The notes beneath the pieces were generated by a model. That model ran no database searches, had not been told where the DNA came from, and saw only the letters and a program-made list of their open reading frames with translations. From a bacterium (GTDB lineage Bacteria; Pseudomonadota; Alphaproteobacteria; Rhodobacterales; Rhodobacteraceae), in assembly GCA_016124195.1 (NCBI GenBank), contig WGOE01000001.1:248001-312000 (forward strand): DNA of 64,000 nt, given 5' to 3'. This document shows, in pieces, positions 1 through 64,000 of this stretch. A program made the translations under genes and the position numbers. Numbering within the stretch: the first letter of the stretch is position 1; each line of letters begins with the position of its first letter.

Positions 1-2
1 CC

Positions 3-746
3 GGCGATGTGGCGGCACGCTGCAACCTGATCTTCGTGACCATCCCCAACGATGCCGTCCTGGCCAGTCTGATCGACGATGGCGAGGACCGCAGCGGTTT
101 TGTGGGCCAGGTCGGCGCCGGAACCGTGCTGGTCGAGATGAGCACCGTGTCGCCGCAACTGTCCGAGCGCGTGGCCCGTACGCTGGCGCGGCGCGGCGTG
201 GGCTATCTGCGCTGTCCGATTTCGGGCAGCACCACGCTGGCGCGGGCAGGCAAGCTGACCGCGCTCGCCTCGGGCGACCTGTCGGCCTGGGAGACGGCCG
301 CGCCGCTTCTGGACCTGCTGGCGGTGCGCAAGTTCTACCTCGGTCAGGGCGAAGAGGCCCGCTACATGAAGCTGGTCTTGAACACGCTGGTCGGAGCCAC
401 CTCGTCGATCCTGGGCGAGGCGCTGGTGCTGGGCGAACGGGGCGGCCTGACGCCGGGCCAGATGATGGAGGTCATCACCGAAAGCGCCGTCGCCTCGCCG
501 CTGATCGCCTACAAGCACGAGATGATCGCCCAGATGGATTTCGCGCCGGCTTTTTCTGTCTCGCAGATGATCAAGGACTTCACCCTGATCACCGAGGCCG
601 GGCGCGACAAGCAGGTGCCGATGTTTGTGGCCAACATGATCCTGCAGCAATATACTGCGGCCTCGAACGCCGGCTATTCCGAGCAGGACTTCTTCTCATT
701 GTTCGATTGGATGCGCGTTTCGGGCGGGCTTGCGGACCCGGCCTGA
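3..746 (+). CDS. NAD(P)-dependent beta-hydroxyacid dehydrogenase (3-hydroxyisobutyrate dehydrogenase family), 5' partial
   Basis: The reading frame is open to the left edge, so the N-terminus with the Rossmann GxGxxG loop is missing; about 247 residues of a usual 290-300 remain. The visible part has the end of the NAD domain (NLIFVTIPND), the substrate-binding motif as CPISGST, and the catalytic-lysine helix as MKLVLNTLVG. Such enzymes oxidise 3-hydroxyisobutyrate, tartronate semialdehyde, glycerate-type or related hydroxyacids in the cytoplasm; the substrate cannot be told from this sequence. The next gene starts 19 bases downstream on the same strand, so the two probably share a transcript. 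Family is clear, substrate unknown. Confidence 0.85.
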   Translation, partial: GDVAARCNLIFVTIPNDAVLASLIDDGEDRSGFVGQVGAGTVLVEMSTVSPQLSERVARTLARRGVGYLRCPISGSTTLARAGKLTALASGDLSAWETAAPLLDLLAVRKFYLGQGEEARYMKLVLNTLVGATSSILGEALVLGERGGLTPGQMMEVITESAVASPLIAYKHEMIAQMDFAPAFSVSQMIKDFTLITEAGRDKQVPMFVANMILQQYTAASNAGYSEQDFFSLFDWMRVSGGLADPA

Positions 747-765
747 GGGCGCCTGAAAGACGGAT

Positions 766-2487
766 ATGACTCGCAAGACTGGCAAGCTATCGGACCACGA
801 ACTCAGCCGCGTGATCGACTTCCTGCGCAAGATCCGCCAGCCGTTCGACGCCTCGATCCCGGGGGCCAAATCGGATCCTTACTGGAACATCGTGCTGGAA
901 CTGGTGGACAGCCACATCCAGCAACGGTCGGTCGATCTGTCCACGCTGGTTGAACTGTCGCAAGCCAGCTGGGGCACGGCCAACCGCCTGATCACCAAGC
1001 TGATCGAGGATGGGCTGATCACCCGGGTGCCGCGCGGGCCCAAGCACAAGACCTCGTTCCTGGCGCCCAGCGATGACCTTCTGACCCATTTCATCGACTA
1101 TGCCGCCCAGGTGAAGGCGCAACTGGCCAAGACATTCGGCCTGCGGTCGGGCAGCGAGACCGACGAATATTACTTCGGCGGATCCTATTTCGCCGCCCAT
1201 ATCATCTCGCCCGTTCAGGGTACGGACATCAGTTCGACGGCGCTGCGCAACCTGCGCTTCCTGCTGCATGACGACAATTACTTCGCCTCGATGCGCAACA
1301 TGTGGTCGGATTTCCGCAACGACATTGGCCGGAAAAGCAGCTTCGACCTGCGCCACCTGCCAGAGCTTTACGAGCAGGCTGAAGTGGCGCTCAGCGATCC
1401 GTCCACCGCCTATGACGTGGTGGCGGTCAACATGCCCTGGCTTGGGCGCTTTGCCGATGCGGGGCTTTTGGCCTCGCTGGACGATGTGCTGCCGCAGGCG
1501 CCGATCAACCCCTTGGACTTTCACCCCTCGGTCTGGAACACGGGCCGCTGGAACGGCCAGCATTACGGCATCCCGATCTATTGCACGGTCGAGATCCTGA
1601 CCGCCCGGCGCGACCTGTTCGAGGCGGCCGGCCTGTCCTATCCGCGCACCTTCGACGAAACCATCGCCGCCGCCCGCGCCCTGCACCGCCCCGACCGCGA
1701 GCAATACGGCATATCCTGGAACGGTGCGCGGGGCATGACGATCGCGCATGCCTTCATGTTCTTCATGGCCTCGTCCCAGGGCTCGGTGATCGAGATTCCG
1801 CGCAAGACGGAAAACTGGCTGGACAGTTTCGACCCGCGCAACCTCAAGCTGCGGATCAACAGCGACGAGGGTCTGGCCGCGCTGGAGTTCATGCGCCAAC
1901 TTGTCGAAGTGTCCCCGCCGGGGATCGAAACCTTTGACGCCGACCGCAATCTGGAATGCTTCATGTCCGGTTCGGCCGCGATGAGCTATTCCTGGACGAT
2001 GCGCGCGGCCCGGCTGGAACATGAGCTGAGCTCGCGCGTCAAGCGCCGCGTGGCCTATCTGACGCCGCCGGTCCTGAAAGGGCGCCAGGTCACGGCGCCG
2101 GTCGGCGGCTTCCTTCTGACCATTCCGACCTATGTCGCCCCCGAACGCAAGCGCGAGATCCTGAACGCCATCGCCTGGATGGCCTCGCCCGAGGCGATGA
2201 AGGCGCATGTGCGCAACGGCTTCCCGGTCGCGCCGCGTTTTTCGGTCTGCGCCGACCCCGAGGCGCTGGCCTCCTCGCCCATCGTCAGCTTCATCGACCG
2301 GATGGCGCGGCGGAATGAGTTGAACACCTGGTCGCGCCCGCCCGTGCCGGAATATGTGGAGATCGAGCGGATTCTGGGGATCGAGATCTTTGCCGCCGTC
2401 TTCGAGGGCAAGGCCCCGAAGCGCGCCCTCGCCGATGCCGAGGCCGCCGCCTATCGCTGCATCCGCGACCGGGTCGGCCTGATCTAG
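766..2487 (+). CDS. Winged-helix DNA-binding domain fused to an ABC-type sugar-binding-protein domain (putative one-component sugar regulator)
   Basis: 573 residues. Residues about 1-115 are a MarR/winged-helix-like domain: helices around LSTLVELSQASWGTANRLITKL look like a helix-turn-helix, followed by GLITRVPRGPKHK as wing. Residues about 125-573 resemble family 1 extracellular solute-binding proteins (FDLRHLPELYEQA, NTGRWNGQHYGIPIY, FMSGSAAMSYSW, AVGGFLLTIP-like segment). There is no signal peptide or membrane segment, so the binding fold should be cytoplasmic. I infer a ligand-responsive transcription factor that controls the facing ABC-importer operon (2548-10634). The order is unusual: sugar-binding regulators normally carry a LacI-type periplasmic type 1 fold, not a maltose-binding-type fold. 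Domain reading is firm; role is inference. Confidence 0.75.
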   Translation: MTRKTGKLSDHELSRVIDFLRKIRQPFDASIPGAKSDPYWNIVLELVDSHIQQRSVDLSTLVELSQASWGTANRLITKLIEDGLITRVPRGPKHKTSFLAPSDDLLTHFIDYAAQVKAQLAKTFGLRSGSETDEYYFGGSYFAAHIISPVQGTDISSTALRNLRFLLHDDNYFASMRNMWSDFRNDIGRKSSFDLRHLPELYEQAEVALSDPSTAYDVVAVNMPWLGRFADAGLLASLDDVLPQAPINPLDFHPSVWNTGRWNGQHYGIPIYCTVEILTARRDLFEAAGLSYPRTFDETIAAARALHRPDREQYGISWNGARGMTIAHAFMFFMASSQGSVIEIPRKTENWLDSFDPRNLKLRINSDEGLAALEFMRQLVEVSPPGIETFDADRNLECFMSGSAAMSYSWTMRAARLEHELSSRVKRRVAYLTPPVLKGRQVTAPVGGFLLTIPTYVAPERKREILNAIAWMASPEAMKAHVRNGFPVAPRFSVCADPEALASSPIVSFIDRMARRNELNTWSRPPVPEYVEIERILGIEIFAAVFEGKAPKRALADAEAAAYRCIRDRVGLI

Positions 2488-2516
2488 CGCAACCTTGACG
2501 CCTGTCCGAATGGCTG

Positions 2517-2548
2517 ACCCGGCGCCGGTGACAGCGCCGGGTCTTTTT
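2517..2548 (+). terminator. Rho-independent terminator after the winged-helix/binding-protein regulator
   Basis: A perfect 9-bp stem (ACCCGGCGC at 2517-2525, GCGCCGGGT at 2534-2542) with an 8-base loop is followed by CTTTTT. It lies between convergent genes; the T run is only on the forward strand, so it should end the forward transcript alone. Confidence 0.85.
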
Positions 2549-5082
2549 CAGTGCGACGCCTGCTGCTGTGCCGCGGCGCGTTCGCGCACCGTGGCGTAGA
2601 TCAGCGCGGCCATCAGGATCAGTGCGCCCTGGAACACATATTGATAGGTCTGCGACAGTCCGAGGAAGGACACCACGTTCAACACCTCGGTCAGCAAAAG
2701 CGCGCCCAGCACGGTGCCGACAAAGGTGCCTCGCCCACCGCGCAGGCTGGTGCCGCCCAGCACGACGGCTGTGATGCTGGCCAGCGTGTAGTTCGCGCCC
2801 TGCGCCGGGTCGCCGACACCGATCTGCGCCATCAGCATGATCGCCCCCAGCACGGTGAAAAGCGAGCTGATCACATAGCCGGCCACAAAGGTGCGATCCA
2901 CGCGCAGCCCGATGCGGCGGGCGGAGTCTTCGTTCGACCCCAGCGCCCGCATCTGCCAGCCCACGCGCCGGTTGCGCAGCGCATATTCCGCGCCCAGCGC
3001 AAAGACCACCAGCACCACAAAGGCCAGGGGGATCGGGCCGACCTGCCAGGTGATCCACTCGACCACCGTGCCGTTGATATAGCCGCCGGGGCTGTCGCGC
3101 AGGATGAAACTGCACCCTTGCAGGCCGATATACATGGCAAGGGTGGCGGCAATCGCGGTGAACCCGGCAAAGCGGATCAGCAGGCCATTCACCAGACCGA
3201 CGATCAGCGCGATCCCGAACATCAACGCGAAGCCCAGGGCAATCACCGAAGGCGGTTGGCCGTCCAGCACGAAGAACGAGGCCACCACGACCAGAAATCC
3301 CGCCAGCGGCCCGACCGACAGGTCGATCCCGGCCAGAAGCAGCGCAACAGTCTGCCCCAGCGCGATAAACCCAAGCGCGGTGGCCAGCATCAGGATGTTG
3401 CCCACGTTGAACGAGGACAGGAAATGCGAATTCTGGCCAAAGCCGTAAAGGGCCAGCGCGATCATCACCAGCGTCAGCGGCACGGCGGGCGCATTGTCGC
3501 TTTGCACGAAATGGCGCCATCCCGCGACGCGCGCCTTGGGGTGGCGGGATTCCTCGCGGTCAACATGGGTCAGGGCGCCGACCGCAGCCGCAACGATGCG
3601 TGGCTCGGCCACATCGTCGCCGGTCAGGGTTTCCACCACCTTGCCGCGCGACATCACGATGACCTTGTCGCACAGGCCCTCCAGTTCCGCCGCGTCCGAG
3701 GAATTCACGATGACCGGAATGCCCTTGGCCGAAACTTCGCGCAGGATGCGGTAGATCTCGGACCGGGCGCCGACATCAACACCCTGGGTCGGCTCGTCTG
3801 CCACGATCAGGCCGGGTTCCGAAAGCAGGGCGCGGGCCATGACGACCTTTTGCTGGTTGCCGCCCGACAGCGATTTGACCTCGGCCTCCATGCTGGGGGC
3901 CTTGACCGCCAGCGACCGGAACGCGTCCGAGACCTGCGCCATCTCGGCCTTGCGGTTGACGATGCCGAAACTTGCGAATTTGTCCAAAGCGGATATCGCG
4001 GCGTTTTCCCGGATGGTCAGACCGCCGGCCAGACCTTCGGCATGTCGGTCTGACGGCATGAAGGCGGCCAGTTGCAGCAGGTCGCGCTCTGCCACGGGGC
4101 GGCCGCTCAGCCGCACCTCGCCCTTGCAGCGTTGCAGGCCGGCCAATGCGCGCATCAATTCGGCCTGGCCATTGCCCGCCACGCCGGCCACGCCCAGGAT
4201 CTGCCCGCGCCGGATGTCGAAACTGACGCCGCTGAAATTGTGCCCGCCGAGCGAGGCCACCGCGAAATTGACCTCTCCCGGGGTCTCGGCCTTGGGCGGG
4301 AAGGCCGATTCCAGCGTGCGCCCGACGATCATGCCCAACAGGTCCTGGTCGCTGACCTCGGCCACCAGGGCGCTGCCCTGCATGCGCCCGTCGCGCAGCA
4401 CGGTGACCCGCTGCGCGATCTGGCGGAGTTCGGCCAGACGGTGGGTGATATAGATGACGGCTGTGCCTGCCTTGACCACCTCGCGGATGCGGGCGAACAG
4501 CATGTCGGTCGCATCCTGGTCCAGCGAGGCGGTCGGCTCGTCCAGGATCAGAACCTTGGGCTTGATGGCCAGCGCCTTGGCGATCTCCAGAAGCTGCTTC
4601 TGCGCCACGGTCAAAAGATCGCTGCGGGCGCGCAGCGGCACGTCAAGGCCGACCTGATCCAGCATGGCCTGCGCCACGTCGCGCGGCGACTTGCCCTCGA
4701 ACAGGCGGGCCGGCAATGAAACGCGCAGGTTTTCCAGCACGGACAGGTCATCCAGAATGGCCGGATGCTGATAGGAAATCGCGATGCCCAGACCGGCAGC
4801 CACCTCCGGCGACATGCCGGGCACGACACGGCCGTCGAATTCGATGGTGCCGACCTGCGGACGCACGGCGCCGGCGATGATGTTCATCAAGGTGGACTTG
4901 CCGGCCCCGTTCTCGCCCAGGATGGCGTGAACCTCACCGGCGCGGAAGGCCACGCTGACATCGGTCAATGCGGCAATCCGCCCGTAGAACTTGGAGATGC
5001 CGGACATCTTGAGGACCACCGGTTGCGGCGCCGCAGTCCAGGTCCCAGTTGCGTCTTCCACACCCACTGCCATATCCCGCAT
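2548..5082 (-). CDS. Fused sugar ABC transporter ATPase-permease (RbsA-like plus RbsC-like in one chain)
   Basis: 844 residues, where the family normally uses two proteins. Residues about 20-260 form ATPase 1 with Walker A GENGAGKST, signature LTVAQKQ and Walker B VLILDEPTASLD. Residues about 265-500 form ATPase 2, with the degenerate P-loop typical of RbsA second halves (GVAGNGQAE) and a good signature LSGGNQQK. From about 525 to the end there is a multi-spanning RbsC-type permease with the GIDLSVG and VLGGTSLRGGRG motifs. It should pair with the separate permease at 6197-7234 and the binding protein at 5152-6216. The start is preceded by GAGGTGG. Substrate unknown; monosaccharide, polyol or related compound. 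Confidence 0.9.
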   Translation of the reverse strand: MRDMAVGVEDATGTWTAAPQPVVLKMSGISKFYGRIAALTDVSVAFRAGEVHAILGENGAGKSTLMNIIAGAVRPQVGTIEFDGRVVPGMSPEVAAGLGIAISYQHPAILDDLSVLENLRVSLPARLFEGKSPRDVAQAMLDQVGLDVPLRARSDLLTVAQKQLLEIAKALAIKPKVLILDEPTASLDQDATDMLFARIREVVKAGTAVIYITHRLAELRQIAQRVTVLRDGRMQGSALVAEVSDQDLLGMIVGRTLESAFPPKAETPGEVNFAVASLGGHNFSGVSFDIRRGQILGVAGVAGNGQAELMRALAGLQRCKGEVRLSGRPVAERDLLQLAAFMPSDRHAEGLAGGLTIRENAAISALDKFASFGIVNRKAEMAQVSDAFRSLAVKAPSMEAEVKSLSGGNQQKVVMARALLSEPGLIVADEPTQGVDVGARSEIYRILREVSAKGIPVIVNSSDAAELEGLCDKVIVMSRGKVVETLTGDDVAEPRIVAAAVGALTHVDREESRHPKARVAGWRHFVQSDNAPAVPLTLVMIALALYGFGQNSHFLSSFNVGNILMLATALGFIALGQTVALLLAGIDLSVGPLAGFLVVVASFFVLDGQPPSVIALGFALMFGIALIVGLVNGLLIRFAGFTAIAATLAMYIGLQGCSFILRDSPGGYINGTVVEWITWQVGPIPLAFVVLVVFALGAEYALRNRRVGWQMRALGSNEDSARRIGLRVDRTFVAGYVISSLFTVLGAIMLMAQIGVGDPAQGANYTLASITAVVLGGTSLRGGRGTFVGTVLGALLLTEVLNVVSFLGLSQTYQYVFQGALILMAALIYATVRERAAAQQQASH

Positions 5083-5116
5083 TTGTGAACCACCTCTTGT
5101 GGTCGAAAGATGGAAA

Positions 5117-5145
5117 GCGGCCCCGACGCTGTTGGCCGGGGCCGC
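5117..5145 (-). other. Intercistronic hairpin between binding-protein and ATPase-permease genes
   Basis: Perfect 9-bp inverted repeat (GCGGCCCCG at 5117-5125 and CGGGGCCGC at 5137-5145), 11-base loop. On the reverse-strand transcript it is followed only by short T runs (TTTCCATCTTT), so it is more likely an mRNA-stabilising or partial-attenuation hairpin that favours the binding protein than a full terminator. Confidence 0.6.
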
Positions 5146-5151
5146 CAGAGA

Positions 5152-6216
5152 TCACTTGTTGACGGCCTTGGCCTGATCGTCGCCCGACATCACGGCCGAC
5201 AGATAGATCGAGCCCGGCAGGTCCTTGCGGCACTGCACAGCGCTCGGCTTGCCCGAGACCGAGTCCTCGAAGACCGGCGCCTTGAAGATCTCTTCGGTGG
5301 GCAGGGTACCGCCGGTCGCCTCGGCCACGGCCCAGCGCACGGCCAGACGCACGTTGTCGTTGCCGGTCGCCACGGTGAACAGTTTGAAGTCCGGGTTGTC
5401 CTTGACGTTGTCGGTCCAGAAGCAGCCCAGCGAATTGCCGTCAGAGGTGGCGATAGCCGGGATCGAACGGTTGAACTTCTTGAAGACCGGCAGCGCGCCC
5501 ACCAGAGACGGGCCAAAATCGGACACGATCACGTCGATCTTGGGGTTCTTGGCGATTTCGGCCGACAGGACCTGCTGGGTCAGCGAGGGGTCCCAGTTGG
5601 TGACATCGAAGGGCTCGGGGTTGATGAACTTGTACTTGTCGTCCAGCACGCTCTTCATGCCAGCCAGTTCGTCCAGACCCTGGCTGTTGCCGGCCGGGCC
5701 CGACAGGAACAGCAGGTTGCCGCCGTCGGGCAGGATGCTCTTGATCCAGTTGCCCCAGGAAATGCCGTCATCCTTGAAGGAAGACCCGATGAACTTGGTG
5801 TAGTTCTTGCCAGCCTCGCCCCCTACGTCCACACGGTAGGGTACCACGACCGACCCGGCCTTGTAGGCCGCCGTCAGCGCCGGCAGAACCGCCGGACCCG
5901 CATCGCCGAACACCACAAGCGCGTTCACGCCCTTGGCGGCAAAGCTCTTGATGTCCGAAATGGCCTTTTGCGTGTTGCCCTGACCATCGGCATATTCATA
6001 GTCGGTGATCGAGGGGCACAGCGCCGCCTCGGCCTTGCCCGACGCCGTGGTCACCAGGCGCCAGCTGTTGCCGCCAAACCCGTCCAGCAGCGCCAGCGAG
6101 GCCTTCTTGGGGCCGCACCACGACGGGGTGTCCGCCATGGCGGCTCCGCCCAGAACAGCCAGCATCACCGATGCTGCGGCCAGGGTCACCCCGCCTTTAC
6201 GAAACGATAGCTTCAT
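5152..6216 (-). CDS. Sugar ABC transporter substrate-binding protein (periplasmic type 1 fold)
   Basis: 354 residues from the ATG at 6216, which gives a normal signal peptide (MKLSFRKGG, then a hydrophobic run ending GGAAMADT); an upstream in-frame start at 6300 would add 28 residues that do not look like a secretion signal. The mature part has RbsB-type features: LALLDGFGGNSW near the N-terminus, VNALVVFGDAG, IDVIVSDFGPS. It captures a small ligand in the periplasm for the importer encoded around it. Its start overlaps the end of the upstream permease gene by 20 bases, and a strong hairpin follows it. The ligand is not predictable. Confidence 0.88.
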   Translation of the reverse strand: MKLSFRKGGVTLAAASVMLAVLGGAAMADTPSWCGPKKASLALLDGFGGNSWRLVTTASGKAEAALCPSITDYEYADGQGNTQKAISDIKSFAAKGVNALVVFGDAGPAVLPALTAAYKAGSVVVPYRVDVGGEAGKNYTKFIGSSFKDDGISWGNWIKSILPDGGNLLFLSGPAGNSQGLDELAGMKSVLDDKYKFINPEPFDVTNWDPSLTQQVLSAEIAKNPKIDVIVSDFGPSLVGALPVFKKFNRSIPAIATSDGNSLGCFWTDNVKDNPDFKLFTVATGNDNVRLAVRWAVAEATGGTLPTEEIFKAPVFEDSVSGKPSAVQCRKDLPGSIYLSAVMSGDDQAKAVNK

Positions 6217-7234
6217 CTTCGTCCTCCCGATTTGACAGTTTGTTGAGTTTGTTGCCGAAATTTGGCATCTTGATCGAATAGATCCCGATGCCCAATCCAA
6301 GCGCCAGGGCCTGAATGATGGTCTGGGCCGAGTAGGGCACGCCGACGGCGAAGGCGAACTGGCTCAGTTGGTTCAGAAAGATCGCGGCGATGGCGGTCGA
6401 GATGGGAAAGCCGCGCCCTCCCAGAAGCGAGGTGCCGCCCAGAACCACCACCGCGACCGAGGGCAGCAACAGCGAGTCGCCCTGGAAGGCGGTCGGTTGC
6501 GTGGTGATGCCCGCAATCAGCAGCCCGGCCGAGCAATAGAACAGTTGCGCCAGCACATAGGCCATCATCTGATACAGCCGCACGTTCAGCCCGATCGCGG
6601 TGGCGGCCAGAGGGTTGGCGCCGATCGCCTCGAAGCGGCGGCCGAAGACGGTTTTCTTCATCGCGATGACCACGACAATCAGGACCGCCAGCGCGAACCA
6701 GACCGAATGGCCCAGACCGAAAGTGTCGCCCCCCGCAATGGCGGCCAGCAAGGGCGTCGTGATCCGCGGCACCCCGCCCGACACAGCAAAGACGCCGCCA
6801 TAGATCAGCGCATTCATTCCGATGGTGGCGACAATGGCATTCATCCGCAGGAAGCCGACCAGCACCCCGTTGACCAGCCCCGCCGCCACCGCACAGGCAT
6901 AGGCGATCATCACGGCGGGCAGCAGTTGCGCGCTGTCACCCGCCGGGTAGTGGGTGGAAATCACCACCGAAAGCGACACGCCTCCCGCCACAGACAGGTC
7001 GAACCCGCCCTGCTGCACCACCAGCATCTGGCCGAGCCCGACGATCATCAGGATCGCCGCGAAGGGCAGGCTGCCCGACAAGGCGCCCTGCGCCACGCTG
7101 GATGGCGCAAAGACCATGCACAGCACGATCAGCACCAACATCGAGACCACGACCGTCACGAAGCCCTTCGCCAGGGCAAAGCGCGATACCTTTTTCGGCT
7201 GATGTCTGGTCATGTTGGGGGCTAGAGTCATCAT
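6197..7234 (-). CDS. Sugar ABC transporter permease (RbsC-like)
   Basis: 345 residues counted from the ATG at 7234 (a second ATG lies at 7231). Multi-spanning inner-membrane protein of the branched/ribose permease family: first membrane segment about residues 25-50, GFDLSVAGGVSLSV (the family's loop motif), and VVLGGTSLLGGRG near the C-terminus. Because another permease is fused to the ATPase (2548-5082), the channel is probably a heterodimer of the two. The end overlaps the start of the binding-protein gene by 20 bases. The family is certain; the exact start is not. Confidence 0.88.
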   Translation of the reverse strand: MMTLAPNMTRHQPKKVSRFALAKGFVTVVVSMLVLIVLCMVFAPSSVAQGALSGSLPFAAILMIVGLGQMLVVQQGGFDLSVAGGVSLSVVISTHYPAGDSAQLLPAVMIAYACAVAAGLVNGVLVGFLRMNAIVATIGMNALIYGGVFAVSGGVPRITTPLLAAIAGGDTFGLGHSVWFALAVLIVVVIAMKKTVFGRRFEAIGANPLAATAIGLNVRLYQMMAYVLAQLFYCSAGLLIAGITTQPTAFQGDSLLLPSVAVVVLGGTSLLGGRGFPISTAIAAIFLNQLSQFAFAVGVPYSAQTIIQALALGLGIGIYSIKMPNFGNKLNKLSNREDEDEAIVS

Positions 7235-7265
7235 CCTGCTCTCGGTCGGTCGCGGGTTACGGGGA

Positions 7266-8246
7266 TCAGGCGATTTGCAGGGTGACCTTGACGGCCACCT
7301 GCGGGTTCTTGCCCAGCTCCAGCGCCTGCAAGGCATCGTCCAGCTGGAAGTGATGGGTCTGGATCGGCGAAAGGTCGATGCCGGTGCGTTCCAGGAACCG
7401 GATCGCCGCGGGCCAGACATTGGGCGACCCGATGCAGCCCTTGACGGTCAGATCCTTGATCTGGATCTTGCCCAGTTCCACCGGGAACTTCTGCCCGATG
7501 TTGATCCCCACCATGGAAACGCAGCCCTCGGCCCGGGCATAGTCGAACACATTGGCCAGCGACGATGCATGGCCCGCGCATTCCACCACCAGATCGGCGC
7601 CGCCCCTGGTCAATTCCTGCACGGCCTCGACGGGATTGCCGATCGACGGATCCACCGTCGCATCCGCGCCCAGACGCCGGGCAATATCTCGGCGCAAGGG
7701 CACAGGATCGACCACGATCACCCGCGCGCCCATGCCGATGGCCGCCGCCGCCGATACAAGGCCAATCGTGCCGCCGCCCGAAATCACCACGGTGTCGGCG
7801 GCATTGACGCCGCCGTGCCGCATCACCGCGTAATAGCCGCAGGTGAAGGGTTCGATCAGCGCGCCCTTGGCGTCGTCCACCGCGTCGGGCAGCTTATGCA
7901 GCCATTCGGGCCGTGCGGCAAAGAATTCACGGTCTGCCCCATGCATCGAAAAACCGAAGTGGTGGATGCGCTCGGGCGTCTTGATCACGCATTCGCCCAC
8001 GACCCGGTCGCCCTTGGCAAGGCCCTTGACGTTGCGGCCGACCTCGACCACCTCGCCCACCCATTCGTGGCCGGGGGTCACGGGGTAGGAGATCGGGATG
8101 ATGTACTGCCCCGCCAGCAATTCATAATCGGAATGGCAGATGCCCACGCGCGACGTGCGGATCATCACCTCGTTTTCGGTGATGGTCGGCATCTGGACTT
8201 GGGTGACGACCGGCTTTTTCGGTTCATCGAAAATCAGGGCTTTCAT
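7266..8246 (-). CDS. Medium-chain zinc-dependent alcohol dehydrogenase-like protein
   Basis: 326 residues from the ATG at 8246. Catalytic zinc ligands are visible as C37 (VGICHSD) and H60-E61 (PGHEWVGEV); the NAD-binding motif is VISGGGTIGLVSAA. The usual four-cysteine structural-zinc loop that follows GDRV is replaced by GECVIKTPERIHHFGFSMHG, with one cysteine, which explains the short length. Likely oxidises a polyol, threonine-like or sugar alcohol substrate in the cytoplasm. It lies 10 bases downstream of the Gfo/Idh/MocA gene, in the same operon as the importer, so it probably acts on the imported compound or its product. Confidence 0.85.
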   Translation of the reverse strand: MKALIFDEPKKPVVTQVQMPTITENEVMIRTSRVGICHSDYELLAGQYIIPISYPVTPGHEWVGEVVEVGRNVKGLAKGDRVVGECVIKTPERIHHFGFSMHGADREFFAARPEWLHKLPDAVDDAKGALIEPFTCGYYAVMRHGGVNAADTVVISGGGTIGLVSAAAAIGMGARVIVVDPVPLRRDIARRLGADATVDPSIGNPVEAVQELTRGGADLVVECAGHASSLANVFDYARAEGCVSMVGINIGQKFPVELGKIQIKDLTVKGCIGSPNVWPAAIRFLERTGIDLSPIQTHHFQLDDALQALELGKNPQVAVKVTLQIA

Positions 8247-8256
8247 GACGGTCTCC

Positions 8257-9264
8257 TCAGGCCACAGGTTCGATCTTGCCCGACAGGGCAGAGGCAAAGA
8301 CGGCTTCCAGCAAGGCGATGTTGTTCACCAGATGGGCAGCAGTGATCGGGTAGGTCTCGGTCCCCCGCACGGCGCGCGCAAAGGAGACGAGGTTGTCCTT
8401 CACGGGTTCTGCCGGAGGGATCTCTACCGTGGTGATCGGCCCACCCGCCATGGCAGAGGTCACGATCCAGCCATCCGGGCTTTCGACATGGGCCTTGTCG
8501 CGGATGTCGATCCAGCCTTTTGAGCCATAGACGGTGAAGCGCGACATGAAGGGGTTGGCCAGCGAGGCCGAAACATAGGACGTCCCGCCGCCCTTGAACT
8601 TGACGTAAGCCGCCACCGTGTCGCCCTGCGGCAGGTCAGAGGACAGCTTTTCGCATATGCACAGAACGCTTTCTGCCGCCCCCATCAGCCGCACCGACAG
8701 GTCCAGCAGGTGGATGCCCGTGGCCGTCATGCCGCCCGCCGGCGCCTGATCGGCCTTGAGCCGCCAGTTGTCACGGTCCAGCGTCAGGAACTTGTCATGG
8801 CTGAAGTTCGCCTCGATCTGGTGCAGACGCCCCAGCGTGCCGGCATCGGCTTGGGCCAGCATGTCGGCGATCGGCGGCTCCCACCGGCGTTCGTGGCCCA
8901 TGCCCAGCACCAGCCCGGCGTCGCGGCAAAGACCCACCGCCTTTTCCGCCCCGGCCTTGGTCAGCGCCAGCGGCTTTTCGCAAAAGACATGCTTGCCCGC
9001 CGCCACCGCAGCCTCGATCTGCGCACCGTGGAGCGAATGCGGCGTGGCCAGCACCACCGCCTCGACCGCCGGATCGTTCAGCGCATCGGCGTAGTCCGCC
9101 GACAGGGCAATCCCCTTGGCGGTGCAAAGGTCGCGCACCGTATCGACATTGGGTTCGACGGCGCGGACCACGCGGATATCGGCCGGGGCTGCCGCCAGCA
9201 CGTTCAGCATCTTCTTGCCCCACCAGCCGAGGCCCACCAGCGCAATGCCTACCGGAGCGCTCAT
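8257..9264 (-). CDS. Gfo/Idh/MocA family oxidoreductase
   Basis: 335 residues. N-terminal Rossmann domain with GLGWWGKKML and the family motif EKP (HVFCEKPLALTKAGA); C-terminal alpha/beta domain with YVSASLANPF and GSKGWIDIRD. These enzymes oxidise or reduce sugars, inositols or their derivatives with bound or free NAD(P). It overlaps the upstream YciI-like gene by 4 bases, a sign of translational coupling. In this operon it likely handles a cyclic or open-chain sugar derivative brought in by the neighbouring importer; substrate unknown. Confidence 0.87.
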   Translation of the reverse strand: MSAPVGIALVGLGWWGKKMLNVLAAAPADIRVVRAVEPNVDTVRDLCTAKGIALSADYADALNDPAVEAVVLATPHSLHGAQIEAAVAAGKHVFCEKPLALTKAGAEKAVGLCRDAGLVLGMGHERRWEPPIADMLAQADAGTLGRLHQIEANFSHDKFLTLDRDNWRLKADQAPAGGMTATGIHLLDLSVRLMGAAESVLCICEKLSSDLPQGDTVAAYVKFKGGGTSYVSASLANPFMSRFTVYGSKGWIDIRDKAHVESPDGWIVTSAMAGGPITTVEIPPAEPVKDNLVSFARAVRGTETYPITAAHLVNNIALLEAVFASALSGKIEPVA

Positions 9265-9548
9265 GACCGGTTGTCCACGCGCTTGTTGAACGGCCGGATC
9301 GAGATCGTGGCCCAGAGCCCGGCCTTGTAGAACGGGTCGGCCTTGTTGAACGCCTCGACCTCGGCCAGGCTGCCGGCCTCTACCACGAAACAGCTGCCGA
9401 TCATGGTTTCTTCGTCATCGGCCAGCAGGGGGCCGGAAATCACGGTCTTCATCTTGGCGGCGCCCAGATAGGCCTTGTGCGCCTCGTAATGCTCAAGCCG
9501 CTTCTGGACGGCGCCGGCGTGATCCAGGCAATGGATGACATAGTGCAT
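9261..9548 (-). CDS. YciI-family small protein
   Basis: 95 residues, matching the whole YciI-like domain (MHYVIHCLDH start, then HKAYLGAA and GSCFVVEAGSLAEVEAF, with DPFYKAGLW). The fold is a ferredoxin-like dimer; members act as dehalogenase-like or lactone-hydrolysing enzymes or are of unknown role. Here it sits between the PRISE-type reductase and the Gfo/Idh/MocA gene and overlaps the latter by 4 bases, so a small-molecule catalytic or chaperoning job in the same pathway is a fair inference. No function can be assigned from sequence. Confidence 0.82.
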   Translation of the reverse strand: MHYVIHCLDHAGAVQKRLEHYEAHKAYLGAAKMKTVISGPLLADDEETMIGSCFVVEAGSLAEVEAFNKADPFYKAGLWATISIRPFNKRVDNRS

Positions 9549-9563
9549 GGCTGTGCTTTCAGT

Positions 9564-10634
9564 TCAGGAAGGGATGATCCGACGCGCGCGCAGCTCGTCA
9601 AAAACGTCAAAGAAGCTGCGGGTTGTCTGCTGATAGGCGTCAAAGCCCAAGGTGCGGCTGTTGGTCATGTCGGTGAAACATTCCAGCGTGCGGCCCAGGT
9701 CGGCGTCCGAATGCCACCACGAGGCAAGCTTGTTCACCGGAATGTCCTGCAGTCCGTGCTTGGCGACGATCTCGGCCCAGAGCTTTGGCGCATCGGCCAT
9801 CTGGGTTTCCAGCGGCACCGGATGGCCAGGGTATTCCGCGACGGGCAGGTCGAAATACCCGGCGATCTGCGCCCAAAGCCAGGTCCAGCGGAAGAGATCG
9901 CCGTTGACCGTGTTGAAGGGCGTGTTGGCGGCGGCGGGGGTCGTGGCGGCCCAGTGCAACTGCTTGGCGAGGATGCGGGCGTCGGTCACATCGGCCACGG
10001 CGTTATACTGCTCGGGCGAGCCGGGATAAACGAAGGGCTGCCCGGTGTGCTTGCAGATCGAGGCGTAGACGGCCAGCGTCACCGCCATGTTCATCGCATT
10101 GCCGATGACAAAGCCAATCATCGTGTGCGGGCGGTGCACAGTCCAGGTGAAGCCGCGCTTGGCGGCATATTCGAACAGCACATCCTCTTGCGCGTAGTAG
10201 AAATTCAACCCCGGCAGGCGTGGGCTGCTTTCCAGGAACGGCGTATAGGGCTTGACCTTGGCATAGTCGTCGAAGGAGCCAAGATAGTGCTTCAGCCCGG
10301 TCACAAGGGCCGCATGCTGGATCGGCGCAGCGGCCAGACCGTCGAACAGGTTGCGGATCATCAGGGCGTTGACGCGGACGTTTTCTTCTTCGTTCTTCTG
10401 GCGCGACCAGGTGCAATAGAACACATGGGTGACATCCGACGCCGCCTTCAGCGCGGCCCGGCTGGACGTTGCATCCTCAAGGTCGGCGGCGATATGGCGG
10501 TCGGACCAGGGCAGATCGGCGGCGCTGCGCGACAGGGTTACCACGGTCCAGCCCTCGGCCTTCAGGTGCTGCGCGGCATAGCTGCCTGACAGCCCGGTCG
10601 CCCCCACGATCAACGCGATGTTTTGTTTGCTCAT
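9564..10634 (-). CDS. PRISE-type short-chain dehydrogenase (progesterone 5-beta-reductase/iridoid synthase-like enone reductase family)
   Basis: 356 residues from the ATG at 10634. N-terminal NADP-binding GATGLSGSYAAQHL; THVFYCTWSR; the characteristic TGLKHYLG segment with K115; and NFYYAQED, where Y147 lies 32 residues after K115, the same gap as the catalytic Lys-Tyr pair of plant progesterone 5-beta-reductase (K147/Y179). Family members reduce 1,4-enones or related activated carbonyls with NADPH. It is the first gene of the reverse-strand operon, so it is probably catabolic rather than biosynthetic here. Family assignment is strong; the real substrate is unknown. Confidence 0.85.
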   Translation of the reverse strand: MSKQNIALIVGATGLSGSYAAQHLKAEGWTVVTLSRSAADLPWSDRHIAADLEDATSSRAALKAASDVTHVFYCTWSRQKNEEENVRVNALMIRNLFDGLAAAPIQHAALVTGLKHYLGSFDDYAKVKPYTPFLESSPRLPGLNFYYAQEDVLFEYAAKRGFTWTVHRPHTMIGFVIGNAMNMAVTLAVYASICKHTGQPFVYPGSPEQYNAVADVTDARILAKQLHWAATTPAAANTPFNTVNGDLFRWTWLWAQIAGYFDLPVAEYPGHPVPLETQMADAPKLWAEIVAKHGLQDIPVNKLASWWHSDADLGRTLECFTDMTNSRTLGFDAYQQTTRSFFDVFDELRARRIIPS

Positions 10635-11076
10635 CTTCCGGAACTTCCCATTCGTACTGTGACCTTGCGGCATGCAGAGGCCAAGCCGCTAAAGCATCTG
10701 CGGACGGCTCTGACAATTGACCGTATCAGGCATTTCTTCCCCTCCGCGCAGCCTCCCCGCTGCACCGGCGCCGTGTCCCGAGCGCTTGCGCAACGGGCGG
10801 TGCCGACAAGAGCAAACCTAACAAACAAAAGCGGGGCGGAAGGGAATGATTTCTCCGGATCGGATAAATCGAATCCCGCGCGGCCTTGGCCAGCCGCCGC
10901 GCCCCGCGCCATCGCCAAAGTTCAAGCGTGACAGAGTGAATCTGCCACGGCGAAGGCGGCTGGCGCGGCCTGCCAGGGTTGCGGCGCCACCGGGCGCGCG
11001 GCCGATTGTCCGAAATGGATTTTTCCTGCCGTTCTTTGCCATCGGCAGCCCGCAGCTTCGCCACCGCGCGGCAGGG
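10635..11076. other. 442-bp intergenic region between two reverse-strand operons
   Basis: Holds the candidate promoter at 10688-10716 for the importer/dehydrogenase operon and, further right, the 3' flank of the kinase gene. An 8-bp palindrome TTGCGCAA lies at 10786-10793. The stretch around 10808-10850 is A-rich compared with its surroundings. I see no convincing gene and no clear T-tailed terminator for the kinase operon. Confidence 0.6.
10688..10716 (-). promoter_or_regulatory. Candidate sigma-70 promoter for the 10634-2548 operon
   Basis: Read on the reverse strand: -35 TTGTCA (10711-10716), 17-base spacer, -10 TTTAGC (10688-10693). This would start transcription near 10681 and leave a leader of about 45 bases before the first gene. 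The -35 is good, the -10 is weak (3 of 6). Confidence 0.45.
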
Positions 11077-12522
11077 TCAAGCGTTGACCTTGACCAGGGC
11101 AGCGGCCCAGCCTGCGCGCCGTTGATCGCGCGAAGTGGACGGGATCGCAGGTTCAAAAAGGGTGGCCTGCGCCACCGGCAGATCGCGTCCGAAGGCCATC
11201 GCGGCAACTCCGAGCGCGCCAAGTTCCTCGACCGGGGAACGCAGCACGCGCCGGCCCAGAAGATCGGCCTGCACCTGCATGAGGAACCCGTTGACCGAGG
11301 CGCCGCCATCGGCGCGCAAATCCCGGATCGGGTGGCCGATATCCAGCTCCATCGCGGTGAAGACATCGGCGATCTGATGGGCGATGGCGTCGAAAGTCGC
11401 CCGGGCCAGGTGGGCCGGGCCGGTGGCATGGGTCATGCCGGTGATGGTGCCAGTGGCATGGTCGTTCCAGTGCGGCGCGCCCAGACCGGCCAGCGCCGGG
11501 ACAAAGACCACGCCGCCGCTGTCGGGCACGGTCTCTGCCAGATCGCTGAGCGCCGCGGCCCCGGCACAGCCCAAAAGCCTGCTCATGAAGGCCGCTGCCT
11601 GCGCCGATACGGTGATATTGCCCTCCAGTGCGTGGGCCGTGCCGGCACGGTTGGTCCAGGCGATGGTGCCAGACAGGCCATGGGACGACCGCACCCGCTG
11701 CGGCGTCAGCGTCATCAGCGAGGACCCTGTGCCATAGGTCGCCTTGACCGACCCCGGCACGCGAACGCCGTGGCCATAAAGGGCGGCATGGCTGTCGCCC
11801 ATCATCGCCTTGATCGGGACCCCTGCGGGCAGAACGGTCGCCCCGGCCACGGTCTGGCCAAAGACCGCATCCGACGCCAGAGGCTGCGGCAGGCACGCCA
11901 GGGGCACCCCGAACAGGTCGCACAGATCCGCGCTGAAGCGCAGCGTCCCGGTGTCGAAAAGCTGGGTGCGCGAGGCGTTGGAATGATCGGTCGCAAAGGC
12001 GCCGCCGCCGGTCATCTTCCACAAGAGCCAGGCATCCACCGTGCCAGCCCGCAGATGGCCCGCATCGGCCAGGGCGCGGGCGCCCTCCACATGGGTCAGT
12101 ACCCAGGCGAGCTTGGAGGCCGGAAACAAGGGATTGATCGCAAGGCCGGTCGCAACCTCGACACGGGCATTGTGGCCGGCCTCCACCAGCGCCGCGCAGT
12201 CCGGTGCGGTGCGCCGGCATTGCCACAGGATCGCCGGGCAGATCGGCTGGCTGGTGCGCGCATCCCAGACCACCAGCGTTTCACGCTGATTGGCGATGGC
12301 GATGGCGTCGATGGCAGGGCCACCGCCTTGGACGATGGCCGCGATCACCTCTTGCACCGAGGCCCAGATCGCCCCGGCCGATTGTTCGGCCCAGCCGGGC
12401 CGGGGATACTGCGTGGTCAGCGGGCTTGCCGCGCGGGCCAGAATGCGCCCGTCCTCGGCCACCAGCAGCGCCTTGGTGTTGGTCGTCCCCTGATCCAGCG
12501 CCAGAACGTGCCGCGCCGTCAT
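11077..12522 (-). CDS. FGGY-family carbohydrate kinase
   Basis: 481 residues, full FGGY length. N-terminal ATPase-fold phosphate loop LALDQGTTNTKALL; IANQRETLVVWD and PAILWQCRRT as in glycerol kinase and xylulokinase; C-terminal half with YGTGSSLMTL and the conserved DGGASVNGFLMQ. It phosphorylates a sugar, ketose or polyol with ATP in the cytoplasm. It is the last gene of a four-gene operon behind an isomerase-like protein and two transketolase subunits, overlapping the latter by 4 bases. That context suggests it phosphorylates the ketose made by the isomerase before transketolase cleavage (apulose kinase is one candidate activity). The substrate is inferred from context alone. Confidence 0.88.
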   Translation of the reverse strand: MTARHVLALDQGTTNTKALLVAEDGRILARAASPLTTQYPRPGWAEQSAGAIWASVQEVIAAIVQGGGPAIDAIAIANQRETLVVWDARTSQPICPAILWQCRRTAPDCAALVEAGHNARVEVATGLAINPLFPASKLAWVLTHVEGARALADAGHLRAGTVDAWLLWKMTGGGAFATDHSNASRTQLFDTGTLRFSADLCDLFGVPLACLPQPLASDAVFGQTVAGATVLPAGVPIKAMMGDSHAALYGHGVRVPGSVKATYGTGSSLMTLTPQRVRSSHGLSGTIAWTNRAGTAHALEGNITVSAQAAAFMSRLLGCAGAAALSDLAETVPDSGGVVFVPALAGLGAPHWNDHATGTITGMTHATGPAHLARATFDAIAHQIADVFTAMELDIGHPIRDLRADGGASVNGFLMQVQADLLGRRVLRSPVEELGALGVAAMAFGRDLPVAQATLFEPAIPSTSRDQRRAGWAAALVKVNA

Positions 12523-13481
12523 CTGCCGGACCGCTGGATGGCACGGCGGGTGGCAGCGGCGATGCCGTCACGGCTGAGCCCGTATTCGTTGAAGAGCCAT
12601 TCCACCGAGCCGGTCGGCACGAAGCCCGGAAAGCCCACCCGTTCAACCGGCACCGGCTGATGGGCGGAGGTCAGTTCGGCCACCGCCCCGCCAAGACCGC
12701 CGCGGACCGAGGCCTCTTCGACCGTCACGATGGCGCCGGTCTGGGCGGCGGCGGCCAGAACCGCCTCTTCGTCCTGGGGGTTGATCGTGGCCATGTTCAG
12801 GACGCGGGCGGCAATGCCCTCGGCCAGCAACAGATCGGCGGCGGCGACGGCCCGGTGCACCGTGGTGCCGCAGGCGATGATCGTCGCTTCCGCGCCCTCA
12901 CGCAGCAGTTCGGCCTTGCCGGCGCGAAACACGCGGTTGGCAACCTCAAGGTTGGGCACCGGCATCCGCGACAGACGCAGATAGACCGGACCTTCGTGTG
13001 CCGCCGCCCATTTGATCGCCTCGGCGGTCTCCCAAGCGTCGGCGGGGGCGATCACGGTCAGGTTGACCAAGGTGCGCAGCCAGGCGAAATCCTCGATCGA
13101 ATGATGGGTCGGGCCCAGTTCGCCATAAGCCACGCCCGAGGATTGCCCGACCAGTTTGACGTTGAAACCGGCATAGACCACGTCAGCCTTGACCTGCTCG
13201 AGCGCGCGGCCGGTCAGAAAACAGCCGGCGGCCGAAACGAAGGGGATGCGCCCGCCATTGGCAAGGCCTGCGCCAACGCCCACCATGCATTGTTCGGCGA
13301 TGCCCACGTTGATCGTGCGATCGGGAAATTTCTTCTGAAAGCTGTTCAGCTTGGACGATCCGACTGAATCGTTGACCACGACGACGATGCGGTCATCGGC
13401 AGCGGCCAAAGCCTCGAGCGTGGCAACCCAGGCCTCACGACAATCGAACAGGCCTTCGGTCTTTGCGGCGGGGGCGGACAT
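12519..13481 (-). CDS. Transketolase, C-terminal subunit (split transketolase)
   Basis: 320 residues covering the pyrimidine-binding and C-terminal domains. NVGIAEQCMVGVGAGLA is the conserved glutamate motif that activates thiamine diphosphate; YGELGPTHHSIEDFAWLR follows. The N-terminal subunit is the gene directly upstream; stop and start share one base (13481), so the two should form a heteromeric enzyme. Split transketolases serve specialised sugar pathways, including D-apulose 4-phosphate cleavage. Cytoplasmic. Confidence 0.9.
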   Translation of the reverse strand: MSAPAAKTEGLFDCREAWVATLEALAAADDRIVVVVNDSVGSSKLNSFQKKFPDRTINVGIAEQCMVGVGAGLANGGRIPFVSAAGCFLTGRALEQVKADVVYAGFNVKLVGQSSGVAYGELGPTHHSIEDFAWLRTLVNLTVIAPADAWETAEAIKWAAAHEGPVYLRLSRMPVPNLEVANRVFRAGKAELLREGAEATIIACGTTVHRAVAAADLLLAEGIAARVLNMATINPQDEEAVLAAAAQTGAIVTVEEASVRGGLGGAVAELTSAHQPVPVERVGFPGFVPTGSVEWLFNEYGLSRDGIAAATRRAIQRSGR

Positions 13482-14299
13482 CAGACAAGCTCCTTCATCG
13501 CCTGGGCGAATTGTTCGGCATTGGGCACCCCGTGGTGCCAGTTGGCCTTGTTTTCCATGAAGGACACGCCCTTGCCCTTGACCGTGTTGGCGATGACGGC
13601 GCGCGGCCTGTCGCCCGGCGCAGCCGACAGGACCTGCAACAGCGCCGCGGCGTCGTGCCCGTCCACCAGTGCCACATCCCAGCCGAAAGCCTCGAATTTC
13701 TTGTCAAGCGGGTCAAGCCCGTTGGTCTCTTCGGTGCCGGCGCCCTGCTGCAGGCGGTTGCGGTCCACGATCCAGGTCAGGTTGCGCAATTTGCGGTTGC
13801 CCGCCGTCATGGCGGCCTCCCAGTTGGAGCCTTCCTGCATCTCGCCATCGCCGGTCAGCACGAAGGTGCGATAGGCAGCACCAGTCAACTGGCCCGCGAT
13901 GGCGATGCCGGTCGCGACTGGCAAGCCATGGCCAAGTGGCCCGGTGTTGGTTTCGATTCCCGGCAGATAGTTGCGGTTGGGATGGCCGCTCAGCCGCGAT
14001 TTCGGCTGCATATAGGTGGCAAGCCAGTCCTCGGGGAAATAGCCCGCCGCGGAAAGCACGGTGTAAAGCGCGCCGGTGGCATGGCCCTTGGACATGATGA
14101 AGCGGTCGCGGTCGGGCCAGTCGGGCCGCGCCGGGTCGTATTTCATCACGCCAAAGAACAGCGTGGCCATGATGTCGGTCGCCGAAAAGTCGCCGCCCGG
14201 ATGGCCCTGCTGCGCCTCGAAAACCATGCGGAAGGCGCGGCGCCGCATCCAGAGCGCCTTGTCCCGGATCTTGGCGGCGGGGTCATTGGTGAGGGTCAT
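13481..14299 (-). CDS. Transketolase, N-terminal subunit (split transketolase)
   Basis: 272 residues from the ATG at 14299. Two starts are possible (14305 and 14299); GAGAG sits 6 bases before the second and touches the first, so the second is preferred. Thiamine-diphosphate domain with GHPGGDFSATDI, SKGHATGALY, and GDGEMQEGSNWEA followed by DRN (metal and diphosphate binding). With the C-terminal subunit it transfers two-carbon ketol units. Nine bases separate it from the isomerase-like gene. Complete and normal in length for a split subunit. Confidence 0.9.
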   Translation of the reverse strand: MTLTNDPAAKIRDKALWMRRRAFRMVFEAQQGHPGGDFSATDIMATLFFGVMKYDPARPDWPDRDRFIMSKGHATGALYTVLSAAGYFPEDWLATYMQPKSRLSGHPNRNYLPGIETNTGPLGHGLPVATGIAIAGQLTGAAYRTFVLTGDGEMQEGSNWEAAMTAGNRKLRNLTWIVDRNRLQQGAGTEETNGLDPLDKKFEAFGWDVALVDGHDAAALLQVLSAAPGDRPRAVIANTVKGKGVSFMENKANWHHGVPNAEQFAQAMKELV

Positions 14300-14308
14300 G
14301 TGCATCTC

Positions 14309-15775
14309 TCAAAAACGGTTGGGCCAGGACAGCTGCGGCTCTGCCGGGGTGTTGTGGTGATAAGAGGGCCAGCCCAGATAGCGGGTGATGGCCTCGGACA
14401 CCACATCGGCGTGATGGCCGCGCACCATGGCGACATGGTGTTCGAACCCGTTCTGCGTGACAAAGCGCATCAACTCGCGCAGGCGGGCCACCCGGGTGAC
14501 GGCAATGCCGCCATCCATCGGGAACGGATCGTCGGTGAACTCTCCCTCGCCCAGATAGCATTTGAGGTGTCCCGCCCGATCGTCCGAGGACAGCCGGAAA
14601 TAGGTCATCGGGCCCGGCTTGACCTTGCCCTTGACCGCGCCGAAGCATTTCGACCGGCCGATGCTTTCGCCCAGCACATCCAGTTCGGAGATCTCGGGCG
14701 TGTCGCCGATGAAGCTGCGGGGGAAGTTGCCGCAGTGGGTGCAGACGCACTTGTCGGCCTCGCGACCGTAGTTGTTGTTCCAGTCGAGGATCGCCGGCGG
14801 CGCGCCCGAGGCCAAGGCCAGCGCATACATCGACAGGGCGCCCATGATGTCGACCTCGCAGGCCGAGGGCATCAGTTCTTCACCCATCATGCTCATGGTG
14901 ACACAGGTCGCACAGCCGAAATTGTCCTGCAGGGACCGCCAGCACTGGATGGCCGAGGCATCGCAGCCGTTCGCCTCGATCCAGCGGTTGACCGCCAGCG
15001 TCCACTTGGCCTGCGTCAGGATCTGACCGGGCTGGATATGGGCCGGAATGGTGCCATAGGCCTTGATCCGGGCCATCTTGTCCAAGAGCGCGGGGTCGCT
15101 GTCGCTGATCTTGCCGGCCGCACCCATCATTTCGGACAGATCCACCGTGACGACGGTGATGCCGGCGGCCTGCAGCAGCTTTTCCGAATAGCGCATGGTC
15201 TGAAAGGCGCCGGTACGTGCGCCGATCGCCCCCAGCCGTGCGCCGCGCAGGCCGCGGACGGTGCGGCAGACCCGGGCGAAGCGCTCCAGATCGGCGCCGA
15301 ATTCGGGGCCGCCGGTGTCGCAGGTATGCGTGGCCGTCTCGGTGAAGGGCACGCCATATTGCCAGAAGTTGTTGGTGACCGAGATCTTGCCGCAGAAGGC
15401 GTCGCGCCGTTCGTGGACCGAGACCTTGTCCACCTCGTCATTCGAGGCCTGCAACAGGATCGGCACGTTCAGCTTCGCGCGTGAGACAAGCTCGGCGATG
15501 GCGATCTCGTCGCCAAAGTTGGGCAGGCAGATCACCAGCCCGTCAATGTCATCGCGCTGCGCCTTGAAGGCCGCAGCGTAAAGTTCGGCATCGGCGATGC
15601 TTTGCACAGCGCCATTGGCCGTGGCCTCGTAGGGCAGGATCACCGCCTCGATTCCCAGTCGGTCCAGCTGGGCCAGCACCTCTTGCCGGGCGGTCAGGCA
15701 GGGCGCGGGGCTGAAGAAGGCGCGGCTGCCTATCACGACGCCCAAGGTGACTTTGCGGCGAATGGTCAGTGTCAT
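14309..15775 (-). CDS. L-fucose/L-arabinose isomerase-family protein
   Basis: 488 residues from the ATG at 15775, preceded by GGGGG. N-terminal Rossmann-like domains (VTLGVVIGSRAFFSP, IDGLVICLPNFGDE) and the C-terminal isomerase fold (ACEVDIMGALSMYALALASG, FPMDGGIAVTRVARLRELM, with EHHVAMVRGHH near the end). Members interconvert aldoses and ketoses with Mn2+. A cysteine cluster CVCTHCGNF around residue 350 is notable. It is the first gene of the catabolic operon followed by transketolase subunits and a kinase, so it is likely the entry isomerase for the imported sugar. Exact sugar unknown; D-apiose or another pentose are candidates. Confidence 0.8.
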   Translation of the reverse strand: MTLTIRRKVTLGVVIGSRAFFSPAPCLTARQEVLAQLDRLGIEAVILPYEATANGAVQSIADAELYAAAFKAQRDDIDGLVICLPNFGDEIAIAELVSRAKLNVPILLQASNDEVDKVSVHERRDAFCGKISVTNNFWQYGVPFTETATHTCDTGGPEFGADLERFARVCRTVRGLRGARLGAIGARTGAFQTMRYSEKLLQAAGITVVTVDLSEMMGAAGKISDSDPALLDKMARIKAYGTIPAHIQPGQILTQAKWTLAVNRWIEANGCDASAIQCWRSLQDNFGCATCVTMSMMGEELMPSACEVDIMGALSMYALALASGAPPAILDWNNNYGREADKCVCTHCGNFPRSFIGDTPEISELDVLGESIGRSKCFGAVKGKVKPGPMTYFRLSSDDRAGHLKCYLGEGEFTDDPFPMDGGIAVTRVARLRELMRFVTQNGFEHHVAMVRGHHADVVSEAITRYLGWPSYHHNTPAEPQLSWPNRF

Positions 15776-15824
15776 CGATCCCCCCGTGGCGGCACCAGAG
15801 CGCCACGACCTTTCTTTCGATTGA

Positions 15825-15835
15825 TTTCGTTTCAT
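15825..15835 (-). promoter_or_regulatory. Candidate DeoR-type operator half (left copy)
   Basis: TTTCGTTTCAT; read on the reverse strand, ATGAAACGAAA. It overlaps the expected start point of the isomerase operon and matches, with one mismatch and opposite orientation, the copy at 16022-16032. The DeoR-type regulator at 20411-21220 is the obvious candidate ligand. Confidence 0.5.
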
Positions 15836-15838
15836 GCG

Positions 15839-15867
15839 GTTCTACCGCAATTCCATCAACTTCGCAA
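15839..15867 (-). promoter_or_regulatory. Candidate promoter for the isomerase-transketolase-kinase operon
   Basis: On the reverse strand: -35 TTGCGA (15862-15867), 17-base spacer, -10 TAGAAC (15839-15844); each hexamer matches 4 of 6 consensus bases. The start point would fall near 15832, inside the left operator copy. Confidence 0.45.
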
Positions 15868-15974
15868 GCGATCAGTTTTGCATCACTGGGCCGTCGCAGC
15901 GGTGATTTCCCTTGATATTCGCAAACCACGTTGGAAAACCGCCCGAATTACAGCCGTAAAGGGGAGAAATCTGC

Positions 15975-15990
15975 TGCTGCGCGTGCAGCA
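15975..15990. promoter_or_regulatory. Inverted repeat in the divergent promoter region
   Basis: TGCTGC-GCGT-GCAGCA, a perfect 6-bp inverted repeat upstream of the forward -35 element. It could be a second regulator site; no protein can be assigned. Confidence 0.35.
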
Positions 15991-16001
15991 TAAGAAAGTG
16001 A

Positions 16002-16030
16002 TTGACACGAATCAAAAACAAATGAAACAA
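16002..16030 (+). promoter_or_regulatory. Candidate promoter for the sugar ABC importer operon
   Basis: Perfect -35 TTGACA at 16002-16007; at 17 bases spacing the -10 would be AAACAA, which is poor. The operator copy at 16022-16032 overlaps this -10, as expected for a repressor-controlled promoter. Confidence 0.45.
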
Positions 16031-16032
16031 AA
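16022..16032 (+). promoter_or_regulatory. Candidate DeoR-type operator half (right copy)
   Basis: ATGAAACAAAA, reading toward the binding-protein gene. Ten of 11 bases match the reverse complement of the left copy at 15825-15835, and both are followed by further GAAA/AAGG-type runs and GTCG. Confidence 0.5.
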
Positions 16033-16050
16033 CGCAAGGAAAAGTCGTAA

Positions 16051-17025
<975 letters not shown>

Positions 17026-17049
17026 GCCTGCCCTTTTGATCCAGCGAAC

Positions 17050-17075
17050 GGCGCGGCCCCTCGACGGGTCGCGCC
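17050..17075 (+). other. Intercistronic hairpin after the binding-protein gene
   Basis: 10-bp stem (GGCGCGGCCC at 17050-17059 with GGGTCGCGCC at 17066-17075, one G-U pair) and a 6-base loop, no T run. Likely protects the upstream binding-protein message. Confidence 0.6.
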
Positions 17076-17097
17076 TGACCTTTCCCCGGAGAAGCCG

Positions 17098-17742
17098 ATG
17101 CGCCCGATGTCCCTTGCGCTCGCCTCGATCCTGATGGCCGTCACCCTGACCGGCTGCAAGATCGTCAAGACCCAGACCCAGCCCGCTACGGCCAGCGCCG
17201 GTAGCGATGCCAGCGAGGCCGGCCATGTCGATCAGGTCCTGGCCGACACCTATGACGCGAAACTGCTGCCGTTGATCGCCCAGAACGCCCTGACCGTGGC
17301 CGACCTGCGCCGTGCCGTGACGGCGGATCTTGACGCCACGGGCAAGGCGCATGGCAACCGGGGCGCGGGCGCCGGTGCGGCCTGGAACTTTGCCGTCAAG
17401 GGTCAGGGCACGGTGATCGCGGCCAACCTCGAAAGCCGCGCGCGCAAGGCCGATCTGGATACAGATGGCGACGGCGCGGCCGATGTGACGCTGCAGCTTG
17501 GCCCTGTGATCAACGGCACCGCCCTGCGCGATCTGGCCCCCTTTTATGACTTTGGCCAGTTCCGCGACCAGATCGAATTCGCCAAGCTGGCGAGGGCGAT
17601 CAACGACAAGGCCAGTGCCGCCCTGACCCTGCCAGAGGGCGACCTTGTGGGCCGCAAGCTGAACTTCCTGGGCGCGGTCACGCTGAAAAAACCGACCGAT
17701 CCCTTCGTCGTCACCGCCGTCACGGTCGGGGTCGCGCCATGA
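17098..17742 (+). CDS. DUF2291-family lipoprotein associated with a sugar ABC importer
   Basis: 214 residues. Lipoprotein signal with lipobox LTGC (C20), preceded by a hydrophobic stretch. The rest is soluble and periplasmic: LLPLIAQNALTVADL, AWNFAVKGQGTV, TLQLGPVINGTALRDLAPF. RBS GGAGAA six bases upstream. DUF2291 proteins are found beside RbsABC-type importers; their role is not established and may be accessory to ligand handover or transporter assembly. The ATPase gene overlaps its end by 4 bases. Confidence 0.8.
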   Translation: MRPMSLALASILMAVTLTGCKIVKTQTQPATASAGSDASEAGHVDQVLADTYDAKLLPLIAQNALTVADLRRAVTADLDATGKAHGNRGAGAGAAWNFAVKGQGTVIAANLESRARKADLDTDGDGAADVTLQLGPVINGTALRDLAPFYDFGQFRDQIEFAKLARAINDKASAALTLPEGDLVGRKLNFLGAVTLKKPTDPFVVTAVTVGVAP

Positions 17743-19274
17743 CAGAGCCACATCCGGTCGGCCTGTCGATCCGCGGCGGGGTCAAGGTCTATCCCGGCAC
17801 GCGCGCGCTCAAGGGCGTGGATTTCGACCTCAGGATGGGGGCCGTGAACGTGCTGGTCGGCGAAAACGGCGCCGGAAAATCGACCCTGATGAAGGTGATC
17901 GCCGGGGTCGAGGCGCTGACGGCCGGCCAGATCAGCATGAACGGCCAGCCCGTGCAGATCGCCTCGAAATCCGATGCGGTGGCGCTGGGTATCGGCATCG
18001 TGTTCCAGGAACTGAACCTCTTTCCCAACATGACGGTTGCCGAGAATATCTTCATCGCCCGCGAGCCCCTGCGGCTGGGCTTTGACATCGACGCCCGCGC
18101 GCAATCCGATGCCGCCCGGGCGCTGATGCGGCGGCTGGAACATGACATCGACCCCGACACGCCGCTTGGCACCCTGCGCATCGGCCAGCAGCAGATCGTC
18201 GAGATCGCCAAGGCCCTCGCGCAGAACGCCCGCATCCTCATTCTGGACGAACCGACCTCGGCCCTGTCCGCGTCAGAGGTCGAGGTCCTGTTCCGCGTCA
18301 TCGCCGATCTGAAGGCGCAGGGCGTCGGCATCGTCTATATCAGCCACCGGCTGGAAGAACTGATCCGCATCGGCGACTACATCACCGTGCTGCGCGACGG
18401 CACCATCACCGGGGCGCGCGCGATGGAGGGGGTGGACATCCCCTGGATCGTGCGGGCGATGATCGGCGAAGGGTCGAAGGAGTTTCCGCGCACCGAAGCT
18501 CCCCGGTTCGGCGCCGAGGTGTTTCGCGCCGAGGATGTCTGCCTGCCGCGACTGGGTGGCGGCTTCACCGTCGATCACCTGTCGCTTTCGGTCCGCGAGG
18601 GCGAGATCTTGGGCCTGTACGGGCTGATGGGCGCCGGCCGGACCGAGTTTCTGGAATGCGTCATGGCCCAGCACCCCCATGCCACCGGGCGCTATTTCAT
18701 CGCGGGCCAGCCCCTGACCGAACGCGATGTGGCCGGGCGCATCGCGCGCGGTCTGGCGCTGATCCCCGAAGACCGCAAGCGCGACGGTCTGGTGCAGATC
18801 ATGTCGATCCGCGAAAACATCACCCTGTCCGCCCTGTCCCGCTTTGCCCGGCTGTTCCATCTGAACCTTGACCTGCGGGCCGAGGCCGCCAGCGCGCTGG
18901 ACTTCGTCAAGCGCCTGACCATCAAGATCGCCAGCCCCGACAATCCGGTGTCAAGCCTGTCGGGCGGCAATCAGCAGAAGGTGGTGATCGGCAAGGCGCT
19001 GATGACCGACCCAAAGATCCTGCTGATGGACGAACCCTCGCGCGGGATCGACATCGGCGCCAAGGCCGAGGTGTTCCGCACCATGCGCCGATTGGCCGCC
19101 GAGGGTCTGGGCATCCTGTTCGTCACCTCTGACCTCGACGAGGTGCTGGCCCTGTCCGACCGCATCCTGGTCATGGCCGATGGCCGCCTGACCGGAGAGT
19201 TTCCCAGCGGCGCCGCCCCTGCCGATGTCATCGCCGCAGCGACCCGCCACAAATTGAAGGACCACGCCGCATGA
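17739..19274 (+). CDS. Sugar ABC transporter ATP-binding protein (RbsA-like, two ATPase domains)
   Basis: 511 residues, usual RbsA/MglA length. ATPase 1: Walker A GENGAGKST, Q-loop VFQELNLF, signature LRIGQQQIVEIAKAL, Walker B ILILDEPTSAL. ATPase 2: degenerate P-loop GLMGAGRTE, then LSGGNQQK and LLMDEPSRGIDIGAKAE. Overlaps both neighbours by 4 bases. It energises import of the sugar bound by the 16084-17025 protein, at the inner membrane. Confidence 0.92.
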   Translation: MTEPHPVGLSIRGGVKVYPGTRALKGVDFDLRMGAVNVLVGENGAGKSTLMKVIAGVEALTAGQISMNGQPVQIASKSDAVALGIGIVFQELNLFPNMTVAENIFIAREPLRLGFDIDARAQSDAARALMRRLEHDIDPDTPLGTLRIGQQQIVEIAKALAQNARILILDEPTSALSASEVEVLFRVIADLKAQGVGIVYISHRLEELIRIGDYITVLRDGTITGARAMEGVDIPWIVRAMIGEGSKEFPRTEAPRFGAEVFRAEDVCLPRLGGGFTVDHLSLSVREGEILGLYGLMGAGRTEFLECVMAQHPHATGRYFIAGQPLTERDVAGRIARGLALIPEDRKRDGLVQIMSIRENITLSALSRFARLFHLNLDLRAEAASALDFVKRLTIKIASPDNPVSSLSGGNQQKVVIGKALMTDPKILLMDEPSRGIDIGAKAEVFRTMRRLAAEGLGILFVTSDLDEVLALSDRILVMADGRLTGEFPSGAAPADVIAAATRHKLKDHAA

Positions 19275-20326
19275 CCGCCATTCCCGCCCCGCGCAGCGAC
19301 CGCACCAACCTGATGCTGGTGGTCCTGCAACTGCGCACCTTCGTGGCGCTGATCCTGGTGCTGGGCTTCTTTTCCTATGCCGCGCCGAACTTTCTTTCGG
19401 CGGCCAACGCGGTGATCGTGTCCAAACACGTGGCGTTGAACGCGCTTCTGGCCATCGGCATGACCTTTGTCATCATCACCGGCGGCATCGACCTTTCGGT
19501 CGGATCAATCGTGGGGCTCTGCGCCATGGTGGCGGGCTGGCTGGTGCTGAACCCGGTCGATCTGGGCATCGGCTATTCGGTCTGGTTCGACACGGCCGAA
19601 ATCGCGGGGCTGGTGGCGCTGGTCGGCATCGCGGTCGGGCTGGTCAACGGGCTTTTGATCACAAGGCTGGCCGTGGCCCCCTTCATCGCCACGCTGGGCA
19701 CGCTGTACATCGCCCGGGGGGCCGCACTTTTGCTGTCGGGCGGGCGCACCTTTCCCAACCTGACCGGCGATGCGGAGTATGGCACGCAAGGCTTTCCCTT
19801 CATCGGGGCAGGCAACCTTTTGGCCCTGCCGATGGTGATCTGGCTTCTGGTGGGCATGGGCTTGGTTGCGCATTACATCTCGCGCCGCACCACCCTGGGC
19901 CGCCACATCTATGCCGTGGGCGGCAATGAACGGGGCGCTGCGCTGTCGGGCGTCAAGGTCAACCGGATCAAGCTGTTCGTCTACATGTTCTCGGGCTTTT
20001 GCGCGGCGCTGGTCGGGCTGGTGATCGCAAGCCAGCTGCAGGCCAGCCACCCTGCAACCGGGGAGACTTTCGAGCTGAACGCCATCGCGGCGGCGGTTCT
20101 GGGCGGGACCTCGATGTCGGGCGGGCGCGGGCGGATCGGGGGCACCATCGTCGGCGCCTTCGTGATCGGCATCCTCGGCGACGGGCTGATCATGATGGGC
20201 GTGTCCTCGTTCTGGCAGACCGTGATCAAGGGGCTGGTCATCATCGCCGCCGTGGTGATCGATCAGGCCCAGAACCGCCTGCAAACCCGTGTCGCCCTGC
20301 AACAAGAGGCCGCCATCGGCAAATGA
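19271..20326 (+). CDS. Sugar ABC transporter permease (RbsC-like)
   Basis: 351 residues, about ten membrane segments, starting near residue 20. Family motifs GGIDLSVGSIVGL and AVLGGTSMSGGRGRIGG are clear. It should act as a homodimer, as this operon has only one permease. The cytoplasmic C-terminal tail is short. Start overlaps the ATPase stop (ATGA). Confidence 0.92.
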   Translation: MTAIPAPRSDRTNLMLVVLQLRTFVALILVLGFFSYAAPNFLSAANAVIVSKHVALNALLAIGMTFVIITGGIDLSVGSIVGLCAMVAGWLVLNPVDLGIGYSVWFDTAEIAGLVALVGIAVGLVNGLLITRLAVAPFIATLGTLYIARGAALLLSGGRTFPNLTGDAEYGTQGFPFIGAGNLLALPMVIWLLVGMGLVAHYISRRTTLGRHIYAVGGNERGAALSGVKVNRIKLFVYMFSGFCAALVGLVIASQLQASHPATGETFELNAIAAAVLGGTSMSGGRGRIGGTIVGAFVIGILGDGLIMMGVSSFWQTVIKGLVIIAAVVIDQAQNRLQTRVALQQEAAIGK

Positions 20327-20410
20327 CATGCGGATTTGATATCATCCGACGATGATCTACTGTAGGACGCAAGCGTTCGAAACCCTATCCATCGCCAGCG
20401 GAGGCAGTGC

Positions 20411-21220
20411 GTGCCGCAAGATCACATCCCGCAACGCGGTCAGGCCCTGACCGGGCTTCTGTCCGAACCGCGCCGCCGCCGCGTGCTGGAGTGGATCGAG
20501 GAAGAGGGCTCTGCCCGGGTCCGTGACCTTGCCGCCGCCTTTTCGGTATCCGAGGCCACGATCCGGCAGGATCTGGAGCGGCTCGAATCCGAAGGCCTGA
20601 TCACCCGCGAACACGGCGGCGCCTATCTGAACGCCACCCCGTCCGAGGCCGGTGCGATGCTGCTGCACCATCGCGAGAACATGGACAAGAAGGTGCGGAT
20701 CGGCGCCCTGGCGGCCAGTCTGGTCAAGGACGGCGAAACCCTGATCCTTGACGCCGGCACCACGACGACCGAGGTCGCAACCCGTCTGGTCGGGCGCAAG
20801 AACCTGACCGTGATCACCAACGCTCTGAACATCGCGCTGATCCTGGGCGCCGTCCCCGGCTTTGCGGTGCACATGCCCGGCGGCCAGTTCAAGGCGCCCA
20901 CGCTGTCGCTGTCGGGCGATGCCTCGGTCGAATATTTCCGCAACATCTTTGCCGGAAAGCTGTTCCTCGCCACCGCGGGCGTCTCGCTCGAGGCCGGCCT
21001 GACTTATCCCAGCTTTGCCGACCTGCAACTGAAAAAGGCGATGATCGAGGCCGCGAGCCATGTCTATCTGGTGGCTGATTCGAGCAAGATCAACAAACTG
21101 TCCTTCACGCGGCTGGGCGCGCTGGACGTGGTCCATACCTTCATCACCGATGCGGGCATTTCGGACGCCGACGCCAGGGCCTTCGAAAGCCGCGGCATCG
21201 AGCTTCTGGTCGCGACCTGA
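20411..21220 (+). CDS. DeoR/GlpR-family transcriptional regulator
   Basis: 269 residues from a GTG preceded by GGAGG six bases upstream. N-terminal DeoR helix-turn-helix (RRRRVLEWIEEEGSARVRDL, then SVSEATIRQDLERL and REHGGA); C-terminal ribose-5-phosphate-isomerase-like sugar-phosphate sensor domain with LDAGTTTTEVA and VLV-type NALNIALIL. DeoR-family proteins usually repress sugar operons and release DNA on binding a phosphorylated intermediate. It lies 84 bases after the permease gene and likely controls the divergent region at 15776-16083, where two facing ATGAAAC-type sites occur. Confidence 0.9.
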   Translation: MPQDHIPQRGQALTGLLSEPRRRRVLEWIEEEGSARVRDLAAAFSVSEATIRQDLERLESEGLITREHGGAYLNATPSEAGAMLLHHRENMDKKVRIGALAASLVKDGETLILDAGTTTTEVATRLVGRKNLTVITNALNIALILGAVPGFAVHMPGGQFKAPTLSLSGDASVEYFRNIFAGKLFLATAGVSLEAGLTYPSFADLQLKKAMIEAASHVYLVADSSKINKLSFTRLGALDVVHTFITDAGISDADARAFESRGIELLVAT

Positions 21221-21581
21221 GACGCAGCACCGCCTGACCACATGGCGGCCCGGCCCTGCAACAGCCATACCCGGCTCGGGCAGAGTTCTGCTGCGGCACA
21301 CGGCATTCGATGTCGGTTTCCTCGACATCCATCATCGCTCGGGGGTGCAGCCCCTGACGAGGCCCGGGATGATCCCGGAGGCCGGGGCCGCGCTGGCCCG
21401 TGCCGATCTGGCAAGCCGGTTCGGCACCGGGGCCACGGCGCCTTTGGCCCGCCGCAGCGGCGCGCCGGCGTGCGCCTGGGCCGCGGCCGCAAATCGAGCT
21501 GGCCGCTTGACAGAAATCCCGCCGGAATGGTCTACTCCTGTTGTTCCCCGCATCGCCTTGACGTCATGAGGACATCAGCGC
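21221..21581. other. 361-bp intergenic region with a candidate promoter
   Basis: Contains a small hairpin CCGGGA-TGA-TCCCGG (21364-21378) with no T run, and a promoter candidate at 21507-21536 for the next gene. Several open frames cross it but none has a good start or recognisable product. Confidence 0.55.
21507..21536 (+). promoter_or_regulatory. Candidate sigma-70 promoter for the 228-residue membrane protein
   Basis: Perfect -35 TTGACA (21507-21512), 18-base spacer, -10 TCTACT (21531-21536, 4 of 6). Start point would be near 21543, about 40 bases before the GTG at 21582. Confidence 0.55.
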
Positions 21582-22268
21582 GTGGCAATCCGGTCGATGA
21601 CATTCACCCTGCTTGGGCTCGGCGCCGTTGTCGCGGCGATCGCGGCAGAGTTTTCCGCGCCGCTGCTGATGCTGAAACCTTCCGGCGCCGATGCCAAGGC
21701 GCCTGGTATCGGAATCTCCGCGCTGGCCTGTCTGGATCTGGTCCTGCTTTACACGCTGGTCTTTCTGACCGTCGATTACTTCCCAGGCATCCGCGCCGCC
21801 TTCGCCCGGGCGCAAGGCCTTGCGACGCTGATCCTGTCGATCCTCGCCCTGCTGGCCGCCATCGTGCTGGCCTTCGGCGCGTTTCAATTGCTGATGCTGA
21901 TGATCAGCCTGCTCTTGGCCGTGCCCTTCGGCACCATCGCCTATTTCGCCCTATGGGGAGATTTTGACACGGGCACAGCCAAGGCGATCCTGGGCTTTGC
22001 CATGGTATTAAAGCTTTTGGGCCTTGGCCTCTTGCTGGGCGCCAGTTTCGCGTTGATCCGTAACAAATGGCTCGTGCTGCTGGCCATCTGCTCGCTGGGT
22101 CTGACCTTCGGGCTGGGTCTCTTGCAGACCATCCCGCCCGGTTTTCTGGTCACCATCACCGATGCCCTGGGCGGGCTGGTCACGCTGATCGTCGTCATCA
22201 TCTGGACGATCATCTTCCTGATCGGGGCGATCCCGGCCATCCTGCGCGCGGTGCGCAGCGTGGCCTGA
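21582..22268 (+). CDS. Hypothetical polytopic membrane protein at the end of the injection-system locus
   Basis: 228 residues from a GTG start; about six hydrophobic segments (residues roughly 6-28, 43-62, 75-100, 100-125, 138-165, 170-190 and a final one near 200-220). No family recognised; it contains few polar loops and no catalytic motif. It is convergent with the injection-system operon (stop codons 8 bases apart) and has its own good promoter, so it may be an accessory such as an immunity-like, lysis-like or anchoring protein, or simply an unrelated gene. Confidence 0.7.
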   Translation: MAIRSMTFTLLGLGAVVAAIAAEFSAPLLMLKPSGADAKAPGIGISALACLDLVLLYTLVFLTVDYFPGIRAAFARAQGLATLILSILALLAAIVLAFGAFQLLMLMISLLLAVPFGTIAYFALWGDFDTGTAKAILGFAMVLKLLGLGLLLGASFALIRNKWLVLLAICSLGLTFGLGLLQTIPPGFLVTITDALGGLVTLIVVIIWTIIFLIGAIPAILRAVRSVA

Positions 22269-22276
22269 GCGGACCC

Positions 22277-22738
22277 TCAATCGTTGACGGCAAAGGTGAC
22301 CGGGCCACGCGGCGCCTCCAGGATCAGGTCGGCGTCGCGGTCGCGCACCACGATGCTGCCGCGCTGGTCCTTGCCAGCCTGGTCGCAACTCGCCAGAACG
22401 CCGGGGCCGGCGATGCACAGAACCGCCTCAGGGCTGCCGGGCACATGGATCGTGACCCTGAGTTCCGGCCCGCTGAGCAGATGAAAGCGCACGACCCCCA
22501 GCTTGCCATCCTCGGCGAAGAAACGCCCGCTCCACCGGTTGCCCATGGCAAGCGCCTGTGGCGGTGCTGCGCGCGGCTTTGCGGCCGGCGGGTCGGGCAG
22601 GAGGCCGATCAGCCACGCGGGCAGGCCCGGCGAAAACCCCGCCGGCGGCGCATTGCGCGCCGGCTGCGACGGCCAAAACGCGAGGATCGCCACAAAGATC
22701 AACCCCACGGCCAGCAGACCCGCGATCATCCAGCGCAT
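22277..22738 (-). CDS. Hypothetical single-pass anchored protein, last gene of the injection-system operon
   Basis: 153 residues, preceded by GGGGAGAG. One N-terminal hydrophobic segment (residues about 4-22) works as an anchor or signal; then a proline/alanine-rich linker (about 25-62) and a small beta-rich domain (about 65-153) with two cysteines (EAVLCIAGPGVLASCDQ) that could form a disulfide in the periplasm. No family recognised. It follows the PASTA-type protein in the same direction after 43 bases. Confidence 0.7.
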   Translation of the reverse strand: MRWMIAGLLAVGLIFVAILAFWPSQPARNAPPAGFSPGLPAWLIGLLPDPPAAKPRAAPPQALAMGNRWSGRFFAEDGKLGVVRFHLLSGPELRVTIHVPGSPEAVLCIAGPGVLASCDQAGKDQRGSIVVRDRDADLILEAPRGPVTFAVND

Positions 22739-22781
22739 GAGGCTCTCCCCGCGCGGACAGGCCAGAGTGAAAGACCTGGCG

Positions 22782-23771
22782 TCATGGCTTGATCAACTCC
22801 AATTGACGCAAGCTGTTTTCGATCCGGTTGGTGAACTTGATCGGCGGATCGATGACGCAGAGCCTGGGATTGATCTTGCAGGGATTGGTGACGGGTCCGG
22901 TGCCGGGCTTTTCGTTGACCGCGACCTGGATCGTCTCGCCCAGCTTGACCACGCTGCCTTCGTGCGGCGTGACCGAGGCGACCACGTTGTTGTCAAGCGA
23001 GGCGTCGTTGGCCACGGCGGGGGCCACGACCAGACCGATGTTGGCCAGCTTCTGCACCGCGATGATGATGTTCTGGTTGCGCAGCCCGGTGGGCACTGTC
23101 ACGCCCGGATCGGTCAGCAGCACCGTCGCCCCGCCAGGCCCGACGCCGACCCCGCTGACCGTGCCCGGTTCATAGCCGTCGGGCTCGGGGGCGGGCTGGT
23201 TGCCGATGTTGGGATATCCCTCTGTCGCGGCGATGCGCTGCGCGTCGGCCAGGGTGCGGCCCGCGACCAGCCGCGGATCGAGCTTGTGCTTGGGCCAGAA
23301 CATGTAGGCCCCCGCACCGGCAAGGGCCACGACCAGAACCGCAATGACGGCATAGGCCCAGACCGGCACTTTCGGCGGCGGCGGCGGTGCGGCTGGCGCC
23401 ACGATGTCAAAGCCGATCGCCGGGCCGATGGCGAAATCGGTATCGGGCTTCTGTTCCGCCGTGACGCGCAGCCTGAAGGTCTTGCGTCCGGCCGGCGCGC
23501 CGGCAGGGATGGTGACCTGCACGGTGACGCTGACCGCGCCGCCGGCCGCGAAATCCTGTTCCAGTTCCAGGGGCGAGGTCGCCAGACCGCCAGCGATGGC
23601 GAACCATTCGGGCCGCGCGCCCGCGTCAGGCTCGATCCGCACGCGCCCCGCCTGCCGGTTCGCGGCGGTGCTGCGCACGCTGCAGGTGACAGAGCCGGCT
23701 TGCACGCCCAGGGCATCCGGCTTCGACAGGTCGAGCCGCGTCGGGCAATCGGCGAATTCAAAGGTCGGCAT
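22782..23771 (-). CDS. Single-pass membrane protein: FADCPTRL-type N-terminal domain, membrane segment, PASTA-like outer domain
   Basis: 329 residues. Residues 1-125 form a beta-rich domain without signal peptide (MPTFEFADCPTRL, with a second cysteine at 30, Ig/BACON-like strand pattern). A proline run and one membrane segment (about 137-158) follow, then PASTA-like repeats (about 163-300; DPRLVAGRTLADAQRI, NPGxx-type gly-rich turns) and a cysteine-containing tail. By analogy with PASTA proteins the N-terminal domain should be cytoplasmic and the PASTA part periplasmic. The N-terminal half is clearly homologous to the next protein (23793-25502). It may anchor or signal to the injection particle; function not established. 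Confidence 0.78.
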   Translation of the reverse strand: MPTFEFADCPTRLDLSKPDALGVQAGSVTCSVRSTAANRQAGRVRIEPDAGARPEWFAIAGGLATSPLELEQDFAAGGAVSVTVQVTIPAGAPAGRKTFRLRVTAEQKPDTDFAIGPAIGFDIVAPAAPPPPPKVPVWAYAVIAVLVVALAGAGAYMFWPKHKLDPRLVAGRTLADAQRIAATEGYPNIGNQPAPEPDGYEPGTVSGVGVGPGGATVLLTDPGVTVPTGLRNQNIIIAVQKLANIGLVVAPAVANDASLDNNVVASVTPHEGSVVKLGETIQVAVNEKPGTGPVTNPCKINPRLCVIDPPIKFTNRIENSLRQLELIKP

Positions 23772-23792
23772 GATCCAGTCTCCCTGTGGCGT

Positions 23793-25502
23793 TCATCGAC
23801 CGGACGACAGGCTGTCGATCCGGTTCCATCCATCGTTCTGCGCGGACGGTCCCGAGCCCGCGAAGGTCTTTTGGTAGATCGTGCCCTCGACGGTGCGGCC
23901 AAAGACCTCGATCCGGTCCGGACCGGACACCACGGCCACCGGAGCGCCGACAAAGCTGCCGCCCAGATCGTCCCAGCCCGTGCCAGCCGGGATCCAGCCG
24001 CCGCTGCCATCACCGGACTTGTGGAACATCGCGCCTCCCTGCCCCGTGGCCGAGCCGACGGCAAAGATGTCGAGCTTGCCAGGCCCGCGGGTCACGATCG
24101 CGGGACGATCGACGAAACTGCCGCCCAGCGAGGCCCAGCCGATGTCTGAAGGTTGCCATTGGCTGCCGTTGAAGGCCTTGTAGTGCAAGGCACCGTCAAG
24201 CCCGATCGCAGCGACATCCAGCCGGCCAAGCGCCCAGCTGCAAATCGAAAGGGGCCCGGCGAAATCGCCGCCGAAATCGGCCCAATGAGCGAAATCGACC
24301 GTCCCGTCCAGCCATCGGGCGTAGAAATGGTGATCGGGGGACAGGCTGAACAGATGCAGCGTCTGCGGCCCCCAACTCACACCTGTCGGAGCCCGGGCGA
24401 AGGTTTCGCCCTTCTCGGACCAGTTCTGCGGCTCGGACAGGGGCTCTGCCGCGCCCGACCAGCGGGTCATGTGGCCCGCCGTGTCGAGCGCGAAGATGTC
24501 CAGTTCGCCGCCGCGCCGGATCACGAAGGGCGCGGCCTTGCCCGACACGATGTAATGGCGCGTCCAGGTCCCGAGTGCGGTGCCGGGGGTCGGGATGGCC
24601 GCGTGCAGCAGCACGTTGTCGATGCCGGTCGCGGCGAGGTCGATCATGCCGTCTTGCACCGTGGCAGAAATTTCGCCCTTGGCCGAGGCGTCAAGCGGCT
24701 GCCAGTCATAGGGCGGCGTCCAGGTCGTGCCGTCGAAATGCTTGCGGTAGATGCCCTGATCTTCGGCCAGAGCGAACAGATCCACGGTGCCGGGGGCGGC
24801 CGAGACGGCAGCCGGGGTCGCGACGATGCGGACACCCGGCTCGACATAAAGCGTCAGATCCCCGTTGCCGGCCAGGGCGACAGAGGTCACCCTGCCGGCC
24901 TTGACCCCGGTGCGCGGCCCTTCGACGGCAATCGGGTTGGGAAATTTCTCGGCCCGGGCGAGGTCGAGTGCCGCGGCGGCGTCCATGTCGACGAGGGTGT
25001 TCGGGTCCGGCCGGCCCTTGGGCCAGAGCGCCCAGCCCATCGCGGCCAGCATCGCCACCGCGACCGCCGCGATCACGGCAAAGGCCCACCACGGCACCTT
25101 TGCCGGTCGGTCGGGCGGCGCGCTCCACGGGGCCACGTCAAAGCTGACCTGCGGGGCCTCGACGAAATCGGTGTCGGTGACCTTTTCAGAGATGGCGCGC
25201 AGCCGGAAGCTGACCGATTGCGGTGGCGTACCGGCCGGGACCCTCACCGCAACCGTGGCACTGACAACGGCATCGGGCTCGAAGGTCACCTCGATCTCGC
25301 GCGGGTTGGTCGCGACGGCGCCGTCCAGGCGGAACCAGTCGGGCAGCGCCTGCCCTTCGACCTTGATCTGAAGCCGCACCGCCACCCTGCGCGACGCGGT
25401 GCTCTTGACCGAGCAGGTCAGCCGGCCCTCCTGCGCCACGCCGCTGGGCGCTGTCGTCAGGGTCAGGCGGGTCGGGCAATCGGCGAATTCGAAATCGGGC
25501 AT
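23793..25502 (-). CDS. Single-pass membrane protein: FADCPTRL-type N-terminal domain, membrane segment, PASTA-like segment and lectin-like beta-propeller
   Basis: 569 residues. Residues 1-125 match the paralogue at 22782-23771 (both start MPxFEFADCPTRL, cysteines at 9 and 30, DTDF near 111-113). Membrane segment about 137-160; PASTA-like segment about 166-228 (VDMDAAAALDLARAEKFPNP). From about 235 to the end are repeats of roughly 45-50 residues with patterns such as GWASLGGSF and GWDDLGGSF plus DIFAVG/DIFALD, as in PLL-type fucose-binding propellers. If the N-terminus is cytoplasmic, the propeller faces the periplasm and could bind glycans. No catalytic residue seen. Four bases separate it from the ceramidase-like gene. 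Confidence 0.8.
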   Translation of the reverse strand: MPDFEFADCPTRLTLTTAPSGVAQEGRLTCSVKSTASRRVAVRLQIKVEGQALPDWFRLDGAVATNPREIEVTFEPDAVVSATVAVRVPAGTPPQSVSFRLRAISEKVTDTDFVEAPQVSFDVAPWSAPPDRPAKVPWWAFAVIAAVAVAMLAAMGWALWPKGRPDPNTLVDMDAAAALDLARAEKFPNPIAVEGPRTGVKAGRVTSVALAGNGDLTLYVEPGVRIVATPAAVSAAPGTVDLFALAEDQGIYRKHFDGTTWTPPYDWQPLDASAKGEISATVQDGMIDLAATGIDNVLLHAAIPTPGTALGTWTRHYIVSGKAAPFVIRRGGELDIFALDTAGHMTRWSGAAEPLSEPQNWSEKGETFARAPTGVSWGPQTLHLFSLSPDHHFYARWLDGTVDFAHWADFGGDFAGPLSICSWALGRLDVAAIGLDGALHYKAFNGSQWQPSDIGWASLGGSFVDRPAIVTRGPGKLDIFAVGSATGQGGAMFHKSGDGSGGWIPAGTGWDDLGGSFVGAPVAVVSGPDRIEVFGRTVEGTIYQKTFAGSGPSAQNDGWNRIDSLSSGR

Positions 25503-25505
25503 CTC

Positions 25506-26618
25506 TTAGCCTCGCCGTTCTGCAGGATCACGGAACACCACGGGCCGGTCGCCATCGGCCGTGTCGTTGCGATTGACCTGCACCAGGATGTCATAGCTGA
25601 GCAGCAGCGCCGCCGCGGTCAGAAAATGCCACCAGGCATGTGGCTGAAAGGCGCCGTCGGGCGCGCACATCCAGCGCGGTGTCGCCGCATCGCCGCTGCC
25701 CTCGTAGCCGTCCGACATGCGAAACAACAGCCCGAGCCCCAGCGTTCCGGCGATGAGGCCGTATTCCCACACCAGCCGCAGGCGCAGCGGTGCGTTGACG
25801 GCAAGTACCGGGATCATCTGCAGGATCAGGATCGCCGCCAGGGCCGCAAAGACCACGGTGGAATCCCAGTGGAAACTGGTCTTGATCAGGACGCCCAGCA
25901 CGACGATGGCGGCAGCGGCCACGACATTGACCAGCCAGCGCAGCCACCACAGCCAGCCGAAAGCGTGCCGCACAAAGGCCAGCACGCTCGCCACCGCCAC
26001 GAAAACGGTCAGGACCAGCATGGCCAGGATCGCTTCGGCCTTGCCGCTGATCAGCCAGACCAGCCCGGTGGCCAAAAGCCAGGCCGCCGCCACGATCAGC
26101 CACAGGGGCCACCACGGCAGCTTCAGGAAACCGGGTCGCTGGACATGGACGTAAGCCGCATAGAACGACAGGGACAGCAGCGCCGCATAGACCCAGACCA
26201 CATCGAGGATCTGCGGAGTCTCGGTCAGGCTGGCGTGATAAAGGCCGCTCATCCCAGACAGGATCAGAAGGTTGAGGCCCAGAAGCATCGCGGCCCAGGA
26301 CCTGCCCCGTATCAGGATCAGCCCGCCCGCCAGCGCATAGCCAAGGTTGGACAGCGTATTCTGCGCTTCGGCGACCCAGCTCTTGTCAATCGGCCGTTCG
26401 CACTGGTCGCCATGCACGGCTGACAGGTGGGCGATGTCGGTGCCATAGACCGTGGCCGGCTTGTGAAACATCGCCAACACGTAGAGAAATACGAAGAAGG
26501 CGGCAAATCCGAGGGCCAGGCCCAGGGCACCCGCGGTTCGGCTGCTGCGCAGCGCCGCGATCCGTCCGGCGAGACCGGCGCCCGGGGCGGCAAGGGGTGT
26601 GGCGGGGAAGTCTTTCAT
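25506..26618 (-). CDS. Ceramidase-superfamily (CREST-type) integral membrane protein
   Basis: 370 residues from the ATG at 26618; an upstream start at 26672 would add an unlikely proline-rich stretch. First membrane segment about 31-52, then the family's conserved C73-E74 (DQCERPI) with N87 and S90-N91 (EAQNTLSNLGYAL), SGLYH with H128, D139, and HAWWH with H327 and H331 close to the C-terminus. These residues correspond to the metal-binding set of alkaline ceramidases and related membrane hydrolases. Likely a zinc amidohydrolase acting on a lipid in the membrane, or a distant non-ceramide relative. It lies inside the injection-system operon, which is unexpected. Confidence 0.78.
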   Translation of the reverse strand: MKDFPATPLAAPGAGLAGRIAALRSSRTAGALGLALGFAAFFVFLYVLAMFHKPATVYGTDIAHLSAVHGDQCERPIDKSWVAEAQNTLSNLGYALAGGLILIRGRSWAAMLLGLNLLILSGMSGLYHASLTETPQILDVVWVYAALLSLSFYAAYVHVQRPGFLKLPWWPLWLIVAAAWLLATGLVWLISGKAEAILAMLVLTVFVAVASVLAFVRHAFGWLWWLRWLVNVVAAAAIVVLGVLIKTSFHWDSTVVFAALAAILILQMIPVLAVNAPLRLRLVWEYGLIAGTLGLGLLFRMSDGYEGSGDAATPRWMCAPDGAFQPHAWWHFLTAAALLLSYDILVQVNRNDTADGDRPVVFRDPAERRG

Positions 26619-26640
26619 CTGGGCGCGTCTCCGGCACGGT

Positions 26641-27174
26641 TCAGGGGGCGGGGCCGATTTCGGCGGTGACAAAAGCGGGCTTCCAGGCCGCGACGATCCT
26701 TTCGATCAGCGCCTGATGCCGGCCCGCCGTCGCCGGCACCTCGATCCGGATGTGAAAGGTCTGCGGGCGCCCCTGCGCGTCAGGAGGATTTTCCACAAGG
26801 CGGAAGCCATGGCTGGCGGTCGCCACCTCCAAGAGGCCGATCATCGCCCCGGCCGTGCCGCGCGCCCGCGACAAGGTGGCCGCTGCCACGACCAGTTCGC
26901 GCAGCGCCCCGGGGTCGATGCTGGTGGCGCGAACCTGATCGGGGTCCTTTTGCCCGAACAGCACGGGATCGAACCCCAGCCATCCGGCCAGCATCACGAC
27001 AAAGGGCTCTGGCGCGCGGCGCGGGTCGAACCAGGCGTCCAGATCGGCCAGCACGGCCTCGGACGGGGCAAGATGCGATTGCATCACCGCGAGGATGGTT
27101 TCCAGAATGCTGCCCGGGGTGATCCCGGCCTGGACCGCCTCTGGCAACAACCGCGCGATGGAGCGGAGTTCCAT
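26641..27174 (-). CDS. Phage tail protein I-like baseplate component
   Basis: 177 residues. Matches the tail protein I / baseplate wedge family common in contractile injection clusters: LRSIARLLPEAVQ start, FDPRRAPEPFVVMLAGWLGFD, and RARGTAGAMIGLLEVAT in the middle. It joins the wedge to the baseplate. The baseplate J gene ends 4 bases upstream of its start. Cytoplasmic assembly presumed. Confidence 0.85.
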   Translation of the reverse strand: MELRSIARLLPEAVQAGITPGSILETILAVMQSHLAPSEAVLADLDAWFDPRRAPEPFVVMLAGWLGFDPVLFGQKDPDQVRATSIDPGALRELVVAAATLSRARGTAGAMIGLLEVATASHGFRLVENPPDAQGRPQTFHIRIEVPATAGRHQALIERIVAAWKPAFVTAEIGPAP

Positions 27175-27178
27175 GCCC

Positions 27179-29716
27179 CTATCCCTCGGTCAACGTGTTT
27201 TCGCCAAGCACGGTCAGATCGTGCTCTCCGGCGCAGTACAGGGCATTTGGCGGCAGCGGGGCGCGGTCGGCGTAAAGCGTGCGCCCGCTGGGATCGAAGC
27301 GCGCTGTGGCAAAGGGCCGGGCATAGACGCCCTCGGCACTGGCCGCGAGGATCAGCGCCAGATCCGCCGACAGGGCGACGCCGTTCAAGGGGGCCAGCAC
27401 CTTGCGCTCTTCGGCGATGGGCAAGCCAGAGGCGAGGGCCGACGGCGTCCAGACCGGATCGGCCTCGCTCAAATCCAGCGTCATGATCCCGCCCCGGTTC
27501 GAGGCGGCGGCGATCATGCCCTTGCCGATGGCCAGCCCGGTGCAGCTGCCGCCGTTCCAGCCACGCCCGACCGCCTGCCAGCCGCCGAGATCAATGCCAT
27601 CGGCCCGCGCCTCGATGCGCAGAACACCCTCGCCATCCGCACCGCTTTCGGCGGCCAGCGTCGCGTAAAGCCACATCCTTTCGCCCTCGCGGCTGAAGTA
27701 CAGCCGGCGCACGTCGCGGCCCTCTGCCCCCGGCACGACTTCGAAACTGCCGGGCTCGCCGCTGGCACGCGAGATCAGCACACCACGCTTTTCGCGCCGG
27801 GCAATCGCGACCATCGGCACGCCAAAGGCATGACGCTGCGCCACGACGGAATAAAGCCCCTCGGTCAGGCTCTGATCCGCCTTGGCCCCGACCTGGGTGA
27901 CCAGCATCGAGACCTGCTGGCTGCCCAATTCCAGAAAATGCAGGCCCTTGCGCCCGGCATAAAGCAGGGTCGAGCGAATGCCGTTTTCCAGGCTTGCGAT
28001 ATCATAAAGCTCTTCGTCCTGCAGCGTCTCGGCGGTGGTCCAGCTTTCGCCGCCATCGGTCGAAACCTTGACCGCCCGTGTGTCAGTGGTGCGCCCCTCG
28101 GTCAGGGCCAGCAAGAGGCCCGGTCTTTCGGGGTTGGCGCGCAGGGCTTTGACATCGGCCTCTGCCTCCATCAACACGGCGGTCCAGCTTTCGCCATCGT
28201 CGAGCGAGCGGAACAGCGTGGCGCCAGAGGCCGCGTAATAGGTGCGCGGCTGGGTCGGGTCGCGCAGCAGGTCGGCGACGTTCTGGTCCGGGCCCTCGTC
28301 GATGCGGAAGGTCAGGCGTTCAGCATAGCGCACCCCCGGTTCGGCCAGGATCGCCTCGAACACATCCGAGGCGCGCAGGGTCTTGCCGAAGGGCCAGGGC
28401 CCGTTGGGGTTTAGCAGATCGTCCAGCCTTTTGCCGATGCTGGTCTTGACGGCGGCAGGGTCTTCCAGCGCGGACACAACGATCCGCGCGCTGATCGAGA
28501 CGGGACGACAGCGGGTATAGCGGGCCAGCGTGCGCACCCCGATCGGCCGGTGGCGCGCCAACGCGGCTTCGATGCGCGCGATGAGCAGCGGCGTCTGATG
28601 GGCGCGCAGCGTGGCCAGATCGGGCCTGACGCCCGGGGCAAGCTCGGGCACCACGGCGACCTCGACCAGGCCAGCTTCGCCGAAAGTCCAAAGCTCGCGC
28701 TGCGCCTGAGCCCGGGCGCGGGCGACCCCGCCGGCCATCAGCGCCACCCGTTCGAAATCGCGCGCGGTCACCGCGCTGGACAGGGCCTGCACCGCCTCGC
28801 GGCCGCGGGCGATGGCCTGATCCAGCGTCTCGCCATCCTCGCCACCGGTGGCCCAGCCCGGATTGGTCACCGTGACGCCCGGGACCGGCGTTTTCATCAC
28901 GCTCAGCGTGCCAGGCATGACATTGCCGGCCCGCCCGCCGCCGGTCATGTACCAGACGCGGATCGCCTTGGCCTTGTCCGGCACCGCCGTCAGGGTGGCC
29001 GATCCTGTGCCGCCCAGCGGGGCAAAGGTGAGTGTGCCGGTGGTGCGGTCCACCGTATAGACCCGGTCTGTTGCGGCCTGATCCAGAAACGAGGCGACCT
29101 CGCGCCAGCGCACATGCGCCGTGCCGTCGACCTCGGTCACGGTCAGGTCCGGCGTCAGCCGGGCCGCATCCTCCTCGACCACGACGATCAGTGTCGGCCG
29201 GTCGGGCAGATCGCGGATCAGCGGGCCGCGCCGCAGCCGCACGAACTGCGCCGGCAGGCCGGTGCCGATGCCGGCGGGCTCCCACAGGGTCGTTTCGGCA
29301 TGGATGGCGGTGACGGTGCCCGAGGCCACGCCCGCCGCCAGCGTCAGGTCTCCCACAGTCTGGAAAGTCACCGCATTGGCCTTGTCGGAAACCCGCGTGC
29401 CAGCCGGAACCGTCACCGCCCGCCCGGCCTGATCCTGCGGGCGCGAAAAGGCCAGCGTCACCACGGCAGCGGCCGGCGACAGCGGCGCCACGCCCAGAAG
29501 ATTCAACAGCGCCACATGCACCTTGTCCGGCACACGGTTGAGCCGGTGCAGCATGGTCTGGGTCAGAAAAGCGAAAAGTTCCAACAGGATCATGCCCGGA
29601 TCGCCCGCCGAGAAATCGGTCCAGGCCGGGCTGCGCGCCTTGATCAGGTCGCGCGCCTCGCGCATCAGGTCGTCATGGCTGCGGTCGTCCAGCCTTGGAA
29701 ATGCAAGCGGCATCAT
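27179..29716 (-). CDS. Baseplate J-like protein fused to a BNR/sialidase-like propeller
   Basis: 845 residues. Residues about 1-380 are the Afp11-type baseplate J module (WTDFSAGDPGMILLELFAFL is a hallmark; later GGVARARAQAQRE). From about 480 to 845 it has propeller-like repeats with Asp boxes SLDDGESW (near residue 503) and STDGGESW (near 552). Afp-type baseplate J proteins often carry extra domains, but a BNR-like region is uncommon. The extra domain would sit at the outer rim of the baseplate and may contact a surface or the membrane proteins of this operon. The start overlaps the gp25 stop. Confidence 0.87.
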   Translation of the reverse strand: MMPLAFPRLDDRSHDDLMREARDLIKARSPAWTDFSAGDPGMILLELFAFLTQTMLHRLNRVPDKVHVALLNLLGVAPLSPAAAVVTLAFSRPQDQAGRAVTVPAGTRVSDKANAVTFQTVGDLTLAAGVASGTVTAIHAETTLWEPAGIGTGLPAQFVRLRRGPLIRDLPDRPTLIVVVEEDAARLTPDLTVTEVDGTAHVRWREVASFLDQAATDRVYTVDRTTGTLTFAPLGGTGSATLTAVPDKAKAIRVWYMTGGGRAGNVMPGTLSVMKTPVPGVTVTNPGWATGGEDGETLDQAIARGREAVQALSSAVTARDFERVALMAGGVARARAQAQRELWTFGEAGLVEVAVVPELAPGVRPDLATLRAHQTPLLIARIEAALARHRPIGVRTLARYTRCRPVSISARIVVSALEDPAAVKTSIGKRLDDLLNPNGPWPFGKTLRASDVFEAILAEPGVRYAERLTFRIDEGPDQNVADLLRDPTQPRTYYAASGATLFRSLDDGESWTAVLMEAEADVKALRANPERPGLLLALTEGRTTDTRAVKVSTDGGESWTTAETLQDEELYDIASLENGIRSTLLYAGRKGLHFLELGSQQVSMLVTQVGAKADQSLTEGLYSVVAQRHAFGVPMVAIARREKRGVLISRASGEPGSFEVVPGAEGRDVRRLYFSREGERMWLYATLAAESGADGEGVLRIEARADGIDLGGWQAVGRGWNGGSCTGLAIGKGMIAAASNRGGIMTLDLSEADPVWTPSALASGLPIAEERKVLAPLNGVALSADLALILAASAEGVYARPFATARFDPSGRTLYADRAPLPPNALYCAGEHDLTVLGENTLTEG

Positions 29717-30153
29717 CTGCCCTCCGTCATCAGGTCGAGGCCCAGGGTCAGCGTCTCGCGGCGCTGGGTGGCGCGCACGCGGTAGTCCAGCTTGATCTCC
29801 AGCACGCTGCCCGAGGCATCCTGCGGCGCGGGCCCCGCGACCAGCCGCACCACATCGATGCGCGGCTCGAACCGGCGCAACGCCTGAGTGACGTAATGGA
29901 TCGCAAGCCCGGCCGTGGTCGCATCATTGCCGTTGAAGATCAGCCGGTTGAGCGGGCAACCATAGTCGGGCCGCATCACCCTTTCGCCCGGACGGGTGGA
30001 CAAGAGCATCACGATGGCCTGCCGAATCGCCGCATCGCCCGAAACCGTCGCGATGCCGCCCGAGGCCGTGACCTGCGGGCCAGCGGGCATGATCGCGCCC
30101 GGCTCTGCCCCCGCCCCGAGATTCAGAAACATCCAGCCGGTCGTGAGGGCCAT
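29713..30153 (-). CDS. gp25/GPW-family baseplate wedge protein
   Basis: 146 residues. Contains the gp25-like core: DAAIRQAIVMLLSTRPGERV, then MRPDYGCPLNRLIF, the conserved RP.YG signature. Forms the wedge around the spike, comparable to Afp9. Stop overlaps the baseplate J start by 4 bases; the PAAR-like gene ends 3 bases upstream of its start. Confidence 0.9.
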   Translation of the reverse strand: MALTTGWMFLNLGAGAEPGAIMPAGPQVTASGGIATVSGDAAIRQAIVMLLSTRPGERVMRPDYGCPLNRLIFNGNDATTAGLAIHYVTQALRRFEPRIDVVRLVAGPAPQDASGSVLEIKLDYRVRATQRRETLTLGLDLMTEGR

Positions 30154-30156
30154 GGC

Positions 30157-30498
30157 TCAGCCCCCGCAGGTCAAGAAATCTTGGCCGGGCCGCGCCACGC
30201 TGTAGCGCCCGGTGGCGCCGAGGCTCCAGTCCGTGCTGCCGGCCGTCTTGTCGAGGCAAAGCCTGCGCCCGCCGATCGCCACGAAGGCCGACAGGCTTTG
30301 CGGATCGATGCTGGTCGTGTGCCGGCAGGGCGGTGTCGTGGGCGTCACCATCGGACAGGCCGAGATCGTGCGCCCGAGGGGATCGTCGTCGATCAGCACC
30401 GGAACCCGGCCGACCGTCACCCAGTCCTGCTGTGCGGTCATGTTCACGACACCGCCATGGCTGCACAGCAAAAGCGCCTCTCGGGTCAGGACGAACAT
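30157..30498 (-). CDS. Small cysteine-rich PAAR-like spike-tip candidate
   Basis: 113 residues, no signal peptide. LTREALLLCSHGGVV resembles the start of PAAR-like/DUF4280 tip proteins; further cysteines at CPMVTPTTPPCRH and near the end (FLTCGG). It lies between VgrG and gp25, the place where Afp10-type tip proteins occur. Assignment rests on these motifs and position, not on a full match. Confidence 0.65.
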   Translation of the reverse strand: MFVLTREALLLCSHGGVVNMTAQQDWVTVGRVPVLIDDDPLGRTISACPMVTPTTPPCRHTTSIDPQSLSAFVAIGGRRLCLDKTAGSTDWSLGATGRYSVARPGQDFLTCGG

Positions 30499-30501
30499 CG
30501 G

Positions 30502-32001
30502 CTAGCCCCTTTCGAAGTTTATGAAGTTGGCGCGGAAGGTGATGGTGCGCCCCGGCGCCTCGATCAAAAGGTCGGTCACGGTCGCCAGACGGGCCGCGCC
30601 GGGCAACAGTTCCAGCAGGCTGCCCGCCGAGGTGGCCAGCCGCGCCGTGGCCTCGGTCGAGGACAGCTCCAGCCGCTGCCCGCCGCTGGTGCGCAGGATG
30701 AAGGGGCGCGGGCGGGTGGCGCGAAAGCCGCGCGGCAGGTCGGCCTCGCCGTAAAGCCCGCCGAGGATGATGCCCTGCGCCGGGTCGCCGTCGGGCAGCA
30801 AGACCAGCACCGTGTCGTCCACCTCTGGAAAGGCCGCGAGGCCCTTGCCGGAACCCGCGCCGGAAATCACCACCGGCAGCCAGAGCGAACCCGTCCCGCC
30901 CAGCGCGGGAAAGGCGACCCGCGCCCGGCCGTGTTGTTCGGGGTCCAGCGTATCGGTGACCACGCCCAGCGTTACCGCAGGCTGGCGCGGCCGCGGCGCC
31001 CGTCCCGGCGGGGTGGAGTCGAGTTCGGTCAGGTAGCCGATCTCGGGGTTGATGCGGTGCGTCACGACGGTCGGCACATACCGCCCGGCCACCGCCTCGG
31101 CCACGCCCTGCAAGGACACCGGCCGCCCCGGCATCAGCGCCGGATCGCCCAGCACCGTCGCCCGGATCGCGGCGGCCGCCGCCACGGCGCGGTCGAAATC
31201 GGCGGCGGCCAGCGCCTCGGCCCCGGCCTCGCCCGCGCCCTGCCGGTTCAGGCATTGGCGATACCCGCTGGCCCCTTCGTCGGGCGAGGTGTCGCGGAAT
31301 TCCTCGGCATCCTGGCGCGACAGGGTGACCGTGCGGGTCGCGGCCCGCGCCTCGGCCGCGGTCCAGGTCGCGGCGACACTGCCGCGCTGGTTGCGGTCGT
31401 TCGAGATCGTGGCCTCCAGTTCGACCAGTTCGCGCCCCAGGGTGAGGGTGATCTCCTCCCCGTCGCCATCCAGGGCCACCAGCAAGAGCGTGTCGTCGCG
31501 CAGCACCGGGTAAAGCCCGGCCTCGCCGGCCAGATCGGCCAGCAGATCGAAATCGCTCTGCTCGGTCTGGATCAGGGCGGCGCGGCGCGGCGGCGTCGTG
31601 GTGGCCCGCGCCGCAAGCCCCAGATCGGCGGCCAGCGCCTGCGCCAGATCCAGCGCCGAGACATCCTGCACAAGGCGCGGGCGAAAGGCCTTGCGCAGGC
31701 GCTGCAGCCGGTCATAGGCGCGGAGGCGAAAGCCGGGCGCGTGGCCGGGCCCGTAAAGATGCGACAGGGCGGTGATCTCGCCCTGAAACAGGATCGCGCC
31801 CATCGGCCCGGTGCCCAGCGACAGGCCGGCCCCGATCGCCATGCCGGCAAAGGGCCCGGGGTCGGCCGCGACAAAGTCGATCTCGCAGAGCGCGGGGGCC
31901 GCCAACGCCTGCCGCACGATGATGGAGGTGGCCAGCCGCGCCAGGCCTGGCTGCATCGGTCCGCCGCCGATGCTGATCTGGATTTCCCCCACCGGTGTCA
32001 T
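30502..32001 (-). CDS. VgrG-like central spike protein
   Basis: 499 residues. Gp27-like hub part (residues about 1-330) and a gp5-type OB-fold/needle part near GVVTDTLDPEQHGRARVAFPALGG and PDGDPAQGIILGGLYG. No long C-terminal effector extension: the chain ends at NFINFERG. Trimer at the tip of the tube, comparable to Afp8. Start overlaps the LysM-protein stop by 4 bases. Confidence 0.9.
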   Translation of the reverse strand: MTPVGEIQISIGGGPMQPGLARLATSIIVRQALAAPALCEIDFVAADPGPFAGMAIGAGLSLGTGPMGAILFQGEITALSHLYGPGHAPGFRLRAYDRLQRLRKAFRPRLVQDVSALDLAQALAADLGLAARATTTPPRRAALIQTEQSDFDLLADLAGEAGLYPVLRDDTLLLVALDGDGEEITLTLGRELVELEATISNDRNQRGSVAATWTAAEARAATRTVTLSRQDAEEFRDTSPDEGASGYRQCLNRQGAGEAGAEALAAADFDRAVAAAAAIRATVLGDPALMPGRPVSLQGVAEAVAGRYVPTVVTHRINPEIGYLTELDSTPPGRAPRPRQPAVTLGVVTDTLDPEQHGRARVAFPALGGTGSLWLPVVISGAGSGKGLAAFPEVDDTVLVLLPDGDPAQGIILGGLYGEADLPRGFRATRPRPFILRTSGGQRLELSSTEATARLATSAGSLLELLPGAARLATVTDLLIEAPGRTITFRANFINFERG

Positions 32002-32786
32002 GGAACCCCCATCGGAAAGTCTGGCAGAACCAAAACGCGCCCCTCCGGCGTGTTGAGGGGGTCATCGATGGCGTTGTAATCCAGCACGGCGGCAAGGGCG
32101 GCGAGGCTGCCATAATGGCCGGCCACGATCTGATCGATCCGCGGGTTCGGCATGCCGAATTCATCCGGCATCAACAGCACGCTTTGCCAGCGCGCCTCGC
32201 CATCGGCCTCGGCCGTGCCAAGCGCGGGCAATTCGAACTGCGTGGTGGCGGGCATCGGGGCGGGGGCGGCAGAGGTCTCGCCATCGATCCGGCGCAGGCG
32301 CAGCCGCAGCCAGGACCGCTGCGGCCGGCCATCCATGGCAAAACGCTCGAACTTTTCCGAGACGGCGATGACCACGCCGGGAATGTTCCAGGCGCGGCCC
32401 CAGATCATCCGCACCACGGGCGGCGCACCAAAGCCCGAGGCGCCCTCGCCGTTTTCTGCCAGGTTCCAGACCGGGCGCGTCAGGTCGCGCACATCGGGCA
32501 GCAGCAGGTCGGGCGGCGGCTGGTCGGGTGCTGCGGCCTCCGGCGCGGCTTTGCGTTTGAGGTCCTGATCCAGATCGGTGTCGAACAAAAGGTCCAGGTC
32601 AATCTCGGTGATGCCGCCGCCCGTGGCGATCAGGGGATCGTCGGACAGGGCAAGCCCGGTGATGGCGCCCGTGGCCAGCCTGCGGCTGCGCAGCCCCGCC
32701 TGGCGCCGCACGACGACCGTCTCGGGGTTGAGCAGGCACAGGATCTGCGCGCCGGTCTTTTCGACGAGGAAAGCTACCCGTTCCAT
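31998..32786 (-). CDS. LysM-domain tube/hub protein (Afp7-like)
   Basis: 262 residues. N-terminal VEKTGAQILCLLNPETVVVRRQAG resembles the LNPxx strand motif of tube-type CIS proteins; the C-terminus is LysM-like (ARWQSVLLMPDEFGMPNPRI, AALAAVLDYNAIDDPLNTPEGRVLVLP). Adapts the tube to the spike in this kind of system. It overlaps the upstream proline-rich gene by 13 bases. Confidence 0.85.
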   Translation of the reverse strand: MERVAFLVEKTGAQILCLLNPETVVVRRQAGLRSRRLATGAITGLALSDDPLIATGGGITEIDLDLLFDTDLDQDLKRKAAPEAAAPDQPPPDLLLPDVRDLTRPVWNLAENGEGASGFGAPPVVRMIWGRAWNIPGVVIAVSEKFERFAMDGRPQRSWLRLRLRRIDGETSAAPAPMPATTQFELPALGTAEADGEARWQSVLLMPDEFGMPNPRIDQIVAGHYGSLAALAAVLDYNAIDDPLNTPEGRVLVLPDFPMGVP

Positions 32787-33856
32787 GACCGTTCCACCTG
32801 GTCTTGCGCCAGCCGGGCAAGGCGGGCGCGGTCCTCGTCACGCGCTGGCGCATCGACGGATGTGGTTTCCGGCAGACTTGGCCAGCGTTCGGCGGAGGGC
32901 GCCTGCGGCCAGGCCTCGGCCCCGCCGGATCGGGTCTGGGGCGGGGGCCAGGACATGCCGCTGGTCAAGGGGTGCTGCGCCGGAGGCCGCGGCGGGATCG
33001 CCCGCGGTTCGGGCGCGGGCGGGTCGAAGACGGCAGGGCGAGGTTGCGCAGGCTCGGCTTCCGCCGGCCTTACGACGGACAGAGCCGGGGGCGGCATCAC
33101 CGCACCTGCCACCTCGGCAAAGGAATGGGCGGGGCGATCCGGCTTGCACGTCTCGTGTCCTGCCACGGGCAGCGGCTTGACGGGGGGATCGGCGGGCCGC
33201 GGAACAGGTGCGGCCGGAACCAGCCGGACGCGACCGGGCAGCGCCACGGCCAGCCGCGCTGCCGGCAGCACGGCCCTGGCCTGCGGGACAGGCAGCGACG
33301 GCGCGGCAGGAAAGGACGGCTCGGCATGAAAAGACGGCGCGGCTGGAAATGACGGAGGGACTGGAAATGACGGAGAGACTGGCGCCCTCGGCCCGGGCGT
33401 CGCAGGGAAGGCCACGACGGGCCGGCCCTTTGCCTGCCGGACGCTTTGCAAGAAGACGGCGCGCGGCCCCTCCGGTGGGGCGGAAGCTTCGAAGACCGGG
33501 GCGGAGGCACGGGTCGCCGGCGTTCCGGGCTCGGCCCCGACCACGCGCAGGTCGGACACAGGATGCGGGCGCGGGGTCGGGTCTGACGGGGGCCGAGACA
33601 GAGCCCGATCCTGCCGCTCGATCTGCCCGCCTTCCGGGTCGGGCAAGGAATGTCCCTCGTCCAGTCGTTCGGCCACATAGGCCAACCACGCCTCCGGCGC
33701 GTCGGGATAACGCGCGCGCAGGGCGGCATGGCGACGGTCGGCGACGAGGTCTGCGAAGGTTTCGGGAAGGGCCTCGGAGGGTGCCGGCTCCATCGTCGCC
33801 GCCAGCCGCCGAAGCGCCGCCGCCGCAACTTTCAGGACATGGGCCAGCACCCCCAT
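32774..33856 (-). CDS. Proline-rich hypothetical protein between tube and LysM protein
   Basis: 360 residues. Residues about 1-75 look folded (helical, then LVADRRHAALRARYPDAPEAWLAYVAERLDEGHS); the rest is proline/alanine-rich and presumably disordered, with short repeats of the type PSFPAAPSF (about residues 160-185). It has the GC-rich third positions of its neighbours, sits in a tightly packed operon (3 bases from the tube gene, 13-base overlap with the LysM gene), and is therefore real. Forward-strand open frames over the same region are shadows. No family recognised; could be an assembly linker or a cap-to-tube connector. Confidence 0.7.
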   Translation of the reverse strand: MGVLAHVLKVAAAALRRLAATMEPAPSEALPETFADLVADRRHAALRARYPDAPEAWLAYVAERLDEGHSLPDPEGGQIERQDRALSRPPSDPTPRPHPVSDLRVVGAEPGTPATRASAPVFEASAPPEGPRAVFLQSVRQAKGRPVVAFPATPGPRAPVSPSFPVPPSFPAAPSFHAEPSFPAAPSLPVPQARAVLPAARLAVALPGRVRLVPAAPVPRPADPPVKPLPVAGHETCKPDRPAHSFAEVAGAVMPPPALSVVRPAEAEPAQPRPAVFDPPAPEPRAIPPRPPAQHPLTSGMSWPPPQTRSGGAEAWPQAPSAERWPSLPETTSVDAPARDEDRARLARLAQDQVERSWNG

Positions 33857-33859
33857 CGG

Positions 33860-34318
33860 TCACGACCGCCCGACGCTGTCGAAGACCAGCTTGACCTGTT
33901 CGATGGCAATCTCGCGGCCCAGGGCGTCCAGCGACACGCCGCTCCACTCGCAGGGCCAGGCGTCGATCAGGTTCCAGCGCAGCGCCTCGTCCGCGCCATT
34001 GGGGTCGAGCACGATGATCGACACGTTGCGCCGTTCCACCCGGCCCGAGACCCCCTTGCCGAACCAGTCCCACAGGTCGGTCGACCGGGTCAGCCCGTAG
34101 CTCAGCGTCACCTCGGAATAGTCCACCGGGCCGGGGATGGCGCGCACGACCTGGCTCGTGCCGCCCTCGCGGTAACGAATGGGCTGGATGCGCGCGCCAA
34201 GCCCCGAACAGGCGGTGAAATGGCCCTCGATCAGGCCGCGGATTTCCAGCTTGAAGTTGAAATTGCGATAGGGATCGGTCATCTGACCGAGCGCTCCGCC
34301 TGCCTTTTCTTCGGCCAT
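33860..34318 (-). CDS. Inner tail tube protein
   Basis: 152 residues, gp19/Afp1-type. Typical features: DPYRNFNFKLEIRG near the start, then HFTACSGLGARIQPIRYREGG. Hexameric rings of this protein form the inner tube. It is the only tube gene in the locus, whereas Afp-type clusters often have two. Confidence 0.92.
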   Translation of the reverse strand: MAEEKAGGALGQMTDPYRNFNFKLEIRGLIEGHFTACSGLGARIQPIRYREGGTSQVVRAIPGPVDYSEVTLSYGLTRSTDLWDWFGKGVSGRVERRNVSIIVLDPNGADEALRWNLIDAWPCEWSGVSLDALGREIAIEQVKLVFDSVGRS

Positions 34319-34337
34319 CCTCGTCAGTCCCCCTCTG

Positions 34338-35537
34338 TCACGCCTGTTCGACCGCAGCGCCGGCGGCCGTCTGGCCGATCCGGAAGATCACGAATTCCGC
34401 CGGCTTGACCGGCGCGATGCCGATCAGCGTCGTCACCCGGCCAATGTCGATTTCGGCCTGCGGATTGGTTTCCTCGTCACATTTGACGAAAAAAGCCTGT
34501 TCGGGCGTGGCCCCCATCAGCGCGCCCTGCCGCCACAGGGTCGTCAGGAAAGCCTCGATGTCGCGCCGGATGCTTTTCCACAGCGTACGGTCGTTCGGCT
34601 CGAAGACCACCCAGCGCATGCTGTTTTCGATCGATTCCTCGATCATGTTGGTCAGCCGGCGCACGTTGAGGTATTTCCAGTTGCTGGCGGGCTTGGCCAG
34701 CGTGCGGGCGCCCCAGACCAGGATGCCATCGGTGGCAAAAGAGCGGATCACGTTGATGCCGGCGGGATAGATCAGCTCTTGTTCGGCCCGGCCGACCGAT
34801 TGAGTGACCCCCAGCGCGCCGTAGATCGCGGTATTGGCCGGCGCCTTGTGCACGCCGCGCTGCGTGTCGATGCGCGCGCAGATGCCCGCGATATGGCCCG
34901 AGGGCGCGACATCCACGCGCGCCGTGCCCGACAGCGCATCCTGGGCACGGATCCACGGGAAATAAACCGCGCCATAGCCGCGTTCGGAGGGCGGAGGGCG
35001 CAGGCCGGGCTTCTTGCCCTTGCCGGCCTCTTCGCCATCGACCATCACCCGGGTCAGTTGTTCGGCGTCATCGACCCGCGCCGGCCCGTCCAGAATGGCC
35101 ACCCGGTCGCCCAGACCCTCGGCCGATCGCAAGAGCGCCTGATAGCTTGCGGCATCGGTACGGCCGGGTGCTGCGATCATCGCGATTTCGTCGATGGCGC
35201 CCAGCAGGTCCAGATCGGTGCCCGGCGCGCCCAACGGGCGATCCGCCGGCCCGTTGCTGACATAGCAGCGCCGCCCGCCGTTCAGGAAAAACCCGTGGAC
35301 GGCATTGGCCAATGGATTGCCGGCTGGGACGGCAGGGCCATCGGGCCGCATGACGCCCTGCACGAAGATGCGGACGAATTCCGAGAAATTGTTGACCGCC
35401 ACCGCCTCGTTCGGTCGGGCCGCGGCATCGGGCGCCGTGCCGATGAAGCCCGCGACCGAGGTTCCGACCGCCTGGATCGGTCGGGCCCCGCTGTCGATTT
35501 CCTCGATATAGACCCCTGGGCTGGTGTAGTCCGGCAT
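34338..35537 (-). CDS. Contractile tail sheath protein
   Basis: 399 residues from the ATG at 35537 (MPDYTSPGVYIEEIDSGARP is the universal sheath start). C-terminal FRIGQTAAGAAV tail and VFEPNDRTLWKSIRRDIEAFL are the conserved handshake region. Length is at the short end for sheath proteins. The only sheath gene in the locus; many extracellular contractile injection systems carry two or three. An upstream in-frame start at 35609 would add residues unlike any sheath. Confidence 0.93.
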   Translation of the reverse strand: MPDYTSPGVYIEEIDSGARPIQAVGTSVAGFIGTAPDAAARPNEAVAVNNFSEFVRIFVQGVMRPDGPAVPAGNPLANAVHGFFLNGGRRCYVSNGPADRPLGAPGTDLDLLGAIDEIAMIAAPGRTDAASYQALLRSAEGLGDRVAILDGPARVDDAEQLTRVMVDGEEAGKGKKPGLRPPPSERGYGAVYFPWIRAQDALSGTARVDVAPSGHIAGICARIDTQRGVHKAPANTAIYGALGVTQSVGRAEQELIYPAGINVIRSFATDGILVWGARTLAKPASNWKYLNVRRLTNMIEESIENSMRWVVFEPNDRTLWKSIRRDIEAFLTTLWRQGALMGATPEQAFFVKCDEETNPQAEIDIGRVTTLIGIAPVKPAEFVIFRIGQTAAGAAVEQA

Positions 35538-35541
35538 GTGC

Positions 35542-36207
35542 TTAAGCCTCCACGGACAGGATGAGGGCGAGATGGTCGCCCGGACGTGCGTTCGCCCGCG
35601 CCTCGGCAAGGCGCTTGCGGGCGATCACGGTGAAAGGGGCAGCGCCGGCCGGCAGGCCCGCAAAGCGGAAGCGACCGTCGGGCAGGCTGGTCTGGCGCAA
35701 GTCCAGCGACGGAATCTCGACCAGCGCGCCTGCGACGGGCCCGCCCTCGGGCGTGGCGACCGATCCGTCCAGCGTGCCCATCCCGGACATCTGGACGACC
35801 AGAGGCCGCAGCACCGGTGGCCCGGCAGGCTGACGCCGGGCCCGCACAAGCCGCGCCGCCAGGATCAGCCCCAGCGGATCATCGCCTGCGGCCGGCTTCA
35901 GCGCGATGGGAACGGAGTCGCCGCCCTCGATCGCCAGCACGGGCAGATCGGTCAGCGCGAAGGCGATCTCGGTCATCAGGCGGTGGCGGGCGAAGGCGTC
36001 GCCGGCCTCGACCGCGATGCGGTAGGTCAGCGTCAGGGCCGTCGCCCGCCGGTCCGAGGGGTCAACCCCAAGCCCGGCCAGAACAAGCCGGATCACTGGC
36101 GCCTTGGCTCCGGCCTGAGCATCGTCGATCACGACTTCGGCCTCGGCGAAGCTGGCTTCGCACCAAGCCTTCAAAGCCCGTGTGATGCTGTCTGCTGCCT
36201 GCGCCAA
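35542..36207 (-). CDS. DUF4255-type tail terminator/cap-like protein (Pvc16/Afp16 N-terminal family)
   Basis: About 221 residues if it starts at the TTG at 36207 (GGGGG lies 4-5 bases upstream, and the family begins here: LAQAADSITRALKAWCEASF); an ATG at 36294 in the same frame would add 29 basic residues that do not fit the family. Conserved: VIRLVLAGLGVDPSDRRATALTLTYRIAVEAGD, then a C-terminal carboxypeptidase-regulatory-like beta domain (TLDGSVATPEGGPVAGALVEI, SLPDGRFRFAGLPAG). First gene of the operon. The start is uncertain; the family is fairly sure. Confidence 0.78.
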   Translation of the reverse strand: MAQAADSITRALKAWCEASFAEAEVVIDDAQAGAKAPVIRLVLAGLGVDPSDRRATALTLTYRIAVEAGDAFARHRLMTEIAFALTDLPVLAIEGGDSVPIALKPAAGDDPLGLILAARLVRARRQPAGPPVLRPLVVQMSGMGTLDGSVATPEGGPVAGALVEIPSLDLRQTSLPDGRFRFAGLPAGAAPFTVIARKRLAEARANARPGDHLALILSVEA

Positions 36208-36511
36208 TATGCCCCCGATCGCGCCGCAAGGCGCCCTGTGGACTTGCCGGACCTGTTCAAAACTTCGGCGCTTGCGCCGTTCGCGACCAATCAAAAATCA
36301 AATCGATTCCGGTCCTGTCACAACACTCAGGCCCGCTTAAAAATAGTGGCACTCCTTTGCCATTGTTTCAACAATTTTCGGCGCGCAATCCAAAAAACCC
36401 AAATCGGGAAAGATCAACCCTGAGGTGTGACGCGACAAAGTGTTCCGCTTACGTTCCATTTGGTGTAGTCTGGCCGAAACCGCCCGCAAGCAGGCGGAGG
36501 AGGAGCAGTCC
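36208..36511. other. Divergent promoter region between injection-system operon and helicase gene
   Basis: Less GC-rich than the coding DNA. An inverted repeat ATTGTT-TC-AACAAT lies at 36362-36375. On the reverse strand a possible -35/-10 pair is TTGTGA and TGATTT with 17 bases between, about 36296-36324; it is weak. On the forward strand a -10-like TGTAGT lies near 36463. GGAGGAGG before the ATG at 36512 is the helicase RBS. No small gene seen. Confidence 0.45.
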
Positions 36512-38563
36512 ATGGCCACGACCTATCTTGAAAAGCTCAACGACCGGCAACGTGCCGCGGTCGAGTTCGGCACAGGCGCCTCGGGCCTGCCGCCGCCGCT
36601 GCTGGTCATCGCCGGGGCCGGGTCGGGCAAGACCAACACATTGGCGCATCGCGTGGCGCATCTGCTGGTCGGCGGGGCAGACCCGCGCCGCATCCTCCTG
36701 ATGACCTTTTCCCGGCGTGCGGCCACCGAATTGACCCGTAGGGTAGAACGCATCACCAAAGAGGCGCTTGGCGCGGGCCATGCCGCCGAGGCGCTGACCT
36801 GGGCCGGCACTTTCCACGGCATCGGCGCCCGCATCCTGCGCGACCATGCCGGCGAAATCGGCCTCAACCCCGATTTCACCATCCACGACCGCGAGGATTC
36901 CGCCGACCTGATGAATCTCGTCCGTCACGGACTGGGCCTTTCGAAAACCGAGGCGCGGTTTCCGTCCAAGGGCACCTGCCTTGCGATCTATTCCCGTGCG
37001 GTGAATGCCGAAGAGCCGCTGGATCAGGTGCTGCGCGGCCATTTCCCGTGGTGCGCCAGTTGGGAGGCCGAGCTGAAACAGCTCTTCGGCGCCTATGTTC
37101 AGGCCAAACAGGCGCAGAACGTGCTGGATTATGACGACCTTCTGCTGGCCTGGGCGCAGATCATGCAGCACGGCGATTTTGCCGCCTATATCGGCTCTGC
37201 CTGGGACCATGTGCTGATCGACGAATATCAGGACACCAACCGGCTGCAGGCCCGCATCCTTCTGGCCCTGAAGCCGGACGGACACGGTCTGACCGTGGTG
37301 GGCGACGATGCGCAGTCGATCTACGCCTTCCGCGCCGCCACGGTGCGCAACATCCTCGACTTTCCCGACGCCTTCTCGCCCCGGGCAGAGGTCATCACGC
37401 TGGACCGCAATTACCGTTCGACCCAGCCGATCCTCGCCGCCGCCAATGCCGTCATCGCCGAGGCGCGCGAACGGTTCGCCAAGGCGCTGTGGACCGAGCG
37501 CGCCTCGACCCAGAAGCCGCGCCTTGTGACCCTGCTGAATGAGGCCGATCAGGCCCGCCATTTCGTCGATCAGATCCTTTTGAACCGCGAAACCGGGCTG
37601 CGCCTGACCCAGCAGGCCGTCCTGTTCCGCACGTCCAGCCATTCCGGCCAGCTTGAGGTCGAATTGACCCGCCGCAACGTGCCCTACGTGAAATTCGGCG
37701 GGTTGAAGTTTCTGGACTCGGCCCATGTCAAGGATCTGCTGGCCGTGCTGCGCTTTGGCCAGAACCCGCAGGACCGCGTGGCGGGGTTCCGTGTGCTGCA
37801 ACTGGTGCAGGGGGTGGGACCGGCCGCGGCAGGCAAGGTGCTTGAGGCCATCGCCCCTCATGCCCACCCGATCGAGGCGCTGGCGACGCTGGCCCCGCCG
37901 CCGCGCGCAGGGAGCGCCTGGCGCGATCTGGTCGCTTGCCTCGAAGGGCTTGGCGCCGCCGATTGGCCCGCCGGCATCGCGCGGGCACGGGCCTGGTACG
38001 ACCCGCATCTGGAGCGTATCCACGAAGACGCCGAAACCCGCCGCGCCGATCTTTTGCAACTGGAGCAGATCGCCGCCGGCTACCCGTCGCGTGAAAAGTT
38101 CCTGACCGACCTGACGCTGGACCCGCCCGATGCCACCGGCGGCCCGGCTGGCGTGCCGCTGAAGGATGACGATTATCTGATCCTGTCCACCATCCATTCG
38201 GCCAAGGGTCAGGAATGGCGTGCGGTGTTCGTGCTGAATGTGGTCGATGGCTGCATCCCCTCCGACCTGGGCACCGGCACTTCGGCCGAGATCGAGGAAG
38301 AACGCCGCCTGCTTTACGTCGCCATGACCCGCGCCAAGGATCAGTTGACCCTCGGCGTGCCGCTGCGATTCTACGTCACCCAGCAGACCCGGCACGGCGA
38401 CCGCCACCTGCACGCGATGCGCAGCCGCTTCATCCCGCGCGAGATGCTCGACCGTTTCGAGGTGATCCACTGGTCCCCACCCGTGCTGGCCGATGGCCGT
38501 CCCAGACCCACGGCACCGGCCGCCATCGACGTGGCGGCCCGGATGCGCAGCATGTGGACCTGA
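36512..38563 (+). CDS. UvrD/Rep-type ATP-dependent DNA helicase (SF1A)
   Basis: 683 residues from the ATG at 36512, with GGAGGAGG just upstream; an in-frame start at 36440 lacks an RBS. All SF1A motifs are present: GAGSGKT (I), MTFSRRAATEL (Ia), DEYQDTN (II), GDDAQSIYAFRAA (III), DRNYRST (IV), TIHSAKGQEW (V), LLYVAMTRAKD (VI). It unwinds DNA 3' to 5' in repair, recombination or replication restart. A normal, complete gene. Divergent from the injection-system operon, with no evident functional link. Confidence 0.92.
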   Translation: MATTYLEKLNDRQRAAVEFGTGASGLPPPLLVIAGAGSGKTNTLAHRVAHLLVGGADPRRILLMTFSRRAATELTRRVERITKEALGAGHAAEALTWAGTFHGIGARILRDHAGEIGLNPDFTIHDREDSADLMNLVRHGLGLSKTEARFPSKGTCLAIYSRAVNAEEPLDQVLRGHFPWCASWEAELKQLFGAYVQAKQAQNVLDYDDLLLAWAQIMQHGDFAAYIGSAWDHVLIDEYQDTNRLQARILLALKPDGHGLTVVGDDAQSIYAFRAATVRNILDFPDAFSPRAEVITLDRNYRSTQPILAAANAVIAEARERFAKALWTERASTQKPRLVTLLNEADQARHFVDQILLNRETGLRLTQQAVLFRTSSHSGQLEVELTRRNVPYVKFGGLKFLDSAHVKDLLAVLRFGQNPQDRVAGFRVLQLVQGVGPAAAGKVLEAIAPHAHPIEALATLAPPPRAGSAWRDLVACLEGLGAADWPAGIARARAWYDPHLERIHEDAETRRADLLQLEQIAAGYPSREKFLTDLTLDPPDATGGPAGVPLKDDDYLILSTIHSAKGQEWRAVFVLNVVDGCIPSDLGTGTSAEIEEERRLLYVAMTRAKDQLTLGVPLRFYVTQQTRHGDRHLHAMRSRFIPREMLDRFEVIHWSPPVLADGRPRPTAPAAIDVAARMRSMWT

Positions 38564-38756
38564 CCGCTCGGGGCTCGTAGAGCGAATCACCAAACCACGG
38601 TGGCGCACAGCGGACGATCCCGAACGCCGCGCCCGCCACGGCATGACGCCTGCCGCCAGGCTCTGCGAGCTGCCCGAAATCTGGTCAAGAAACTGTCACA
38701 TTCGAAATTTTCTATCCTTTTACACGGACCGGCACGGTTTTTGTTGACGAGGGCGT

Positions 38757-38793
38757 GAACCAATTTCAACTTGGTTCAGCAATCGAGAACCAA
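38757..38793 (+). promoter_or_regulatory. Triple GAACCAA/TTGGTTC operator at the start of the GntR operon
   Basis: Half-sites GAACCAA (38757-38763), TTGGTTC (38771-38777) and GAACCAA (38787-38793), alternating in orientation. The first two form a perfect 8-bp inverted repeat with a 7-base spacer (TGAACCAA...TTGGTTCA, 38756-38778). They lie directly before the regulator start codon, as expected for autoregulation. A -35-like TTGACG at 38744-38749 precedes them. Confidence 0.7.
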
Positions 38794-38797
38794 GGCC

Positions 38798-39538
38798 ATG
38801 ACAAGCACGCCCGAACCGAAGCGCACTTTGACCCAAGGTGACCCGCCCCCGGCTGCCGATAATGCGGCGCGCGCCCTGGGCCTGATCCGGCAGGCGATCG
38901 ACGCCGGGGCGGGCGACAGCGCCGGACGGCTGCCAACCGAACGGGAATGGAGCCTGCGCCTTGGCGTCGGGCGCCGCGCGGTGCGCTGCGCGCTCGAGGT
39001 TTTGGAGGCCGAGGGCCTCATCTGGCGCCAGCAGGGCAAGGGCACTTTCATCGGCCAGGCGCCCGACCCGACCGGCGTTCTGGCTGCCGGCATCGTGCCC
39101 AAGACCGATGCCCTGTCGGTGATGGAGGCGCGGATAGGAATCGAGCCCGTTCTGGCCGCATTGGCCGCCCGGCGCGCCACGCCCGATGACATTGCCCGGA
39201 TGCGCAACCTGACGCGGCACATCGGCATCACGCCGGATGCCGAAACCGCCGAACTCTGGGACGGCGCCCTGCACCGCCAGATCGCCCGGATTGCCGCCAA
39301 CCCGATCCTGCTGACCGCCTTCACCCTGCTGGACGAGGTACGGATGCGCGAAGACTGGCAGGCCATGCGGCAACGCGCCCGCTCTCCCGAGGCGCTGGCG
39401 CTGTACGACCGCCAGCACGAGACCCTGATCGACGCCATCGAGGCCGGCGATGCCGAAGCCGCCCGCGCCGCGATGACCGCGCATCTGGAGGCGCTGGAAG
39501 CCAACCTGCGCCGCACCCTGGGCGACGCCGCAAAATGA
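38798..39538 (+). CDS. GntR/FadR-family transcriptional regulator
   Basis: 246 residues from the ATG at 38798; a TTG at 38771 is in frame but lies inside the operator. N-terminal GntR winged helix (RLPTEREWSLRLGVGRRAVRCALEVLEAEGLIWR, then GKGTFIG); C-terminal FCD effector domain (IEPVLAALAARRATPDDIARM, and HRQIARIAANP, HLEALEANLRRTL). Such regulators sense small acids or amino acids. It is the first gene of an ABC-importer operon and overlaps the next gene by 4 bases. Likely represses its own operon through the three half-sites. Confidence 0.9.
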   Translation: MTSTPEPKRTLTQGDPPPAADNAARALGLIRQAIDAGAGDSAGRLPTEREWSLRLGVGRRAVRCALEVLEAEGLIWRQQGKGTFIGQAPDPTGVLAAGIVPKTDALSVMEARIGIEPVLAALAARRATPDDIARMRNLTRHIGITPDAETAELWDGALHRQIARIAANPILLTAFTLLDEVRMREDWQAMRQRARSPEALALYDRQHETLIDAIEAGDAEAARAAMTAHLEALEANLRRTLGDAAK

Positions 39539-40524
39539 CTGCGACCACCCCCCTTCTGCAGGTACAGGGCCTGTCGATCCGGCCGGACGGCGCGGCGCGC
39601 AATCTGGTGGATGACCTTTCCTTTTCAGTGATGCCGGGCGAGACGCTGTGCATCGTGGGCGAATCCGGCTGCGGCAAAAGCCTTAGCGTGCTGGCGCTGA
39701 TGGGGCTTTTGGCGACACCTCCGCTGCGGCGCACCGGCGGCACCGCGATCTTTGAAGGTCAGGACCTGCTGTCGCTGCCGCTTGCCACGCTGGGCCGGAT
39801 TCGCGGCGACCGGATGGCGATGATCTTTCAGGAACCGATGACCGCGCTGAACCCGGCCATCCCGATCGGCGAACAGATCGCGGAATCGGTGCGCCGGCAC
39901 CGCGGCGTCTCGCAGGCTGCCGCACGGGCCCGCGCGCTCGACATGCTGCGCCGGGTGCGGATTCCCGCGCCGGAACAGCGGCTGGACGAATACCCGCACC
40001 AGCTGTCGGGCGGCATGCGCCAGCGGGTGATGATCGCCATGGCACTGGCCAATGACCCGGCGCTGCTGATCGCGGATGAACCTACGACCGCGCTCGACGT
40101 GACGATCCAGGCGCAGATCCTCGACCTGATGCGCAGCCTGACGCGCGAAACCGGGGCGGCGCTGATCCTGATAACCCATGATCTGGGCGTGGTGGCCGAA
40201 ATGGCCGACCGGGTCGCGGTGATGTACGCCGGCCGCATCGTGGAGACCGGCACGGCCGCGGCGATCTTCGACGATCCGCAGCATCCCTATACCATCGGCC
40301 TGATGAGCTCGATGCCGGCGCTGGACGAAGGGCACGAAAGGCTGACGACCATTCCCGGCGTGGTGCCCTCGGCGGCCGCCATGCCCGCCGGATGCCGTTT
40401 TGCGCCGCGCTGCCCCTTTGCCTGCGCCCAATGCGCCGAACAGCCCGCGCTGACGGCGGTCTCGGCCGATCAGTCAGTGGCCTGCTGGCGCGCGCCGCTG
40501 GAACGTCTGGCGGTGGTCGCATGA
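39535..40524 (+). CDS. Oligopeptide/glutathione-type ABC transporter ATPase (DppD/OppD-like)
   Basis: 329 residues. Walker [10 protein letters not shown]-loop [12 protein letters not shown], signature [15 protein letters not shown], Walker [16 protein letters not shown]-loop ITHDLGVV. C-terminal oligopeptide-type extension with cysteine motif ([14 protein letters not shown]), which in this family may bind an iron-sulfur cluster. Pairs with the next ATPase. Overlaps neighbours by 4 bases on both sides. Confidence 0.92.
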
Positions 40525-41612
40525 CGACGCAGGACATCATTCTCGAGGCTGCCGGGGTCGCGCGCCACTTCACCACTGCCCGTCCGCTGTTCGGCCAGCC
40601 CACCGTGGTGCGCGCGGTGGACGGTGTCAGCCTCAAGATCCGCCGGGGCGAGACCTTTGCCATCGTGGGCGAGTCCGGCTGCGGGAAATCGACGCTCGCC
40701 CGACTACTGGCCCGGCTGATCGCACCGACCGATGGCAGTGTGCATTACGAAGGCCGCAACATCTCGGCCCTGTCGCCGCGCGAGGAACGCGCCCTGCGCC
40801 GCGATCTGCAATTCATCTTCCAGGACCCCTATGCCTCGCTCAACCCGCGCATGACGGTGGGCGCGCTGATCGAAGAGCCGCTGCGCACCCATGGCATCGG
40901 CACTGCCCCCGAGCGGCGGGCCAAGGTGGCCGATCTGTTGCGCAAGGTCGGGCTGACACCGCAGCATGCCGACCGCTATCCGCATGAATTTTCGGGCGGG
41001 CAGCGCCAGCGCATCGGCATCGCGCGGGCGCTGGCGACCGGGCCGAAAGTGGTGGTGGGGGATGAGCCCGTCTCGGCGCTGGATGTCTCGATCCAGGCGC
41101 AGGTGGTCAACATCCTGGGCGACCTCAAGGCCGAATTCGGCCTGACGCTGATCATCATCGCGCATGATCTGGCCGTGGTGCGCCACATGTCGGACCGGGT
41201 CGCGGTGATGTATCTGGGCCAGATCGTCGAACTGGCCCCGGCGGCCGACCTGTTCGACCGCCCGATGCATCCCTATGCCGCGGCGCTGATTGCGGCGATT
41301 CCGCTGCCCGCGGTCGGCGCGCGGCGCAGCGCGGTGCGCCTTGAAGGTGACCTGCCGAACCCGATCGCCCCGCCTTCGGGCTGCCGCTTTCACACCCGCT
41401 GCCCGCATGCCATCGCGCGCTGCAGCACCGAGGCGCCGCAGTTGACCGCCGCCGGGCCGGACCGGCTGGTCGCCTGCCACCGCGCGGGCGAACTGGACCT
41501 CGCGGGACTAAGTGCCATGTCCGGCCCGCGCACGCCCGCCGCTGCACGCCGTTTCGCGCTCTACCGTGCCGCCACCGATGCCGCAACGCGGGCCCGCCCG
41601 CCAGAGGAGTGA
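40521..41612 (+). CDS. Oligopeptide/glutathione-type ABC transporter ATPase (DppF/OppF-like)
   Basis: 363 residues from the ATG at 40521, which overlaps the upstream stop (ATGA). Walker [11 protein letters not shown]-loop [14 protein letters not shown], signature [15 protein letters not shown], Walker [16 protein letters not shown]-loop IAHDLAVV, and the family's C-terminal [15 protein letters not shown] tail after about residue 325 ([16 protein letters not shown]) is longer than usual and unrelated to the core. Confidence 0.92.
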
Positions 41613-41641
41613 CCCTTTCCAAGACTGACCCCCCGCCGGCC

Positions 41642-41681
41642 TGCCAACCCCAGTCTGCCAAACCCAGTATGCCAACCAAGG
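41642..41681. repeat. Three tandem 14-bp imperfect repeats before the binding-protein gene
   Basis: TGCCAACCCCAGTC, TGCCAAACCCAGTA and a truncated TGCCAACCAAGG lie head to tail; the last merges into the RBS AAGGAG. They may be a leader element or just slippage. No stem can be formed from them alone. Confidence 0.6.
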
Positions 41682-41690
41682 AGATGTTCG

Positions 41691-43217
41691 ATGTCTGACA
41701 CCACCTTCCTGCTTCTCGGCAAACGCCTCGCCCTTGCGGCCCTGCTGGCGCTCAGCGCCGGCTGGGTCCATGCCGCCGACCTCAAGATCGGGCTTGCCGA
41801 AGACCCCGATGTGCTGGACCCCGACCAGTCGCGCACTTTTGTCGGCCGCATCGTCTATGCCTCGCTCTGCGACAAGCTGGTCGATATCTCGCCCGATCTG
41901 AAGATCGTCCCGATGCTGGCCACCAGTTGGGACTGGAGCGCGGACGGCATGACTCTGACCATGAAGCTGCGCCCTGGCGTCACCTTCCACGACGGCACGC
42001 CCTTCGATGCCGAGGCGGTGAAATACAATATCGAACGCAGCGCCACGCTGCAGGAAAGCCTGCGCAAGGCCGAGGTGAAGTCGATCGCCTCGACCGAGGT
42101 GGTCGATCCGCTGACCGTGAAATTCACGCTCAAGGCGCCCGATGCGACGCTGCTGGCACAACTGGCCGACCGGGCGGGGATGATGATCTCGCCCACCGCG
42201 GCCAAGGCCGAAGGGGTGGATTTCGGCCTGAACCCGGTCTGTTCCGGCCCGTTCAAATTCGTCAAACGCATCCAGCAGGACCGCATCGAACTTGAGAAAT
42301 ACGCAGGCTACTACGACGCCGCGCGGATCCACTTCGACCATTTGACCTTCCTGCCGATTCCGGACGGCACGGTGCGGCTGGCCAACCTGCGCGCCGGCGA
42401 TCTGGACATGATCGAACGGCTGGCGGCGACCGACCTCGCCTCGGCCAAGGCGGATGCCAACCTGACCGTGGCCAGCGCCACCTCGCTGGGCTATCAGGGC
42501 ATCACCGTCAACATCGCCAACACCGATGCGGCCAAGAACCCGCTGGGCCAGGACGCACGGGTGCGCCAGGCCCTGTCCCTGGCCATCGACCGCGACGCGA
42601 TCAACCAGGTTGTCTTCAACGGTGCCTTCGCCCCGGGCAACCAGCCCTTCCCGCCGACCTCGCCCTGGTATGACAAGGATTTCCCCATCGAAAAGCGCGA
42701 CGTGGCCAAGGCCAAGGCGCTGTTGAAGGAAGCCGGGCTCGACAAGGTCGACGTCAAGCTTCAGGTCCCCAACAGCCCCGAACAGGCCCAACTGGCCCAA
42801 GTCATCCAGTCGATGGCCGCCGAAGCCGGCATCAATATCCAGATCGTGGCCAAGGAATTCGCCACCATGCTCAAGGACCAGACCGCCGGCGACTATCAGG
42901 CGACCCAGGTCGGCTGGTCGGGCCGCGTCGATCCCGACGGCAACATCTATGGCTTTGTCGTCACCGGGGCCGGCCTGAACGACGGCCACTATTCCAACCC
43001 GGATGTGGACAAGGCCCTGAACGAGGCCCGCACCTCGACCGATGTGGCCAAGCGCAAAGTGTCCTATGACGCGGCGCAGAAGATCCTCTTGACCGACCTG
43101 CCGATCATCTACCTGTACCACCAGGTCTGGATCTGGGCCGCCAACAAGAAGGTCGAAGGCTTTGTCCCCTATCCCGACGGCATGATCCGCCTGCAGGACG
43201 TGAAGTTCGCCAACTGA
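41691..43217 (+). CDS. Family 5 solute-binding protein (peptide/glutathione-type)
   Basis: 508 residues. Signal peptide about residues 1-28 (hydrophobic run, cleavage near GWVHAADL). Mature protein: DVLDPDQSRTF, LRPGVTFHDGTPFDAEAVKYNIERS (family 5 signature region), VRQALSLAIDRDAIN. GGAG sits seven bases upstream of the ATG. Binds a peptide, glutathione or related ligand in the periplasm. A strong hairpin after the stop likely protects its message. The neighbouring gamma-glutamyltransferase gene favours gamma-glutamyl ligands. Confidence 0.9.
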   Translation: MSDTTFLLLGKRLALAALLALSAGWVHAADLKIGLAEDPDVLDPDQSRTFVGRIVYASLCDKLVDISPDLKIVPMLATSWDWSADGMTLTMKLRPGVTFHDGTPFDAEAVKYNIERSATLQESLRKAEVKSIASTEVVDPLTVKFTLKAPDATLLAQLADRAGMMISPTAAKAEGVDFGLNPVCSGPFKFVKRIQQDRIELEKYAGYYDAARIHFDHLTFLPIPDGTVRLANLRAGDLDMIERLAATDLASAKADANLTVASATSLGYQGITVNIANTDAAKNPLGQDARVRQALSLAIDRDAINQVVFNGAFAPGNQPFPPTSPWYDKDFPIEKRDVAKAKALLKEAGLDKVDVKLQVPNSPEQAQLAQVIQSMAAEAGINIQIVAKEFATMLKDQTAGDYQATQVGWSGRVDPDGNIYGFVVTGAGLNDGHYSNPDVDKALNEARTSTDVAKRKVSYDAAQKILLTDLPIIYLYHQVWIWAANKKVEGFVPYPDGMIRLQDVKFAN

Positions 43218-43225
43218 ACCCCTCT

Positions 43226-43251
43226 GGCCCGGCGGCGCTGGTCGCCGGGCC
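43226..43251 (+). other. Intercistronic hairpin after the binding-protein gene
   Basis: Perfect 9-bp stem (GGCCCGGCG at 43226-43234, CGCCGGGCC at 43243-43251), 8-base loop, no T run. It resembles the hairpins after the other sugar-binding-protein genes of this window. Confidence 0.65.
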
Positions 43252-43272
43252 GCAGCCCAAGGGTCCTTGCCG

Positions 43273-44217
43273 ATGCTAGGTTTTCTGGTACGTCGCTGTC
43301 TGATTGCGATTCCGACGATCCTGTTGATCTCGGTCTTCGTGTTCGGCTTGCAGAAACTGCTGCCGGGCGATCCGGTGCTGGCCATGGCAGGAGAGGACCG
43401 CGACCCGGCGACCCTGTCGCTTCTGCGCGAGAAATATCACCTGAACGACCCGGTGCCAGTGCAATATCTGACCTGGGTCGGCAATGCCGCCACGGGCGAT
43501 CTGGGCATCTCGCTCAGGACCCGCCAACCCGTGCTGCAACTGATCGGCGAGAAACTTCCCGTCACCATCCAGTTGGCCGTAATGGCGCTCTTTATCGCGC
43601 TGATCATCGGCATCCCCACGGGTGTTCTTTCGGCCTATCGCAAGGGCACATGGGTGGACTGGCTGTCCAATGTCACGGCACTGTCTGGCCTGTCGGTGCC
43701 GAACTTCTGGCTGGGGATCATGCTGATCCTTCTGGTGTCGGTGCGCCTTGGCTGGTTGCCGGCATCGGGTTTTGTGGCGCTTGGCGATGACCCGTTGAAA
43801 TCCTTGCAGACCATGATCATGCCCGCCTTCGTTCTGGGCTCTGGTCTGGCCGCCACGCTGATGCGCCACACGCGGGCCGCCATGCTGGGCGTCCTGAAAT
43901 CCGACTACGTGCGCACTGCCCGCGCCAAGGGGCTGGGCGAACGCACGGTGCTGGTCAAGCACGCCCTGCGCAACGCGCTGGTGCCCATCGTCACGGTGAC
44001 CACGCTGCTCTTCGGCGAATTGCTGGGCGGAGCCGTGCTGACCGAACAGATCTTCACCATCCCCGGCTTTGGCAAGCTGGTGGTCGACGCGGTCTTCAAC
44101 CGGGATTACGCGGTGGTGCAGGGGATCGTCCTGTGCACGGCCGTGGGTTTCATCGCGATGAACATTCTGGCCGATGCCGCCTACCGCATCCTGAACCCCC
44201 GCATGAGCGACGCATGA
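43273..44217 (+). CDS. Oligopeptide/glutathione-type ABC permease (DppB-like)
   Basis: 314 residues from the ATG at 43273; a TTG at 43267 would have the RBS too close. First membrane segment about residues 8-28; LPGDPV and ALSGLSVPNFWLGI are family motifs, and the EAA-type loop is DYVRTARAKGLGERTVLVKHALRNAL-like. Inner-membrane half of the channel with the next gene. Confidence 0.9.
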   Translation: MLGFLVRRCLIAIPTILLISVFVFGLQKLLPGDPVLAMAGEDRDPATLSLLREKYHLNDPVPVQYLTWVGNAATGDLGISLRTRQPVLQLIGEKLPVTIQLAVMALFIALIIGIPTGVLSAYRKGTWVDWLSNVTALSGLSVPNFWLGIMLILLVSVRLGWLPASGFVALGDDPLKSLQTMIMPAFVLGSGLAATLMRHTRAAMLGVLKSDYVRTARAKGLGERTVLVKHALRNALVPIVTVTTLLFGELLGGAVLTEQIFTIPGFGKLVVDAVFNRDYAVVQGIVLCTAVGFIAMNILADAAYRILNPRMSDA

Positions 44218-45080
44218 GCCTTGTAACCGCAGATCCCCTGCCCCAGCGCCGCAGCAACCGCGCCCTGTCCAAGCTGCGCGCCAATCCCGCGGCCCTGCTG
44301 GGTCTGGCGCTGGTGAGCTTCTTTCTGGCCGTGGCGATCCTGGCCCCGGTGCTGCCCCTGCCCGGCCCCGCCGCGACCGACTGGGCCGCGGTGCGCAAGC
44401 CGCCGTCGGCCGCGCATTGGCTGGGCACCGACGAGATCGGCCGCGACCTTCTGGCCCGGATGGTCTGGGGTGCGCAGGCCTCGCTTTTGGCCGGCGTGGT
44501 GTCGGTGAGCATCGCCGTCCTTCTGGGCGTGCCGCTGGGCGTTGCCTCGGGCTATCTGCGCGGCTGGACCGATGCTATGATCAGCCGCATCACCGAGGCG
44601 CTGATGGCAGCACCCTTCCTGATCCTGGCCATAGCTCTCGCGGCCTTCCTCGGCCCCTCGCTGACCAATGCGATGATCGCCATCGGCCTCAGCGCCATGC
44701 CTGTATTCATCCGCCTGTCGCGGGCGCAGACGATGAGCGTGATGACCGAGGATTATGTGGAATCCGCCCATGCCGTGGGCCTGGGCCACGCCGCGCTGAT
44801 CTGGCGTTATGTCCTGCCCAACATCGCGGCCCCCATCCTGGTGCAGGCCACGCTGACCATCGCCACCGCCATCATCGCCGAAGCCTCGCTGTCGTTCCTG
44901 GGCCTTGGCCAGCAGCCGCCGGCGCCGTCCTGGGGGTCGATGCTGAACGTGGCCAAGACCTTTCTCGATCAGGCGCCCTGTATGGCGATGTGGCCGGGGC
45001 TTGCGATCTTCCTCGTCGTGCTGGGGTTCAACCTCCTGGGCGACGGCCTGCTCGACGCGCTTGACCCCAAGGAAAGCTGA
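44214..45080 (+). CDS. Oligopeptide/glutathione-type ABC permease (DppC-like)
   Basis: 288 residues from the ATG at 44214 (ATGA overlap with the upstream stop). First membrane segment about 25-45, GTDEIGRDLLARMVWGAQ, then DYVESAHAVGLGHAALIWRYVLPN as EAA loop, and SFLGLGQQPPAPSWG near the end; all are DppC marks. Completes the importer. Confidence 0.92.
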   Translation: MSLVTADPLPQRRSNRALSKLRANPAALLGLALVSFFLAVAILAPVLPLPGPAATDWAAVRKPPSAAHWLGTDEIGRDLLARMVWGAQASLLAGVVSVSIAVLLGVPLGVASGYLRGWTDAMISRITEALMAAPFLILAIALAAFLGPSLTNAMIAIGLSAMPVFIRLSRAQTMSVMTEDYVESAHAVGLGHAALIWRYVLPNIAAPILVQATLTIATAIIAEASLSFLGLGQQPPAPSWGSMLNVAKTFLDQAPCMAMWPGLAIFLVVLGFNLLGDGLLDALDPKES

Positions 45081-45115
45081 AACCCGACACTTTCGGATAT
45101 CAAGGACCAGTACCG

Positions 45116-46906
45116 ATGAACTTCACCACAAGGCCCGAGATCCTGGGCACCTTCGGCGTCGCGACCTCGACCCACTGGATCGCCTCGGCGGTCGGCATGG
45201 CGATGCTGGAACGGGGCGGGACGGCCTTTGACGCGGCAGTGGCGATGGGTTTCGTGCTGCATGTGGTGGAACCCCATCTTTGCGGGCCCTTGGGCGACAT
45301 GCCGGCCATCATCCGCCCCGCCGGGGCCGCGGCGCCCACCATCATCTGCGGCCAGGGTGTCACCCCTGCCGCCGCCACCATCGCGCATTACCGCGCCGAG
45401 GGGCTGAACATGATCCCCGGCTCAGGCCTTCTGGCCACGGTCGTCCCGGGCGCGTTCGACGCCTGGATGCTGATGCTGCGCGACCATGGCCGCCTGACGC
45501 TGCGCGAGGTGCTGGAGCCTGCGATCCACTATGCCGCCCAGGGCCACCCGGTTCTGCCGCGGGTGTCGGCCACCATCGCGGGGCTGGCCGAGTTCTTCCG
45601 CGACGAATGGCCGACCTCTTTTGCCTGCTGGCTGCCGGGCGGCAAGGCGCCGGCGCCGCACAGCCTGTTCCGCAATCCTGACCTGGCCGCGACCTGGACC
45701 CGGCTTCTGGCCGAGGCCGAGACCGCCCCTTCACGCGCGGCGCAAATCGACCGCGCGCGCGATGCCTTCTACCGCGGCTTTGTCGCCGAGACGATCGACA
45801 CTTGGCTGCGCGATGCCTGCGTGATGGATGCCGCCGGCGGCCGCCGCAAGGGCGTCCTGACCGGGCAGGACATGGCCGACTGGCAGGCGACCTACGAGGC
45901 GCCGGTCAGCGTCGATTACGAAGGCTGGACCGTCTGGAAGCCCGGCTTCTGGACGCAAGGCCCGACCTTCCTGCAATCCCTGCGCATCCTCGAAGGCAGC
46001 GGCGTCGGCGCGATGGACCCGAACGGCGCCGAATTCGTCCACACCGTGACCGAGGCGATGAAGCTCAGCTTTGCCGACCGCGAGGCCTATTACGGCGACC
46101 CCGATTTCGCCGACATCCCGCAAGAGGTGCTGTTGTCGCGCGCCTTCGCCGCAACGCGCCGCGCCCTGATCGGCCCGCAGGCCTCACTGAGACAGCGGCC
46201 CGGCACCATCGCGGGCCATGCGGCCTGGGCCACGGCCTCCATCGCCCGCGCGGGGCAAGAGCCCGAGGTGCCGGCCGGCGTCGGCGCGGGTGAGCCCACC
46301 ATGGCGCATCTGACCGAAAAGCGCGGCGATACCGTCCATGTCGACGTGATCGACCGCTGGGGCAACATGGTGTCGGCCACGCCTTCGGGCGGGTGGCTGC
46401 AGTCCTCGCCTGTCGTGCCGGGTCTTGGCATGCCGCTCAACAGCCGGGCGCAGATGTTCTGGCTGGAGGAGGGGCACGCCACCTCGCTGGGGCCCAAACG
46501 CCGGCCGCGCACCACGCTGTCGCCCTCGATGGCGCAAGCGCCGGACGGGGCGCAGCTGGCCTTCGGCACGCCGGGCGGCGATCAGCAGGACCAGTGGCAG
46601 CTGATCTTTTTCCTGCGCCTCGTCCATGCCACCCGCAACCTGCAAGAGGCGATCGACGCGCCGCTGTTTCACACCGCGCATTTCCAGGCCTCGTTCTACC
46701 CGCGCGCCACAGAGCCCGGGCATCTGATGGTGGAACCCGCGCTAGGCGAAGCCACGATTGCCGACCTGCGCGCCCGCGGCCACCGGGTCGAGGTGGCCGA
46801 GCCCTGGACCGTCGGCCGCCTGACCGCCGCCCAGCGCGACGCGGGCGGCCTGTTGCGGGCGGCCGCGACGCCGCGCCTGATGCAGGCCTATGCGGTCGGG
46901 CGCTGA
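45116..46906 (+). CDS. Gamma-glutamyltransferase-family protein without signal peptide
   Basis: 596 residues. Family cores: GGTAFDAAVAMGFVLHVVEP, then DTVHVDVIDRWGNMVSATPS, where T406 should be the self-cleavage nucleophile; SSPVVPGLGMPLNSRAQMF and GTPGGDQQDQW follow. No signal peptide: the protein starts MNFTTRPEIL, so it should work in the cytoplasm on imported substrate. It follows the importer genes after 35 bases, so it likely cleaves gamma-glutamyl bonds, e.g. of glutathione or gamma-glutamyl amino acids. Family members also include amidases with other substrates. Confidence 0.88.
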   Translation: MNFTTRPEILGTFGVATSTHWIASAVGMAMLERGGTAFDAAVAMGFVLHVVEPHLCGPLGDMPAIIRPAGAAAPTIICGQGVTPAAATIAHYRAEGLNMIPGSGLLATVVPGAFDAWMLMLRDHGRLTLREVLEPAIHYAAQGHPVLPRVSATIAGLAEFFRDEWPTSFACWLPGGKAPAPHSLFRNPDLAATWTRLLAEAETAPSRAAQIDRARDAFYRGFVAETIDTWLRDACVMDAAGGRRKGVLTGQDMADWQATYEAPVSVDYEGWTVWKPGFWTQGPTFLQSLRILEGSGVGAMDPNGAEFVHTVTEAMKLSFADREAYYGDPDFADIPQEVLLSRAFAATRRALIGPQASLRQRPGTIAGHAAWATASIARAGQEPEVPAGVGAGEPTMAHLTEKRGDTVHVDVIDRWGNMVSATPSGGWLQSSPVVPGLGMPLNSRAQMFWLEEGHATSLGPKRRPRTTLSPSMAQAPDGAQLAFGTPGGDQQDQWQLIFFLRLVHATRNLQEAIDAPLFHTAHFQASFYPRATEPGHLMVEPALGEATIADLRARGHRVEVAEPWTVGRLTAAQRDAGGLLRAAATPRLMQAYAVGR

Positions 46907-46916
46907 GGGTCGGGGT

Positions 46917-49535
46917 TCAGACCTCGGAAATCTCGACCGCGGGCCTTGCGCCGCCCAGATCCTGAAACGCCAGCTGGCGGCAGGAAAACACCAGGATCTG
47001 CTGATCCTGCGCCACCCGGGTCAGCGCGGTGAACATCTTGATGATGCGGTCGTCATCGGAATAGACCAGCGCGTCATCCAGAACGATGGGCATGTGCCGG
47101 CCATGCCGCGCGAACAGCCGGGCAAAGGCCAGGCGCGTCAGGATGGCGATCTGTTCGCGCGTACCGCCGGACAGATCCTCCAGCGTTTCCTCTGCCTGGC
47201 CCCGGGTCAGGCCGGCGGGCAGCAGGCTTTCGCTGTCAAAGGTCAGCGCCGCGTCGCGGTGCAGGATTGACAAGAGCGGCTTCAATTCCTGCTGCACCGG
47301 GCCGAAATAGGTTTCCTGCGAGGCTTTGCGTTCGCCCTCCAGCGCGGCCAGCAGGCGGGTCAAAGCCGCGGCCTTGCGGGCCAGGCGCGCTTCGGTGGCG
47401 CGGGCGGTGTCAAGCTGGCCGCGGATGTCGTCGCAACGTTCCTCGATGCCATTGCCGGCCAGGGTCCGGATCTGCGCCGACAGGGCCGCCAGCCGTTCAG
47501 CCACCGCCGCCCTTTGCTGGGCTGCGGCGCGGGCGGCATCCTCGGCCCGTTTCAGTTCCGCCTCGGTCGTGGTCAGATCGGGCGCATCGGCGGCAATCCG
47601 GGCCAGATCGGCCTCGGCCTTGGCCAGAAGTGCCCGGGCCTGCGCCTCGTCGCGCAAGAGATCGGCCTGACGGGTGTCGCGCGTCTCGGCCGGGCCAGCG
47701 GCCGCAGCGGCGCGCGTGACAGCCTGAGCGGCAGTGTCGGCGGCAGCGCGCGCCTTGACGGCCTCTTCGCGGGCGGCGCCATGATCGGCCTCAAGCGCGC
47801 GCAAGGCTTTGGAGGCGCGATCCTCGGCCAGATCGGCCGCCGCCTGCGCCGCCAACAGGTCGGCCAGCGCAGGCGGGTCAGTGTCGGGGGCATCGGCCGC
47901 GGCAAGCGCAGCCTCGGCCCAGGCAGCCTGCAACGCGGCCAGCCCATCGGGTGCCAGGGTCTCCAACAGCGCCTGCGACAGACCTTCCTGCCGCACCGCC
48001 TCGGCCCGGTCGGCGGCCAGACGGCGGGCGGCCTCGACCGTGGCGGCACCGGCCTTGGCCAGAAGGCCATCCCTCAAATCCTTGGCCTTGGCCAGATCGT
48101 CGATGCCCTTCGCCGCCTTGGGTTGGCTGCGCAGCGTCATCTGCCCGATCCCCGGCAGATCGACCACGCTGTCGCCGTCCAGCGGCACGGGCTGCCCCTC
48201 GGCCACAGGAATCCCGTTGAGGCTGATGCGCAGCGCCCCGGAATAGACCACCTGCAGGGTCGCTGTCTGTGCCAGCAAGGCCGCTTCAAGCCGGTCCACC
48301 GCGCTGGCGGAGGCCTCGACCCGCGCCAGCCAGTCAGCGCTGGCGGGCGAGGCCTTGACGCGGGCGGCGGCGGCGGCGCGGTCGGCCTGCGCCGCCTCGG
48401 CCTTGGTGATCCGCGCGGCCAGTTGGGCGGCCAGATCACGCGCTTTGCGCGCATCGGCCTGATGCCGCGCGGTATCAAGTGCGGCGCGGGCCCGGGCAAG
48501 GCTTTCGCGCGCGGTGTCATGGTCGTGCCGCGCCGCATCGAGCCGCTGTTTCAAAACGGCGGCGGCACTTTCGGCCTCGGCCGCCCGCGCCTTCGCCGCC
48601 TGTTCCATAGCCGTCGCCGTGGCCAGTGCCGCGATGGCGGCCAGACAGTCGTCAAGCTTTTGCCGGGCGCCCCGGGCTTGCAAGTCAGCGATGTCGCGGT
48701 CCTGTCGTGCGGCGGTGACCAGCCCGGCATGGGCACGCGCCGTCTCGAGCGCGGCCTGCGCCGCGCGCAGCGCCTCGTCCCGCCGCGCCCTCGCCTCGGG
48801 GTGATCCAACCGCTGCAACAGCGCCTCGTCGACCTTGCGCTGTGCAAGGGCGCCTTCCAGCGTGGCAAGCTGGGCCTGAAGCGCGCCAAGTTCGGCCTCC
48901 AGCGCCTCGACCTCGTCGGCGGCGGCTTTCCAGACGCCGGACTTGCGTCCGGTCTTCGTGGTAATCTCGGCCAGATCGTCGCTGCAACGTCGCATGACGC
49001 GGTCCATCCGCCGCCCGCCGGTCATCGCGTCAATCTCGCCCGCGACCGAGGACAAGAGATCGCGCCGGGTTTCGGTCAACTGAGCTTTTTCCCTGACCCC
49101 GGCGGGCTCCAGCCCCAGAAGACCCTGACGCACCCACAAGAGCCCGGCCGGTCCCTCACCGGCGGGTCCCAGAAGGCCGGCAATCCAGCGTTCCGCCTCG
49201 TCATCCTGCGCGAGGATCGTCCGGTCGGGCAGCCGCAACACCCGCGCCATCTTGCGCGTCATGAAGCGCTTTTCGACCAGAAAGGCGCCCGCCTCGGTTT
49301 CCACCTCTGCCGCGACCTCGACACCTCCGCCGGCATAGGGCTGCAAGGATTTCACGGGCCGCGCGGTCGATCCGTATTTTTCAAAGAACAACGCGTGGAT
49401 CGCATCGAAGAAGGTCGACTTGCCGAACTCGTTCGCCTCTGACACCACGGTAATGCCGCTGCCGATTCCGTTGATCGAGGCGCGCCGGCCGGTGAATTTG
49501 CGCACATTGGTCAGGTGGAGCGCGCGAAGCCTCAT
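46917..49535 (-). CDS. SbcC/YhaN-like ATPase with long coiled coil (DNA repair exonuclease subunit)
   Basis: 872 residues. N-terminal P-loop region SEANEFGKSTFFDAIHALFF, in which the first glycine of GxxxxGK(S/T) is replaced; a long alanine- and charged-residue-rich coiled coil (about 180-420 and 500-720); C-terminal ABC signature LSGGTREQIAILTRLAF and Walker B IVLDDALVYSDDDR. Works with the metallophosphoesterase encoded upstream (SbcD/YhaO-like), whose stop overlaps its start by 4 bases. Probably processes DNA ends or hairpins. No zinc hook motif was noticed in the middle of the coil. Confidence 0.87.
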   Translation of the reverse strand: MRLRALHLTNVRKFTGRRASINGIGSGITVVSEANEFGKSTFFDAIHALFFEKYGSTARPVKSLQPYAGGGVEVAAEVETEAGAFLVEKRFMTRKMARVLRLPDRTILAQDDEAERWIAGLLGPAGEGPAGLLWVRQGLLGLEPAGVREKAQLTETRRDLLSSVAGEIDAMTGGRRMDRVMRRCSDDLAEITTKTGRKSGVWKAAADEVEALEAELGALQAQLATLEGALAQRKVDEALLQRLDHPEARARRDEALRAAQAALETARAHAGLVTAARQDRDIADLQARGARQKLDDCLAAIAALATATAMEQAAKARAAEAESAAAVLKQRLDAARHDHDTARESLARARAALDTARHQADARKARDLAAQLAARITKAEAAQADRAAAAARVKASPASADWLARVEASASAVDRLEAALLAQTATLQVVYSGALRISLNGIPVAEGQPVPLDGDSVVDLPGIGQMTLRSQPKAAKGIDDLAKAKDLRDGLLAKAGAATVEAARRLAADRAEAVRQEGLSQALLETLAPDGLAALQAAWAEAALAAADAPDTDPPALADLLAAQAAADLAEDRASKALRALEADHGAAREEAVKARAAADTAAQAVTRAAAAAGPAETRDTRQADLLRDEAQARALLAKAEADLARIAADAPDLTTTEAELKRAEDAARAAAQQRAAVAERLAALSAQIRTLAGNGIEERCDDIRGQLDTARATEARLARKAAALTRLLAALEGERKASQETYFGPVQQELKPLLSILHRDAALTFDSESLLPAGLTRGQAEETLEDLSGGTREQIAILTRLAFARLFARHGRHMPIVLDDALVYSDDDRIIKMFTALTRVAQDQQILVFSCRQLAFQDLGGARPAVEISEV

Positions 49536-50656
49536 TCCCGGCCCTCCAGAGCATAGCTGAACAGATGTGACAGCGCGGCCTGCGCCGTTTCGCGCGCATC
49601 GGTCGGCAGATGCGGGTCGGCGGCCTCGCGTGCCAGCGCCTCGGCCGCGGCGCGCAGGGCGCCCTGATGGTCGATCGCCTCCAGATCGGTGGCGTCACGC
49701 AGGGTGGCCAGATCGCTGAAATCCGCGTCATGCCACAGGAAATCGGGGGCGACCTGTCGGCTGGCGTCTTCCAGCGCCACCCGGTCCAGGGCATGCAAAC
49801 GGCCCGAAACCTGCATGTCAAGCAGCGTCACGCCCCGTCGGGCAAGGGCGGGCAAGGCGGCCTCATGCGCGGCCAAAGGATCGTCACCTTCGCCCAGGTC
49901 AAGCAGAACTCGCTGCCAGGCCAGGCTACCCATCGGCCGCGAGGTGACCTGCGCCGCCGCACCGGGGCCCGCAATCTCGACCAGCAGCGCGGCGGGGGTC
50001 TGGGTGTGCTTGAAGCCGTCCGCCTCGGGCGCGCCGGAATACCAGGTCTGCGGCCCGATCTGCATTTGTCCGTGCCAATCGCCCAGCGCCAGATAGGCCA
50101 GACCCGCGCGCCGGGCCCGGTCCACCGCGATGATCGAAGAGCCGCCCTCTTCGCTGCTGTCGAAATCGGTGACCGACCCATGGGCGAGCCCGATGCGCAG
50201 CGCTTCGCCGGTGGCGGCGCTGTCGAACCAGTCCGTCAGATCGCGTCCCGGGTGACGCTCACCGGGCGGAGCGGGCAGCAGCACCGCCTCGGGGGTCAGG
50301 ACGTGGGGCTCGGGCTCCAACAGAACCGTGACATTGGCCGGCGCATCGCGCAGCACCTGACGCCAAAGCTCGGTCGCGTTGGCATGGTCGTGATTGCCCG
50401 GCATGACGACCCAGGACACATGTTCGGCCGCCCGCATCGCGTTCATGGCCTGGCGGATCACCATCGGCGCGGGCGTCGTCTGGTCAAAGGTGTCGCCTGC
50501 CAGAAGGATGTGGCTCGCCCCGGTTTCCTGCGCCAGCGCCGCAAGCCTTGGCACGCTTTCGGCCCGCGCCTGACGCAACCTGACCCGGACATCCTCGGGG
50601 AAGCGGCCGAAGGGCTTGCCCAGATGCAGATCCGACGCATGGATGAACTTGAACAA
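49532..50656 (-). CDS. SbcD/YhaO-like metallophosphoesterase nuclease subunit
   Basis: About 374 residues from a TTG at 50656, preceded by AAAGGG 8 bases upstream; the family begins here (LFKFIHASDLHLGKPF), while the longer open frame up to 50866 gives residues unlike the family. Metal-binding motifs: DLHLG, GDTFDQ, MPGNHDH, LGDWHGQ (later GHxH region). Mn-dependent nuclease partner of the YhaN-like ATPase. Start codon is inferred from homology and RBS. Confidence 0.85.
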   Translation of the reverse strand: MFKFIHASDLHLGKPFGRFPEDVRVRLRQARAESVPRLAALAQETGASHILLAGDTFDQTTPAPMVIRQAMNAMRAAEHVSWVVMPGNHDHANATELWRQVLRDAPANVTVLLEPEPHVLTPEAVLLPAPPGERHPGRDLTDWFDSAATGEALRIGLAHGSVTDFDSSEEGGSSIIAVDRARRAGLAYLALGDWHGQMQIGPQTWYSGAPEADGFKHTQTPAALLVEIAGPGAAAQVTSRPMGSLAWQRVLLDLGEGDDPLAAHEAALPALARRGVTLLDMQVSGRLHALDRVALEDASRQVAPDFLWHDADFSDLATLRDATDLEAIDHQGALRAAAEALAREAADPHLPTDARETAQAALSHLFSYALEGRE

Positions 50657-50967
50657 ACCGCCAACCCTTTGCGCGACATACTTGCACAGACGAACCGCGC
50701 CCCGGCCTGCGCTTGCGATGATCCGGGCGGGACTACAGACACAAACCGGCCGGGCCACGGGGCAGGTTACCGCGTCCTTTCGCAATTGCGAAGCGCGAAG
50801 TGGGGCCGAAACCGCGGCATTTCCACAGAGCTCGGGGCCTGAAAACGCCGCAGCCGGGATGGGCATCTGCCCAGATTTTGGGCACCTTGGCCAGAGGATG
50901 CCCTTTTTGCGCAGGCTAGCCCTGCGCCAGGCTTGCAGGGGCGGCGATTAGCGGTTGCAGAGTGCGC
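50657..50967. other. 311-bp divergent region between sbcD-like and nasT genes
   Basis: Contains a perfect 14-bp palindrome TTCGCAATTGCGAA (50779-50792) and a hairpin-capable repeat GCGCAGG-CTAGC-CCTGCGC (50909-50927) about 40 bases before the nasT ATG. I see no clear sigma-54 (GG-N10-GC) element. Either repeat could be a regulator site for the nas operon. Confidence 0.5.
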
Positions 50968-51552
50968 ATGGCCAAGACCCTGTCCATCGTCGTCGTGGAA
51001 AAGGACCATGAGCGCGCGCTGATGATCGTGGACGGTCTGCGCGAGGCGGGCGATTTCGACATCTGCGTGATCAGCGAAGAGGTGGGCCTGGCCCGCCGCA
51101 TCGCCGAACGCAACCCCGACCTCGTGCTGATCGACGCCGGCAACCCCTCGCGCGATGCGCTGGAGGATCTGACCCTCGCCTCGGCCCCGATGGAACGCCC
51201 GGTGGCCATGTTCGTCGACCATTCCGACACCGCCCTGACCAAGGCCGCCATCGAGGCCGGCGTGTCGGCCTATGTCGTGGACGGGCTGCGCGGCGAAAGG
51301 ATCAAGCCCATTCTGGATGCTGCCGTGGCGCGGTTTCACATGGTGCACAAGATGCGGGTCGAACTCAGCGAGATCCGGCGTGCGCTGGAAGACCGCAAGG
51401 TGATCGACCGCGCCAAGGGCATCCTGATGCGCGCCCGCGGCATCGGCGAGGAAGAAGCCTATGGCCTGCTGCGCAAGGCCGCGATGGATCAGGGCAAGAA
51501 GCTGATCGACATGGCGCAGGCGCTGGTCATGGCAACGGATCTGTTGAAATGA
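50968..51552 (+). CDS. nasT: NasT: ANTAR-domain antiterminator for nitrate assimilation
   Basis: 194 residues from the ATG at 50968 (a GTG at 50962 is in frame). N-terminal receiver-like domain (SIVVVEKDHERALMI; D56 in DLVLIDAGN); C-terminal ANTAR domain (RALEDRKVIDRAKGILMRARGI, EEAYGLLRKAAMDQ). In known systems NasT binds two-hairpin RNA leaders and prevents termination unless held by NasS. Here its target is seen at 52815-52923. The nasS gene overlaps its stop by 4 bases. Confidence 0.93.
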   Translation: MAKTLSIVVVEKDHERALMIVDGLREAGDFDICVISEEVGLARRIAERNPDLVLIDAGNPSRDALEDLTLASAPMERPVAMFVDHSDTALTKAAIEAGVSAYVVDGLRGERIKPILDAAVARFHMVHKMRVELSEIRRALEDRKVIDRAKGILMRARGIGEEEAYGLLRKAAMDQGKKLIDMAQALVMATDLLK

Positions 51553-52730
51553 GCGCCACGCCCCTTGCCTTGGGCTATGTGGCCCTGGTCGATGCCGCCC
51601 CGCTGATCGTGGCCGATGCCCTCGGCTTTGCCGGCGAGGAGGGGCTGGATCTGACCCTGCAGCCTGCGCCAAGCTGGGCCGCGCTGCGCGACATGCTTGC
51701 GCGGGGTCAGGTGGTGGCGGCGCAGATGCTCTCGCCCCTGCCGGTGGCCAGCGCGCTTGGCCTTGGCGGCAGTGCCGCGCGGTTCGAGGCGCTGATGGTC
51801 CTGAACCTCAACGGCGACGTGATCGGCGTTTCGGCCGGCCTCGCCCAGCGGATGCGGGCGCAGGGCTTCGGCTTTGACTTTTCCGATGCGCGCGCCGCCG
51901 GCCTTGCCCTGCTGGCCGCGGCGGGCGATGGCCTGCGCATCGGCGTGCCCTTTCCGTTTTCGATGCATGTGGAACTGATCCGCTATTGGCTGGCCGGCCT
52001 TGGCAGCCCCCCGCCCCCCCGGATCGAGATCTCTACCGTGCCGCCGCCCCGCATGGCCGAGGCGCTGGCGGCGGGCGAGATCGACGCTTTTTGCGTGGGC
52101 GAGCCGCGCGGGTCTGTCGCGGTGGACAGCGGGGCGGGGGTCCTCTTGCTGCCCGGTTCGGCCATCTGGGCGGCGGCGCCGGAAAAAGTGCTGGCCACCC
52201 GCGCCGGCTGGGCCGAGGCCGAACCCGACCTCGCAGGCCGTCTAATGCGGGCGGTCTGGCGGGCCGGGCGCTGGCTGGGGCAGCCTGACAACCGCAGCCT
52301 CGCCTCGGACCTGCTGGCCGGTGCCGGGCGGCTTGCCCTGCCGCCGGAACTGATCGAGCGTGTGTTGACCGGGCGCCTTCTGATCTGCGCCGAAGGGGCC
52401 GAACGGCGCACGCCCGGCTTTGTCGAGTTTCACGCCGGGGCGGCCAATTTCCCATGGCGCAGTCAGGCGGCCTGGATCGGGGCACGGTTGGCGCTGCGCC
52501 ACGGGCTTGACCCCCTGCCCGCCATCGCCGCTGCCCGCGCCGTGTTCCGCAGCGACCTGTACCGTCTGCACCTGCAGGGCACCGGGGCCGAATTGCCGGG
52601 GGCATCGGACAAGCTCGAAGGGTCGCTTTCGGTGCCCACGGCCGCCTCTTCCACGCAAGGCCGCCTGATTCTGCCGCCCGACCGCTTTTTCGATGCCCAG
52701 GTTTTCGACCCGGCCGATCCTTTGCGCTGA
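51549..52730 (+). CDS. nasS: NasS: cytoplasmic nitrate/nitrite sensor (NrtA-like fold)
   Basis: 393 residues of the NrtA/CmpA family without signal peptide (starts MSATPLALGYVALVDAAPLI), so cytoplasmic, as known for NasS. PFPFSMHVELIRYWL and DAFCVGEP are the ligand-pocket regions shared with NrtA. NasS sequesters NasT; nitrate binding releases NasT to act on the leader that follows this gene. The gene order nasT-nasS is the same as in Paracoccus denitrificans. Confidence 0.92.
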   Translation: MSATPLALGYVALVDAAPLIVADALGFAGEEGLDLTLQPAPSWAALRDMLARGQVVAAQMLSPLPVASALGLGGSAARFEALMVLNLNGDVIGVSAGLAQRMRAQGFGFDFSDARAAGLALLAAAGDGLRIGVPFPFSMHVELIRYWLAGLGSPPPPRIEISTVPPPRMAEALAAGEIDAFCVGEPRGSVAVDSGAGVLLLPGSAIWAAAPEKVLATRAGWAEAEPDLAGRLMRAVWRAGRWLGQPDNRSLASDLLAGAGRLALPPELIERVLTGRLLICAEGAERRTPGFVEFHAGAANFPWRSQAAWIGARLALRHGLDPLPAIAAARAVFRSDLYRLHLQGTGAELPGASDKLEGSLSVPTAASSTQGRLILPPDRFFDAQVFDPADPLR

Positions 52731-52814
52731 AACTTTCAGCACGGGGCCGCGAAACACCGGGCCAGACCTTGACGAACCGTTGACGCCGCAGCGCAGCGCG
52801 AGCAATCTGAGAGC

Positions 52815-52923
52815 AACGCAAGGGGCAATGATGTCCCACCGCGTTCCCCCGATGCTGAGGGAAAGCCGAGCAACGCCGCTTGGAACCGTGCCTGTCAAGG
52901 CTGCGGCTCCATGCGGCTTTTTT
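52815..52923 (+). ncRNA. ANTAR antitermination leader: two hexaloop hairpins and a terminator
   Basis: Hairpin P1 at 52822-52837: GGGGC, loop AATGAT, GTCCC, strengthened by AACGC (52815-52819) with GCGTT (52841-52845). Hairpin P2 at 52866-52883: CCGAGC, loop AACGCC, GCTTGG, a 6-bp stem with one G-U pair. Both six-base loops have A at position 1 and G at position 4, the known ANTAR-target rule. Downstream, AAAGCCG (52862-52868) can pair with CGGCTTT (52914-52920), followed by a T run (52918-52923): this terminator shares bases with P2, so NasT binding to P2 would prevent it. Standard antitermination layout; start of the nrtA-like gene is 39 bases further on. Confidence 0.87.
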
Positions 52924-52961
52924 CATTTCATCACCCCGCACGGGGTTTTCGGGAACCGCAC

Positions 52962-54338
52962 ATGACACGCTTGCCTCGCCTTCTGACGCTGACCACCTGC
53001 CTTCTGTCGCCGCTGTTCACCGGGGCGGCGCTGGCCCATACCGACGGGATCGAGAAAGACCAGTTGACTCTGGGCTTCATCAAGCTGACCGACATGGCGC
53101 CGCTGGCCATCGCCAAGGAGAAGGGCTTTTTCGAGGATGAGGGCCTCAGCGTCACGCTGGAGGCGCAGTCGAACTGGAAGGTGCTTCTGGACCGCGTGGT
53201 GGATGGCGAGCTTGACGGCGCGCAGATGCTGGCCGGCCAGCCCATCGCAGCGACCATCGGCTATGGCACCAAGGGCCACCTGATCACCGCCTTTTCGATG
53301 GACCTGAACGGCAATGCCATCACCATGTCCAACGCGGTCTGGCAGGCGATGAAGCCCGGCCTGAAGCTTGGCGCCGATGGCAGGCCGGAACACCCGATCT
53401 CGGCCACAGCGCTCAAGCCCGTGCTGGAGGATTACGCGGCGCAGGGCAAATCCTTCAACCTTGGCATGGTCTTCCCGGTTTCGACCCACAATTACGAACT
53501 GCGCTATTGGCTGGCGGCTGGCGGCATCAAGCCCGGCTATTATCAGGCCGGCGATGTCACGGGCCAGGTGGCGGCCGATGTGCTGATCTCGGTCACGCCG
53601 CCGCCGCAGATGCCCGCCACGCTGGAGGCCGGCACGATCGACGGCTATTCGGTGGGCGAGCCGTGGAACCAGGCTGCCGTCTTCAAGGGCATCGGCGTGC
53701 CGGTGGTGACCGATGACGACATCTGGAAGAACAATCCCGAAAAGGTCTTTGGCGTCACCGCGGATTTTGCCGAAACGAACCCGCGCACCATGATTGCCCT
53801 GACCAAGGCGCTGATCCGCGCCGGCATGTGGCTGGACGAGAACGACAACGCCAACCGGGCCGAGGCGGTCGATATCCTCGCGCGGAAGGAATATGTCGGG
53901 GCCGACAAGGCGGTGATCGCCAACTCGATGACGGGCACTTTCGAATATGAAAAGGGCGACACGCGGCCGACGCCGGATTTCAACATCTTCTTTCGTGACA
54001 ATGCGACCTTCCCCTATTACTCGGACGCGGTCTGGACCCTGACCCAGATGCGCCGCTGGGGTCAGATCCCCGAGGCCCATCCGGACTCCTGGTACGACGC
54101 GACCGCCAAGTCGGTCTACAAACCCGCGATCTATGAAGAGGCCGCCAAGGAGCTGATCGCCGAAGGCAAGGCCAAGGCCAGCGATTTCGATTTCAGCGCA
54201 ACGGGTTACAAGCCGGTCAGTTCCGACTTCATCGACCACATCCCCTATGACGGCACCAAACCCAACGCCTATATCGACAGCCTGCCGATCGGGCTCAAAG
54301 GCAATCAGACCGTCGTCGATGGCGCGGTCGTGAACTGA
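52962..54338 (+). CDS. Nitrate ABC transporter substrate-binding protein (NrtA-like)
   Basis: 458 residues from the ATG at 52962, which gives a good signal peptide ([15 protein letters not shown], cleavage after ALA near residue 26); an upstream in-frame start at 52911 lies inside the terminator. [31 protein letters not shown] and [10 protein letters not shown] are NrtA pocket motifs. Binds nitrate (or nitrite/cyanate) in the periplasm. First gene controlled by the ANTAR leader. Confidence 0.9.
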
Positions 54339-54348
54339 GGGCGGCGCC

Positions 54349-55431
54349 ATGACCCTGCTTGACCCCACGGCCCTTGCCCAAAAGAGCCCCGCGCCGCCGA
54401 CCGCTGGCCTTGAGGCTATGCGCCGTCTGATCACCCGCTGCGACCCGTGGTTCAAGGTGCTGGGCCTCGGCTGGATAACCCCGGTCTGGCGCGCCCTGTC
54501 GGGCGACAACCCGCGCGGCCAGCTGCGCGAGATCTGGCGCCTGGCGCTGGTGCCTCTGTTGTCGATCGTGGCCTTCGTGATGCTGTGGGCGACTCTGGCG
54601 CCGATGGTTCAGACCTCGCTTGGCGCCATCCCCGGCCCGCAGCAGGTCTGGCAACAGGTCGGCGTCCTGCGCGCCGATGCAGCGGCCGAGGCGCAGAAGG
54701 AACGCGATTTCTACGTCAAGCAGGCCGAACGGAACGCCGCCCTTATCGCCGAAGGCAAGCCGGACGAGGTGAAAGAGCGCGTCTATGCCGGCAAGCCCAC
54801 CTTTCCCGGCCAGATCCTGACCTCGATCAAGACCGTCTTTCTGGGCTTTCTGATCGGCACCCTGATCGCCGTGCCGCTGGGCATCCTGTCGGGTCTGTCG
54901 GCCACCGCCAATGCCGCGATCAACCCCCTGGTGCAGATCTTCAAGCCGGTGTCGCCGCTGGCCTGGCTGCCCATCGTCACCATGGTGATTTCGGCCACCT
55001 ATGCCGGACCCATGCCGAAAAGCTTTCTGGTCTCGGCGGTCACGGTAACACTATGTTCGATGTGGCCGACGCTGATCAACACCGCCCTAGGGGTTGCCTC
55101 GATCGACAAGGATCTGGTCAGCGTGGGCCGCGTGCTGAACCTGTCGCTCTGGACGCGGATCACCAAACTGGTGCTGCCCTCGGCGTTGCCGCTGATCTTC
55201 ACGGGGCTGCGGCTGTCGCTGGGCGTGGGCTGGATGGTGCTGATCGCCGCCGAGATGCTGGCGCAGAACCCCGGCCTTGGCAAATTCGTCTGGGACGAGT
55301 TCCAGAATGGATCGGCCGACAGCCTCGCCCGGATCATGGTGGCGGTGCTGACCATCGGCATCATCGGCGTGGCGCTCGACCGGGTGATGTTCGCGCTGCA
55401 ATCGCTGTTCACCGTCACGAACGCCCGGTGA
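54349..55431 (+). CDS. Nitrate ABC transporter permease (NrtB-like)
   Basis: 360 residues. N-terminal about 60 residues are soluble, then a membrane segment about 63-85, a charged periplasmic stretch about 100-150, and the NrtB/SsuC-type permease core (LGFLIGTLIAVPLGILSGLS, IFKPVSPLAWLPIV, and GLRLSLGVGWMVLIAAEML as EAA loop neighbourhood). Acts as homodimer with the double ATPase that follows. Only one base lies between its stop and the next ATG. Confidence 0.92.
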   Translation: MTLLDPTALAQKSPAPPTAGLEAMRRLITRCDPWFKVLGLGWITPVWRALSGDNPRGQLREIWRLALVPLLSIVAFVMLWATLAPMVQTSLGAIPGPQQVWQQVGVLRADAAAEAQKERDFYVKQAERNAALIAEGKPDEVKERVYAGKPTFPGQILTSIKTVFLGFLIGTLIAVPLGILSGLSATANAAINPLVQIFKPVSPLAWLPIVTMVISATYAGPMPKSFLVSAVTVTLCSMWPTLINTALGVASIDKDLVSVGRVLNLSLWTRITKLVLPSALPLIFTGLRLSLGVGWMVLIAAEMLAQNPGLGKFVWDEFQNGSADSLARIMVAVLTIGIIGVALDRVMFALQSLFTVTNAR

Positions 55432-55432
55432 G

Positions 55433-57076
55433 ATGATGAGCATCCTTGAACTCTCTCATGTGTCCAAAGGCTACGGCGCAGGCCCGGTGCTGCGCGATCT
55501 GTCCCTCGCGGTCGAGGAGGGCACCTTTCTGGTCATCCTGGGCTTTTCCGGTTCGGGCAAGACCACGTTGATGAACCTGATGGCCGGCCTTGCCCTGCCC
55601 GATGCGGGCGAGGTGCGCTTCAAGGGCGCCCCCGTCACCGGGCCGGGGCCAGAGCGCGGGCTGGTCTTTCAATCCTACGCGCTGATGCCTTGGCTGACCG
55701 TCGCGGGCAATATCCGGCTGGCGGTGGATGCTACCCACAAGGGCACCAGGGCCGAACGCGAGGCCGAAGTTGCCCGGCATATCGACATGGTGGGTCTTGG
55801 CCACGCCGCCCACCGCCGTCCGGCCGAACTGTCGGGCGGCATGCGCCAGCGCGTTGCCGTGGCCCGCGCGCTGGCGATGCGGCCCGAGGTTCTCTTGATG
55901 GACGAACCCCTGTCCGCGCTCGATGCCCTGACCCGCACCCGTGTGGCAACCGAGATCGAGGCGATCTGGCGCGCCGACCGCCGCACGGCGGTGATGATCA
56001 CCAATGACGTGGACGAGGCGCTGATCCTCGCCGACCGCATCCTGTGCCTGAACCCGGATGGCACCCTGGGCCAGTCCTTCACGGTCGATCTGCCGCGCCC
56101 GCGCGACCGGGGCGCGCTGGATCACGGTACCTTCAAGGCGCTGCGCGCTGCCGTGACCGCCTACCTCATGGATGTCGGCATCAAGTCCAAGGGGGCCGAG
56201 ACCCGGCTTTTGCCCACCGTCACCCCGCGCCATGCCATCCCGGGCGCCTATCAACGCGCGGCCAGTTCGCCGCTCGAGGCGCGCTATCTGCACTATTCGC
56301 AGCTTCACAAGGTCTATGACACCCCGCAAGGCCCGCTGAGCGTAGTCGAGGATTTCAACCTGACCCTGAAGCGCGGCGAGTTCGTCAGCCTGATCGGCCA
56401 TTCCGGCTGCGGCAAATCCACGGTGCTGTCGATGACCGCCGGGCTGAACGCGATCAGCCAGGGCGCCATCACGCTCGACGGCTTTCACGTCGAGGGCGCC
56501 GATCCCGAGCGCGCGGTGGTGTTCCAGTCGCCCAACCTGTTCCCCTGGCTCACCGCTAGGGAGAATGTCGCGATCGGCGTGGACAAGGTCTATCCCGGCG
56601 CCACCCAGGCCGAGAAGCAAGAGGTTGTCGACTATTACCTGGAACGGGTGGGCCTGGCCGATGCGATGGACCGTCCGGCCTCTGCCATGTCGAACGGCAT
56701 GCGCCAGCGCGTCGGCATCGCCCGCGCCTTCGCGCTGTCTCCGAAACTGCTGTTGCTGGATGAACCCTTCGGCATGCTCGACAGCCTGACGCGGTGGGAA
56801 CTGCAAGAGGTCCTGATGGAGGTCTGGTCGCGCACCCGGGTCACCGCCGTCTGTGTCACCCATGACGTGGACGAGGCGATCCTGCTGGCCGACCGCGTGG
56901 TGATGATGACCAACGGCCCCCGCGCGACCATCGGCAAGATCACGACGGTCGACCTGCCCCGCCCGCGCACCCGTGGCAATCTGCTGAACCACCCCGATTA
57001 CTATCAATACCGTTCGGAAATCATGGGCTTCCTTGAGGACCATGCCCAAGGCGCGAACAAGAAAGAGGCTGCGTGA
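55433..57076 (+). CDS. Nitrate ABC transporter double ATPase (two NrtC/NrtD-type domains in one chain)
   Basis: 547 residues (a second ATG lies at 55436). Domain 1, residues about 1-250: Walker A GFSGSGKTT, signature [15 protein letters not shown], Walker B VLLMDEPLSALD, but the H-loop histidine is N191 (MITNDVDEA). Domain 2, about 280-530: Walker A GHSGCGKST, signature MSNGMRQRVGIARAF (S420-N421-G422), Walker B LLLLDEPFGMLD, H-loop VTHDVDEA. Cyanobacterial NrtC and NrtD are separate chains, with NrtC carrying an NrtA-like domain instead. The two altered residues fall in the same composite ATP site, so only one site is likely fully active. Confidence 0.9.
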   Translation: MMSILELSHVSKGYGAGPVLRDLSLAVEEGTFLVILGFSGSGKTTLMNLMAGLALPDAGEVRFKGAPVTGPGPERGLVFQSYALMPWLTVAGNIRLAVDATHKGTRAEREAEVARHIDMVGLGHAAHRRPAELSGGMRQRVAVARALAMRPEVLLMDEPLSALDALTRTRVATEIEAIWRADRRTAVMITNDVDEALILADRILCLNPDGTLGQSFTVDLPRPRDRGALDHGTFKALRAAVTAYLMDVGIKSKGAETRLLPTVTPRHAIPGAYQRAASSPLEARYLHYSQLHKVYDTPQGPLSVVEDFNLTLKRGEFVSLIGHSGCGKSTVLSMTAGLNAISQGAITLDGFHVEGADPERAVVFQSPNLFPWLTARENVAIGVDKVYPGATQAEKQEVVDYYLERVGLADAMDRPASAMSNGMRQRVGIARAFALSPKLLLLDEPFGMLDSLTRWELQEVLMEVWSRTRVTAVCVTHDVDEAILLADRVVMMTNGPRATIGKITTVDLPRPRTRGNLLNHPDYYQYRSEIMGFLEDHAQGANKKEAA

Positions 57077-59511
57077 TGAAGCGGAAACTTGTGATCATCG
57101 GGGCAGGCATGGCCTCTGGCCGCATGCTGGAAACCCTGCTGGACATGGCGCCGGACGCCTACGACGTGACGCTGTTCAACGCCGAGCCGCGCGGTAACTA
57201 CAACCGGCTGATGCTGTCGCCGGTGCTGTCAGGCGAAAAGACCTATGAAGAGATCGTCACCCATGACGAGGCGTGGTACGCCGCCCGGGGTATCGAGACC
57301 CGGTTTGGCGAACATGTCGTCAGGATCGACCGCGCCCGGCAGGTCGTCATCTCGGCGCGGGGCGAGACGCACTATGACAAGCTGGTGATCGCGACGGGCT
57401 CGGCGCCGTTCATCCTGCCCGTGCAGGGCAAGGACCTGCCCGGCGTCGTCACCTACCGCGATCTGGAAGACACCAACGCCATGATCGCCATCGCCAGACC
57501 CGGCGCCAAGGCGGTGGTGATCGGCGGTGGGCTTCTGGGGCTGGAAGCCGCGGCGGGAATGGCCGCGCGCGGGGCCGAGGTCGTGGTCATCCACATCATG
57601 GGGCATCTGATGGAGCGGCAACTGGACCCCTCTGCCGGATATCTGCTGCAAAAGGACCTGGAACGCCGGGGCATCAAGGTGCATTGCAGAGGTGCCACCA
57701 AGGCCATCCTGGGCCATGACCGGGTCGAGGCGGTGGCTCTGGACGATGGCACCGTCTATGGCGCCGATCTGGTCTGCATGGCCGTGGGCATTCGGCCGGA
57801 AGTGCGCCTGGCCAATGACGCGCATCTGGAGGTCGGGCGCGGCATCGTCGTCAACGACCAGATGACGACATCCGACCCGGCGATCCATGCACTGGGGGAA
57901 TGTGTCGAACACAACCGGCAGCTTTTCGGCCTTGTGGCGCCGCTCTACGATCAGGCCAAGGTCCTTGCCGCGACCCTGGCCGGTCAAGCCGCCGCCTTCC
58001 GCCCGGTGCAGACCGCCACCAAGCTCAAGGTGACCGGGGTTGACCTCTTTTCAGCCGGCGACTTTGCCGAGGGGCCGGGGCGCGAGGATATCGTGTTCCG
58101 CGACCCGGGCCGCGGCATCTACAAGCGGCTGGTGATCGAAGGCGACCGCCTCTTGGGCGCGGTGATGTATGGCGACACGGCCGACGGCGCCTGGTTCTTT
58201 TCGCAGATCAAGGAGGGCAGCGACATCAGCGCCATGCGCGACACGCTGATCTTCGGACCGGGCTTTCAGGGAGCCGCCCCGGCGGACCCTCTGGCGGCCG
58301 TTGCAGCCTTGCCGCCTGAGGCGGAGATTTGCGGCTGCAACGGCGTCTGCAAGGGCAGGATCGTCACCGCCATCCAGGGCGGCGCGGTCACGCTGGACGC
58401 GGTGCGCGCCAGCACCAAGGCCTCTGCCTCGTGCGGCACCTGTACCGGCCTTGTCGAACAGGTCATGGCGCTGACCCTGGGCGGCGGTTTCAAGGCCAAT
58501 GCCAACCCGCCCCTGTGCAAATGCACCGATCACACGCACGAGGATGTCCGGCGTCTGATCAAGGCCGGCGCGATGAAGTCGATCCCGGCGGTGATGCAGG
58601 AACTGGGCTGGAAAACCGCTGGCGGCTGCGCCACATGCCGGCCGGCGCTGAACTACTACCTGATCGCGGACTGGCCGCTTGATTACAGGGACGACCGCCA
58701 GTCGCGTTTCGTCAACGAAAGGAACCACGCCAATATCCAGAAGGACGGCACCTATTCGGTCGTGCCGCGCATGTGGGGCGGGGTGACGACTCCGGCCGAG
58801 TTGCGCGCCATCGCCGATGCGGCTGACAAGTACAAGGTGGCGATGGTCAAGGTCACCGGCGGCCAGCGCATCGACCTTCTGGGCGTCAGGAAAGAAGACC
58901 TGCCGGCGATCTGGGCCGATCTGAACGACGCGGGCATGGTGTCGGGCCACGCCTATTCCAAGGGCCTGCGCACCGTGAAAACCTGCGTCGGCAGCGAGTT
59001 CTGCCGCTTTGGCACGCAGGATTCGACGGGGCTGGGCATCAAGCTGGAAAAGATGCTCTGGGGCTCCTGGACGCCGGCCAAGGTGAAACTTGGGGTCTCG
59101 GGCTGCCCGAGGAACTGCGCCGAGGCGACCTGCAAGGACATCGGCGTGGTCTGCGTGGACAGCGGGTACGAGGTCAGCGTGGCCGGCGCCGCGGGAATGG
59201 ATGTGCGCGAGACCCTGCCGCTCTGCAAGGTCGCGACCGAAGCCGAGGTGATGGAGGCCGTCGCCGCCTTCGTCCAGCTTTACCGCGAAAACGCCCGCTA
59301 TCTGCACCGCATCTACAAATGGGTGGACAAGGTCGGGCTGGACTGGTGCCAGGCGCAGATCGCCGACCCCGCGACGCGACGCGCGCTCTGCGACCGGTTT
59401 CAGCTGAGCCAGTCGATCTATCAGGTCGACCCCTGGGCAGAACATGCCAAACCCGCCGAGCGCGCCAAATGGGCGGCGCTGGCCGATCTGACGCTGGAGG
59501 CTGCGGAATGA
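57076..59511 (+). CDS. Assimilatory nitrite reductase large subunit (NirB/NasB-type)
   Basis: 811 residues from the ATG at 57076, overlapping the upstream stop (TGATG); a GTG at 57073 would add one. FAD domain (KLVIIGAGMASGRML), NAD(P)-binding GGGLLGLEAA, two BFD-type [2Fe-2S] segments (CGCNGVCKGR with SCGTCTG; CKCTDHTHED with GGCATCRPA), then the sulfite/nitrite reductase part with the 4Fe-4S/siroheme cysteines CVGSEFC and CPRNC. Reduces nitrite to ammonium in the cytoplasm together with the Rieske-type small subunit. nasB is the name used in Paracoccus. Confidence 0.93.
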   Translation: MKRKLVIIGAGMASGRMLETLLDMAPDAYDVTLFNAEPRGNYNRLMLSPVLSGEKTYEEIVTHDEAWYAARGIETRFGEHVVRIDRARQVVISARGETHYDKLVIATGSAPFILPVQGKDLPGVVTYRDLEDTNAMIAIARPGAKAVVIGGGLLGLEAAAGMAARGAEVVVIHIMGHLMERQLDPSAGYLLQKDLERRGIKVHCRGATKAILGHDRVEAVALDDGTVYGADLVCMAVGIRPEVRLANDAHLEVGRGIVVNDQMTTSDPAIHALGECVEHNRQLFGLVAPLYDQAKVLAATLAGQAAAFRPVQTATKLKVTGVDLFSAGDFAEGPGREDIVFRDPGRGIYKRLVIEGDRLLGAVMYGDTADGAWFFSQIKEGSDISAMRDTLIFGPGFQGAAPADPLAAVAALPPEAEICGCNGVCKGRIVTAIQGGAVTLDAVRASTKASASCGTCTGLVEQVMALTLGGGFKANANPPLCKCTDHTHEDVRRLIKAGAMKSIPAVMQELGWKTAGGCATCRPALNYYLIADWPLDYRDDRQSRFVNERNHANIQKDGTYSVVPRMWGGVTTPAELRAIADAADKYKVAMVKVTGGQRIDLLGVRKEDLPAIWADLNDAGMVSGHAYSKGLRTVKTCVGSEFCRFGTQDSTGLGIKLEKMLWGSWTPAKVKLGVSGCPRNCAEATCKDIGVVCVDSGYEVSVAGAAGMDVRETLPLCKVATEAEVMEAVAAFVQLYRENARYLHRIYKWVDKVGLDWCQAQIADPATRRALCDRFQLSQSIYQVDPWAEHAKPAERAKWAALADLTLEAAE

Positions 59512-59840
59512 CCTGGGCAGATATCGGCGCGCTGGACGACATTCCGGCGCAGGGCGCGCGTGTGGTCAAGACGGCAGCCGGCTGCGTCGCCGTCTTTCGC
59601 ACCGCCGACGACCGGGTCTTTGCGATGGCCGACCAATGCCCGCACAAGGGCGGCCCGCTGTCCGAAGGCATCGTGCATGGCACCTCGGTGACCTGCCCGC
59701 TGCATGCCTGGGTCTTCTCGCTGGAAAGTGGCGAGGCGCAGGGGCCGGATGCGGGTGCGGTCGCCACCTTTGCGGTGCGGATCGAGGCGGGGCGCATCCT
59801 TCTGGACATGCGGCGTCTGGCGCGTCGGGTGGCGGCGTGA
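59508..59840 (+). CDS. Nitrite reductase small subunit (NirD/NasG, Rieske-type)
   Basis: 110 residues from the ATG at 59508 (4-base overlap with the large subunit). Rieske [2Fe-2S] ligands are C44-P-H46 (QCPHKGG) and C63-P-L-H66 (CPLHAW). Short NirD-type protein that passes or supports electrons for the large subunit. Coupled to nitrate reductase by a one-base overlap (TGATG). Confidence 0.93.
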   Translation: MTWADIGALDDIPAQGARVVKTAAGCVAVFRTADDRVFAMADQCPHKGGPLSEGIVHGTSVTCPLHAWVFSLESGEAQGPDAGAVATFAVRIEAGRILLDMRRLARRVAA

Positions 59841-62464
59841 TGGCGCGTCCCGCGGTGCGCACCACCTGCCCCTATTGCGGCACAGGCTGCGGGGTTCTGG
59901 CCTCGGTCGATGGCTCTGGCGCGCTGACGGTCCAGGGCGACCCGGATCATCCGGCCAACCGGGGGCGCCTGTGTTCCAAGGGCAGCGGCCTGGGCGAAAC
60001 GGTGGGGCTGCAGGACCGCCTTCTGACCCCGCGCGTCTTTGGCCAGCCGGTCGGCTGGGAGGACGCGCTGAACCTCGTCGCCCGCAGGTTCGGTCAGGTC
60101 ATTGCCGAGCATGGGCCGGAAGCGGTGGCGCTGTATGTCTCGGGCCAGATGCTGACCGAGGATTACTATGTCGCCAACAAGCTGATGAAAGGCTTCATTG
60201 GTGCGGCCAATATCGACACCAATTCAAGGCTTTGCATGGCCTCGACCGTGGCGGGGCACCGGCGCGCCTTTGGGTCGGACACCGTGCCGGGGCTTTACGA
60301 GGATCTGGAACTGGCCGACCTGGTCGTGCTGACCGGGTCGAACCTCGCCTGGTGCCATCCGGTCCTGTACCAGCGCCTGGCCGCCGCCAGGGCCGCGCGC
60401 CCGCAGATGCAGGTCGTGGTGATCGATCCGCGCCGGACCGCCACTTGCGAGCTTGCCGACCTGCATCTGGCCATCGCGCCCGGGTCGGATGCGGCGCTGT
60501 TCAACGCGCTGCTGGCGGCGATCGACACGGCCGGGGCGGTCAACCCGCACTTCCTCCCCCATGTCGCGGGCCTGGCCGAGGCCTTGGCAGCGGCCCGGGC
60601 CACGGATGCGGGGCTGACCGGGCTTGACCCCGCCACGCTCGCCCGGTTCTGCCAGATGTGGATCGGGTCAGAGAAGGTCGTCACCGTCTTTTCCCAGGGC
60701 GTCAACCAGTCGTCCTCTGGCACCGACAAGGTCAATGCGATCTTGAATTGCCACCTTGCCACCGGGCGGATCGGCCGGCCCGGCATGGGGCCCTTCAGCG
60801 TGACCGGCCAGCCCAATGCCATGGGCGGGCGCGAGGTCGGCGGCATGGCCAACATGCTGGCCTGCCATCTCGAGATCGAAAACAAGGCGCATCGCGACGC
60901 CGTGCAAACCTTCTGGGCCAGTCCTGCGATAGCGCAAAGGCCGGGGCTGAAGGCGGTCGACATGTTCCGCGCCGTAGGCGAGGGCAAGATCAAGGCGATC
61001 TGGATCATCCACACCAACCCCGCGGTATCGATGCCCGATGCCGATGCGGTGGCGGCGGCCCTGCGCGCCTGCCCCTTCGTCGTGGTGCAGGATGTGACGG
61101 CGGCCACCGATACGGCCAAGCTGGCCCATGTGCTGCTGCCCGCGACCGCCTGGGCAGAGAAAGATGGCACCGTCACCAATTCCGACCGCACGATAAGCCG
61201 GCAACGCCGCGTCTTGCCGGCGCCCGGGCAGGCGCGCGACGATTGGCGCATCCTGGCCGGGGTGGCGGCACGGATGGGCTGGGCCAAGGCCTTTGGCTGG
61301 CCCGACGCCGCCGCGATCTTTCGCGAACATGCCGCCCTGTCCGGCGTGGCGGGCGGCTTGGGCAGCGACTTTGACATCTCGGACCTCGCGGTGCTGACGG
61401 ATGAAGGCTACGCGAGCCTGGCCCCCTTCACCTGGCCGCAGAATGTGCGGCAAAGGGGCGGGCGCTTCTTTGGCACCGGGCAGTTTCACACCGCTGACGG
61501 GCGGGCGCGCATGGTGCCCGTCAGCCCTCGCCTGCCGCCGCCCCTGGAACCGGGGCGCTTCCGCCTGAACACCGGGCGAATTCGCGACCAGTGGCACACG
61601 ATGACCCGCAGCGCCAAATCCGTTCGGCTGTCGCAGCATCTGGCCGAACCTTTCGTGCAGATCCACCCTGCCGATGCTGCTCGTCTTGGGCTGGCACCCG
61701 CCGATCTGGTGCATGTCCGGAGCGATCTTGGCCAGGTCCTGCTGCGGGTTCTGATCACCGACGCGGTCGCCCCGGGCGAGGTCTTTGCCCCGATCCACTG
61801 GACCGCCGAGACCGCCAGCGCCGCCCGGATCGACGTGCTGGTGCCGGGTCTGGTCGATCCGATCTCGGGTCAGCCGGAAAGCAAGGGCGCGACCGTACGG
61901 CTGGCCCGGTTTCAGGCGGCCTGGTACGGCTTTGCCGTCAGCGCGGCCGAGGTCACCCCGGCATCTGAGTATTGGGCCAGGGCCCGTGTCAGCGGCGGCT
62001 GGCGCATGGAGCTGGCGGGGGCAGAGCTGCCGCAGGATTGGCAGGCCTATGGCGCCGCCCTGTTCGGCCTGTCCGGCCCAGCGTCGATCTGGGTCGACAA
62101 GGCGCGCGGTCTGGCGCGGCTGGCCTGGCATCAGGGCAACCGGCTCGGCGCCGCGCTGTTCGTCGGGCCCGCGCCGGTGGCCCTGTCGCGCGACCATCTG
62201 GCCGCGCAACTGAGCCTGCCAGGCCCGCTGGCCGTGCTGGCCGTGCTGGCCGGCCAACCCGGCGCCGGTCAGCCAGACCCCGGCCCCACGATCTGCGCCT
62301 GCCTGGGCATAGGGCGCAACACGATCCTGAATGCCATCGACGCCGGGGCATGCTCGGTCGGTGACCTTGGCAGCCGGCTTGGCGCCGGCACCTCGTGCGG
62401 GTCCTGCCGCCCGGAGTTGAACGCCCTGCTGGCCCGCACCACCCACAAGGAGGCTGCCGAATGA
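59840..62464 (+). CDS. Assimilatory nitrate reductase catalytic subunit (NasC/NasA-type molybdoenzyme)
   Basis: 874 residues from the ATG at 59840. N-terminal [4Fe-4S] ligands C10, C13, C17 and C45 (CPYCGTGC...LCSKG); the Mo-ligand cysteine is C132 (NSRLCMAS); FSQGVNQSSSGTDK and GQPNAMGGREVGG are typical of the Nas/Nap family. C-terminal BFD-type [2Fe-2S] motif (CACLG with SCGSC near 853-856). Cytoplasmic, no Tat signal. Electron supply probably through the nitrite reductase large subunit or a ferredoxin not in this window; no nasH-like ferredoxin gene is present here. Confidence 0.93.
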   Translation: MARPAVRTTCPYCGTGCGVLASVDGSGALTVQGDPDHPANRGRLCSKGSGLGETVGLQDRLLTPRVFGQPVGWEDALNLVARRFGQVIAEHGPEAVALYVSGQMLTEDYYVANKLMKGFIGAANIDTNSRLCMASTVAGHRRAFGSDTVPGLYEDLELADLVVLTGSNLAWCHPVLYQRLAAARAARPQMQVVVIDPRRTATCELADLHLAIAPGSDAALFNALLAAIDTAGAVNPHFLPHVAGLAEALAAARATDAGLTGLDPATLARFCQMWIGSEKVVTVFSQGVNQSSSGTDKVNAILNCHLATGRIGRPGMGPFSVTGQPNAMGGREVGGMANMLACHLEIENKAHRDAVQTFWASPAIAQRPGLKAVDMFRAVGEGKIKAIWIIHTNPAVSMPDADAVAAALRACPFVVVQDVTAATDTAKLAHVLLPATAWAEKDGTVTNSDRTISRQRRVLPAPGQARDDWRILAGVAARMGWAKAFGWPDAAAIFREHAALSGVAGGLGSDFDISDLAVLTDEGYASLAPFTWPQNVRQRGGRFFGTGQFHTADGRARMVPVSPRLPPPLEPGRFRLNTGRIRDQWHTMTRSAKSVRLSQHLAEPFVQIHPADAARLGLAPADLVHVRSDLGQVLLRVLITDAVAPGEVFAPIHWTAETASAARIDVLVPGLVDPISGQPESKGATVRLARFQAAWYGFAVSAAEVTPASEYWARARVSGGWRMELAGAELPQDWQAYGAALFGLSGPASIWVDKARGLARLAWHQGNRLGAALFVGPAPVALSRDHLAAQLSLPGPLAVLAVLAGQPGAGQPDPGPTICACLGIGRNTILNAIDAGACSVGDLGSRLGAGTSCGSCRPELNALLARTTHKEAAE

Positions 62465-63321
62465 TCCTGACCGCGCCCAACACCCTGCTGATCGCGGCCT
62501 TTCGCAGGCTCGAGGCGCGGCTGCGGCCGCCGCGCTCCGTGGTTTCGCGCAGTAAGGCGCGTGACAATGCTGGACATGTCGTTCTGCTGGGCGCCGGGCC
62601 GGGATCGGCGGACCTGATCACCTTGCGCGGGCTTGCGGCGTTGCAGGCGGCCGATGTGATCTATCACGACCGTCTGGCCGATCCGGCGTTGCTGAGCCAT
62701 GCCCGACCGGGCGCCCTCTGCATTCCGGTCGGCAAGGCGCCGGGCCACCATTCCGTGCCGCAGGACCAGATCAACGCCCGCCTGATCGCCTCGGCCCGGC
62801 TTGGGCACGCGGTGGTCCGGCTCAAATGCGGCGATCCGGGCATCTTTGGCCGCGGCGCCGAGGAGGCCGAAGCCTTGACCCGCGCCGGCGTGGGCTGGAG
62901 CATCATTCCCGGCGTCACCGCCGCCTGCGCCGCCGCGGCCGCAGCGCAAAGCTTTCTGACAGAACGCGGCCAGACCGAGCGTGTGGTCTTTGCGACCGGC
63001 CATCGCCGCGCGGGCGAGGTCACCGACTGGCGCGCCGCGGCTGCCCCCGGCACAACCCTGGCCTGCTACATGGGTGTGTCGACCGCCGCCGGCCTTCAGG
63101 CCGGCCTGCTCGAGGCCGGATGGCCCGCCGCCTGCCTGGTCGAGGTGGTCTCGAAGGCGCAGACGCCGGACCAGCGCATCCTGCGCGGCAGGCTGGTCGG
63201 CCTGGCCCAGCTTTGCCAATCAGAACCGAGGCTCAATCCGGCGATCCTGTTGATCCGCTGGCCCGCGACGCTGGACCAGAGCAAGGCCACCCCCATCCGC
63301 GCTGCAGCAGAGGTCGCCTGA
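62461..63321 (+). CDS. Uroporphyrinogen-III C-methyltransferase (SUMT), siroheme synthesis
   Basis: 286 residues from the ATG at 62461 (4-base overlap). Residues 1-38 are an extra N-terminal tail; then the SUMT signatures VVLLGAGPGSADLITLRG, VIYHDRL, RLKCGDPGIFGRGAEEAEAL, IPGVTAACAAAA. Makes precorrin-2 from uroporphyrinogen III for the siroheme of nitrite reductase. Its place at the end of the nas operon fits that use. Confidence 0.93.
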   Translation: MILTAPNTLLIAAFRRLEARLRPPRSVVSRSKARDNAGHVVLLGAGPGSADLITLRGLAALQAADVIYHDRLADPALLSHARPGALCIPVGKAPGHHSVPQDQINARLIASARLGHAVVRLKCGDPGIFGRGAEEAEALTRAGVGWSIIPGVTAACAAAAAAQSFLTERGQTERVVFATGHRRAGEVTDWRAAAAPGTTLACYMGVSTAAGLQAGLLEAGWPAACLVEVVSKAQTPDQRILRGRLVGLAQLCQSEPRLNPAILLIRWPATLDQSKATPIRAAAEVA

Positions 63322-63335
63322 CCCGGTGAACCCGC

Positions 63336-63998
63336 TCAGCGCAGGATGATCAGGTCCTTGGGGAAGCGTGTCAGCGAAAGGCTGCCCTCGGCTGTCACCA
63401 GCATGTCATCCTCGATCCGCACGCCAAAGGCACCGATCTTGTAGAGGCCCGGTTCGTTGGTGAAGACCATGCCCGGCTCCATCACCTGAGGATTGCCGCG
63501 CATGATATAGGGCGCCTCGTGGACGTCGCGGCCCAGACCGTGGCCGGTCTTGGTGCGGATCCGGTCGGCGAAGGGCGAGGCCTCAAGTACCGAGATCACC
63601 GCGTCGTCGATGTCATGCGCGGTCACGCCGGGGCGCGTCACGGCATGGCCGGCAAGGTTCGCGCGCAGCACGGTGTCATAGACCGCCTGCGCCTCGTCAC
63701 TGGCATGGTCCAGAAAGACGGTTCGCGTGATGTCGGCGCAAAACCCGCCCCATTTGCCACCGAAATCCAGGAGCAGCGCATCGCCGGCCTTGACCGCATA
63801 ATCGGCGCGGGCATGGGCGTGCGGGCGGGCGGAATTGTCACCGGCCGCGACGATCGGGCCGAAGGATTGTTCTTCGGCGCCCTCGGCAAACAGGGCAAGC
63901 GTCAGGATCCGTTCGATGTCTTTCTCGGTCTGGCCAAGGCGCACCTGATCCAGCGTGCGCTGCAGCGCGCGTTCGGACAGGTTGATCGCCTCTTGCAG
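63336..63998 (-). CDS. M24-family metallopeptidase (Xaa-Pro peptidase type), 5' partial
   Basis: The frame stays open to the right edge, so only the C-terminal about 220 residues are seen. All five metal ligands are visible: LLLDFGG (Asp), ADITRT (Asp), TGHGLGRDVHE (His), TNEPGLY (Glu), RIEDD (Glu). Xaa-Pro dipeptidase or creatinase-like hydrolase. Its stop lies 14 bases from the convergent SUMT stop. Not part of the nas operon. Confidence 0.9.
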   Translation of the reverse strand: MQEAINLSERALQRTLDQVRLGQTEKDIERILTLALFAEGAEEQSFGPIVAAGDNSARPHAHARADYAVKAGDALLLDFGGKWGGFCADITRTVFLDHASDEAQAVYDTVLRANLAGHAVTRPGVTAHDIDDAVISVLEASPFADRIRTKTGHGLGRDVHEAPYIMRGNPQVMEPGMVFTNEPGLYKIGAFGVRIEDDMLVTAEGSLSLTRFPKDLIILR

Positions 63999-64000
63999 GG

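Follow-up and report, generated by a model that had tools for sequence, protein, structure and literature searches.

The window analysed here, a stretch of 64,000 nt from a member of the Rhodobacteraceae, carries a reverse-strand operon for a compact contractile injection system (CIS) at positions 22277 to 36207 (Table 1). All of its named genes are open reading frames at these coordinates, in agreement with the original prediction, made from the sequence alone, that every gene is intact. The intergenic gaps range from -13 to 43 bp, so the operon reads as one transcription unit, and the divergent helicase gene starts 304 bp upstream. Pfam and NCBIfam models, together with the open frames, bore out the predicted arrangement from cap to tail protein I followed by membrane genes. 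Its gene list had the named genes right but passed over one between tube and initiator, encoding a 360 aa proline-rich protein (PRO). The convergent gene had been taken for the boundary of the locus and proved instead to encode a conserved partner of the system, the six-TM protein TM6, whose family occurs in 57 of 58 long loci and in 71 of all 85 loci. The long loci include the window and leave aside L101 (J shortened, no sheath) and 26 loci under 19 kb. The cap probably starts with TTG at 36207, as matched to the homologue of locus L033, and for TM6 an ATG at 21597 is a more likely start than 21582.

Table 1 Genes of the compact injection system in the window.
Feature	Position	Strand	Models and matches
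Cap/terminator, Pvc16/DUF4255-like N domain with fused CarboxypepD_reg-like domain	35542..36207	-	CarboxypepD_reg; PF14065 in relatives
Single contractile sheath, 399 aa	34338..35537	-	PF17482, PF04984; PDB 8bky
Single inner tube protein	33860..34318	-	PF06841, TIGR02241
PRO, Pro-rich, 360 aa, candidate ruler/plug	32774..33856	-	family profile
Tube initiator (CIS_tube), C-terminus LysM-like by eye	31998..32786	-	PF19266
VgrG spike/hub	30502..32001	-	PF04717, PF05954, NF033848; PDB 7aef, 9gtr
PAAR-like tip, Cys/His-bearing, 113 aa	30157..30498	-	family profile
gp25-like sheath initiator	29713..30153	-	PF04965
Baseplate J (Cis11-like), fused C-terminal BNR/Asp-box propeller-like region	27179..29716	-	TIGR02243
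Tail protein I (Cis12-like)	26641..27174	-	PF09684, TIGR02242
CER, ceramidase-like multi-TM accessory protein	25506..26618	-	PF05875 below cut-off
TMp, second bitopic protein	23793..25502	-	N-domain family shared with TMq
TMq, bitopic protein	22782..23771	-	Ig-like, TM, PASTA-like domains
SM, small N-terminally TM-anchored protein	22277..22738	-	family profile
TM6, six-TM protein	21582..22268	+	CDF membrane-domain fold; no Pfam/NCBIfam model

Parts of the injection machine

Sheath, tube, initiator, VgrG, gp25, J and tail protein I all lie in one cluster, as in eCIS of the Afp/PVC type. The models matched the sheath (PF17482, E 2.8e-20; PF04984, 1.1e-14), the tube (PF06841, 1.4e-34), the initiator (CIS_tube, PF19266, 1e-6), VgrG (PF04717, 3.7e-18), gp25 (PF04965, 1.3e-25), J (TIGR02243, 9e-68) and tail protein I (Tail_P2_I, PF09684, 2.7e-7). 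The nearest solved sheath and J are those of the Streptomyces CIS (CIS-Sc, type IId), a system with the membrane protein CisA; the best PDB matches were 8bky for the sheath (E 5.5e-93) and 9gtp for J (E 2.4e-51). From sheath to tail protein I, the set is complete in 58 of 58 long loci.

The predicted DUF4255 identity of the cap holds for the family: PF14065 (DUF4255, now Pvc16_N) was found in four of seven relatives, three above Pfam's cut-off, and the cap profile matches a gene annotated as DUF4255 in the Nostoc locus L117. In the window copy by itself Pfam did not detect PF14065, but only CarboxypepD_reg below cut-off. Similarly, the protein read as a PAAR-like tip has no Pfam match of its own, but its family profile recurs in all 58 long loci.

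The J protein carries an added C-terminal region (about residues 470-845) compared with the Streptomyces CIS, with Sortilin/BNR hints below the Pfam cut-off. An Asp-box-like motif is present in 74 of 77 J proteins of the family, and the J proteins of 13 outgroup loci gave no match beyond profile position 511. In a phylogenetic tree calculated without the J of L022, 76 of the 77 family proteins stood apart from 12 outgroup J proteins. The J of L111 grouped with ordinary eCIS, and this locus has no PRO, SM or TM6.

Among the operon proteins, no fibre-like match was found with Pfam. The missing fibre and tape measure had been considered unusual, but this is not special because the Streptomyces type IId systems have neither gene, as far as described in the relevant sections of PMC10066040 and PMC12237407. 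Moreover, the missing tape measure may be present as PRO, a positional candidate for a ruler of another kind, although the window copy has no match in Pfam, NCBIfam or PHROG, tape-measure models included. PRO is probably disordered and has conserved ends; it begins with a helix-like stretch, contains the motifs P-x-x-W and WPxLP, and terminates in DQVERSWNG. Its profile was found in 64 of the 85 loci and in 52 of the 58 long ones, the other six having a similar ORF. None of the PRO members scanned reached the cut-off of a Pfam or NCBIfam model, and one gave a weak match to Peptidase_M3_N (E 0.0048).

Membrane proteins and their distribution

The four predicted downstream membrane proteins were confirmed as a ceramidase-like protein (CER), two bitopic proteins (TMp and TMq) and one small TM-anchored protein (SM). 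CER has about 7-8 hydrophobic segments and matches PF05875 just below cut-off (E 2.6e-7); present in only six of 85 loci, it was rejected as a core part. TMq combines an N-terminal Ig-like sandwich (residues 1-123), a TM helix (137-157) and two PASTA-like domains (163-289). TMp has an Ig-like N domain of the same family, a TM helix at about 141-159 and C-terminal repeats that look by eye like a lectin-type propeller, with no Pfam match. When TMq was compared with known structures (VIA-align), many of the matched chains were secreted proteins. Ig-like sandwiches of the TMq type are also common outside the cytoplasm, a point against the docked reading given below.

All 58 long loci contain this bitopic family, and the TMq profile matched in 78 of 85 loci, three of these matches (L041, L096, L111) having no TM helix. 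The genes mostly follow directly behind the baseplate genes, with an upstream copy in L042, and several loci have two copies. The C-terminal half depends on the species and may be PASTA, Kelch, sugar-binding or other, often wall-binding. None of 83 proteins has a hydrophobic stretch near its N-terminus. The N-side flank of the TM helix is the more positive one in 63 of the 83, with nine opposite cases and 11 ties (starts chosen by script, a few odd rows excluded). Together these features predict an N-in/C-out topology, as in CisA; in the window TMq itself, the flank charge seems higher on the C side, contrary to N-in.

SM has an N-terminal TM helix and a remainder that looks beta-rich by eye. 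Its family occurs in 71 of 85 loci and in 57 of the 58 long ones. For both SM and TM6, none of the members scanned reached the cut-off of a Pfam or NCBIfam model, and the window copy had no PHROG match. The profiles of TMq, TM6 and SM found nothing in 16 stretches of 13 conventional loci.

TM6 follows the compact system closely. Of 101 sampled Micromonospora genomes, 58 carry TM6 and compact J together, none J only, two TM6 only (G722 and G755, with no compact J match) and 41 neither; TM6 is absent from the ten Micromonospora genomes whose only J is of the ordinary kind. A tblastn search of 72,556 plasmid records found two TM6 genes, both with a compact system, but missed Rhodovulum plasmids found by the TM6 profile. 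Within the own family and genus, TM6 was detected in the own genome only.

No PDB entry matched TM6 by sequence. A second structure aligner matched it to the six-helix membrane fold of CDF zinc transporters; since Foldseek gave nothing below E 0.001, this likeness comes from that one aligner. TM6 differs from the transporters (YiiP/ZnT) in having no C-terminal domain. The zinc site of CDF proteins is formed by DxxxD in TM2 and HxxxD in TM5, and this motif is not kept in an alignment of 37 TM6 sequences. Here D52 and K144 are conserved, with no partner acid at +/-4, and a conserved Asp-Gln-Lys-Asp set lies within the membrane.

Comparison with membrane-associated systems and a possible dock

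In Streptomyces, the gene for CisA (Sco4242) lies just downstream of cis11 (sco4243), according to the relevant part of PMC10066040, and TMq and TMp likewise lie behind J and tail protein I. CisA is bitopic and was shown to be N-in/C-out (PMC12237407); it is predicted to bind Cis11 (J). The Streptomyces CIS differs in having an AAA+ ATPase and two tube genes instead of one, and the TMq, SM, TM6 and PRO profiles found nothing in the S. clavuligerus locus L116. Type IId CIS of Chloroflexota and Deinococcota, phyla that include some hosts of the compact system, are described in the pertinent passages of Gaisin 2026 (PMC12998442) as intracellular and with no close cisA homologue; unlike the compact system, the Roseiflexus cluster scheme there includes an ATPase gene, a comparison made by description.

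Particles held on the producer's membrane are represented by the thylakoid-anchored CIS of Anabaena, for which PMC8894136 assigns anchoring to a TM helix carried by Cis13, a fibre-like protein, and to an extension of Cis12, whereas the compact system, if anchored, would use separate genes. The haloarchaeal CIS (clade IIa) is membrane-bound, with a linked six-TM putative anchor and no tape measure, as given in the corresponding sections of PMC11566945. Its anchor has a cytoplasmic domain of about 150 residues there, unlike TM6, and the H. larsenii locus has an AAA ATPase gene, unlike the compact system. The TM6 profile found nothing in the H. larsenii stretch, which may not contain the anchor gene.

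The absence of an ATPase, combined with a membrane-protein set of its own, suggests a machine that fires while docked at its own membrane. With moderate confidence, we favour a compact ATPase-free CIS that is assembled in the cytoplasm and docked, baseplate outward, on the producer's cytoplasmic membrane. The membrane-anchored variant first proposed thus gains from the linked membrane genes and from the CisA-like position and topology, from which we infer the docking itself. The cytoplasmic Ig-like domain of TMq/TMp would bind the baseplate, most likely at the extra region of J in the manner of CisA and Cis11, while the other half would grip the cell wall or sense the outside; SM and TM6 would complete the dock. 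A signal via TMq and TM6 could then free the baseplate and let the sheath fire once through the own envelope. PRO, serving as ruler or plug, would probably lie extended in the tube and have its C-terminus on the hub; the sheath would not be recycled because the ATPase is absent. The TssJLM complex and TssK of T6SS i-iii had no match among the operon proteins. The own genome has a separate IcmF/TssM gene on another contig, so a conventional T6SS may do the outward work, which counts against a docked injector.

Alternatively, the bitopic proteins could be cargo, the Ig-like N-terminus loading the particle and the TM helix and sugar- or wall-binding C-terminus acting on a membrane after firing. 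Sco4256-4258 of Streptomyces resemble TMq/TMp by description, with a conserved N-terminus, one TM and a variable, partly sugar-binding C-terminus (ricin-type in two of three). The respective passages of PMC10066040 report them as effectors, not anchors, and the particles of the triple mutant as mostly empty. The diverse, often wall-binding C-termini and the two copies in several loci, as is often seen for effectors, fit this explanation as well. However, effectors of this type are reported from 47 of 94 CIS-positive Streptomyces, whereas TMq/TMp are found in every long locus and, unlike Sco4256-4258, mostly right after tail protein I (the upstream copy in L042 excepted). PASTA and Kelch domains are, to our knowledge, not typical cargo of a tube lumen. 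We therefore regard cargo as an unlikely though serious explanation.

A wider version of the docked injector appears doubtful to us: a separate, phylum-spanning class built of eCIS parts with a wall-binding bitopic dock, a disordered proline-rich ruler and a sheath that is never recycled, gated by TM6. TM6 would be a former ion transporter whose Asp-Gln-Lys-Asp set senses the ion gradient, so that energy loss or wall damage fires the syringe. It is also improbable that the particle is released and acts extracellularly, with the membrane genes serving release or protection of the producer. Cap, sheath and baseplate are indeed eCIS-like, and TM6, CER and SM might act in release or immunity, but no operon gene was assigned as a fibre by Pfam, the membrane genes are almost as constant as the baseplate, and PASTA and the other bitopic domains fit tethering.

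The missing ATPase and the standing of the compact lineage

The predicted lack of an AAA+ ATPase was upheld, as the eCIS ATPase profile matched in none of the 85 loci, and relatives thus have no such gene in or near the operon. In the own genome, its matches were FtsH with M41 protease, and an ATPase acting in trans was rejected there. A second, conventional eCIS was likewise rejected, the whole genome having a single sheath match. A conventional eCIS with ATPase and tape measure encoded elsewhere is very improbable. Seven of 22 carrier genomes do have an eCIS-type ATPase elsewhere, but that of L064 is a weak match to the AAA core only, and in L045 and L091 it is encoded hundreds of kb away from the compact system, provided that contig C1 is one and the same. 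The other 15, own included, gave only AAA-core best matches (E 3e-18 to 1e-28), compared with 4e-105 or better in four of four conventional eCIS genomes, one of which (G126) was a seed of the profile.

The long loci with the compact system come from at least eight phyla. In the own family and genus, J was detected in eight further genomes of 198 and a sheath in one further genome of 16 (G077, where it is longer), all belonging to other CIS types and none a close relative. The recurrence of one compact gene set in different phyla strongly supports the original view of a minimal rather than degraded system. A remnant of a larger eCIS, for which the lower gene number than in Afp/PVC might speak, is scarcely credible and was rejected in view of the open frames, the set conserved in eight phyla and the separate J clade.

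By our count, the compact lineage has nine core genes. One large survey set its threshold at ten or more (Geller 2021) and another required a fuller component set (PMC12210884), so the lineage would probably be lost to the gene-count filters of published surveys. The lineage departs from the AAA+ ATPase as a constant cluster feature, called "always" present in Afp/PVC-type clusters in the relevant passage of Sarris 2014 (PMC4122934). The compact system is a minimal contractile machine and thus a natural test of the need for the ATPase. The three membrane families that accompany it across phyla, together with the ruler-like protein, offer a route to how a cytoplasmic CIS reaches the membrane and fires.

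Gene order and recurrence of the compact operon

The contractile injection system (CIS) of the window forms a reverse-strand operon of 14 genes that lie -13 to 43 bp apart and whose core identities are based on Pfam and NCBIfam. All 14 frames are open, in line with the original statement that every gene is intact. The transcription order is cap, sheath, tube, a proline-rich protein (PRO), tube initiator, VgrG, PAAR-like tip, gp25, baseplate J, tail protein I, a ceramidase-like protein (CER), the bitopic proteins TMp and TMq, which share one N-domain family, and a small TM-anchored protein (SM). Nine core genes are counted for this compact lineage. The gene of a six-TM protein (TM6) lies 8 bp past SM on the opposite strand.

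Coordinates of features in the window and in compared loci
Feature	Location	Strand
Compact operon	window 22277-36207	-
TM6	window 21582-22268	+
CER	window 25506-26618	-
TM6, upstream of cap	L029:8062-8751	
TM6	L030:20770-21438	
PRO with repeats	L102:5651-6988	
Match to J C-terminal region	L016 (G048:C8:5192-5461)	
IcmF/TssM gene, own genome	G000:C10:26136-27071	
T6SS-type VgrG and PAAR	L031:4612-6920	

Used as protein query against 72,556 plasmid records, J matched 54, five of them with at least 80% of J covered (Paracoccus MC1862, Deinococcus AJ005 and three Rhodovulum plasmids); the compact gene order recurred in all four loci inspected among these five. Named genomes were searched with an alignment of five J proteins, keeping the best 80 of 84, which together with the window and four plasmid loci gave 85 compact loci, several from metagenome bins. 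Because they were retrieved through J, these loci are a J clade by choice, with the remaining architecture unselected.

All loci were mapped with profiles made from the same loci, using ORFs of at least 50 aa. There were 59 long loci (at least 19 kb), reduced to 58 by leaving out L101, whose J is cut short. In this mapping, sheath, tube, initiator, VgrG, PAAR-like protein, gp25, J, tail I and the TMq/TMp family were each present in 58/58, TM6 and SM in 57 each, cap in 56, PRO in 52 and the complete family complement in 48. A comparable ORF occupies the PRO position in all six long loci lacking a PRO match. By their record titles, the long loci represent Pseudomonadota, Chloroflexota, Myxococcota, Acidobacteriota, Actinomycetota, Planctomycetota, desulfuromonads and Deinococcota; a verrucomicrobial locus below 19 kb with J, TMq and TM6 (L112) adds a ninth phylum.

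The comparison proposed originally, for kept order including the membrane genes, yielded a set shared almost throughout the 58 long loci, membrane families included. The suggestion that the operon could be degraded is contradicted by its open frames and this conservation, and a degraded remnant of a larger eCIS is ruled out by the same compact set recurring across relatives.

ATPase and other CIS genes in carrier genomes

A profile built from seven eCIS ATPases found no such ATPase in any of the 85 compact loci, most of which span ~10 kb on each side of J (26 are shorter), so relatives do not carry the missing gene inside the operon as far as the profile detects it. As a control, 16 stretches covering 13 conventional eCIS loci gave nine matching stretches, seven of them the profile's own seeds, and all four conventional eCIS genomes matched at E 4e-105 or better, one of which (G126) is a seed. 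An eCIS-type ATPase was absent from 15 of 22 genomes carrying the compact system, although drafts may miss genes; the best matches there (E 3e-18 to 1e-28) were confined to the AAA core. The own genome is among the 15, and both of its matches are FtsH proteins carrying the M41 protease domain, in line with the original description of a system lacking the AAA+ ATPase. The other seven genomes (those of L035, L038, L045, L049, L055, L064 and L091) have one somewhere, with the L064 match weak and limited to the AAA core. Since the majority of tested carriers are without it, the compact system seems not to depend on an eCIS ATPase, which Sarris 2014 describes as always present in such clusters (PMC4122934).

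The own genome contains an IcmF/TssM gene and therefore probably a conventional T6SS beside the compact system. On the Rhodovulum MB263 plasmid (L031), a T6SS-type VgrG and PAAR lie upstream of the compact locus. Three loci of the Rhodobacteraceae family (L023, L024, L025) have gp25 and J-like genes with no sheath match within ~20 kb; they may be cut by stretch ends or belong to another CIS type.

Membrane genes and PRO

The membrane genes are part of the compact system. Among the 85 loci, profiles matched TMq in 78, SM and TM6 in 71 each and PRO in 64; none of these profiles matched the 16 conventional stretches. Of the 69 loci holding both TM6 and SM, 56 have the two genes no more than 500 bp apart, in either orientation; in L029 and L035, TM6 sits directly upstream of cap. 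Its location and orientation thus vary while linkage is kept.

In 101 Micromonospora genomes, where compact J scored below E 1e-90 and ordinary J between 1e-40 and 1e-48, compact J occurred in 58 and TM6 in 60 (both 58, J only 0, TM6 only 2, neither 41); ten genomes with ordinary J only lacked TM6. As the genomes are related, these counts are not independent events. TM6 was found in 1/195 relatives and 1/398 phylum-level genomes, each time the own genome alone. The proposed linkage of operon and membrane genes therefore stands, but the convergent gene, TM6, is no boundary, since it co-occurs with compact J.

A ceramidase-like multi-TM protein accompanies the system in 6/85 loci (window, L033, L070, L087, L102 and L112), adjoining TM6 in the last four. 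PRO consists in L102 partly of repeated PQVPGT units and has a doubled PPAHW block in L055, as if its length had been altered through repeat gain.

Relation to known systems and a possible membrane dock

In the open-access literature searched, we found no description of the compact lineage. The dbeCIS collection of Chen et al. 2019 may include some compact members under type IId. Gaisin 2026 reports type IId CIS from hosts of the Chloroflexota and Deinococcota, with an ATPase gene in the Roseiflexus scheme, a difference from the compact loci; membership may overlap (PMC12998442).

Among solved systems, the cytoplasmic Streptomyces CIS comes closest. It lacks fibre and tape measure and requires for firing the bitopic CisA, whose N-terminus is cytoplasmic and whose binding to Cis11, the J protein, is only predicted (PMC12237407). 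TMq sits behind the baseplate genes, in CisA's place, and the BNR-type, propeller-like region acquired by J could be its docking site. Another genome of the same family holds a match to part of this region alone (J residues 496-591, E 6.7e-5), and the domain may therefore also occur outside J.

The chief alternative, which we consider less likely, is that TMq and TMp are cargo, like Sco4256-58 of Streptomyces (PMC10066040). Tape-measure-like proteins can be cargo, as with Sle1 of Streptomyces lividans (PMC13277306), so PRO too could be read in this way. Because the nearest solved system is CisA-dependent, TMq holds the CisA position and J has an added region, we lean towards a CIS docked on the producer's own membrane, for which docking, firing and target are what we infer; the ceramidase-like CER may be a lipid enzyme serving the dock or the shot.
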